Origin: Cyanobacteria bacterium M_DeepCast_200m_mx_001
GTDB taxonomy: Bacteria > Cyanobacteriota > Cyanobacteriia > PCC-6307 > Cyanobiaceae
Direction of reading: 5' to 3'
NCBI GenBank assembly: GCA_016882415.1
Contig: VGQL01000010.1
Location: 1-36,384 of the forward strand
DNA length: 36,384 nt
Each line of letters begins with the position of its first letter. The first letter of the stretch is position 1. The translations under genes were made by a program, and so were the position numbers. The notes under the pieces were generated by a model. It searched no databases, was not told the origin of the DNA, and saw nothing but the letters and a program-made list of their open reading frames with translations. Of this stretch, positions 1 to 36,384 are shown piece by piece.

Positions 1-54
1 AACCGTCCCCAACAACAATCCACCCTCGATTACGTCTCCGGTCGTTTTGGTTGA
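1..54 (+). CDS. possible 3' end of an unidentified protein gene
   Basis: From base 1 a reading frame runs open for 17 codons and stops at TGA 52-54, ending in residues like LDYVSGRFG. The composition looks coding and the frame is followed by the tail-to-tail tRNA gene, as expected for the end of a plus-strand gene entering from the left. Only 17 residues are visible, so I cannot name the family, and chance is possible. Confidence 0.35.
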   Translation, partial: NRPQQQSTLDYVSGRFG

Positions 55-72
55 ACGCGGCGATCAACCATG

Positions 73-95
73 AAAAAGCCGCCCCAGGGGCGGCT
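73..95 (-). terminator. rho-independent terminator of tRNA-Ser
   Basis: Bases 77-85 and 87-95 form a nearly perfect GC-rich inverted repeat. Read on the minus strand the hairpin is followed by a run of five T. It sits just 3' of the tRNA-Ser gene, so it is the expected intrinsic terminator for that transcript. It could also act on the plus-strand gene that ends at 54. Confidence 0.75.
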
Positions 96-102
96 GTTCA
101 AC

Positions 103-188
103 GGAGAGGGAGGGATTCGAACCCTCGATAGAGTTGCCCCTATACAGCATTTCCAGTGCTGCGCCTTCGACCACTCGGCCACCTCTCC
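103..188 (-). tRNA. tRNA-Ser (anticodon GGA)
   Basis: The minus strand reads as a complete 86-base class II tRNA. The acceptor stem pairs GGAGAGG with CCTCTCC. The anticodon stem CAGCA/TGCTG encloses the loop CTGGAAA, giving anticodon GGA, which decodes UCC/UCU serine codons. A long variable arm follows, as in serine tRNAs, then a T arm with the GTTCGAATC loop region. CCA is not encoded. A terminator hairpin follows directly at 73-95. Confidence 0.95.
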
Positions 189-275
189 GTGAGGGGCTTT
201 TTGCTGCAACGAGCGCAGCTGAGTGGGGCAACGTTGAGAATGTAGCAGTCACCACGACCGTCATTGCTCGCCGGC

Positions 276-641
276 ATGCGCACCCATCCGATCACCGTTC
301 ACTGGCGGCAGCAGAACCGCACCATTGCCCTGGAGGTGCCGGAGGGGGAGTACATCCTGCGCAGCTTCGAGCAGCAGGGGGAACCGTTGCCCTTCAGCTG
401 CCGCAACGGCTGCTGCACCGCCTGCGCCGTGCGGGTGCTGGCCGGCGAGATCGACCAGCGGGAGGCCCTGGGGCTCTCCCGCGAGATTCGCTCCAGGGGC
501 TATGGCCTGCTCTGCGTGGCCCGGGCCTGGGGCCCCCTGGAGGTGGAAACCCAGGATGAGGACGAGGTGTACGAGCTGCAATTCGGCCGCCACTTCGGGC
601 GCGGCCAGGTGAAGGCTGGCCTGCCGCTGGACGACGAATGA
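276..641 (+). CDS. plant-type 2Fe-2S ferredoxin
   Basis: This is a soluble electron carrier of the plant/cyanobacterial 2Fe-2S ferredoxin fold, 121 residues from the ATG at 276. The cluster ligands are C42-x4-C47-x2-C50 and, 29 residues on, C80, which matches the family spacing exactly. An additional cysteine, C46, lies directly beside ligand C47, where PetF-type proteins usually have alanine. The tail is acidic (DEDEVYEL). A TTG at 264 is in frame and would add four residues; ATG is preferred although neither start has a clear ribosome site. The stop overlaps the start of the next gene (ATGA), so the two are probably translated together. It is longer and more diverged than photosynthetic PetF, so a specialised partner is likely, but that is inference. 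Confidence 0.9.
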   Translation: MRTHPITVHWRQQNRTIALEVPEGEYILRSFEQQGEPLPFSCRNGCCTACAVRVLAGEIDQREALGLSREIRSRGYGLLCVARAWGPLEVETQDEDEVYELQFGRHFGRGQVKAGLPLDDE

Positions 642-1573
642 GCGGCGCGGATTTCGTGAACCAGCCCCTCACCCAGAGGGCCCTGGCGGCGGCGGCCCTG
701 CCCCCCGCTGAGCTCGAACAGCTGGCGGCGGTGGCCCGCCGTGCGGCCGAGGCCGGTGCCGAGCAGTTGCGCCACCACTTCGGGCAGCTGGAGCGCATCC
801 GCGAAAAGGGCCGCGCCGGCGATCTGGTGACCGAGGCGGATGTGGCCGCAGAACGGGCCGTGCTGGCGGTGCTGGAGCGGGACACCCCCGACCTGGGGGT
901 GCTGGCGGAAGAGGGGGGCCGACGCCAGGGCCGGGGCAGCCCCCTGGAATGGTGTGTCGATCCCCTCGATGGCACCACCAATTACGCCCATGGGTACCCG
1001 TTGTTTGGCACCTCCATCGGCCTGACGGTGAAGGGGCTGCCCCTGCTGGGGGCCCTAGCGGTGCCGGCCCTGCACCAGCTCTACTGGGCGGCCCCGGGAC
1101 TCGGCGCCTGGTGCAATGACACGGCCCTGCAGGTGAGCGACTGCCAGGCCATCAGCCAGTCGCTGCTGGTGACCGGCTTCGCCTACGACCGCCACACCCG
1201 GCTGGATAACAACTACGCCGAATTTGCCTGGTTCACCCACCGCAGCCGCGGTGTGCGGCGCGGCGGCGCCGCCGCCGTGGACCTGGCCTTCGTGGCGGCC
1301 GGCAAGCTCGATGGCTACTGGGAGCGGGGCCTCTCCCCCTGGGACCTGGCGGCGGGCATGGCGCTGGTGGAGTGTGCCGGTGGGGTGGTGTGTGCCTATG
1401 ACGGCGGCCCGGCCCGGCTCGAGGAGGGGCGGATCATCGCCTGCGCCCCAGGGTTGCGGCAGCCGTTGATTGACGGGCTCGCCCAATGCCAGCCGCTCAC
1501 GGGCAGCAGCTTCGGTGCCCCGGAGCTGGACCAGCCCTCCGGGTCGGCGGCCATGGCCAAGCCCACTCCATAG
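638..1573 (+). CDS. inositol monophosphatase family protein
   Basis: This belongs to the Mg2+-dependent IMPase/FIG superfamily, whose members hydrolyse inositol phosphate, histidinol phosphate or related sugar phosphates. The metal-site motifs are all visible: DLVTEAD at 62-68, E91-E92, VDPLDGTTN at 107-115 and SPWDLAAG at 233-240. The length of 311 residues is somewhat above the usual 260-280, with extra residues at both ends. The start codon overlaps the ferredoxin stop by four bases. hisZ lies 29 bases downstream, so a histidinol-phosphatase role is tempting, but the motifs do not separate substrates and gene order alone is weak evidence in cyanobacteria. Confidence 0.9.
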   Translation: MSGADFVNQPLTQRALAAAALPPAELEQLAAVARRAAEAGAEQLRHHFGQLERIREKGRAGDLVTEADVAAERAVLAVLERDTPDLGVLAEEGGRRQGRGSPLEWCVDPLDGTTNYAHGYPLFGTSIGLTVKGLPLLGALAVPALHQLYWAAPGLGAWCNDTALQVSDCQAISQSLLVTGFAYDRHTRLDNNYAEFAWFTHRSRGVRRGGAAAVDLAFVAAGKLDGYWERGLSPWDLAAGMALVECAGGVVCAYDGGPARLEEGRIIACAPGLRQPLIDGLAQCQPLTGSSFGAPELDQPSGSAAMAKPTP

Positions 1574-1602
1574 GATCACCCCTTCCGGAGAGCTTGCACA
1601 CC

Positions 1603-2784
1603 ATGGCCCTGCAACCGGCGGCTGGCGCCCGGGATCTGAACCCACGGGAGGTGGAGGCCAACCGTTGGCTCTGCGATCGGCTGGCGGCGGTGTATCGGTT
1701 GTGGGGCTATGCCGAAGTGTCCCCGCCGGCGGTGGAGCGGCTGGAGACCCTGGAGGCCGGCGGCAGCATCCAAGACCGCGAGCTGGTCCGACTCGCCGCC
1801 GCCGAACCCCTGGGGCTGAGGCCGGAGATGACCGCCTCCATCGCCCGGGCTGCCTGCACGCGCCTGGGTCAGCGGCCACGGCCCCTGCGGCTGTGGAGTA
1901 CCGGCTCGGTGTTCCGCACCGTGGAAGGCGAAACGGGGCCGCGCTTCGAGGAACGGCTGCAGAGCGGCGTGGAGCTGCTGGGGGAGGGCGGCGCCGATCC
2001 CGTGGCCGGGGATGCCGAGCTGCTGCGGCTGCTGCTGGCCTGCCTGCGGCAGCTGGGGATTGGGGCCCAGCACCGGCCCGTCCTGCTGGTGGGGCACCAT
2101 GCCGTCCTGACGGCGCTGCTGGAGCAGGTGCCGCTGGAGCAGCGCTTGGCCACCCGCCGTGCGCTGATTCAGTACGACCCCCTCGCCCTGGCGCAGCTGC
2201 CGTTGCCCGGCCACCAGACCCAGGCACTGCAACAGCTGATGCGCCTGCGGGGCGATGTGGAGCCAGTGCTCTACCAGCTGGAGCAGCTGCTTGGTCCCTC
2301 GTCGGTGCTGGAGCGACTGGCCCAGACCCTGCAATTGGTGGCCCCGGAGGCGGCGCGTCAGGGGGTCAGGCTCCAGCTGGACCCCAGTTTTCAACCGCAC
2401 TACGAGCTCTATGACGGGCTGGTGCTCAAGTTGGTCTGCCAGGGGGGCGAGGCCCCTGTGGCCATCGCCAGTGGCGGCCGCTACGACGCCCTGGTGACCC
2501 GCTTCGGTGACCAGGCCACCGGCCTGGGCTTCGGCTTTGAGCTCGAAGCGGTGCGGGAGCTGCTCGGCACCGAGGCCGCCCCCCCCGCGGGCGGCGATCC
2601 CGTACTCGTGGCCTGGGCCAGCGGCACCGATCTCACGGCGGCACTGCAGCTGCAGGAGCAACTGCACGCTTCGGGACAAGCGGCGGAACTGCTGCACCGA
2701 CCCTGCGCCAGTGAGGCCGAGGCCCAGGCGATCGCCCGCCAGCGCAACTGTGCCGGGGTCCGCTGGATTCAAGGCGCTGCCTAG
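1603..2784 (+). CDS. hisZ: ATP phosphoribosyltransferase regulatory subunit HisZ
   Basis: HisZ is a catalytically dead class II histidyl-tRNA synthetase paralogue that pairs with short-form HisG to start and feedback-regulate histidine synthesis in the cytosol. The 393-residue product has the HisRS-like core: the LRPEMT segment near 88-93, a VFRTVEGETGPRFEE stretch around 103-117 corresponding to motif 2, and the GGRYDAL signature at 291-297 followed by a GLGFGFELE strand. There is no C-terminal anticodon-binding domain, which distinguishes HisZ from HisRS. The start at 1603 follows a GGAG at 1587-1590. The reading frame is open further upstream, but that segment overlaps the previous gene and is not protein-like. 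hisG is not in the window. Confidence 0.9.
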   Translation: MALQPAAGARDLNPREVEANRWLCDRLAAVYRLWGYAEVSPPAVERLETLEAGGSIQDRELVRLAAAEPLGLRPEMTASIARAACTRLGQRPRPLRLWSTGSVFRTVEGETGPRFEERLQSGVELLGEGGADPVAGDAELLRLLLACLRQLGIGAQHRPVLLVGHHAVLTALLEQVPLEQRLATRRALIQYDPLALAQLPLPGHQTQALQQLMRLRGDVEPVLYQLEQLLGPSSVLERLAQTLQLVAPEAARQGVRLQLDPSFQPHYELYDGLVLKLVCQGGEAPVAIASGGRYDALVTRFGDQATGLGFGFELEAVRELLGTEAAPPAGGDPVLVAWASGTDLTAALQLQEQLHASGQAAELLHRPCASEAEAQAIARQRNCAGVRWIQGAA

Positions 2785-2810
2785 GATCGCTTCAGAGCAT
2801 CTGAGCGTCC

Positions 2811-3035
2811 ATGGCCCACACGATCGTCACCGAAATCTGCGAAGGGGTGGCCGATTGCGTGGATGCCTGCCCGGTGGCCTGCATCCATCCCGGTCAGGGG
2901 GCGAACGCCAAAGGAACCCCCTTCTTCTGGATTGATTTCGACACCTGCATTGATTGCGGCATCTGCCTGCAGGTGTGCCCCGTCGCTGGCGCCATCATTC
3001 CGGAGGAACAACCCTCCCTCCAGAAGGCCGGCTGA
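2811..3035 (+). CDS. small 4Fe-4S type ferredoxin with eight cysteines
   Basis: This is a 74-residue soluble iron-sulfur protein. It has two cysteine groups: C10, C16, C20 and C24 in the first half, and C46-x2-C49-x2-C52-x3-C56-Pro in the second. The second group is a standard 4Fe-4S motif. The first resembles the DCV-x-x-CPV-x-C stretch of 7Fe ferredoxins, but C10 sits six residues before C16 and no CxxC precedes it, so one 4Fe-4S plus one 3Fe-4S cluster is possible. It follows hisZ by 26 bases. No partner enzyme is adjacent. Bacterial-type ferredoxins of this size transfer low-potential electrons; the physiological partner cannot be told from sequence. Confidence 0.88.
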   Translation: MAHTIVTEICEGVADCVDACPVACIHPGQGANAKGTPFFWIDFDTCIDCGICLQVCPVAGAIIPEEQPSLQKAG

Positions 3036-3058
3036 GGCCCGCACGGCGTCGAGACACC

Positions 3059-3886
3059 ATGGCCAGCCAGTGGGACAACTTCCTCCGGAACCTCGGGGAG
3101 TGGCGCGGCACCTTCACCAGCCTCGACCGTGAGGCCCGTGAGCTGGAGTCCACCGCGTCGATCCTCACCCTCGAACAGGGCAGCGAGGAGCGGCTGGTGC
3201 ACTTTCGGCTCCGACGGTTCGCCGATGCCAACCGGGATGGCGAGCCCAGCCGAGATAACCGCGAGGACTACCGCTCCCTCGGGCGCCAGGTGGTGTTCTT
3301 CAGCAGCGGCAGTTTCTGCAAGGGCACCCTTCAGGTGTCGCCGGGCACGGTGTTCGGCGGTGAGTTCGGCTTCATCCAAGGGGATCGGCGCCACAGGCTG
3401 GTGCAGCTGCATCGCGAGGATGGGGGGTTTGATCAATTGGTGCTGATCCGGGAATGGCGCATGGGCAGCAGCGACCTGGAGCAGCCACCCCTCGGGCTGG
3501 AGCAGCTGAACGGTTGCTGGAGCGGCCAGGCCCAACGCATCACGGCCGACTGGCCAGAACCCGACGCCTTGGACTGCCGCTTCGAACTGAGCCCCAATGC
3601 CAGCGGTGGCCACCGCTGGCACAGCCAGCTGGGTGCACGGATCGACGAGGGGGCCCTGGAGGGCAGCGGGGGCGTGCGCACCGCTCACCTGCCGGAACCC
3701 CAACGCTTCATGCTGCTCCCCGATGGCGGTTACCACCTGACGCCGGAGCAGGTGAGCCATCGACAGCCCTTCAGCGTGGAGGCCGGATGGTTGAGCGCCC
3801 CCGATCGGCTGGAGCGGTTGATCCGCCGCTTTGATGCCAGTGGCGCCTGGCAGGAGTCCATCCAGGTGGTGTTGCACCGCGACTGA
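3059..3886 (+). CDS. DUF3598 family protein
   Basis: I recognise this 275-residue protein as a member of DUF3598, a lipocalin-like beta-barrel family found mainly in cyanobacteria and plastids. The N-terminus (SQWDNFLRNLGEW-x-G-x-FTS) and the central GxVFGGEFGFI segment are typical. There is no signal peptide or membrane segment, so it is probably cytosolic. The ATG at 3059 lies 23 bases after the ferredoxin stop. The open frame extends upstream to 2954 only by overlapping the ferredoxin gene. Its ligand is unknown; a chromophore or lipid-binding role is a guess from the fold alone. Confidence 0.8.
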   Translation: MASQWDNFLRNLGEWRGTFTSLDREARELESTASILTLEQGSEERLVHFRLRRFADANRDGEPSRDNREDYRSLGRQVVFFSSGSFCKGTLQVSPGTVFGGEFGFIQGDRRHRLVQLHREDGGFDQLVLIREWRMGSSDLEQPPLGLEQLNGCWSGQAQRITADWPEPDALDCRFELSPNASGGHRWHSQLGARIDEGALEGSGGVRTAHLPEPQRFMLLPDGGYHLTPEQVSHRQPFSVEAGWLSAPDRLERLIRRFDASGAWQESIQVVLHRD

Positions 3887-3984
3887 CGGCGGCCCCCCGG
3901 CTCAGTTGATCCCATATGGGGGTTGAGCCCCGAGGCATACCGGCGGGATTGTCAGCCCAGGTTTGACACGTTCAGGCGGGAGGC

Positions 3985-4230
3985 ATGACCACACCCACCT
4001 TCACCCAGCCCCTCTCCATCGGTGAACTGGAAGCCAGTTATCCCCTCTACTGCAAAGCTCTGCGGATCCTGGTGCGCGATGGCGTCAGCCTGAGCAAAGC
4101 CAGTCGCAGCGTGGCCTGGAGTCGCCTCTCCACACTGCATCAGTGCATGCCGCGGCACTACCGCCATCCGGAGCAGCTCTTTGTTCTGCTCAACCGGGAT
4201 GCCCAGAAGCTGGAGACGAAGGCCGGCTGA
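3985..4230 (+). CDS. conserved small protein, paralogue of 22076-22312
   Basis: This 81-residue protein has no signal peptide, no membrane helix and no domain I can name. Its core contains IGELE, a Y-x-LY-x-KAL segment and AWSRL-S-TLH-x-C-x-PR-x-Y at about residues 41-58. The same core occurs in the product of 22076-22312; by hand alignment about 29 of 72 positions are identical, so the two are paralogues. A GGGAGG ribosome site stands three bases before the ATG. The predicted helices and basic middle are compatible with nucleic-acid or protein binding, but this is not shown. htpG follows 95 bases downstream. Confidence 0.8.
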   Translation: MTTPTFTQPLSIGELEASYPLYCKALRILVRDGVSLSKASRSVAWSRLSTLHQCMPRHYRHPEQLFVLLNRDAQKLETKAG

Positions 4231-4325
4231 CCGACCGTCTGAAGGGACGGTTACCTGCCCATGGCTGCCCCTTGGCGCTGGCCGCCGCCAAGGGGGAATC
4301 TGGAGCACAAGTCGCGACAAGACCG

Positions 4326-6230
4326 GTGGTGCTGCAGGCGGAACAGGGTCAGATCCAGATCCACACCGAAAACATCTTCCCGATCATCAAGAAGGCCGTC
4401 TACAGCGGCCATGAGGTGTTTCTGCGGGAGCTGGTGAGCAACGGGGTGGACGCCATCAGCAAACGGCGCATGGCGGCGATGGCGGGCGACTGCAGCGAGG
4501 GCAGTGAGGGCCAGATCCGCATCCGCATCGACCGTGAGGCCAAGACCCTCACCATCTCCGACAACGGCATCGGCATGACCGCCGATGAGGTGAAGCGCTA
4601 CATCAACCAGGTGGCCTTCTCCAGTGCCGAGGATTTCCTCGAGAAGTACAAGCAGGAGAACGACGCCATCATTGGCCACTTCGGCCTGGGCTTCTACTCG
4701 AGCTTCATGGTGGCCAAGCAGGTGCAGCTGGTGAGCCTCAGCGCCCGCGATGGCAGTGAAGCGGTGCGCTGGAGCTGCGATGGCTCCCCCAACTTCAGCC
4801 TTGAGGCCGCCGAGCGCAGTGAGCCCGGAACCGATGTGATCCTGCACCTGATGGAGGAGGAGCTCGAGTACATCGAGCCGGCGCGGATCCGCACCCTGAT
4901 CACCACCTACTGCGACTTCATGCCGGTGGAGGTGCAGCTGGAGGGGGAGACCGTCAACAAGCGGGAAGCACCCTGGCGCAAGAGCCCTCGGGAGCTCACT
5001 GACAACGACTACATCGAGCTCTACCGCTACCTGTACCCATTCCAGGGGGACCCGCTGCTGTGGGTGCACCTCAACACTGACTACCCCTACAACCTGCAGG
5101 GCATCCTCTACTTCCCGAAATCCACGGGCCGGGCCGACTGGGAGAAGGGGGAGATCAAGCTCTACTGCAACCAAGTGTTCGTGAGCGACTCCATCAAGGA
5201 GGTGGTGCCCCGCTACCTGCTGCCCCTGCGCGGGGTGATCGACTCGCCGGACATCCCCCTGAATGTGAGCCGCTCCGCCCTGCAGACCGACCGGCGGGTG
5301 CGCTCCATCGGCGGCTTCGTGGCCAAGAAAGTGGGGGATCGCCTCAAGGATCTGCACCGGGAAGACCCCAAGCGGTACGCCGAGATCTGGGAATCGCTGG
5401 CCCCGTTCATCAAGATCGGCGCCATGGAAGATGACAAGTTCGCCGACCAGGTGAGCGAACTGGTGCTGTTTGGCACCACCGCCGCCGCTGGCGATGGGGA
5501 CAGCCCCGATCCCATCCCCGGCACCGATGGCAAGGCCTACACCACCCTGGGGGGCTACCGGGCCCGGCTGGAGGCCAGCAACGACAAGCGCATCCTGTAC
5601 TGCACCGATGAGGCCGGCCAGGCCGGGGCGCTCGCCCTCTGGAGGGGCCAGGGGGCGGAGGTGCTGCTGGCGGACACCTTCATCGACACGCAGTTCATCC
5701 CCTGGCTGGAGTACCGCCACAACGAGCTCAAGTTCCAGCGGGTGGACAGCGAGCTGGATGATTCCCTGCAGGAAAAAGAGAGCGAGCTCAGCGATGCCGA
5801 CGGCAAGGACAGCTCCGAGAAGGTGCGGGATCTGTTCAAGGGGGCCCTGGCCAACGACAAGGTGACCATCCAGGTGCAGGCCCTCAAGGGCGAGCAATCC
5901 CCCGCCGCCCTGATCCTGTTGCCGGAGCAGATGCGCCGCATCAACGACATGGGGGCCCTGATGGAGCAACGGCTGCCGGGTCTGCCGGACCACCACGTGT
6001 TGCTGGTGAACCGTCGCCACCCGCTGGTGGAAGGGCTGCTGAAACTCTCCGCCGGGTCGGTGATCACCGGCGGGGGCAGCTCCCCCAGCCAACAACTGGC
6101 GGACGACCTGAGCCGGCACATCTATGAGATGGCCCGCCTGGCGGTGGGGGGACTGGAACCCAACCAGCTGGCGGGCTTCCAGCAGCGCAGCTGTGATCTG
6201 ATGGGGCGACTGATGGAGCGGGGGCTCTGA
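4326..6230 (+). CDS. htpG: chaperone HtpG (Hsp90 family)
   Basis: HtpG is the bacterial Hsp90, an ATP-driven cytosolic dimeric chaperone important for heat and oxidative stress survival in cyanobacteria. The GHKL ATPase motifs are clear: ELVSNGVDAISK, DNGIGM and GHFGLGFYSSFMVA in the first 125 residues, followed by the middle domain (NVSRSALQTD) and a C-terminal dimerisation region. I place the start at GTG 4326, which gives 634 residues, close to the family length. A second GTG at 4329 is equally possible. The frame is open back to 4143, but that part overlaps the preceding gene and is not Hsp90-like. No CIRCE element is visible upstream. Confidence 0.95.
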   Translation: MVLQAEQGQIQIHTENIFPIIKKAVYSGHEVFLRELVSNGVDAISKRRMAAMAGDCSEGSEGQIRIRIDREAKTLTISDNGIGMTADEVKRYINQVAFSSAEDFLEKYKQENDAIIGHFGLGFYSSFMVAKQVQLVSLSARDGSEAVRWSCDGSPNFSLEAAERSEPGTDVILHLMEEELEYIEPARIRTLITTYCDFMPVEVQLEGETVNKREAPWRKSPRELTDNDYIELYRYLYPFQGDPLLWVHLNTDYPYNLQGILYFPKSTGRADWEKGEIKLYCNQVFVSDSIKEVVPRYLLPLRGVIDSPDIPLNVSRSALQTDRRVRSIGGFVAKKVGDRLKDLHREDPKRYAEIWESLAPFIKIGAMEDDKFADQVSELVLFGTTAAAGDGDSPDPIPGTDGKAYTTLGGYRARLEASNDKRILYCTDEAGQAGALALWRGQGAEVLLADTFIDTQFIPWLEYRHNELKFQRVDSELDDSLQEKESELSDADGKDSSEKVRDLFKGALANDKVTIQVQALKGEQSPAALILLPEQMRRINDMGALMEQRLPGLPDHHVLLVNRRHPLVEGLLKLSAGSVITGGGSSPSQQLADDLSRHIYEMARLAVGGLEPNQLAGFQQRSCDLMGRLMERGL

Positions 6231-6243
6231 TCCCCTGACCACC

Positions 6244-7218
6244 ATGGCCCCGACGGCCCTGCCCACGGCATTGCTTCCGGCCCTGGGGTGGCTGCTGGGG
6301 GGTGGTCTGGCGGCCCTGTTGCTGGGACGTCTATGCCGCCGGCTGGCGGGCCGCCGCCACAGCCCCTCGGCCCAGCTGCTGGCGGAGGCCATCGCGCCGG
6401 TGGGCTGGCTGATCAGCGCAGCCCTGGCCTGGCGCACCCTGCCCCTGGCCCTGGGGGCGGATCAGCTGTTCATGGCCCTGGCCAAGCTGGTGACGCTGGT
6501 GGTGCTGGTGCGGCTGGCCAACCGGCTCTGCACCCGCGCCCTGGGCAGCTGGATGGAGCGCTGCCCGGATGAAGCGGTGGCCAGCCTGATCGGATCCCTG
6601 GCGCCCCTGCTGCGGGCCCTGATCTGGTGCCTGGGCGGGGTGCTCTACCTGCAGAACGTCGGGGTGGAGATGGCCGCCATCTGGGCCCTGCTCAGCGCCG
6701 GCGGCATCGGCGCTGGCCTGGCGCTGAAACAACCAGTGCAGGAGTTTTTCAACTACCTCACGATCCTGCTGGACCGCCCCTTCCAGACGGGGCAATGGAT
6801 CCAGGTGAACGGCATCACCGCCCGGGTGGAGCGGGTGGGGGTGCGCTCCACCCGCCTGCGCAACCTCAGCGGCGAGGCGATTGTGATGGGCAACTCGCTG
6901 CTCACCGGCGCGGTGGTGACCAACTGCGATGAATTCGACCAACGCCGCGTGGTGCAGCGCTTCGGCGTGCTGGCGACGGCCGACCCCGATGCCCTGGAGC
7001 AGCTGCCCCAACGGGCGCAACAGCTCCTGGATGCGGTGCCGGGGGCACGGCTGGAGCGCTGTCACCTGCTGGAGCTGCAGGGCAACGCCTTGACCGTGGA
7101 ACTGGTGTATGGGCTGGAGGGATTGGATCCGGCGCAGCACCGGGCGGTACAGCAGCGGGTCACCCTCGGCCTGACGCGGCTGCTGCAGGAGCTGGGCCTG
7201 ACTTTGGCCAGCGGCTGA
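6244..7218 (+). CDS. MscS family mechanosensitive ion channel
   Basis: This is a 324-residue membrane protein of the small-conductance mechanosensitive channel family, which releases solutes on hypo-osmotic shock. Hydrophobic segments fall near residues 10-30, 45-65, 75-95 and 118-140. The pore-lining helix is rich in Gly and Ala ([15 protein letters not shown], about 150-165) and is followed by the beta domain signature [18 protein letters not shown] and [12 protein letters not shown]. The ATG lies 13 bases after the htpG stop, so co-transcription is likely. It is a compact member without large periplasmic or cytosolic additions. Confidence 0.9.
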
Positions 7219-7220
7219 CT

Positions 7221-7229
7221 TGCTACTCT
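7221..7229 (+). promoter_or_regulatory. extended -10 promoter candidate for rpmB
   Basis: The segment TGCTACTCT just after the mscS stop matches an extended -10 element (TGn followed by TACTCT). It lies 55 bases before the rpmB ATG in an otherwise GC-rich stretch. No convincing -35 element is at the right distance. Visual match only. Confidence 0.35.
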
Positions 7230-7283
7230 GGGCAACTTGGGCCGGCTGCGGTCCAGTGTTCGTTGTTCCCCAAAAGGTCGGTC

Positions 7284-7520
7284 ATGTCCCGGGTCTGCCA
7301 ACTCACCGGCAAGCGCGCCAACAACGGCATGGCCGTGTCGCACTCCCACGTGCGCACCAAGAAACTGCAGCAGGTGAACCTTCAGGAGCGCCGCCTCTGG
7401 TGGGCTGAAGGCAACCGTTTCATCAAGCTGCGGGTGTCCACCCGTGCCCTCAAGACCATCCAGAAGAAGGGTCTGGGCGCCTACGCCAAGGAACTGGGCA
7501 TCAACCTGGCCAAACTCTGA
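7284..7520 (+). CDS. rpmB: 50S ribosomal protein L28
   Basis: This 78-residue basic protein is L28, a component of the large ribosomal subunit. The sequence has the hallmark [14 protein letters not shown] start and the [23 protein letters not shown] core. Only one cysteine is present near the N-terminus and no CxxC pairs, so this is the zinc-free form. The ATG at 7284 is chosen because it gives the conserved MSRxC start; the frame opens 21 bases earlier. A candidate promoter lies at 7221-7229. Confidence 0.97.
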
Positions 7521-7545
7521 TCAGCAGGGTTTCAGAGCTGATCCC

Positions 7546-8085
7546 GTGATCACACGCCGCCAGCTGTTGGAGGGTTTCACCGCCGGCCTGGCGGTTTGTT
7601 GTGTGGGCCCCCGGGCGGCCCAGGCCCTCGGTGGACCGCTGCCGGCCCTGGATGAACCGGCTCCAGACTTCAGCCTGGATGGGGTGCCGGGGCCCCGCAG
7701 CCTGGGGGATTTCAGCGGTCGCTGGCTGGTGCTCTACTTCTATCCCCGGGATTTCACCGAGGGCTGCACCATCGAGGCCCGCGGCTTCCAGCGGGACCTG
7801 GAAACGTTCCATGCCGCCGGGGCTGAGGTGGTGGGCATCAGCGCCGATTCCGCCGACAGCCACGCCGAATTCTGCGGCAGCGAGGCCCTGGCCTACCCAT
7901 TGCTGTCGGATCCGGGCGGGGCCGTGAGCCGTCGCTACGGCAGCTGGATGGCCCCCTTCTCCCAGCGCCACACCTTCCTGATCGATCCCCAGGGCATGCT
8001 GCGGCAACTGTGGGTGGGGGTCAGGCCCCTCGGGCACAGCCAGGAGGTGTTGGCGGCCCTGCGGGAACGGCAGCTCAGAAGTTGA
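7546..8085 (+). CDS. peroxiredoxin (BCP/PrxQ-like) with a Tat-like signal
   Basis: This is a thioredoxin-fold peroxidase related to PrxQ/BCP, 179 residues from GTG 7546. The peroxidatic cysteine is in DFTEGCTIEARGF. In classic PrxQ a resolving cysteine follows five residues later (CTxxAC); here that position is glycine, so either another cysteine (HAEFCGSEA) or an external thiol resolves the intermediate. The N-terminus TRRQLLEGFTAGLAVCC followed by RAAQA resembles a twin-arginine signal and cleavage site, suggesting export to the thylakoid lumen or periplasm. The gene lies 25 bases after rpmB and its last 11 bases overlap a minus-strand gene. The GTG start is chosen because it begins immediately before the signal. 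Confidence 0.88.
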   Translation: MITRRQLLEGFTAGLAVCCVGPRAAQALGGPLPALDEPAPDFSLDGVPGPRSLGDFSGRWLVLYFYPRDFTEGCTIEARGFQRDLETFHAAGAEVVGISADSADSHAEFCGSEALAYPLLSDPGGAVSRRYGSWMAPFSQRHTFLIDPQGMLRQLWVGVRPLGHSQEVLAALRERQLRS

Positions 8086-8281
8086 ACCAACCCATGCTGG
8101 TGGCCACCTGGAATCCGAAGGTGCCCAGCAGGGAACCCAGCAGAGAGCCGCCGAAGGCCAACCATCCCAGGGGGGCACCCACCGCCTCGCTGGCGGTGCT
8201 GGGCTCCACCAGGCTTAGGCGCTGAGGGGGAGCGGGCTGGCTGTCCTGCTGACGACGGACAAGGGCTTCGAAATCAGGCAT
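8075..8281 (-). CDS. small membrane protein overlapping parA
   Basis: This 68-residue protein has a polar N-terminus (MPDFEALVRRQQDSQ) and one hydrophobic, Gly- and Leu-rich helix at about 37-60 ending in a short aromatic tail. I do not recognise the family. Its first 67 bases overlap, in another frame, the end of the ParA gene, and its last 11 bases overlap the peroxiredoxin gene on the opposite strand. The tight overlap suggests it is translated from the ParA transcript. A membrane partner for the ATPase is a reasonable inference but unproven. Confidence 0.6.
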   Translation of the reverse strand: MPDFEALVRRQQDSQPAPPQRLSLVEPSTASEAVGAPLGWLAFGGSLLGSLLGTFGFQVATSMGWFNF

Positions 8282-8886
8282 TCGATCTCCAGGGCAACGG
8301 ATTGATAGGCGGACCAGCCGGCCATGCGCCGGGGATCGGAACGTCCCCGGTCGTCACAGGCCTCAGACACGGGCAACCCCTGGGTTTCCGCCTTGTCGAA
8401 GGCGCTGAGCAGGGGCACTTCAGCCGCCAGCACATGCAATCCAAAGGAGCGCAGGGCCTGACGGGCGTCGGTGATGGCGCGCTGCTGGCGCTGGTCCACC
8501 TTGGCCATCAGCACCGCATGGGGCACCCCCACCTTCTGCAGGAGTTGCGCCAAGTCCACGGTGAGCTCCACCGAGCGGGCCTTGGGGGCCGTGGGCAGCA
8601 GCACCAGATCCGAGCCCACGGCCAGATGGCGCAGCTCCTCCTCATCGCTGCTGGCCTGACCATCGGTGATCACCACATCGGCCTGGCGGGTGGCCTTGGC
8701 CGCCGCCTCCACCGGCACGATCGTGAAGGGAAGGGCACCGCGGATGCCATAGGCGAGGGCGGAGCGGTTGCGGTCGGCATCCACCACGCACACGCTGTGA
8801 CCCTGCTCGGACCAGACACTGGCGAGATGGATGCTGGTGCAGGTTTTGGCAACTCCGCCCTTCTGGCCGGAGACGGTGATGAACAC
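8215..8886 (-). CDS. ParA/MinD-family ATPase, orphan
   Basis: This is a 223-residue P-loop ATPase of the ParA/MinD superfamily, proteins that form dynamic gradients to position DNA, carboxysomes or other cargo. The deviant Walker A box QKGGVAKT lies at residues 8-15, with two lysines, and the CVVDADRN strand (about 34-41) carries the switch region. The first codon is GTG. There is no ParB, no parS-like repeat and no carboxysome gene nearby, so it is an orphan ParA. The length is typical of short ParA proteins without an N-terminal DNA-binding domain. The C-terminal 20 residues overlap the coding start of the small membrane protein and may be dispensable. Confidence 0.88.
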   Translation of the reverse strand: MFITVSGQKGGVAKTCTSIHLASVWSEQGHSVCVVDADRNRSALAYGIRGALPFTIVPVEAAAKATRQADVVITDGQASSDEEELRHLAVGSDLVLLPTAPKARSVELTVDLAQLLQKVGVPHAVLMAKVDQRQQRAITDARQALRSFGLHVLAAEVPLLSAFDKAETQGLPVSEACDDRGRSDPRRMAGWSAYQSVALEIECLISKPLSVVSRTASPLPLSA

Positions 8887-8916
8887 CCGCGCGCTGCAAG
8901 TGCCCGGAGGATAGGG

Positions 8917-9111
8917 TCAGCGGGCCGGTTGTGCAGTATGCGCTGACACGGCGATGCGCTCCATCCGGTTCAGGTGCGCCATGCCCACGTGCAGGCTTTC
9001 GCAGAAGAGGCACTGCCCCTCGAAACACACCTGAAACAAGTCGCCCTGGCTGGCCTGCAATTGGTAGATGGTGCCGCCGTAGGGGCCGACCATCACGGGC
9101 GAGGTTGACAT
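8917..9111 (-). CDS. small Cys-containing conserved-looking protein
   Basis: This is a 64-residue soluble protein. It has a compact C29-x4-C34-x2-C37 cluster followed by H41, a pattern that could bind a metal, preceded by a VGPYGGTIYQL strand. I do not recognise the family. The ATG at 9111 begins a reading frame with codon use like its neighbours. It lies 30 bases upstream of parA on the same strand, so the two may share a transcript. Confidence 0.65.
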   Translation of the reverse strand: MSTSPVMVGPYGGTIYQLQASQGDLFQVCFEGQCLFCESLHVGMAHLNRMERIAVSAHTAQPAR

Positions 9112-9195
9112 GGGGAAGCAGCGGGGACGGCCAGAGCGTGACGTGGCCGCCGCCCGGCGACCATCGGTAGAAGTACTGGCCTTCAGCCGGAGGCC

Positions 9196-10221
9196 CTAGC
9201 CCCAGCCTTCCAGCACCAACTTGCCCATGGCCGCTCCGGATTCGATCCAGCCGTGGGCCCGCCTCAGCTGTGCCGCCGTGATCGGACCCGGGCAATGCTG
9301 CAGGGTGGAGCGCACACGCCCGGCGGACGCCAGCTCCGCCACGCGCTCGAGAATCCTGCCCTGCTCGGCCATGTCAGGGGTCTGGTAGAGGGAGCGGGTG
9401 AACATCAACTCCCAGTGCAAGGAGAGGCTCTTGCGTTTCAACGCAAGCACATCAATCTGGCGGGGGTCGGGGTCATCGATCAGGGCCAGGGCCCCCTGGG
9501 GAGCCAGCAGATCCACCAGGGCGGCGTAGTGGCTGCCGCTGTGGGTGAGGCTGATGGCGGCCCGCACCGGGGGCAGCGCCAAGGCCTCGAGCTGGGGGGC
9601 CAGGGGACGGTGGTGGTCGATCACGTGCTCCACCCCCAGCTGCGCCAACCAGCGGCGCGAGGCCTCCCGCGAGGCGGTGCCCACCACCGTGAGGGGGGTG
9701 AGGGCCCGGGCCAACTGCACCAGCATCGACCCCACACCACCGGCGGCCCCCACCACCAGCAGGGTCTGGGGAGCCGTCGCGGCGGAATGGCTCGGCAACC
9801 GGAGCCGTTCAAACAGCAACTCCCAGGCGGTGATCGCCGTGAGCGGAAGCGCCGCCGCCTCGGCGACGCTCCAACCGGCGGGCCGATGGCCCACCAGCTG
9901 ATGGTCGACCACGTGCCGTTCGCTGTTGCAGCCCGGCCGCTGCAGGGCGCCGGCGTACCAAACCGCATCCCCCACGGCAAACCCCGTGACGTCCTCCCCC
10001 AGGGCCAGCACGGTGCCGGCGCAATCCCAGCCCAGCACGCGGACGGCACCGGGGGCAGGGGTCTCACGGCGGCGCACCTTGGCATCCACCGGGTTGATCG
10101 CCACCGCCTCCACCTGCACCAGCAGGTCTGACGGGCCGGGTTGGGGCTCCGGCAGGTGCAGATCGATCAGACAGCTGGGGCTGTCATCGGCGCGGTCAGC
10201 GCCATATCCCACCGCCCGCAT
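9196..10221 (-). CDS. zinc-type alcohol dehydrogenase-like protein (quinone oxidoreductase family)
   Basis: This is a 341-residue medium-chain dehydrogenase/reductase. It has the N-terminal GroES-like domain (VAINPVDAKVRRRETP, WDCAGTVLALGEDV) and a Rossmann fold with VVGAAGGVGSMLVQLA near 155-170. The catalytic zinc ligands of true alcohol dehydrogenases are absent, so it groups with NADPH-dependent quinone or enone reductases. The ATG is three bases after the stop of the pyruvyl transferase gene, so the two form an operon. The substrate cannot be assigned. Confidence 0.88.
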   Translation of the reverse strand: MRAVGYGADRADDSPSCLIDLHLPEPQPGPSDLLVQVEAVAINPVDAKVRRRETPAPGAVRVLGWDCAGTVLALGEDVTGFAVGDAVWYAGALQRPGCNSERHVVDHQLVGHRPAGWSVAEAAALPLTAITAWELLFERLRLPSHSAATAPQTLLVVGAAGGVGSMLVQLARALTPLTVVGTASREASRRWLAQLGVEHVIDHHRPLAPQLEALALPPVRAAISLTHSGSHYAALVDLLAPQGALALIDDPDPRQIDVLALKRKSLSLHWELMFTRSLYQTPDMAEQGRILERVAELASAGRVRSTLQHCPGPITAAQLRRAHGWIESGAAMGKLVLEGWG

Positions 10222-10224
10222 CGC

Positions 10225-11310
10225 TCAACCTCCAAGCCGTTGCAGGAGCTGCCGATGCAGGGCGGTGGCCTGGCGCATCTGTGCCAGGGGCTCCAGGCCC
10301 GCAGGCCGATCCAGGGCCTCCCCCCAGGCCTCCACCAGGGGGGCCGCCGCGGGCAACGGATCATCGAGATCGGTGCAGCCGCAGCCGAATTCCAGGGCGC
10401 AGGCCTGCACCTTCGGGTCGTAGCTGAGAGCCGCCACTGGACTGCCGGAGAGGGCCGCCAGGATCAGGGCATGCAGCCGCATGGCCACCACCAGGCCCGC
10501 GGAGCGGAACACCGCCATGGCCTCCGAGGGCTGCGCGGCCCGCAGCTGGCGGCTGCGGTGCTGCAGGCCGGGGGGCAGCACACCCATGCGCTCAAGCTGG
10601 GGCAGCAGGGGTTCGTCCTGGGGGCCATGGAAGGGCAGCCACAGCACCTGCCGGTCCTGCTGCTCCGCCAACTGGTTGAGGGCCTCCAGCAACACGCTCC
10701 AGCCGCGTGAATCCAGCAGCGGGGTGGGGCGCCAACACACCACGATCGGGCCGCCACGGCCGAGCCAGGGCAACGGCTCCAGGGCCCAGACCGCATCGGC
10801 CCCATGGGGGGCAACGCAGCCCAGCTGTCGGGCCAGGCGCGCCGAAGCGGCATCCCGCCAGCTGATGGCCGTGGCCAAGGGGAGCAGCAACCGCACCAGC
10901 AGGCGGCTGCCCTTTCGCCGCAGGGGGCCGAGCCCCTGGGCCCAGAGCAGCACCGGTTGCCCCTGCAGGCGGGCCGCCACGATCAGGGCGCCGTAATAGA
11001 GCAGGCTGCGGAAGCTGGTGGAGTCCTGCAGCAGGCTGCCGCCCCCCAGCACCAGGGCACGGCAGTGGCGCTGGGCGGCCAAAACCGCCCTCAGGCTGCG
11101 CCGTTGCACCGTCGCCACCCCGTGGCGCTGCTCCACTGCCCGTTGATCAAAGGCTGTGACGAGCGGGGAGACACCGGCGGGCAATTGGCCCAACAGGGAT
11201 TCCAGCAGGGCGTCATCGCCGAGGTTGTGCTCGCCGTAATAGCCGCAGAGCAGAACGGAACCCGACACCGGCGCGGCACAGCTGCAGGGCAGCTTGCCAT
11301 CGCTGGCCAT
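10225..11310 (-). CDS. csaB: polysaccharide pyruvyl transferase, CsaB type
   Basis: CsaB-type enzymes transfer pyruvate from PEP onto sugars of cell-wall polymers, a modification that can anchor SLH-domain proteins. The 361-residue product shows the family features: CGYYGEHNLGDDALLE at the N-terminus, LVLGGGSLLQDSTS, the WAQGLGPL strand, and a C-terminal AMRLHALILAALSGSPV segment. The ATG at 11310 overlaps the stop of the upstream small gene (ATGA), which decides the start; the open frame upstream to 11421 is not family-like. The dehydrogenase at 9196 follows by three bases. No SLH protein or other wall gene is in the window. Confidence 0.87.
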   Translation of the reverse strand: MASDGKLPCSCAAPVSGSVLLCGYYGEHNLGDDALLESLLGQLPAGVSPLVTAFDQRAVEQRHGVATVQRRSLRAVLAAQRHCRALVLGGGSLLQDSTSFRSLLYYGALIVAARLQGQPVLLWAQGLGPLRRKGSRLLVRLLLPLATAISWRDAASARLARQLGCVAPHGADAVWALEPLPWLGRGGPIVVCWRPTPLLDSRGWSVLLEALNQLAEQQDRQVLWLPFHGPQDEPLLPQLERMGVLPPGLQHRSRQLRAAQPSEAMAVFRSAGLVVAMRLHALILAALSGSPVAALSYDPKVQACALEFGCGCTDLDDPLPAAAPLVEAWGEALDRPAGLEPLAQMRQATALHRQLLQRLGG

Positions 11311-11513
11311 CAGGCCGCCGACGCCAGCCGTTGCCGGATCAACAGGATCTGCTCGTCGATCAGTTGGCGGGCCTCCTCCAGGGAGCCCACCTGGCCCATG
11401 GGGGTGCCGCTGTGGTGCCACACGCGATAGGACACGCCGCGCGCCTCACCGCTGAGCAGTTGGATGCTGCAACCGCGGTGATTCCAACAGGGGGCCGCAA
11501 GAACCTGGGACAT
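11310..11513 (-). CDS. conserved-looking small protein coupled to csaB
   Basis: This is a 67-residue soluble protein with an N-terminal half containing C9 and C14 and strand-like residues (SYRVWHHSG), and a C-terminal helix (SLEEARQLIDEQILLIRQRL). I do not recognise the family. ATG 11513 is preferred; an in-frame start at 11552 would add 13 residues. Its stop overlaps the csaB start by four bases, so translational coupling is likely. Confidence 0.65.
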   Translation of the reverse strand: MSQVLAAPCWNHRGCSIQLLSGEARGVSYRVWHHSGTPMGQVGSLEEARQLIDEQILLIRQRLASAA

Positions 11514-11598
11514 GGCGGGGGGCCGATGGCCAAGTTGGCGCACCCACTCCACCGCAGGGATGGGGTGACGACAACCCCTGCGGCTGGGCGAATGGTGG

Positions 11599-11616
11599 GG
11601 GCGGCAGGTGCCGCCC
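11599..11616. repeat. perfect 8-bp inverted repeat
   Basis: GGGCGGCA and TGCCGCCC are separated by two bases, a perfect palindrome-like repeat in the 200-base gap between two minus-strand genes. It has no T run on either strand, so it is not a standard intrinsic terminator. It could be an operator or a weak terminator. Nothing else recognisable lies in 11514-11713 except a short hairpin (CCCGC-AA-GCGGG, 11690-11701). Confidence 0.5.
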
Positions 11617-11713
11617 GCTCCGCCAGGTGCCCTGTGGTTGGTTCAGCGGGCTGCGGCGGTACCTCTGTCGTAACCGCGGAGCTGGATCGCCCGCAAGCGG
11701 GTGGAGCCAGGCT

Positions 11714-11806
11714 TCAGGAAAGCTTCAGCTGGCCGTTGGGGGGGCGGTAAATCGGACGGGCCTTGAGGGGAATGGTGGCCTTGGACGGCTGCTGGGACTG
11801 GGACAT
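11714..11806 (-). CDS. 30-residue small protein
   Basis: A 31-codon frame starts at ATG 11806 and stops at TGA 11714. A GGAG ribosome site precedes the ATG by eight bases. The peptide is polar and basic, beginning MSQSQQPSKATIPLKARPIY and ending in PPNGQLKLS. It has no membrane helix or signal peptide. The ribosome site, the coding-like composition and its place in an otherwise empty 440-base gap argue that it is real, but I cannot match it to a family. Confidence 0.5.
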   Translation of the reverse strand: MSQSQQPSKATIPLKARPIYRPPNGQLKLS

Positions 11807-11953
11807 GGGGGTCGCTCCAACGGTGCTCAGGCCCCTTTAGGTTCTGCAACTGCGGCCGCGGGGTCTGTAGCGGCGCTTACCGCACCAGAAGATCCACATC
11901 GAGCCTGGGACCCACAGGACGTCAGGCTGGGAACAGCGGCGAGGGGTTCAGCC

Positions 11954-12742
11954 ATGGCGGGGGCTCCCTATCTGGAACTGGAGCAGGTGGAGGCCTGGCA
12001 GGGGCCAAGGCCGGTGCTGCAGGGGGTGGATCTGCGTCTGCACCTGGGGGAGCACACGGTGGTGCTCGGCCCCAACGGTGCGGGCAAAAGCGCCCTGATC
12101 AAGCTGCTGACCCGGGAGCTCTACCCGGTTGTCCAGGCCGGATCGAGCTTGCGCCTGTTCGGCCACAGCACGGTGAATCTGTGGGAGCTACGGGGTCGCA
12201 TGGGGCATGTGTCCGCCGATTTGCAGGCGGGCTATCGCCCCCAGATCCCGACGGAGGAGGTGGTGCTCTCCGGCTGGTTCGGATCCGTGGGCATCGGTCG
12301 CCATCACCAGGCCACTGCCACCCAACGGATGCGGGCCCATGGGCTGCTGCATCAGATGGGGCTGGGGGGGCTGGAGCGCCGACCCTTCGCAGAGCTGTCC
12401 GATGGGCAGCGGCGCCGTGTCCTGCTGGCGCGCGCCATCGTGCATCGGCCGGAGCTGTTGGTGCTGGATGAGCCCACCAATGGCTTGGATCCCCAGGCCC
12501 GGCATCTGCTGTTGCGACTGCTGCGGCAGCTGGCGGAGCAAGGCACCACCCTGCTGCTGGTGACCCATCAGCTGGAGGCGGTGATTCCGGAGATCAGCCG
12601 CGCCGTGTTGCTCCAGGAGGGCCGCATTGTGGGGGATGGCACCGCCGAGGCGCTGTTGACAGCCGAACGGCTCAGCAGACTGTTCGACACGCCGCTGCAG
12701 GTGGTCCAGCGGGACGGCTGGCGGCAGCTGCTACCGGCCTGA
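11954..12742 (+). CDS. ABC transporter ATP-binding protein
   Basis: This 262-residue protein is a complete ABC ATPase: Walker A GPNGAGKS at 39-46, signature LSDGQ at 148-152, Walker B LLVLDE at 168-173 and the switch histidine H205. No permease or binding protein gene is adjacent, so the substrate is unknown. The ATG at 11954 is chosen because the family begins with LELEQV; the open frame further upstream is low-complexity. The 3' end overlaps the convergent hydrolase gene by 12 bases. Upstream, 11807-11953 holds no other visible gene and must contain the promoters of this gene and of the divergent small ORF. Confidence 0.92.
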   Translation: MAGAPYLELEQVEAWQGPRPVLQGVDLRLHLGEHTVVLGPNGAGKSALIKLLTRELYPVVQAGSSLRLFGHSTVNLWELRGRMGHVSADLQAGYRPQIPTEEVVLSGWFGSVGIGRHHQATATQRMRAHGLLHQMGLGGLERRPFAELSDGQRRRVLLARAIVHRPELLVLDEPTNGLDPQARHLLLRLLRQLAEQGTTLLLVTHQLEAVIPEISRAVLLQEGRIVGDGTAEALLTAERLSRLFDTPLQVVQRDGWRQLLPA

Positions 12743-14281
12743 GCCGAGGGCCGGGGACACATCCACCAGCGGCAGGGTGGCACTGCCCCAGGGGCCGGAG
12801 GGCAGCAGCGCAGCCATGCCGGGCGCCGGATGCACCTTGGCGCCGGCCCCAAAGGCGGCGTCGGTCCAGGCCAGCATCAGCGCCCCTAGGACCCCGCCAT
12901 CGGCTGCGTCGCGCGGCCGCAGGTTGAAGTGGTCACCCCCCTGGGCCAGCACCAACTGGTGGCCCTGGAGGTCCACCCCCAGGAGCGGGCGAATCGCCTC
13001 CGGGTCCGGGGGCACCACCCAATCGCGGCTGCCGCTCACCAGCAAGACACGGGTGTTGAGCCGCTCGCCACTCCCCCGCGGGAAAAGCAGCGCCATGGGC
13101 GGACTCACCGCCACCACGGCGATGATCCGTCCGTCGTTGATGGCCGCCCGTTTCACAGCCGTGGTCCAGCTGCACTGGAGCGTCCAACTGAGGTTGCGCT
13201 CCGGATGGTTCAGCTCACCGCAGCGGCGCAGCAAGGCTGAATCCGTGGGCACGAGGCCGGCCAGCTGCAGGCTGGTGGTGGCCCCCCAGGAATGGCCCAA
13301 CACCACCACCCGCTGGCTGTCCACGGGATGGCCCGTGCGGAGTGCACCGGAACCGATGGCATCCACCACGGCAGTGAGATCCAGCGGGCGCAGGGCCAAC
13401 TCCTCCGGCGAGGGGGGCGGCGTCTGGCCGCTGAGCACCTCATGCTGTTGCCGTTGATCGCTGCCCGGGTGCCAGGGCAGCACCACCGTGTAGCCCGCCG
13501 CCGCCAACCGCCGGCCCCAGCCTTCGAAGCTGGTGGGGCTATCCCAGAGCCCATGGGAGATCAACACCAGCCGGCCATTGCCGTTGCCCTGGGGTTCCAA
13601 CAGCAGCAGCTGCAGGGGTTGGGGGCGATGGGCCACCGGCAGCTGGCTCAGCCGCCGCAGGGGAGCTGCCGTCGCCCCCTGGGGGGCGGCGGCAGACGCT
13701 GCGGTTGGGGCCGGTGCGGGGGGCACCCGGGCAAGGAGACGATCCGCCAGGGTGCGCTGCTCCAACATCCGTTGCAGCAGAACCGCCGCCTGGCTGAGGT
13801 TGAGGCGGGCCCGCTGGCCCGGGATGGCCTTCATCACCTCCAGCAGCGTGGGCTGCCCATTCGGAGCTTCCGCCATGGCCCGCCGCAGGGTGCGCTCCAG
13901 GGTGTGGCCGCTCACATCCGGCGTCACCCCCTCCACGCTGCCGAAGGAGGAGAGCAGCAGCAAAACCTGCTCCAGCAGGGGCGATCCCACCGAGGCTTCG
14001 GCGGCACGGCTGATCGAGAGCGGCAGCCGCTGATGGAACAGGGCCACCAGGGCTTCCCCCACCTGGCCCCGGGAGGCACGGTCCAGTTCCGCCAGCGATG
14101 AGTTGCCGCGGAGCAGGGCCTCCGGTGAGCTCAACTCGTCCAGCCGCACCCGCAGGCTGGTGTTGAGCAGCGGCAGCTCCACCAGCACCTCCTCCAGGGC
14201 CCGGGCGGGGGCGAGGGGCAGGGCCAGCGCCAGGGCCAACCCCAGCAGGCCAGTGCGCAACGGGCGGCAACGTTGGGCCAT
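12731..14281 (-). CDS. exported DUF1400 alpha/beta hydrolase
   Basis: This 516-residue protein has an N-terminal signal peptide (hydrophobic 11-24, then LAPARA), a DUF1400 domain at about 30-155, a Pro/Ala-rich linker near 186-208 and a C-terminal alpha/beta-hydrolase domain. The nucleophile elbow is GHSWG with S331, and the oxyanion-side strand SHGLWDSPTSFEGW begins near 242. DUF1400-hydrolase fusions are typical of cyanobacteria and are annotated as lipase- or dienelactone-hydrolase-like; the substrate is not known. ATG 14281 is chosen over an in-frame TTG at 14293 because it starts the signal peptide. The 3' end overlaps the ABC ATPase gene tail to tail. Confidence 0.87.
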   Translation of the reverse strand: MAQRCRPLRTGLLGLALALALPLAPARALEEVLVELPLLNTSLRVRLDELSSPEALLRGNSSLAELDRASRGQVGEALVALFHQRLPLSISRAAEASVGSPLLEQVLLLLSSFGSVEGVTPDVSGHTLERTLRRAMAEAPNGQPTLLEVMKAIPGQRARLNLSQAAVLLQRMLEQRTLADRLLARVPPAPAPTAASAAAPQGATAAPLRRLSQLPVAHRPQPLQLLLLEPQGNGNGRLVLISHGLWDSPTSFEGWGRRLAAAGYTVVLPWHPGSDQRQQHEVLSGQTPPPSPEELALRPLDLTAVVDAIGSGALRTGHPVDSQRVVVLGHSWGATTSLQLAGLVPTDSALLRRCGELNHPERNLSWTLQCSWTTAVKRAAINDGRIIAVVAVSPPMALLFPRGSGERLNTRVLLVSGSRDWVVPPDPEAIRPLLGVDLQGHQLVLAQGGDHFNLRPRDAADGGVLGALMLAWTDAAFGAGAKVHPAPGMAALLPSGPWGSATLPLVDVSPALGSGR

Positions 14282-14316
14282 GGCAACAAACAACGGGTCA
14301 CAACCGCTGGTCGACC

Positions 14317-14766
14317 CTAAGGGGACCCCTCCAGCAGGGGCCTCAGGCGCTGCGCCAGCTCAGAGCTGGGGAACCCCTCGCCATGGGCCCGTTGCAAGGG
14401 CTTCAGCCCCATGCTGCGCCGTTCGGCATGCACTTGCCGGCCCGTCACCACCCAGAACCGCCAACGCTCACGCACCAAGGGATGCTGTTGGTCGGCTTCG
14501 GCGTCCGCCGACGGAGGCCGCCAGAGCCCGAACAGCTGCAGGTGAGCCGGCCCATCAGGCAAGGGGAACACCACCGGCGTCCCACCGCCATCCGGTGGGA
14601 GCGGGGGAGCCATGGCGGTGCTGAGGGCCAGACCCGCCGGCAGGGGATCACGATTGGGGTGGAGGCCCAGGGCCGTCAGCACAATCCAGTGGCCGCTGGC
14701 CTGCCGCAACCGTTCATCCCGCAGGTCGCGGTGGAGCCAACGCAGCAACTGATCCCATTCGCTCAA
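14317..14766 (-). CDS. hypothetical protein coupled to the dehydrogenase-cupin gene
   Basis: This is a 149-residue soluble protein with Trp-rich stretches (SEWDQLLRWLHRDLRDERLRQ at the start, RWRFWVVTGRQ near 100). I do not recognise the family. It starts with TTG at 14766, and that codon overlaps the TGA of the upstream gene (TTGA), which supports both the start and translational coupling. It lies 35 bases upstream of the DUF1400 hydrolase on the same strand. Confidence 0.7.
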   Translation of the reverse strand: MSEWDQLLRWLHRDLRDERLRQASGHWIVLTALGLHPNRDPLPAGLALSTAMAPPLPPDGGGTPVVFPLPDGPAHLQLFGLWRPPSADAEADQQHPLVRERWRFWVVTGRQVHAERRSMGLKPLQRAHGEGFPSSELAQRLRPLLEGSP

Positions 14767-16094
14767 CGACCATCCCCCTCAAACAGGGCACGCCAGCATC
14801 GCTCCTGGGCCGCAGCCGCCGGCGTGCCTTCCGCGGGAAAGGACGCCAGGAAATCCTTGTCCTCGGTGGGGCGGTACGGCCCCTGTTTGAGCTCCAGAAG
14901 CACAGCGTCGGGGGAGAGGGCCACCAGGGTGTGGAACTGATCCTCCGCCAACTCCACACCGTGCACGGGTCCACCGGCCTGCAGCCGCTGGCTGTGGATC
15001 ACCAGACCGGCGGCATCCAGCACCAGCAGCCCGATGCTCCCCTGCAGCACCACAAAACATTCGAAGCCGGCCCCTGGGGTCTCCCGCCGATGGCGGTGGG
15101 GGCGCACGTAGGTGCCCGGCTGCAGGGCATTGAGGAACCGCTGCACGGCATCGTCATGATGATGAAGGTTGTGGTTCATTCGCCGGCGGCCACTGGCGGC
15201 GGCCCGGGCGCTCACCGCCCCCAACAGGGCGTCATCGAGGGCCACCAGCCGGGGGAAGACCACCCGGGGGTGCTGCAGGCGATACCCCAGCTGATGCAGC
15301 CGTCGATTGCTCACCCGGCGGTCGGGCCGCGCGGCTGCATCCGGCTCGTGGGGCCGCCAGGTGACGGGTTCAAGGCCCGTGGCATCAGCCAACCGCGCCA
15401 TCAACATCGCCACGGTGCAGGGTTCGTCGTCCACCACATTCACGGTCTGATCCCATCCCTGCTGCACCGCGGCGGCCAGGGCCCCCACGGCGTCATCCCG
15501 GTGCAGCCAACCGCAGTGCTCCTGGCCGCCGCCGGCACGGGTGGTGCCCGCCAGGGGGGTGAGGCGACGCAGCAGATCGCGGCCCGGTCCATACAGGGCC
15601 CCGAACCGCAACACGCAGACCCGGCGTTGGGGGCTGCGGCAGGCACTCAGCAGCTGCTCTGCCTCCAGCAACACCTCCCCATGGCCATCGCGTGGCTGGG
15701 GGGGCGTGTCCTCATCCACCCAGGCCCCGCCCGTGTCGCCATAGAGCGATCCGCTGCCGGCGTACACGATCTGGCTCAGGGCCGGAAGGGCCTGCAACAG
15801 GCCCTGCAGGGCCACAAAGGGATCGCAGTAGGTGGTCCGGTAGACGCCCGGATCCACCAGGCGATCCCCCCGTGGGGCCTGGCAGAACACAGCCACCTCC
15901 GCCCCCTCCAGGGCCTGGCGCAGTTGGTCAGGGTCGTCGGCGCGGGTCAGCAGCACGCGGTCGGCCTGGCCATGCAGACTCTCCAGCCGGGCGGCCCGGG
16001 TGGTGGTGAGGCTGATCTGGTGCTGGCCCTCGCGGCGCCAGTGGCGCGCCAGGGCCAGGCCCACATAACCGCTGCCGATGATCGTGATGCGCAT
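14763..16094 (-). CDS. fused NAD-dependent epimerase/dehydratase-like and WbuC-family cupin protein
   Basis: This 443-residue protein has two domains. Residues 1-280 are an atypical short-chain dehydrogenase of the YeeZ/epimerase kind: nucleotide-binding GSGYVG at 7-12, then YAGSGSLYGD near 111-120 and a conserved VLRFGALYGPGR. The usual YxxxK pair is not present. Residues 281-425 match a whole WbuC-type cupin: the SARAAASGRRRMNHNLH start, the metal-site RPHRH (H333, H335), E345 and H388. WbuC genes are normally separate and sit in O-antigen clusters. I see no stop or frameshift at the junction. ATG 16094 is chosen; GTG 16100 would add two residues. The stop is coupled to the next gene. A role in nucleotide-sugar or polysaccharide chemistry is inference. 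Confidence 0.85.
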   Translation of the reverse strand: MRITIIGSGYVGLALARHWRREGQHQISLTTTRAARLESLHGQADRVLLTRADDPDQLRQALEGAEVAVFCQAPRGDRLVDPGVYRTTYCDPFVALQGLLQALPALSQIVYAGSGSLYGDTGGAWVDEDTPPQPRDGHGEVLLEAEQLLSACRSPQRRVCVLRFGALYGPGRDLLRRLTPLAGTTRAGGGQEHCGWLHRDDAVGALAAAVQQGWDQTVNVVDDEPCTVAMLMARLADATGLEPVTWRPHEPDAAARPDRRVSNRRLHQLGYRLQHPRVVFPRLVALDDALLGAVSARAAASGRRRMNHNLHHHDDAVQRFLNALQPGTYVRPHRHRRETPGAGFECFVVLQGSIGLLVLDAAGLVIHSQRLQAGGPVHGVELAEDQFHTLVALSPDAVLLELKQGPYRPTEDKDFLASFPAEGTPAAAAQERCWRALFEGDGR

Positions 16095-16146
16095 CGGCAC
16101 TCAGGGGCTGTTCCACAGCAACGGCACCCGGGGCGCCGATTGCCGT

Positions 16147-16350
16147 CTATTCATAAAGCCAGTCGTAGGCCTCGGGCCCCGGGGGCAGCTCCGGATCAAC
16201 GGCGGGTTGGAGCGTGGGCTCCAGGCGCAAGGCCTGCACTAGCGCCAGGCTCTCCAGCAGCAGCACCACCCCCAGCAGCAGCAGTGCGCCGATGGCCACC
16301 AGCAGCTGCGGATGGGCAACCACCGCAAAGGCGTCTTCCATGGGTCCCAT
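16147..16350 (-). CDS. small single-pass membrane protein
   Basis: This is a 67-residue protein with one strongly hydrophobic helix at about 15-40 (QLLVAIGALLLLGVVLLLESLALVQAL) flanked by an acidic N-terminus and a Pro-rich acidic tail ending in YDWLYE. I do not recognise the family. ATG 16350 is the only sensible start. It lies upstream of the dehydrogenase-cupin gene by 52 bases on the same strand and is divergent from the next small gene. Confidence 0.7.
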   Translation of the reverse strand: MGPMEDAFAVVAHPQLLVAIGALLLLGVVLLLESLALVQALRLEPTLQPAVDPELPPGPEAYDWLYE

Positions 16351-16419
16351 TGCGATTCACTCCCGATCTAGCCAGGGCATCGCCCCAGGGCAACGAAGTG
16401 CGAAGCGGGCACCCCGACA

Positions 16420-16448
16420 TTGAGACACATGAGACCAAGGGCTTAAGG
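16420..16448 (+). promoter_or_regulatory. sigma-70-like promoter candidate
   Basis: TTGAGA at 16420-16425 and TTAAGG at 16443-16448 are separated by 17 bases in the AT-richest part of the 126-base gap between two divergent genes. It would serve the plus-strand small gene and the PCC-glutaredoxin gene. Visual match only. Confidence 0.35.
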
Positions 16449-16476
16449 TTTTCATCAGATTCATCCGTGCGGCCTT

Positions 16477-16635
16477 TTGAACGACAACCACCCCGTGCTG
16501 CAGTCCATGCGGGATGAGCTGGAGGAGCTGCAGTCGCTCTACCGGCACGAACCCTCGGAGTTCAACCGCTATCAGCTGGTGCGCCACGAACAGCGCATCG
16601 CCCAGTGGGCCCCCGCCGACTTGGTGAGCGCCTGA
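16477..16635 (+). CDS. small hydrophilic protein
   Basis: A 52-residue frame runs from TTG 16477 to TGA 16633-16635; GTG 16495 and ATG 16507 are alternative in-frame starts, and none has a clear ribosome site. The protein is helical and charged: HPVLQSMRDELEELQSLY, then EFNRYQLVRHEQRIAQW and a short tail. It looks like a genuine protein rather than a shadow frame, with codon use like its neighbours. The family is unknown to me. The next gene starts 55 bases downstream. Confidence 0.55.
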   Translation: MNDNHPVLQSMRDELEELQSLYRHEPSEFNRYQLVRHEQRIAQWAPADLVSA

Positions 16636-16690
16636 CCAAGGGGCTGCCCCTTAGGGTTGCAGCCGTTTGTTGTCCCCCGCAGCAGCTGTG

Positions 16691-17278
16691 ATGCGAGCGT
16701 TGCCCCTGCACCTGGAGGCCGGCGCCGACATCCGTCGCGCCCTGGAGGCCCTGGCGCAACGGGAAGGGGCAGAGGGCTTCGTACTCAGCGTGGTGGGCAA
16801 TCTGCGCCGGGCCGCGTTCGCCTGCCCGGGCCGCGACCAGCCCACGGTGCTGGAGGGTGAGCTGGAAATCATCACCCTGCAGGGCACCGTCGGGCCGCAG
16901 GGGGTGCACCTGCACCTGAGCTTCTCCGATGCCGAGTGTCAGGTGTGGGGGGGGCACCTCGAACACGGCAGTCAGATCCTCAGGGGGGCTGACCTGCTGG
17001 TGGGGTTCCTGACGGCCCCCACGGGCAGCGCCCCGGCAAGCCCGGGCCAGGCCCACCGCAGCGGGGAGCCACGGGTGCAGATCACCGTGGCCGAGGGCTG
17101 CCCCTGGTCGAGTCGCGCCCTGCGCATGCTCCGCAGCCTCGGCATCCCCCACCACACCCAAGTCAGCGACACGGGCCCGGTGCCCCTGATCCAGATCGAT
17201 GGGCAACCCATCGGCGGTTACGACGCCTTGGCAGAACTCCATGGACGCGGTGAACTGGAGGCGCTGCGCCAGCCGTGA
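16691..17278 (+). CDS. fused PCC/DUF296 domain and glutaredoxin-like protein
   Basis: This 195-residue protein has two domains. Residues 1-112 are a PCC (DUF296) domain, with the metal-type HLHLSFSD at 73-80 and GGHLEHG at 87-93. In bacteria this domain is found in putative DNA-binding or small-molecule proteins. Residues 128-195 are a short glutaredoxin-like domain: VQITVAEGCPWS with C137 but serine at the second cysteine position, the cis-proline VPLIQIDG around 164-171, and IGGYDALAEL. It would therefore be a monothiol type. A linker rich in Ala, Ser and Gly joins them at 110-126. ATG 16691 is preferred over upstream TTG/GTG. Its stop overlaps the next start (GTGA). Confidence 0.85.
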   Translation: MRALPLHLEAGADIRRALEALAQREGAEGFVLSVVGNLRRAAFACPGRDQPTVLEGELEIITLQGTVGPQGVHLHLSFSDAECQVWGGHLEHGSQILRGADLLVGFLTAPTGSAPASPGQAHRSGEPRVQITVAEGCPWSSRALRMLRSLGIPHHTQVSDTGPVPLIQIDGQPIGGYDALAELHGRGELEALRQP

Positions 17279-17862
17279 GCCCGGCAGCCGCCCCCCGCTG
17301 GCAACTGGACACCCTGGGGGCCTGTGAATTAGCCATCGCTGGCTACCCCCTGTTCCGCTACGACGCCCGCGGCGGTGTGGCCCTGGCGCAGGCCCAGGCC
17401 TCAGTCAGTGCTGATGCGGTGGAGCTGGCCTTCCCTGTCGAGGCGATCAGCATCCCCCCCCTGGATGGCCGCACCACCACCGTGCTGGGACTGCCGTTGC
17501 CGGCGGGCCTCTCCATCAGCATCGTGCCGCAGCAGCTCACGGGGCAGCTGAACATCCGCACCGGTGAGGTGATGCTGCGGTTGCGGGCCGCCTTTCGCTT
17601 CCGGGTTCGGCTGGGGCGCCTGGAGCTGCTGGCCCCGCCGGATCTGGCGGTGGATGCGCTGCTGAGCAGCGCGGGTTGCCGCAGCCGCCGCCATCAACGG
17701 CAGGGCCAGCCCCGCGATGGGCGTGGCTACACCACCGTGGCGGGCGTGGCCACGGTGCCGCCCTGCGGCGCCGCCTGGCTGGATCGCTTCCTGGGATTGC
17801 CTGACGAAGCCCTGGCGGTGTTGCACTGCCGCCTGACGGCGGCGCCGCAGCCATGCCCCTGA
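17275..17862 (+). CDS. hypothetical protein coupled to the PCC-glutaredoxin gene
   Basis: This is a 195-residue protein with no signal peptide or clear membrane helix. It is rich in beta-strand-like segments (VELAFPVEAISIPPL, LSISIVPQQLTGQLNIRTGEVMLRLRAAFRFRV), suggesting a beta-sandwich. I do not recognise the family. The GTG start overlaps the preceding stop (GTGA), and its end overlaps the metallopeptidase start by 10 bases, so the three are probably one translational unit. Confidence 0.7.
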   Translation: MSPAAAPRWQLDTLGACELAIAGYPLFRYDARGGVALAQAQASVSADAVELAFPVEAISIPPLDGRTTTVLGLPLPAGLSISIVPQQLTGQLNIRTGEVMLRLRAAFRFRVRLGRLELLAPPDLAVDALLSSAGCRSRRHQRQGQPRDGRGYTTVAGVATVPPCGAAWLDRFLGLPDEALAVLHCRLTAAPQPCP

Positions 17863-18962
17863 GGCGCCCCTGGCCACTGCTGCTGGCCCTGGCGATGGCA
17901 GCCCCCCTGCGGGCCCAGCCCTGGGCGCCGGGGCAGGAACCGCCGCCGCCGCCGCCCAAACCCGCGGATCCCGCCCAGGCCCGCGCCCTGGAGACGTTGC
18001 GGCAGGACCCCAAGGGGACCCCCACGGAGCAGCGCCAGCGCTACCTGCGGGCTGCCCACGACCTGCTCCACCGCCACTGGGGGAGCCGTGAGCAACCGGC
18101 CCTGCTGTTCGCCGGTGACACCGCCAAGGGCTGCGGGGAGACGCGGGTGGAGCACCCCATGGCCTTCTACTGCCCCCCCAGCAAGGAGATCGCCATGGCC
18201 CTCAACCTGCGGCGAAGTGTGCGTTCCGCCCGCGGCAAGAGTGATGCGGATCTGCTGCTGCTGGATCTGGCGGTGCTGGCCCATGAATGGGGGCACCACG
18301 TCAACCGGGAGCAGGGGCGGGGGCCCTATAGCGGCGGTCTGGGCCTCACGGTGAAGCAGGAGGAGCTGGCGGCCGACTGGCGCACGGGGGTGTTCCTGGG
18401 CTGGTTGATGGGCCATGACGCCCTCGGGGTGGAGGACTTCGCCCAGACGGCGAACCTGATGTTTGAAATGGGGGATTACGAGCGGATCTCCTTTCAGCAC
18501 CACGGCTTTCCGAAGGAGCGCTTTGAAGCCCTCACCCGGGGCCTGGCCAGCCAGCTCACGGTGGGACAACGCCTCGGCCCCTGGACGGTGGACAGCCAGG
18601 AGGCCTTCAGCCGCCCACTGCCGCCGGATCCCCTGGATCAGCAGCTGGGGCGCCGGCGGTATCAGGTGCAGCGTTTTGAAATCGACCGCAGCCAGCAGAT
18701 TGCCACCAACGTTCTGGGGGGGCTGCTGGGGGCCGCCAGTTGCGTCTGGGGCAATCAGCAGCAGTGCCTCGGCATGGCCATGGAGCAGGGCAAGGGCCGG
18801 GCCCATGGCAGCTACACCCGCCGGGAGCTGACCCTGTTCTGCGGCAGCGGCGGCTTTGACGTCAGTGAGGACGACTTCGGCGTGCAACCCCTGCACCGTG
18901 ACGGCAAGGGGCAGGCGGCGGTGTTGGCGGCGCGGGACTGCCCCGTCAAGCCGCCGAGCTGA
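17853..18962 (+). CDS. exported neutral zinc metallopeptidase-like protein
   Basis: This 369-residue protein begins with a signal peptide (hydrophobic 8-18, then LRAQ) and a proline run at 30-35. The catalytic zinc site HEWGH is at 144-148, and a downstream QEELAADW at 169-176 supplies the likely third ligand, as in the YpfJ/neutral zinc metallopeptidase family (HExxH...ExxAD). Several cysteines (C94, C107 and others) may form disulfides outside the cytoplasm. The substrate is unknown. The start overlaps the previous gene by 10 bases. The stop overlaps the convergent GST gene by 17 bases. Confidence 0.87.
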   Translation: MPLRRPWPLLLALAMAAPLRAQPWAPGQEPPPPPPKPADPAQARALETLRQDPKGTPTEQRQRYLRAAHDLLHRHWGSREQPALLFAGDTAKGCGETRVEHPMAFYCPPSKEIAMALNLRRSVRSARGKSDADLLLLDLAVLAHEWGHHVNREQGRGPYSGGLGLTVKQEELAADWRTGVFLGWLMGHDALGVEDFAQTANLMFEMGDYERISFQHHGFPKERFEALTRGLASQLTVGQRLGPWTVDSQEAFSRPLPPDPLDQQLGRRRYQVQRFEIDRSQQIATNVLGGLLGAASCVWGNQQQCLGMAMEQGKGRAHGSYTRRELTLFCGSGGFDVSEDDFGVQPLHRDGKGQAAVLAARDCPVKPPS

Positions 18963-19764
18963 CGATGGGTGTGCGACGGGCCTGCAGCAGCGCCGCCACG
19001 AAGCGGCGGCGCTGGAACCGGGTCCACAGATCGGCGGCCTGCACCGCCGGGCGGCCCTGGTAGCGCTGCCACCACCGCTGCAGATCCGCACGCTCAAGCA
19101 ACGCCAGCTCCCCCGCCATCGAGAGGCGGGCCAACAACACCGCCAGCACCACATCGGCGCTGCTGATGCGGCTGCCGAACAGCCATGGGCCGTCCTGCAC
19201 CGCAGGGAGACCGTGGAGGTAGGCCTGCACCTGGGCACGCAGTGCCGCCAGGGTCTCGGCGGCTGGGGTGGCTGTGAAGGTCTGCAGCCGTTCCCGATCC
19301 TGCTGGGCCTTGGCCCGCAGGGCTTCGGGATCCACAGCGGTGTGGGCAGCCCGTTGGTCCAGCTGCCGGCTCAGGCCGGACAGCAGGCGTGTCACCAATG
19401 GCTTGAGCAGCGGGCGGCTGGTCAGCAGCTTGCTGAAGGTGAGGGTCTCGATCGAGATGGCGTAGTGGCCCTGCACCGCCGCACGGATGGCCGGCGCCTG
19501 GGCGGCATCGGCATCGCACCAGGCGTCACCGGCGCGACAAGCGGCAAAGGACAGGATCTCGGAGCTGTCGGTGAGCAGCAGATCAGGCCCCCGCAACGTG
19601 GGCACGGTCATGTGGGGGTTCAGGGCCCGGTAGGGATCGCTGAGCTGCTGCTTGGCCAGATGGATGTCGATCAGCCGTGGGGTGAAGGGGATGCCGGCCT
19701 CCGCCAGCGCCAACCTCGCCACCATCGAGAAATACGAAGGGGCCGCGTGGAACAGCTCGAGCAC
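18946..19764 (-). CDS. glutathione S-transferase family protein
   Basis: This 272-residue cytosolic protein has an N-terminal thioredoxin-like GST domain (LELFHAAPSYFSMVARLALAEAG, then NPHMTVPTL with the cis-proline, and LTDSSEIL which binds the glutathione gamma-glutamyl group) and an all-helical C-terminal domain (about 95-255). The C-terminal domain carries the usual GSRISSADVVLAVLLARL segment. It may detoxify electrophiles or peroxides; the substrate is not known. The small gene at 19798 is 33 bases upstream on the same strand. The last 17 bases overlap the metallopeptidase gene. Confidence 0.88.
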   Translation of the reverse strand: MLELFHAAPSYFSMVARLALAEAGIPFTPRLIDIHLAKQQLSDPYRALNPHMTVPTLRGPDLLLTDSSEILSFAACRAGDAWCDADAAQAPAIRAAVQGHYAISIETLTFSKLLTSRPLLKPLVTRLLSGLSRQLDQRAAHTAVDPEALRAKAQQDRERLQTFTATPAAETLAALRAQVQAYLHGLPAVQDGPWLFGSRISSADVVLAVLLARLSMAGELALLERADLQRWWQRYQGRPAVQAADLWTRFQRRRFVAALLQARRTPIVSSAA

Positions 19765-19797
19765 GGCGACCTCAGAACCGGTGATCTGAACAGGTGA

Positions 19798-19956
19798 TCA
19801 AAACAGGTGGAACGTGAGTTCCAGCTGCAGGCGGCTGGCCAGGGCGGGATCAATGGCCTGGAACTGGGCGAGGGCCAGGCGCCGCTGCGTCGGCTGCAGC
19901 AGCCGTAGATCCGCCAGGGCCAGCTCCAGACATCGACGATCCAGCTCCTGGTTCAC
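19798..19956 (-). CDS. 52-residue conserved-looking protein upstream of GST
   Basis: A frame from GTG 19956 to TGA 19798 encodes VNQELDRRCLELALADLRLL, then a PTQRRLALAQFQAIDP segment and a LASRLQLELTF tail. A GGAG lies five bases before the GTG. The protein is a compact amphipathic helical type with no signal or membrane segment. The plus-strand frame over the same bases is Ser/Arg-rich and not protein-like. It probably shares a transcript with the GST gene. Function unknown. The 193 bases between it and the divergent pyrF-pyrE gene hold no other gene that I can see. Confidence 0.6.
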   Translation of the reverse strand: MNQELDRRCLELALADLRLLQPTQRRLALAQFQAIDPALASRLQLELTFHLF

Positions 19957-20149
19957 CCGCACTCCGCAGCGAGCGGATCACATCGCCTGCCGTCGGCTGC
20001 GGCCAGCGGCGGTGGCCAGATCGGAAGCTTGCCCCCTGGCGCTTGCCCCCGAAAGCTGGGCCGTCACCTCTGATTTGCTACGACCTGTGACCCCCTCCAC
20101 CGCAGGCCGGGGGGATCGCTTAGCAACGCAACACGCCATCCAGGGGGCG

Positions 20150-21628
20150 ATGGGCTTCTTCGTTCAACTCACCGAAGCCATCGCCGAGCGGCAGTCGCTC
20201 CTGATGACCGGGCTCGACCCGAATCCGGAGATGTTGCAGAGCTGGGCCCAGCGGCGCGGCATGGCCAACCGCTCCTTCCTCAGCCAGGCCCGCCATTGGA
20301 TCAAGGCGGTGGTGGAGGAAACCAGCCCCCACGTGTGTGCGATCAAGGCCAGCCTTGGCTTCTACCAGGCCCTCGGTCCCCTGGGGTTGGAGCTGCTGCT
20401 GGAGGTGCGCGACCTGGTGCCGCGCGACCTGCCGCTGATCATCGACGCCAAACACGGTGATCTCAATTCCTCCACCGCCCTGGCCCATTACCTGTTCAAG
20501 GACCTGGGGGTGGACGCGGTGACCCTCTCCCCCCTGGCGGGGCAGGACATCGCCGCACCGTTTCTGCTCTACGCCGACAAGGCGGTGGTGATCACCTGCC
20601 GCAGCTCCAACCCCGCCGCCAAACGGATCCAGTACCACCCCTCCGAGGGGGATCCGCTGTTTCTCCAGATCGTGCGGGAGTGCCAGCTGTGGGGCACCCC
20701 CGACCAACTGCTGCTGGAGGTGGGCACCAGCGACCCCGCGGTGCTGGGGCAGGTGCGCCAGGCCGCCCCGGAGCGGGTGTTGATGCTGCGCAGCATCTGG
20801 AGCGAGGAGGAGCGGCTCGATGGCCTGTTGGAGGCCGGCTTCAACGACGCCGCCGATGGGCTGCTGCTGCCCCTGCCCCAGAACCTTCTGGTGGAGGACG
20901 ACCTGGGGGAACAGGCGGCCGCCCTCAAGGGTCTGATCAACCAGCGCCGAGAGCGCTGGCTCAACCAACACCCGCGGGTCGAGGGCAACAGCTGTGCCCT
21001 CTGGGTGGCGGAGCCACCCACGGCCACCAGCGCGGCGCCGGATGCGGGCAGGGATCTGATCCTCGATCTGTTTGACATCGGCTGCCTGCTGTTCGGCGAC
21101 TACGTGCAGGCCTCCGGAGCGGTGTTCAACTACTACGTGGATCTGCGCCAGATCATTTCGGATCCCAACCTCTTCCATCGGGTGCTGCACAGCTACGGCG
21201 CCCTGCTGGAGGGGCTTGACTTCGACCGCATCGCGGGCATTCCCTACGGCTCCCTGCCCACCGCCACCGGGTTGTCGCTGGCGCTGCACAAGCCCCTGAT
21301 CTACCCCCGCAAGGAGGTGAAGGCCCATGGTGCCCGGCGCCTGATCGAAGGGGATTTCAACGACGGCGACCGGGTGGTGGTGGTGGACGACATCCTGATC
21401 ACCGGCGGCAGCGTGCTCGAGGGCATCAGCAAACTGGAGAGCTCCGGCCTGGTGGTGGAGGACGTGGTGGTGTTCATCGACCATGGGGGGCAGCGGGATC
21501 GCCGCGCCCGCGAACGGCTGCAGGCGGCCGGCTACCGCGTGCACGCCGTGCTGGACATCGAGACCATCACCCGCACCCTGGTGGCGGCGGGACGGCTGAC
21601 GGCCGAGCAGGCGGCGGTGCTGGCATGA
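20150..21628 (+). CDS. pyrF-pyrE: bifunctional orotidine-5'-phosphate decarboxylase / orotate phosphoribosyltransferase
   Basis: This 492-residue protein carries out the last two steps of UMP synthesis, in the order PyrF then PyrE. Residues 1-275 are the decarboxylase, with catalytic DAKHGDLNSS (D99, K101, D104) and substrate-binding GLDPNPEML. Residues 300-492 are the transferase, with the PRPP motif VVVVDDILITGGS at 409-421 and IPYGSLPTATG near 364-374. This reversed fusion order, opposite to animal UMP synthase, is known from cyanobacteria and kinetoplastids. ATG 20150 is chosen because it begins the decarboxylase fold; the open frame upstream is Ser/Arg-rich. The stop overlaps the lipoprotein start (ATGA). 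Confidence 0.93.
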   Translation: MGFFVQLTEAIAERQSLLMTGLDPNPEMLQSWAQRRGMANRSFLSQARHWIKAVVEETSPHVCAIKASLGFYQALGPLGLELLLEVRDLVPRDLPLIIDAKHGDLNSSTALAHYLFKDLGVDAVTLSPLAGQDIAAPFLLYADKAVVITCRSSNPAAKRIQYHPSEGDPLFLQIVRECQLWGTPDQLLLEVGTSDPAVLGQVRQAAPERVLMLRSIWSEEERLDGLLEAGFNDAADGLLLPLPQNLLVEDDLGEQAAALKGLINQRRERWLNQHPRVEGNSCALWVAEPPTATSAAPDAGRDLILDLFDIGCLLFGDYVQASGAVFNYYVDLRQIISDPNLFHRVLHSYGALLEGLDFDRIAGIPYGSLPTATGLSLALHKPLIYPRKEVKAHGARRLIEGDFNDGDRVVVVDDILITGGSVLEGISKLESSGLVVEDVVVFIDHGGQRDRRARERLQAAGYRVHAVLDIETITRTLVAAGRLTAEQAAVLA

Positions 21629-21969
21629 GCCACGGGCTCCCGGGCCACGGCGTTCGGCCGCTGCTCGCCCTGGTGCTGGCCCTGGGCCTGGCGGCCTGTG
21701 GGCGGCCCCGCCCCAGCCCCCCGCCGCCGGCGGCCCCCGCGGCGTCCCCCACAACGGCAGCCACTGGCGGCCCCACGGAACCCCAGGCCCGCCGGCAGCT
21801 GCAGGCGGCCCTGGCCAGCGCCGATGATCAGTTCAATCGCGGTGAGAACGATCTGGCCTGCGGCCAGGTGCAGCGGGCGCAGGGGCTGATGCAACAGCGG
21901 GCGGACCGGGCCACGCCGGCCCAGCGGGAGCAGCTGCTGCGCTTCCAGAGGGCCTGCAGCACCCTCTGA
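21625..21969 (+). CDS. small lipoprotein
   Basis: This 114-residue protein has a bacterial lipoprotein signal: a hydrophobic stretch at 11-21 followed by the lipobox LAAC with C25. A Pro/Ala-rich spacer (27-48) leads to a helical domain with C83 and C111, a possible disulfide pair. I do not recognise the family. The start overlaps the end of the pyrF-pyrE fusion by four bases, so it is translationally coupled despite having no obvious link to pyrimidine synthesis. Confidence 0.8.
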   Translation: MSHGLPGHGVRPLLALVLALGLAACGRPRPSPPPPAAPAASPTTAATGGPTEPQARRQLQAALASADDQFNRGENDLACGQVQRAQGLMQQRADRATPAQREQLLRFQRACSTL

Positions 21970-22075
21970 AGGCGCCGCCGCAGTGTGACGCCTCACCACC
22001 AACTGGCCCCGATCCGGCCAGGGGTCGGCGGCTTTCGCATAGCTTGAAGCTGTTGGCCTGCAAGCCAGGAGCTTC

Positions 22076-22312
22076 ATGAGCGAAACCCAGGGTCTCACCA
22101 TCGGTGAGCTGGAGTCGAAGTATTTCCTGTATCGCAAGGCCCTCAAACAGCTGCTGCTGGAAGGCCGGCCAGTGGCACGGATTGAAAAGACCCTGGCCTG
22201 GAGCCGTCTGACCACGCTGCATAACTGCCTGCCCCGTCAGTACAAATCCCCCGACCACATTCGCCACCAGCTGCTGCGGGAAATCGAGCAGCAGCAGGCC
22301 GAACAGGCGTGA
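22076..22312 (+). CDS. conserved small protein, paralogue of 3985-4230
   Basis: This 78-residue soluble protein shares IGELE, Y-x-LY-x-KAL and AWSRL-T-TLH-x-C-x-PR-x-Y with the product of 3985-4230. The N-terminus follows an AGGAG ribosome site four bases before the ATG. The C-terminal third is a Gln/Glu-rich helix. The stop overlaps the GTG of the downstream kinase gene by four bases, so the two are likely made together. No named domain is recognisable; a helical binding or adaptor role is only a guess. Confidence 0.82.
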   Translation: MSETQGLTIGELESKYFLYRKALKQLLLEGRPVARIEKTLAWSRLTTLHNCLPRQYKSPDHIRHQLLREIEQQQAEQA

Positions 22313-23439
22313 GTGCCCTAGACGGGTCGCGCCTCTGGCGCGTGGCGGAGGCCTTCCACGGGGAGGGCTGCGTCAGCGCCATCGATCCCCTGGGCAGCGG
22401 CAACGTCAACGACACCTATCTGGTGAACAGCGCCGGCGGCCTCAGCGTGCTGCAGCGCATCAACACCGCCGTGTTCCAGCGGCCGGAGCTGGTGATGCAC
22501 AACCTGCATCAACTCTCGCTGCACATGCAACGCAAGCTGCAGCAGGGCCACCCGGCCCTGGGCTCCAGGCGCTGGGAGCACCCGCAGTTGATCTGCACCC
22601 GCAGCGGCGACCAAACCTGGCACTGCTGTGAGGCCGGTGGCTTCTGGCGCAGCCTCAGCTTCATTCCCCAGGCCGACACCGTGGATGTGATTGCGGGGGC
22701 GGCCCAAGCCCGTGAGCTGGGCAGCGGCCTGGGGGTGTTCCACAGCCTGATCAGCGACCTGCCGGTGGACGCCCTGGCGGACCCGCTGGAGGGCTTCCAC
22801 ATCACCCCCCTCTATCTGGAGGCGTATCGGCGGGCGCTGGCGGCAGCTCCCCCACCGACCGACGACGCCAGCCGTTTCTGCATGGCCTTCATCCGCGATC
22901 GGGAAGCCCTGGCGCCCTTACTGGAGGAAGCCAAGGGCCGCGGCGAGCTGCCGCTGCGCCCGATCCACGGTGACCCCAAAATCAACAACGTGATGCTGGA
23001 TCGCAGCAATGGCCGAGCCGTGGCCCTGATCGATCTGGACACGGTGAAACCCGGCCTGGTGCACTACGACATCGGCGACTGCCTGCGCTCCTGTTGCAAC
23101 CCCCTGGGGGAGGAAACCACCGACCTCAACGGCGTGGTCTTTGATCTGCCGCTGGCGGCGGCGATTCTGGAGGGCTATCTGGCGGAGGCCGGAGCGCTGC
23201 TCACGGCCCAGGAGGTGGCGTTGCTGCCCGATGCGGCGCGGCTGATCAGCTTCGAACTGGGGCTGCGGTTCTTCACCGACCACCTCAACGGCAACGTGTA
23301 CTTCAAGGCCCGTCATCCGCAGCACAACCTGCAGCGGGCCCTGGTGCAGTTCCGCCTCACCGCCAGCATCGAGGCCCAGATGGAGCCCCTGCGCCAGCTG
23401 GTGCGTCGCCTGCAGGGCACCCAAGGGCAGCCGGCCTGA
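22309..23439 (+). CDS. phosphotransferase resembling N-acetylhexosamine 1-kinase (NahK-like)
   Basis: This 376-residue protein has an aminoglycoside-phosphotransferase/choline-kinase fold. The catalytic loop is HGDPKINNVMLD (D222) and the metal site is ALIDLDTVKPG followed by YDIGDCLR, both very close to the arrangement in NahK-type anomeric sugar kinases. The N-terminal lobe has GSGNVNDTYLV as the nucleotide loop. Such enzymes phosphorylate GlcNAc/GalNAc or related sugars at C1, which is inferred only from motif similarity. The GTG start overlaps the preceding stop and the stop shares one base with the next ATG, so the three genes form a tight unit. Confidence 0.82.
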   Translation: MSALDGSRLWRVAEAFHGEGCVSAIDPLGSGNVNDTYLVNSAGGLSVLQRINTAVFQRPELVMHNLHQLSLHMQRKLQQGHPALGSRRWEHPQLICTRSGDQTWHCCEAGGFWRSLSFIPQADTVDVIAGAAQARELGSGLGVFHSLISDLPVDALADPLEGFHITPLYLEAYRRALAAAPPPTDDASRFCMAFIRDREALAPLLEEAKGRGELPLRPIHGDPKINNVMLDRSNGRAVALIDLDTVKPGLVHYDIGDCLRSCCNPLGEETTDLNGVVFDLPLAAAILEGYLAEAGALLTAQEVALLPDAARLISFELGLRFFTDHLNGNVYFKARHPQHNLQRALVQFRLTASIEAQMEPLRQLVRRLQGTQGQPA

Positions 23440-24026
23440 TGGCCACCCTGCGGCCCTTTGGCCCCGGCCCCGCCGTGGATCCCTTCTGCCTGGAGGGCTG
23501 GGTGGGGCGCCAGGACGAAGCCCTGCGGATCCGCTACCGCCTGCGGGGCCCCCTGGAGCAGCTGGTGCTGGGGGAGCCCAGCGCCGATCCCCAGCGCCGC
23601 GATGGGCTGTGGCAGAGCACCTGCTTCGAAGCCTTCCTGGGGGTGGTGGGGGAGCGCCAGTACTGGGAGCTCAACCTCAGCTGCAGCGGCGATTGGAACC
23701 TCTATCGCTTTGAGGGATACCGCAGTGGTGGGGGGGAGGAACCCTGGATCCAGGCCCTGCCCATCGTGCTGCAGCGCAGCGCCACACAACTCGATCTGGA
23801 GCTCAGCCTCCCCTGGGGCGGCTGGCTGACAACCGTTGATCCCCGGCTCGAGCTGTCGCTCACCGCGGTGCTGGAGCATCGGCAGATGGGTTGCCAATAC
23901 TGGGCTTTGCGCCATTGCGCCGCGGAGCCCGATTTTCATCAACGCTCCAGCTTCATTGCCGTTGAACAGCTGCATTCAGAGCCTGTTCCAGAGGGACATC
24001 AGGCGGAGATCACAGGGGAAAGGTGA
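23439..24026 (+). CDS. DOMON-like / CBM9-like protein
   Basis: This 195-residue protein resembles the DOMON-like family, a beta-sandwich related to type 9 carbohydrate-binding modules: LWQSTCFEAFLG, YWELNLSCSGDWNLYRFEGYR and a C-terminal WALRHCAAEPDFHQRSSF segment. It has no signal peptide, so it acts in the cytosol. Its ATG shares the A of the kinase stop codon (TGATG), a sign of translational coupling. A sugar-binding partner for the kinase is an attractive inference but not shown. Confidence 0.8.
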   Translation: MATLRPFGPGPAVDPFCLEGWVGRQDEALRIRYRLRGPLEQLVLGEPSADPQRRDGLWQSTCFEAFLGVVGERQYWELNLSCSGDWNLYRFEGYRSGGGEEPWIQALPIVLQRSATQLDLELSLPWGGWLTTVDPRLELSLTAVLEHRQMGCQYWALRHCAAEPDFHQRSSFIAVEQLHSEPVPEGHQAEITGER

Positions 24027-24095
24027 AGCAAACCTGCGGATTGCCACATTCACCCTGCAGAAAAGTAGCCTGCATTACAAATCCGTAGGGATCGC

Positions 24096-24284
24096 TTGCA
24101 CGTCACACACTGCGGGGATGAGCACCTGATCAGCCTCAGCAGTGATGAGGCCGCCTCCCTCGTGGATGCCTGTGCCCTGCTGCTGCTGGCCTCCCAGACC
24201 ACGGCGGGCTGTGAGCTGAAGCCCGAGATGGCGGCGGTGCTGCGCACCGTGTTCGAACAGTTCAGCAGCCACACGGTCGAGTGA
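24096..24284 (+). CDS. small protein of unknown function
   Basis: A 62-residue frame starts with TTG 24096, five bases after an AGGG-type ribosome site, and ends at 24284. The sequence begins with two strands (HVTHCGDEHLISLSSDEA), followed by a helix (ASLVDACALLLLASQTT) and a second helix (PEMAAVLRTVFEQF). The ordered alternation looks like a real small alpha/beta protein. I do not recognise the family. DUF2499 starts 20 bases downstream. Confidence 0.65.
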   Translation: MHVTHCGDEHLISLSSDEAASLVDACALLLLASQTTAGCELKPEMAAVLRTVFEQFSSHTVE

Positions 24285-24304
24285 TGGCCGCCTAGACCGG
24301 GGGC

Positions 24305-24601
24305 ATGCACGCCCTCTCCTTACCCACCTGGTGGATCCACGTGGCCTCCGTGTTGGAGTGGGGCCTGGCCATGGTGGCGATCCAACGCTGGGGCCAGCGG
24401 CGCGGTGAACCGGAGTGGAGCTGGCTCTCCCTGGCCATGGCCCCGGCCCTGGTGAGTGCCATGGCGGCCTGCACCTGGCACCTGTTTGACAATGCCCCGG
24501 CCCTCGATGGGCTGGTGGTGCTGCAGGCCGGTTGCACGCTGCTCGGCAACGGCACCCTGGCCCTGGCGGCCTGGAACCTCAACCGACGGGCGGGGGCCTG
24601 A
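24305..24601 (+). CDS. DUF2499 membrane protein
   Basis: This 98-residue protein has three hydrophobic segments (about 12-25, 40-56 and 66-90) and the conserved LPTWWIHVASVLEW start and MAACTWHLFDN middle of DUF2499, a family of cyanobacteria and plastids. Its function is unknown. The DUF3593 gene begins three bases after its stop. In phototrophs these two families often occur side by side, which suggests that they form one membrane complex. Confidence 0.85.
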   Translation: MHALSLPTWWIHVASVLEWGLAMVAIQRWGQRRGEPEWSWLSLAMAPALVSAMAACTWHLFDNAPALDGLVVLQAGCTLLGNGTLALAAWNLNRRAGA

Positions 24602-24604
24602 GCC

Positions 24605-24934
24605 ATGGCCACGGCCCTGCTGCAGAGCCTCGCGGCCATCGACCCCGCACCGCTGTTCGCCGGCTCCCTGGCCCCTTACCTGCTGTTCCTGTGGTGGAGC
24701 TGGCGCAGCGGCCGCATGCCCCGGATGGCCTTCTGGGGCTTTTGCCTCACCCTGTTGTTCGTGCTGGTGACCATCGCCGCCGCCCTGGTGGCCGAGGGGG
24801 TGTACGGACGTCAGCTGGCGGATGTGGATCCGCTGCATGGGGGGGCCGAAGCCTTTCTCACCCTCAGCAATCTGCTGGTGTTGCTGGGATTTCGGGAGAG
24901 GCCGGCCGACCCCGGGGCGGTGAACAAGTCTTAA
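24605..24934 (+). CDS. DUF3593 membrane protein
   Basis: This 109-residue protein is the DUF3593 partner of the preceding DUF2499 gene. It has two or three hydrophobic segments (about 18-33, 43-65, 84-97) and the conserved DPAPLFAGSLAPYLLFLWW and DPLHGGAEAFLTLSNLLVLLGF stretches. The function is unknown and thylakoid or envelope location is inferred from its occurrence in phototrophs. psaK lies 57 bases downstream. Confidence 0.85.
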   Translation: MATALLQSLAAIDPAPLFAGSLAPYLLFLWWSWRSGRMPRMAFWGFCLTLLFVLVTIAAALVAEGVYGRQLADVDPLHGGAEAFLTLSNLLVLLGFRERPADPGAVNKS

Positions 24935-24991
24935 GCGGCCCAGGCCGCAGGCCTTTCCCCCTCAGAAGATGAGGAGTCGCCTGAGATTTCG

Positions 24992-25249
24992 ATGCTCGAT
25001 CCCCTGCTGGCCATCGCCCCCGCTTCCGTTGCCTGGTCCCCGAAGGTGGGCCTGGTGATGATCGTTGCCAATGTGATCGCCATCGGCATCGGCAAAGCCA
25101 CCATGAAGTACCCCAATGAGGGTGCCAAGCTGCCGAACCCCACCATGTTCGGTGGCATGAGCCACGCCGCCCTGCTGGCCACCACCTCCTTCGGCCACAT
25201 CCTGGGCATGGGCGCGATCCTGGGGCTGGCCGCCCGCGGCGTGGTCTGA
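24992..25249 (+). CDS. psaK: photosystem I reaction centre subunit PsaK
   Basis: PsaK is a two-helix thylakoid protein at the edge of photosystem I that binds chlorophyll and carotenoid and helps couple antenna to the core. The 85-residue product has two transmembrane segments (about 18-35 and 58-80) with the diagnostic loop KYPNEGAKLPNPTMFGGMSHAALLATTSFGH. The ATG at 24992 follows a GAGGAG 15 bases upstream, rather far for a ribosome site. A GC-rich hairpin follows at 25273-25299. Confidence 0.96.
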   Translation: MLDPLLAIAPASVAWSPKVGLVMIVANVIAIGIGKATMKYPNEGAKLPNPTMFGGMSHAALLATTSFGHILGMGAILGLAARGVV

Positions 25250-25272
25250 GTCCAGCCCTCTGCGTACAGCGG

Positions 25273-25299
25273 GCCGGGGTGACCGAACGTCGCCCCGGC
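25273..25299. terminator. bidirectional terminator-like hairpin between convergent genes
   Basis: Bases 73-82 and 90-99 of this block pair as GCCGGGGTGA with TCGCCCCGGC, a ten-pair stem with one wobble and a seven-base loop. It lies between psaK and the convergent FAD oxidoreductase gene. There is no T run, so termination strength is uncertain. Confidence 0.5.
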
Positions 25300-25326
25300 T
25301 CCACCACAAGCCCCAACCACCAACCC

Positions 25327-26511
25327 TTACCGCCAGCCCAGGGCGTAGGGCAGGGCCCGCAGCCCATAGCGTTCAAAGCGGTACTCGAACAGCAGGGCCG
25401 AGAGGTCATCGGCACTGCAGGCCTCCAGGCCCCCCAGCAGGCGGGCCAGGCGGCGATCCGCCGCCGCTGATCGCAGCCCCAGCCAGGTGCGTTGGGCCAG
25501 GCGCCCACTGAGGCTCCAGCGCCAACCCAGGCGGCGGCGCAACTGCGCCGGATAGTGCCGCAGGCAACGGCCGTCGCCCTGCAGGGCCCGCAGCAGCAGC
25601 GGCGCCAACACCGCGCTGCTGCTCAGGGCGTGGCGGATGCCCTCGCCCCCCAGCAGGTTGGCGGTGCTCACCGCATCCCCCAGCCCCAGCAGCGGGCCCC
25701 GCTGGTGGGGTTCACGGCGGCGGATGCTGCTGCGCACCAGGCCGCCGTGGCGATCGAGCACGGCGGCCCCCTCCAGCCCGAGGCGCCGCTGCAGCTGTTG
25801 CAGCAGGCCCTGCAGAGGGGGTTGCGGATGGGCGGCATCCGTCAGCCGGCAGATGCCCAGTTTGAGCACCCCCGGCCCCATGGGAAACACCCAGCCGTAG
25901 CCCTGGGGCACCCAGTCGCTGCCGAGCATGAAGCTCAGCTGATCCGCCCACTTCCCCCACAGCTGGGCGTCCACCTGCAGCAACCACTCCACCCCCACGC
26001 CGCTCACCAGGGGGTGCGCCGCCGCCGGGGGATCCCCCAGCAGAGCCCGCTGCTGCCCCGTGGCATCCACCAGCCAGCGGGGTTGCAGCAGCCGGCGCTG
26101 GCCTGTGCCATCGCGCAACTGCACCCGGGCCCCCTCCCCATCGGGCTGCCAGTGTTCAGCGGTGGAGTCCAGCTCCACCACGGCCCCGGCGGCGGCGGCC
26201 CGCTCCGCCAGCCAACAGCGCAGGGCGCCGAAATCCAGCACGGCGCCGAGGGTGTGGGGTGCCCGCCAGTGGCGCCGCTGCCCGCCGGGCCCCAGCAGCT
26301 GCCAGCCCTGCCAACGGGCCGCGATCACCGACTCCGGCAGGCCGTGGTGCTCCACTGCGGACCAGGGCAGGGCGGCACTGCTGAAGGCCGCTTGGCGCAG
26401 ATCCGGCAGCCGATCAATCAGCAGCACCGGAGTGCCGGCACGGGCCAGCCGCCAGGCCAGGTCGGCACCGGCGGGGCCGGCACCGACGATCAACACCTCG
26501 GGATCAGACAC
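25327..26511 (-). CDS. FAD-dependent oxidoreductase (geranylgeranyl-reductase-like)
   Basis: This 394-residue flavoprotein has an N-terminal FAD-binding [17 protein letters not shown] and, later, the [17 protein letters not shown] segment that completes the FAD site in geranylgeranyl-reductase and lycopene-cyclase relatives. The substrate is not certain. The start is GTG 26511, which lies inside the last codons of dxs: the two genes overlap by eight bases, so they are co-expressed. With dxs supplying isoprenoid precursors, a prenyl or carotenoid substrate is a sensible inference. Confidence 0.82.
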
Positions 26512-28411
26512 CCACCGGCTGGCGGCGCAGGCTGTTGAAGCGCTGGAGGATGCCGTCGGCCATCTGGGGCGGGGTCAGCCCCAGGGCCTGCTTGCTCTGG
26601 TCGGGGCTGGCGTGGTCCACCAGCTGGTCGGGGATGCCGATGCGATGCACCGGCACGAGCACGTCGTGGTCGTTGAGGGTTTCCACCACGGCGGCGCCGA
26701 AGCCACCGGCGAGGCAGCCCTCCTCCATGGTCACCACGCGGCCAATGCGGCGCGCCATGGGCAGGATCAGGGCCTCATCCAGGGGGCGCAGGAAACGGGC
26801 GTTGATCACGGCGGCCCGCACCCCCTGCTCCTGCAGCAGACCGGCGGTGGCCATGGCGGGGGCCACCATGGCGCCGTAGGCCACGATCAGGAGGTCGTCG
26901 CCATCGGCCAGCAGCTCGCCACGGCCGATCTCCAGGGGCTGCCAGCCCTCCTCCACCAGCGGGGCACCCTCCCCTTCACCGCGGGGAATGCGCAGGGCGG
27001 TGGGGCCGTTGTGCTGCAGGCAGGTGATCAGCATGCGCTGCAGTTCGGCCTCATCCTTCGGGGCCATCACCGTGAAATTGGGCACACAGCGCAGGTAACT
27101 GATGTCGTACTGGCCCTGGTGGGTGGGGCCATCGGCCCCCACGATGCCGGCCCGGTCCATCACGAAGGTGACGGGCAGGTTCTGAATGCCCACGTCGTGG
27201 ATCAGCTGGTCGTAGGCCCGCTGCAGGAAGGTGCTGTAGATGGCACACACCGGCCGCAGGCCCTCACAGGCCATGCCGGCGGCCATGGTCACCGCGTGCT
27301 GCTCGGCGATGCCCACATCGAAATATTGGTGCGGGCGGGCCTTCTCCAGCAGATCCAGGCCGGTGCCGGTGGCCATGGCGGCGGTGATGCCCACCACCCG
27401 AGGGTCCTGCTCGCAGATCTTGATCAGGGTCTGGCCGAAGACCTTGCTGTAGCTGGGGGGCTTGGGCTTGCTGGAGGGGTAGGCCTTGCCGGTGGCCAGA
27501 TCGAAGGCGCTCTGGGCGTGGTAGCCCACCTGGTCTTCCTCGGCATAGGCGTAGCCCTTGCCCTTGGTGGTGGCCACATGCACCAGCACCGGGCCCTCGT
27601 GCTCATGGGCCTGCTGGAACACCTTGATCATGCCGGCCATGTCGTGGCCGTCCACGGGGCCCATGTAGGTGAAGCCCAACTCCTCGAACACGGCGCCCAG
27701 CTTGGGCACCGCCAGGCGCTTCATGCTCTCCTTGAGGTTCTTGAGCTCCGTGGGCAGCTCCCCGTGCAGGAAGGGGAGGTGCTTGATGGCCTCCTCGGCG
27801 TTGTCCTGCAGGAACTGCAGCGGCTTGCTGTGCCGCATGCGGTTGAGGTGGGTGGAGAGGGCCCCCACCGGTGGGCTGATCGACATGTCGTTGTCGTTCA
27901 GCACCACCAGCAGGCGCGTCTTGGGCAGGTGGCCGGCATGGTTGATGGCCTCCAGGGCCATGCCACCGGTGAGGGAGCCGTCGCCGATCACGGCCACGCA
28001 CTTGAAAGCTTCACGGCGCTGGTCCCGAGCCAGGGCCATGCCCAGGGCCGCCGAGATGGAGGTGCTGGCGTGGCCGGCACCGAAATGGTCGAAGCGGCTC
28101 TCGCAGCGCTTGAGGTACCCCGCCACCCCGTTCTGCTGCCGCAGGGTGTGGAAGTCGTTGTAGCGGCCGGTGATCAGCTTGTGGGGGTAGGCCTGGTGGC
28201 CCACATCCCAGACCACACGGTCGTGGTCAAGGTCGAGGGTTTGGTAGAGGGCCAGGGTGAGTTCCACCACCCCCAGGCCGGGGCCCAGGTGGCCGCCGCT
28301 GGTGCTCACCACCTCCAGGTGGCGCTCCCGGATCTGGCGGGCGATCCCTTCGAGCTCGGCGAGGCTCAGGCCGTGCAGCTGATTCGGATGCGTCAGCTCA
28401 CTGAGATGCAT
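26504..28411 (-). CDS. dxs: 1-deoxy-D-xylulose-5-phosphate synthase
   Basis: Dxs condenses pyruvate and glyceraldehyde 3-phosphate in the first step of the MEP pathway, feeding carotenoids, phytol and quinones. The 635-residue product is full length: thiamine-diphosphate motif GDGSLTGG...N near 150-180, [14 protein letters not shown] and the histidine-containing [13 protein letters not shown], then the transketolase-type pyrimidine domain with [17 protein letters not shown] and [15 protein letters not shown], and the C-terminal domain. ATG 28411 gives the conserved MHLSEL start. It is divergent from ilvA and overlaps the downstream FAD oxidoreductase. Confidence 0.97.
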
Positions 28412-28487
28412 GCCCGAGGCCTTGAACCTGGATGAGCCTACGCGCTGCCACCGGTGGAGTGTCGGTTCAGGGCAGACGTTCTGGAGC

Positions 28488-28515
28488 TTGCCTGCGGCCC
28501 TTGGCACACTAATGG
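28488..28515 (+). promoter_or_regulatory. promoter candidate for ilvA
   Basis: TTGCCT (28488-28493) and TAATGG (28510-28515) are spaced by 16 bases in the 119-base gap between divergent dxs and ilvA. If active, the ilvA leader would be only about ten bases long. Visual match only. Confidence 0.35.
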
Positions 28516-28530
28516 GATCACCGCAGGGCC

Positions 28531-30132
28531 ATGAGCACAAACCCCGCCAGCCACCAGGGCCCGCCCTGGCCGACGGAGCAGGAGATGCTGCAACGCATCC
28601 TGCGGGCGCGGGTGTACGACGTGGCAATCGAATCGCCCCTGGATCCCGCCCCCAACCTGTCGAGGCGCCTGCAGAACACCGTGCTGCTGAAGCGGGAAGA
28701 CCTGCAGCCGGTGTTCAGCTTCAAGCTGCGCGGTGCCTACAACAAAATGGTGGGACTGAGCCCGGCAGAGCTGGAGCGCGGGGTGATCGCCGCCAGCGCC
28801 GGCAACCATGCCCAGGGGGTGGCCCTCGGGGCCCAGAAGCTGGGCTGCCGGGCCGTGATCGTGATGCCGGTGACCACGCCGGAGATGAAGGTGAGGGCGG
28901 TGGGCAACCGCGGCGCGGAGGTGGTGCTGCACGGCGACACCTATGACGCCGCCTGCGCGGAGGCGCTGCGGCTGGCCCAGGAGCGCGGACTCACCTTCAT
29001 CCACCCCTTCGATGACCCGGAGGTGATCGCCGGCCAGGGCACCATCGCCCTGGAGATCCTGCGCCAGTGCTCCGAACCGCCGGATGCCATCTACGTGGCG
29101 GTGGGGGGTGGCGGCCTGATCGCCGGCATCGCCGCTTACGTGAAGAGCCTCTGGCCCGAGGTGGAGGTGATCGGCGTGGAGCCGGTGGATGCCGATGCCA
29201 TGACCCGTTCCCTGGCCAAGGGGGAACGGGTGACCCTCGAGCAGGTGGGGCTGTTCGCCGATGGGGTGGCGGTTCGGGAGGTGGGGGTTCAGACCTTTGA
29301 ACTGGCCCGCCGCCACGTGGACGCCATGGTGACCGTGGACACCGATGCCATCTGTGCCGCCATCAAGGACGTCTTTGAGGACACCCGCTCGATCCTTGAG
29401 CCGGCGGGGGCCCTGGCGGTGGCCGGCATGAAGGCCGATGTGGCCCAGCGGGGCCGGCGGGGCCAGACCCTGGTGGCGGTGGCCTGTGGCGCCAACATGA
29501 ATTTCGATCGCCTGCGCTTCGTGGCGGAACGCACGGAGATCAGCGAAGACCGCGAGGCGATGCTGGCGGTGGAAATCCCGGAGCGGGCCGGCAGCCTGCG
29601 GGAGTTCTGCACACTGCTGGGGCAGCGCAACCTCACCGAATTCAGCTATCGCCTGGCGGACCCAGGCCGGGCGCACATCCTGGTGGGGGTGCAGACCAGC
29701 GGCAGCCGCGACGAGCAGGCCCTGATCCAGGACCTGCAACAGGCGGGCTTCCCCTGCCTCGACCTCTCCAACGACGAGCTCGCCAAGCTGCACCTGCGTC
29801 ACATGGTGGGGGGGCGCATGCCCGTCGGGGCCGGCGAAGCGGCCGGCCAGGGGCGGGAACTGCTCTATCGCTTCGAATTCCCGGAGCGGCCGGGGGCGCT
29901 GATGCGCTTCCTCACCAGCCTTCACCCCAACTGGAACATCAGCATCTTTCATTACCGCAACCACGGGGCCGACATGGGGCGGATCGTGGTGGGCGTGCAG
30001 GTGCCGCCCCAGGAGATGGACGACTGGCAGGACTTCCTGCAGGGCTTGGGATACCAATCCGTGGATGAAACCGAGAATCCCGCCTACCGCCTGTTTCTGG
30101 GGGAACTGGCCGGAGCCGTCGGGGTGGGATAA
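28531..30132 (+). CDS. ilvA: threonine ammonia-lyase, biosynthetic
   Basis: IlvA makes 2-oxobutanoate from threonine as the first step of isoleucine synthesis. The 533-residue protein has the PLP-binding lysine in [11 protein letters not shown] (K65), the phosphate-binding [11 protein letters not shown] near 190-200 and [10 protein letters not shown]. The C-terminal part (about 340-525) contains two ACT-like regulatory repeats, each opening with an ERAGSL/ERPGAL-type strand, so isoleucine feedback is expected. The length matches the E. coli-type long enzyme. scpB follows after a short gap. Confidence 0.96.
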
Positions 30133-30156
30133 CTTGCCGCTGTGACCGGGGGTGCC

Positions 30157-30738
30157 ATGGATCGCGAATCCCCTGAACCCCTGCTGGAGCACCGGGATTC
30201 GCTCTCGCTGCCGGCTCGCCTGGAGGCGATTCTCTATCTGAAGGGCCGCGCCCTCACCCTGGGGGAGCTGGCGGAGATCGCCGGCGTCAGCCGCGATGAG
30301 GTGGAGCTGGGGCTGATCACCCTGATGGCCGACTACGCCCACCGGGACACGGCCCTGGAGGTGCGCCAGGAGGGTCAGCGCTACAGCCTGCAGCTGCGGG
30401 ATGGCCTGGGGGATCTGGTGCAGAACCTGCTGCCGGTGGACCTTTCCACCGCCGCCCTGCGCACCCTGGCCACGATCGCCCTCAAGAAGCGGATCCTGCA
30501 GTCGGAGCTGGTGGATCTGCGGGGCTCCAGCGCCTACGACCACATCAAGGAACTGCTGGCCCAGAACTTCATCGAGCGCAAGCGCCAGAGCGAGGGGCGC
30601 TCCTTCTGGCTCAGCCTGAGCGAGAAGTTCCACCGCACCTTCTCGGTGAAAACCGACGACCTGGTGCCGCGGCGCCAGGCCACCGCCGCCAGCGAGCCCC
30701 CCGCCGCGGAGCCGGAACCCGAGCCCCAGGCGGCCTGA
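30157..30738 (+). CDS. scpB: SMC-Scp complex subunit ScpB
   Basis: ScpB is a winged-helix kleisin-associated subunit of the bacterial condensin, needed for chromosome organisation. This 193-residue product has the first winged helix (LEAILYLKGRALTLGELAEIAG, then a RYSLQL wing) and a second (STAALRTLATIALKKRILQSELVDLRG, then ERKRQSEGRSFWLSLSEKFHRTF). A Pro/Glu-rich tail ends the protein. ATG 30157 is chosen; GTG 30142 would add five residues. scpA and smc are not adjacent. Confidence 0.88.
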   Translation: MDRESPEPLLEHRDSLSLPARLEAILYLKGRALTLGELAEIAGVSRDEVELGLITLMADYAHRDTALEVRQEGQRYSLQLRDGLGDLVQNLLPVDLSTAALRTLATIALKKRILQSELVDLRGSSAYDHIKELLAQNFIERKRQSEGRSFWLSLSEKFHRTFSVKTDDLVPRRQATAASEPPAAEPEPEPQAA

Positions 30739-30791
30739 ATCGCTCTGCCTAAAGTCGGCCCAGACCACACCACCTTCCCCACACGGCACCC

Positions 30792-31079
30792 ATGGCACCA
30801 GTGATCGGCGATCTGATCGGGGTTCTGGCCCAGACCCTGTCGATCTACACCCTGGTGCTGCTGGTGCGGGTGCTGCTCACCTGGTTCCCCAACCTGGACT
30901 GGGGCAACCCGGTGCTCTCCACCGTGAGCGCCGTCACCGACCCCTATCTGAATGTGTTCCGCGGCCTGATTCCGCCCCTGGGGGGCCTGGATCTCTCCGC
31001 GATCGTGGCCTTCCTGGCCCTGCAGCTGATCCAGACACTGCTGGAGCAGAGCCGGGTGTTCTTCTACGCCGCCTATTGA
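30792..31079 (+). CDS. YggT family membrane protein
   Basis: This 95-residue protein has two hydrophobic segments (about 8-30 and 66-88) flanking the loop with NPVLSTVSAVTDPYLNVFRGLIPPLGGLDLS, the YggT/Ycf19 signature. In cyanobacteria and chloroplasts relatives take part in membrane or nucleoid organisation and cytochrome b6 assembly; the role here is not defined. It lies 53 bases after scpB on the same strand. Confidence 0.9.
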   Translation: MAPVIGDLIGVLAQTLSIYTLVLLVRVLLTWFPNLDWGNPVLSTVSAVTDPYLNVFRGLIPPLGGLDLSAIVAFLALQLIQTLLEQSRVFFYAAY

Positions 31080-31081
31080 GG

Positions 31082-31094
31082 GCCCCGGCGGGGC
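31082..31094. terminator. short GC hairpin between convergent genes
   Basis: GCCCC and GGGGC pair around a three-base loop in the 16 bases between yggT and the convergent secreted-protein gene. Only five pairs and no T run, so at best a weak bidirectional terminator. Confidence 0.3.
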
Positions 31095-31095
31095 A

Positions 31096-31578
31096 TCAGG
31101 AGGCCACGTCCTGCTCCAGGGGCAGCAGGTCGTCGTAGGCGCCGGCACGGGTGCGCACCGGGGCCTTGAAGCCGCGGGCCTTGACGTTGGTGAAGCTGAA
31201 GGGGCCGGGGGTCCCGGCGGGCACCGCCAGGCGCAGGGCAAAGCCGGAGTCGCCCGGGGGCACATCGCCGATGGAGCCCACCCGCGATCGGTTCTGCAGC
31301 ACCGGCTCGCCGCTGGCATCGAGGATCTGGGCGAACACATCGGTGTCCACGACGGGCTTGCGGCCGGGGTTGGTCACGGTGCCCCGCAGCACGTAACAGC
31401 TGGCACCACTGGGGCGCCGCAGCTGCGGCTGGGCGCCGATGTCATCGCTGGGGCAGGGCTCCAGGCTCACCTGAGACACGCTGAGGTCGGCGGCCGCCTG
31501 GGCCGGGGCCACGGCGGGCAGCAACAGGGTGCCGAGGCAGAGCAGCGCGGCCAGAAGGTGACGGTGCAGGGCGCGCAT
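31096..31578 (-). CDS. secreted protein with an FxLYD-like beta domain
   Basis: This 160-residue protein starts with a signal peptide (hydrophobic 7-22, then PAVAPAQAAA). The mature part is strand-rich and resembles FxLYD/CARDB-type modules: CYVLRGTVTNPGRKPVVDTDVFAQILD and SIGDVPPGDSGFALRLAVP. The cysteines near 41 and 60 could pair. The exact family is not certain. ATG 31578 is chosen over TTG 31602; the TTG overlaps the upstream stop, so coupling is also possible. MazG-like is upstream on the same strand. Confidence 0.78.
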   Translation of the reverse strand: MRALHRHLLAALLCLGTLLLPAVAPAQAAADLSVSQVSLEPCPSDDIGAQPQLRRPSGASCYVLRGTVTNPGRKPVVDTDVFAQILDASGEPVLQNRSRVGSIGDVPPGDSGFALRLAVPAGTPGPFSFTNVKARGFKAPVRTRAGAYDDLLPLEQDVAS

Positions 31579-31598
31579 GGTGGGCTGACAACGGATGG

Positions 31599-31928
31599 TC
31601 AACGGTGGTCGCCGCTGCCGGAGATCACGTTACGGGCGGCGCGGCTGGCCAGTTTCTGCAGGTTGGCCTCGGCGATCTGATCCAGCTCAAAGCCCAGCTC
31701 ACTGGCGAGTTGGGCCACGTACCAGAGCACGTCCCCCAGCTCCAACATCAGGGATTGCTTCACCTCGGGTGTGAAGGTGCCGCTCTGGTCCCGCAGCACC
31801 TTTTTCACCTTGTCGGCCACCTCACCGGCCTCGCCGCAGAGCCCGAGGGTGGGATAGATGGGGTTGGCGCCCACATCGGGGTAGCGGGCTGTCTCCCGGG
31901 CACCCCGCTGATAGGCATTGAGATCCAT
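31599..31928 (-). CDS. MazG-like nucleoside triphosphate pyrophosphohydrolase
   Basis: This 109-residue all-alpha enzyme carries the MazG/dUTPase-superfamily metal motif: E33-x2-E36 in LCGEAGEVADKVKK and E63-x2-D66 in MLELGDVLWYVAQL. Such enzymes remove non-canonical or surplus NTPs; the substrate is not known. ATG 31928 is the only suitable start. The pyk gene is divergent, 59 bases away. Confidence 0.9.
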   Translation of the reverse strand: MDLNAYQRGARETARYPDVGANPIYPTLGLCGEAGEVADKVKKVLRDQSGTFTPEVKQSLMLELGDVLWYVAQLASELGFELDQIAEANLQKLASRAARNVISGSGDHR

Positions 31929-31987
31929 TGCAGCAGCTGCGTTGGCGGGCCCCGATGATAGGGTCCAAGCCCCTATGGCCTTGCCGA

Positions 31988-33772
31988 ATGGCCCTGCCCG
32001 ATCTCACGCGTCGCACCAAGATCGTGGCCACCATCGGCCCTGCCACCGAATCCCCTGAGCAGCTGCGGCGCCTGATCGAGGCCGGCGCCACCACCTTCCG
32101 GCTCAACTTCTCCCACGGCGACCACAGCGAGCACGCCGCCCGCATCGCCACCATCCGCCAGGTGGCCCACCAGCTGGGGGTGCATGTGGGCATCCTGCAG
32201 GATCTGCAGGGTCCCAAGATCCGCCTCGGCCGCTTCAAGGACGGCCCGATCACCGTGGCCAAGGGGGATGCCTTCACCCTCACCTCCCGGGATGTGCCCT
32301 GCACCCAGGAGATCGCCACCGTCACCTACGACAAGCTGGCGGAGGAGGTGGTGCCCGGCAGCCGCATCCTGCTGGATGACGGCCGGGTGGAGATGGTGGC
32401 CGACCGGGTGGACCGGTCGGACCAGACCCTCTATTGCACCGTCACCGTGGGCGGGGTGCTCTCCAACAACAAAGGGGTGAACTTCCCCGATGTGCAGCTG
32501 TCGATCCGGGCCCTCACCGACAAGGACCGCACCGACCTGGCCTTTGGCCTGCAGCAGGGGGTGGACTGGGTGGCCCTCAGCTTTGTGCGCAACCCCTCCG
32601 ACATGCAGGAGATCAAGGAGCTGATCGCCGGCCACGGCTTCAGCACCCCGGTGGTGGCCAAGATCGAAAAATTCGAGGCCATCGACCAGATCGACGCGAT
32701 CCTGCCCCTCTGCGATGGGGTGATGGTGGCCCGCGGCGACCTCGGCGTGGAGATGCCCGCCGAAGAGGTGCCGCTGCTGCAGAAGGAGCTGATCCGCAAG
32801 TGCAATGCGCTGGGGATCCCGGTGATCACCGCCACCCAGATGCTGGATTCGATGGTGAGCTGCCCGCGGCCCACCCGCGCTGAAGTGAGCGATGTGGCCA
32901 ACGCCATCCTCGATGGCACCGATGCGGTGATGCTCTCCAACGAGAGCGCCGTGGGGGATTTCCCCGTGGAGGCGGTGGCCACCATGAGCCAGATCGCCCG
33001 CCGCATCGAGCGCGATTACCCACGCCGCGGCGATGAGAGCCAACTGGCCTCCACCATCCCCAATGCCATCAGCCAGGCGGTGAGCGCCATCGCCCGCCAG
33101 CTGGAGGCGGCCGCCATCCTCACCCTCACCAAGGGCGGCGCCACCGCCCGCAACGTGAGCAAGTTCCGCCCCAGCACCCCGATCCTGGCGATCACCAGCG
33201 AGGTGCCCGTAGCCCGGCGGCTGCAGCTCTGCTGGGGCGTCAGCCCGCTGCTGATCGAGGAGCAGAGCTCCTCCACCAGCACCTTCAGCCTGGCCATGGG
33301 CATGGCCCGTGAAATGGGCGTGCTCAATGACGGCGACCTGGTGGTGCAGACCGCCGGCACGCTCTCGGGCGTGAGCGGCTCCACCGATTTCATCAAGGTG
33401 GGCATCGTGTCGGCGGTGCTCTCCAAAGGGGTGGGCATCGGCAACGGCTCCGTGAGCGGCCGGGTGCGGGTGGTGAACACCCCGGAGGCCGCCGCCTCGA
33501 TCCAGGCCGGCGAAATCCTGGTGGTGCGTGAAACCACCGCCGACTACGTGGAGGCGATCCGCAAGGCCAAGGGGGTGATCGCCGAGGTGGGCGATGCCGA
33601 CAGCCACACGGCCCTGATCGCCCAGCGCACGGGCATCCCGGCGATCGTGGGGGTGAGCGATGCGATCGCCAACCTGCGCCAGGGCGAGATCGTCACCCTC
33701 GACCTGCGCCGTGGCGAAGTGCACCGCGGGGCCCGCAGCCACAATCCCGACAACAGCGGCGCCATCGTTTAG
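31988..33772 (+). CDS. pyk: pyruvate kinase with C-terminal PEP-mobile domain
   Basis: Pyruvate kinase makes ATP and pyruvate from PEP in the last step of glycolysis. The 594-residue product has the TRRTKIVATIGPA start, RLNFSHG, the active-site VVAKIEKFEAI and VMVARGDLGVEMP, TATQMLDSM and the allosteric C domain. From about residue 491 there is an extra PEP-utilising mobile domain (GRVRVVNTPEAAASI, SHTALIAQRTGIPAIVG with H540), as also seen in Bacillus and other cyanobacterial enzymes. ATG 31988 is the start that gives the conserved N-terminus. Confidence 0.96.
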   Translation: MALPDLTRRTKIVATIGPATESPEQLRRLIEAGATTFRLNFSHGDHSEHAARIATIRQVAHQLGVHVGILQDLQGPKIRLGRFKDGPITVAKGDAFTLTSRDVPCTQEIATVTYDKLAEEVVPGSRILLDDGRVEMVADRVDRSDQTLYCTVTVGGVLSNNKGVNFPDVQLSIRALTDKDRTDLAFGLQQGVDWVALSFVRNPSDMQEIKELIAGHGFSTPVVAKIEKFEAIDQIDAILPLCDGVMVARGDLGVEMPAEEVPLLQKELIRKCNALGIPVITATQMLDSMVSCPRPTRAEVSDVANAILDGTDAVMLSNESAVGDFPVEAVATMSQIARRIERDYPRRGDESQLASTIPNAISQAVSAIARQLEAAAILTLTKGGATARNVSKFRPSTPILAITSEVPVARRLQLCWGVSPLLIEEQSSSTSTFSLAMGMAREMGVLNDGDLVVQTAGTLSGVSGSTDFIKVGIVSAVLSKGVGIGNGSVSGRVRVVNTPEAAASIQAGEILVVRETTADYVEAIRKAKGVIAEVGDADSHTALIAQRTGIPAIVGVSDAIANLRQGEIVTLDLRRGEVHRGARSHNPDNSGAIV

Positions 33773-33800
33773 GTCAACCTCCGGGCACGACGCCGACGCG

Positions 33801-35030
33801 ATGGCCGCCAAACTCGCGATGGGTGAAACCGTGGGGATGGCCCTGGCCACCCTGCGGGCGAACCGGCTCCGGTCACTGCTCACGATGCTGGGCATCGTGA
33901 TCGGCAATGCCTCGGTGATCACCCTGGTGGGGGTGGGCAAAGGGGCCCAGAACCTGGCTGAGGGGCAGCTCAACACCCTCGGCGCCAACGTGCTGTTTGT
34001 GGTGCCCGGCAACAACGACAGCCGCCGCCAGGGCATCGATTTCCCCAAGACCCTGGTGCTGGAGGACGCCGAGGCCATCGCGGAGCAGGTGCCCAGCGTG
34101 AAGCGGGTGGTGCCCCAGATCACCCTCAGCGCGGTGCTGCAGGCGGGGGCCAAGAGTTCCACCGCCACCGTGTCGGGCATCACCCCCGACTTCCTGACCG
34201 TGCGCCGTTTTGAGGTGGCCCAGGGGCGCTTCCTGGATCAGCGCGACCTGGAGGGGGCCCGCAACGTGGTGGTGATCGGCCCCGACCTGCGCACCAAGCT
34301 GCTGCCGGTGGGCTCAGCCATCGGGCAGCGGCTGCGCATCCGCGACCAGAGCTTCGAGGTGATCGGCGTGATGGCCCCCAAGGGGGCCGTGTTCGGCCAG
34401 AACCAGGACGAAGCGGCCTACATCCCGCTGACCACCATGGTGAGCAAGCTGTCGGGCCGGGATCCCACCTACGGGGTGAGCCTCAATTTCATCAGCGTGG
34501 AGGCCCGCGATGAGGCCAGCACCGGCGCCGCCAAATTCCAGATCACCAACCTGCTGCGGCAGCGGCACAACATCCTGCGGGAGGACGACTTCGCCGTGCG
34601 CTCCCAGCAGGATGCCCTCTCGATCGTGGGCACCATCACCGGCGGCCTGACCCTGATGCTGGGGGCCATCGGCGCCATCTCCCTGCTGGTGGGGGGCATC
34701 GGGATCATGAACATCATGTTGGTGTCCGTGAGCGAGCGCACCTCCGAGATCGGCCTGCGCAAGGCCATCGGGGCGCGCAGCAGCGATGTGCTGGCGCAGT
34801 TTCTGGTGGAGGCCCTGGTGCTCTCCAGCCTCGGCGGGGTGATCGGCAGCGCCCTGGGGCTCTCGGCGGTGGCGGCGGTGGCGGCCTTCACCCCCCTGCC
34901 GGCGGCCATCGGCGCCACCAGCGTGCTGATCACCGTGGGGCTCTCCGGCAGCATCGGGCTGGTGTTCGGCGTGTTGCCGGCGCGGCGGGCGGCGCGGCTG
35001 GATCCGATCACCGCCCTGCGCAGCCTCTAG
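33801..35030 (+). CDS. MacB/FtsX-type ABC transporter permease
   Basis: This 409-residue membrane protein has the MacB-type layout: one N-terminal helix (about 18-42, RSLLTMLGIVIGNASVITLVGVG), a large periplasmic domain (45-270) and three C-terminal helices with the conserved GGIGIMNIMLVSVSERTSEIGLRKAIGA segment. Such permeases pair with a MacB or DevA-like ATPase to move or gate substrates across the envelope. No ATPase gene is adjacent; the nearest in the window, at 11954, is far away and need not be the partner. The ATG is 28 bases after pyk. Confidence 0.9.
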   Translation: MAAKLAMGETVGMALATLRANRLRSLLTMLGIVIGNASVITLVGVGKGAQNLAEGQLNTLGANVLFVVPGNNDSRRQGIDFPKTLVLEDAEAIAEQVPSVKRVVPQITLSAVLQAGAKSSTATVSGITPDFLTVRRFEVAQGRFLDQRDLEGARNVVVIGPDLRTKLLPVGSAIGQRLRIRDQSFEVIGVMAPKGAVFGQNQDEAAYIPLTTMVSKLSGRDPTYGVSLNFISVEARDEASTGAAKFQITNLLRQRHNILREDDFAVRSQQDALSIVGTITGGLTLMLGAIGAISLLVGGIGIMNIMLVSVSERTSEIGLRKAIGARSSDVLAQFLVEALVLSSLGGVIGSALGLSAVAAVAAFTPLPAAIGATSVLITVGLSGSIGLVFGVLPARRAARLDPITALRSL

Positions 35031-35132
35031 GGGCAAATCTTTAGAAAAACGGAAACCCGCGGTCGATCCTGTGGATGGTTTCAACGGTCACCAAAGCCAG
35101 CGCCACGCCAATGGCTTCATAGGCAAACTTGT

Positions 35133-35450
35133 GTGCGTCTGCTCTCCTTGGCTCACCCCTCGGCCCAGCTGTCCTGCGGTTACCGCAACAGCAGCGATCG
35201 CATGGTGATCGTGCGCTGCCTGGGCCCCCAGGAGTTCTTCCTGGAGCGGGTGGTGTTCCCCTTTGAGCTGCTGAGCTTCCTGGCGCCCGCAGACACGGAA
35301 GTTCAGATCTGGACCCACGGCCTCGGGGGCCCAGATCTGGTGGAAAGCATCCCGGTGGCGGAGCTGATGATGGAGGACAACAGCGGCGCCACCACCGTGC
35401 CGTTCCCCGTGGCGGGCGATGGGCTGATCCAGGGCGTCCAGGCCGGCTGA
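35133..35450 (+). CDS. DUF1830 family protein
   Basis: This 105-residue protein resembles DUF1830, a small cyanobacterial family: CGYRNSSDRMVIVRCLGPQEFFLERVVFPFELLSFLAP, then an EVQIWTH strand. The fold is unknown to me, and there is no membrane or signal segment. GTG 35133 is the likely start; ATG 35202 inside the domain would truncate it. It lies between macB-like and ftsH. Confidence 0.78.
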   Translation: MRLLSLAHPSAQLSCGYRNSSDRMVIVRCLGPQEFFLERVVFPFELLSFLAPADTEVQIWTHGLGGPDLVESIPVAELMMEDNSGATTVPFPVAGDGLIQGVQAG

Positions 35451-35489
35451 AGCAACGGCCCGCAGGCCCTCTGGGGGTGCACCGCTCGC

Positions 35490-35508
35490 TTTACACTTGT
35501 TAAACATT
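35490..35508 (+). promoter_or_regulatory. AT-rich promoter candidate upstream of ftsH
   Basis: The stretch from TTTACA (35490-35495) through TTAAACATT is the most AT-rich part of the gap before ftsH. TTAAAC or TAAACA could be a -10 element about 20 bases before the ATG. No confident -35 is visible. Confidence 0.35.
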
Positions 35509-35525
35509 CACTCAGCTTGGCGGCC

Positions 35526-36384
<859 letters not shown>

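Follow-up and report, generated by a model that had tools for sequence, protein, structure and literature searches.

The window, by which we mean the whole 36,384-nucleotide stretch of DNA analysed here, comes from a member of the Cyanobiaceae (contig VGQL01000010.1) and carries a gene whose product joins an N-terminal PCC (DUF296) domain to a C-terminal glutaredoxin domain (Table 1). The gene runs from an ATG to a TGA; its start at 16691 is conserved, as 67 of 67 aligned relatives have M1. The motifs that mark the two halves are HLHLSFSD (residues 73–80) and GGHL (87–90) in the PCC domain, and CPWS (137–140), the cis-proline P165 and GG-Y-DAL (175–180) in the glutaredoxin domain. Two further genes follow on the same strand, the first of which we call c1.

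Table 1. Features of the fusion gene and its downstream neighbours, in positions of the window.
Feature	Position	Strand	Basis or remark
PCC–glutaredoxin fusion gene, 195 aa	16691..17278	+	sequence, Pfam, family profile, AlphaFold model
PCC (DUF296) domain, residues 1–108	16691..17014	+	PF03479 3.6e-19; Z 18.7 to 2p6y
C45, fusion-specific PCC cysteine	16823..16825	+	86/86 fusions; 0/22 stand-alone PCC
H73-L-H75, two of three invariant PCC histidines, likely metal ligands by analogy	16907..16915	+	86/86 fusions; 22/22 stand-alone PCC
C83, fusion-specific PCC cysteine	16937..16939	+	84/86 fusions; 0/22 stand-alone PCC
H89, third invariant PCC histidine (GGHL)	16955..16957	+	conservation, fusions and stand-alone PCC
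Variable Ala/Pro-rich linker, residues 109–127	17015..17071	+	model pLDDT under 50 at 109–124
Glutaredoxin domain, residues 128–193, without helix alpha2	17072..17269	+	NCBIfam, family profile, model
Active site C137-P-W-S	17099..17110	+	C137 86/86
Cis-proline P165	17183..17185	+	86/86
G175-G176 of the glutathione-site GG motif	17213..17218	+	86/86
c1, Cyanobiaceae-specific predicted beta-barrel protein, 195 aa	17275..17862	+	GTG start overlapping fusion stop
HExxH neutral zinc metallopeptidase relative (HEWGHH)	17853..18962	+	adjoins only in the window's genus; left out of the system

The composition of the window protein from a PCC and a glutaredoxin domain is confirmed, and chance is excluded as its origin. 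The Pfam PCC profile (PF03479) scores 69.6 bits against a curated cut-off of 25, and a profile built from 22 relatives finds the PCC structure 2p6y at 7.6e-22 and Escherichia coli glutaredoxin 3 (1fov) at 1.8e-17, recovering a thioredoxin fold in the C-terminal part. In an AlphaFold model made from six input sequences (pLDDT 78.7, with the linker at 109–124 poorly predicted), residues 1–110 align with PCC structures (2p6y, rmsd 1.6 over 109 residues) and residues 127–194 with glutaredoxin 3 (1fov, Z 10.2, 68 residues). Acetolactate decarboxylases come next in the fold comparison (Z 9.0–9.8 over about 100 residues), and the matches also include 2h6l, "Metal-containing protein AF0104". The first-pass annotation, which had recognized both halves from their motifs and had given the glutaredoxin half a single active cysteine, is thus borne out by motifs, profiles and fold alike, and the cysteine it had singled out, C137, is kept in every fusion compared.

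Comparing 86 distinct fusions with 22 distinct stand-alone cyanobacterial PCC proteins reveals what the two groups share and where they part. Invariant in the fusions are D13, G36, C45, E59, H73, H75, G88, H89, C137, P165, G175 and G176, and among these E59 and the three histidines are equally invariant in the stand-alone proteins. The cysteines C45 and C83 set the fusions apart: at position 45 the stand-alone proteins have mostly F or L and never C, and at position 83 always G. Exactly three cysteines are present in 53 of the 86 fusions, and these are essentially C45, C83 and C137. Conversely, R7, R44 and a T-T-E at 98-99-101 are found in all 22 stand-alone proteins, where the fusions have H or K, Q or A, and K-G-x-D, respectively. 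Most stand-alone proteins also end in a C-terminal strand of the pattern D-x-x-TGY-x-EL-x-I, and it is at this point that the fusion linker begins, such that linker and glutaredoxin replace the strand. None of these stand-alone marks is present in the window protein. Because conserved PCC positions have changed and a glutaredoxin stands in place of the last strand, the fusion is not simply a PCC domain to which a glutaredoxin has been appended.

The same division holds for bacterial stand-alone PCC proteins, which keep R7, R44, G83, a TTxE-like motif and the C-terminal strand and have neither C45 and C83 nor a glutaredoxin; most of this also applies to the solved proteins 2hx0 and 2p6y. What the solved proteins VCA0587 (2p6y), Salmonella 2hx0 and AF0104 (2h6l) have in common with the fusion is the fold and the H-x-H ... 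GGH histidines. By analogy with 2h6l and with a three-histidine zinc fold, a role of these histidines in metal binding is likely in the fusion as well. An outlying fusion (L047/L145, genome G054) is without C83, carries its C45 in a loop that is shifted and takes a basal position in the fusion branch; it is possibly an early or an independent form. A further natural PCC fusion is seen in two other genomes (L112 in G586 and L113 in G466), where one open reading frame combines GlmU-like NTP-transferase and hexapeptide domains with a PCC domain of the stand-alone type (PF03479, 9.8e-30).

The C-terminal domain had been called a monothiol glutaredoxin. The single active cysteine stands, but the class is that of glutaredoxin 3 (CPYC), with serine in place of the second cysteine: NCBIfam glutaredoxin 3 (TIGR02181) matches residues 129–195 at 3.4e-8 and with 33.6 bits, whereas the CGFS Grx4 family (TIGR00365) reaches 16.8, and both this score and the CPWS active site speak against the CGFS monothiol class. 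The second cysteine (C140) is kept in 17 of the 86 fusions, 16 with CPWC and one with CPYC. The CPWC dithiol form (L039–L041, L075–L087) occurs mainly in g5 and g34, two genera whose listed genomes gave no c1, a coincidence that comes from one clade and is a hint at most. With E. coli glutaredoxin 3 (1fov) and Synechocystis GrxA (3qmx) the fusion shares the thioredoxin fold, CPxx, the cis-proline and the GG motif, the last three of which include positions invariant in all fusions, which argues that the glutaredoxin site is under selection. The window protein nonetheless differs from both in its serine, in the PCC domain fused to it, in the missing lysine before the active site (A, L or R is found at 134) and, together with its clade, in a missing helix.

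This helix is alpha2: the window protein belongs to a clade (41 of the 86 distinct fusions) in which 12–14 residues are missing between beta2 and the cis-proline, and residues 158–166 are not helical in the model of the window protein. The loss is visible in the Pfam Glutaredoxin profile (PF00462), in which orthologues with alpha2 score 47.6–54.4 bits and those without it 16.4–22.7, just below the curated cut-off of 22.9; the window protein itself scores 16.4 (E 0.011). Routine annotation may therefore show the PCC domain alone throughout this clade. C137, P165 and the GG motif are still invariant there, and at position 163, ahead of the cis-proline, T has mostly given way to P or S. Taken together, the missing lysine, the change at 163 and the missing helix suggest that glutathione binding may be weak in the window's clade. 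At face value the trees require three changes of alpha2, but a single clade is not rejected (p-AU 0.503), and one loss is plausible if unproven. We considered whether the loss is tied to a c1 gene directly downstream and rejected this, since forms without alpha2 also occur with divergent c1 (G150, G189) and forms with alpha2 also have c1 downstream (g59, part of g6). Selenocysteine was likewise rejected: in the flagged matches the in-frame TGA or TAA is the true C-terminal stop, and the active-site codon encodes cysteine in the orthologues read.

The fusion is a feature of one family. The window protein has matches in 253 of 300 Cyanobiaceae genomes, and among the matches listed most span both domains, with a minority consisting of stand-alone PCC paralogues only; most of the Cyanobiaceae sampled thus carry the fusion, and the named relatives are Synechococcus-type picocyanobacteria. 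Among 386 genomes drawn from the phylum, only this family has full-length matches, and the matches outside it are stand-alone PCC proteins only. In the streamlined genus g17, with genomes of 1.6–1.7 Mb, every genome listed has the fusion. Some well-sequenced genomes (g9, G268, G073) have no convincing copy, so the fusion is not essential everywhere. A phage origin was considered and rejected, as scans of viral contigs gave no relative.

Downstream, the GTG of c1 at 17275 overlaps the fusion's TGA (17276–17278) by four bases, and the ATG at 17853 precedes the TGA of c1 (17860–17862), so the stop/start overlaps from which the first-pass annotation had proposed a three-gene redox or protein quality set are real. 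Of the set itself only the first pair holds up. Where both the fusion and c1 could be located (28 genera), the two are close in 20, nearly always within less than 1 kb, with c1 on the same strand and downstream in 8 genera, on the same strand but upstream in 4 and divergent in 11, some genera having more than one arrangement; that the linkage survives rearrangement suggests a functional tie. The gene at 17853, in contrast, is next to these two in no genus but the window's own; its place is taken by a rhomboid gene in some other genomes and by neither in others, and its product misses the curated cut-offs of NF050010 by a wide margin and also scores below that of PF04228. We therefore reject a three-gene quality-control set; neither c1 nor the gene at 17853 resembles a redox gene.

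Within the window's family, c1 is found in 160 of 300 genomes; phylum-wide it is found in 7 of 194, all 7 from that family. It is unlinked to the fusion in g4, g10, g39 and g56 and was undetected in g17, in g34 and in the g5 genome listed; c1 is therefore not obligatory for the fusion. A Pfam search with c1 gave no match. The protein is modelled with confidence as a beta-barrel (pLDDT 87.4), for which the polyisoprenoid-binding protein 1wub is a weak structural match (E 5e-3). An outer-membrane barrel was considered and set aside, the matches (Z up to 10) being unconvincing and the sequence having no evident signal peptide.

The fusion architecture itself is not new. A "DUF296-GRX" arrangement was published in 2009 together with a proposal of DNA binding (PMC2679010, BMC Evol Biol), and the window protein agrees with it, being a bacterial protein in which a DUF296 domain precedes a glutaredoxin of the CPYC class. 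The C45/C83 signature, the altered PCC pocket, the loss of alpha2 and the linked gene are absent from the accessible part of the survey; we did not find them in the literature searched either and consider them new. Searches for DUF296 in picocyanobacteria found nothing beyond the 2009 survey and found no functional, expression or biochemical study of the fusion. The fusion persists in most picocyanobacteria sampled, small-genome genera included, and in no other cyanobacterium sampled. Glutaredoxin classes V and VI of cyanobacteria are mentioned in PMC3816324, which cites Couturier et al. 2009 for class VI. Class VI is restricted to cyanobacteria. One of the two glutaredoxin classes, V or VI, carries DUF296, and the PCC–glutaredoxin fusions may be, we presume, what class VI contains.

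How might these parts work together? The reading we prefer, to which we give a probability of roughly 40%, is that the fusion is a soluble, probably homotrimeric metalloprotein with a glutathione-dependent thiol switch in cis; the domains, the pattern of conservation, the distribution and the linkage to c1 are what we observed, and the metal, the trimer, the disulfide, the direction of the switch and the partner are what we infer. The kept three-histidine site of the PCC domain would probably bind zinc or a similar metal, and the fusion branch would have gained the loop cysteines C45 and C83, lost the two arginines and the TTxE of stand-alone PCC proteins, and exchanged the C-terminal strand for a linker and a glutathione-using glutaredoxin. 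Oxidation would then produce a C45–C83 disulfide, or glutathionylation of either cysteine, altering the PCC pocket or its assembly, and the tethered C137 would reverse this with glutathione; the output would be an activity or ligand binding at the PCC site, perhaps together with the c1 barrel protein. A thiol switch is suggested by the near-invariance of C45, C83 and C137, by the fact that these are mostly the only three cysteines, and by the absence of C45 and C83 from stand-alone proteins in which the histidines and E59 are just as invariant. The metalloprotein part is favoured by a fold common to AF0104 (2h6l), acetolactate decarboxylases and a three-histidine zinc protein (PMC12435205), and the reading as a whole by the presence of the fusion in all listed genomes of the streamlined genus g17. 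The strand order suggests that C45 and C83 may lie apart in one subunit, so a disulfide may need two subunits, and the possibly weak glutathione binding in the window's clade may count against a thiol switch. A fuller version, in which C45 and C83 would switch the PCC metal site of a three-cysteine, glutathione-gated picocyanobacterial metalloprotein, its own glutaredoxin would reset them, and the face bared by the loss of alpha2 would be covered by the PCC trimer or the c1 barrel, seems to us doubtful.

The most serious alternative, which we think less than likely, is a glutathione-dependent enzyme with a catalytic PCC site, a metal-dependent lyase or a decarboxylase-like activity of the AF0104/acetolactate decarboxylase/PTD012 fold, in which the glutaredoxin would deliver glutathione or take a glutathione adduct of the substrate, and C45 and C83 would have a structural role or face the substrate. 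The PCC core resembles acetolactate decarboxylase (Z up to 9.8) and PTD012 (C11orf54), although it is about half their size, and by analogy of fold may share their three-histidine metal site; a three-histidine zinc protein of this fold has newly been assigned as a decarboxylase (PMC12435205). The invariance of the three histidines and E59 would fit such an activity, as would the adjoining c1, a predicted barrel with a weak match of ligand-binding type. The joint change of R7, R44 and TTxE in the fusion branch is what a change of substrate might produce, but the lost arginines and TTxE could equally mean lost catalysis; moreover, no pathway gene is consistently nearby, and in the literature found no substrate is reported for any bacterial PCC protein.

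Less probable still is that the glutaredoxin serves mainly as a docking or assembly module with residual redox chemistry, its alpha2-free sheet face packing on the PCC domain or the c1 barrel. The loss of alpha2 from 41 of 86 fusions, the helix-free model and the score below the Pfam cut-off would all accord with this; however, a pure scaffold has no need of C137, the cis-proline and the GG motif, which are invariant even in the alpha2-less clade, and there is no correspondence between the loss and where c1 lies. A redox-responsive DNA-binding regulator is very improbable, as the "putative DNA-binding protein" labels of PDB entries of this fold, the zinc-finger-like motif from which PMC2679010 argues, and the union of AT-hooks with PCC domains in plant AHL proteins are outweighed by the absence of an AT-hook (RGRP core) from the 195 residues and of a helix-turn-helix from the model, by three histidines in a beta-rich fold that form no zinc finger, and by AHL proteins themselves, in which DNA binding falls to the AT-hook and contacts with proteins to the PCC domain (PMC9946822). 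The suggestion of a redox-responsive regulator in the first-pass annotation thus keeps its redox part, by virtue of three near-invariant cysteines, and loses its DNA-binding part to the missing AT-hook and a fold of the PCC/acetolactate decarboxylase kind.

Returning to the thiol-switched metalloprotein, the pattern of C45, C83 and C137 makes a catalogued fusion testable for thiol-oxidation sensing or repair in abundant phototrophs. It also bears on the role of bacterial PCC domains, which the label "DNA-binding protein" has masked, and the glutaredoxin without alpha2 offers a probe of how little of the thioredoxin fold suffices.

Finally, 55 bases upstream of the fusion and on the same strand lies a 42-codon open reading frame (16507–16635, +), MRDELEELQSLYRHEPSEFNRYQLVRHEQRIAQWAPADLVSA, for which a Pfam search gave no match. 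It is kept in other loci of the window's genus with 59–71% identity, and stretches akin to it, of about 35 residues, occur elsewhere in other genera, mostly in frames of 55–65 residues and some of them in tandem.
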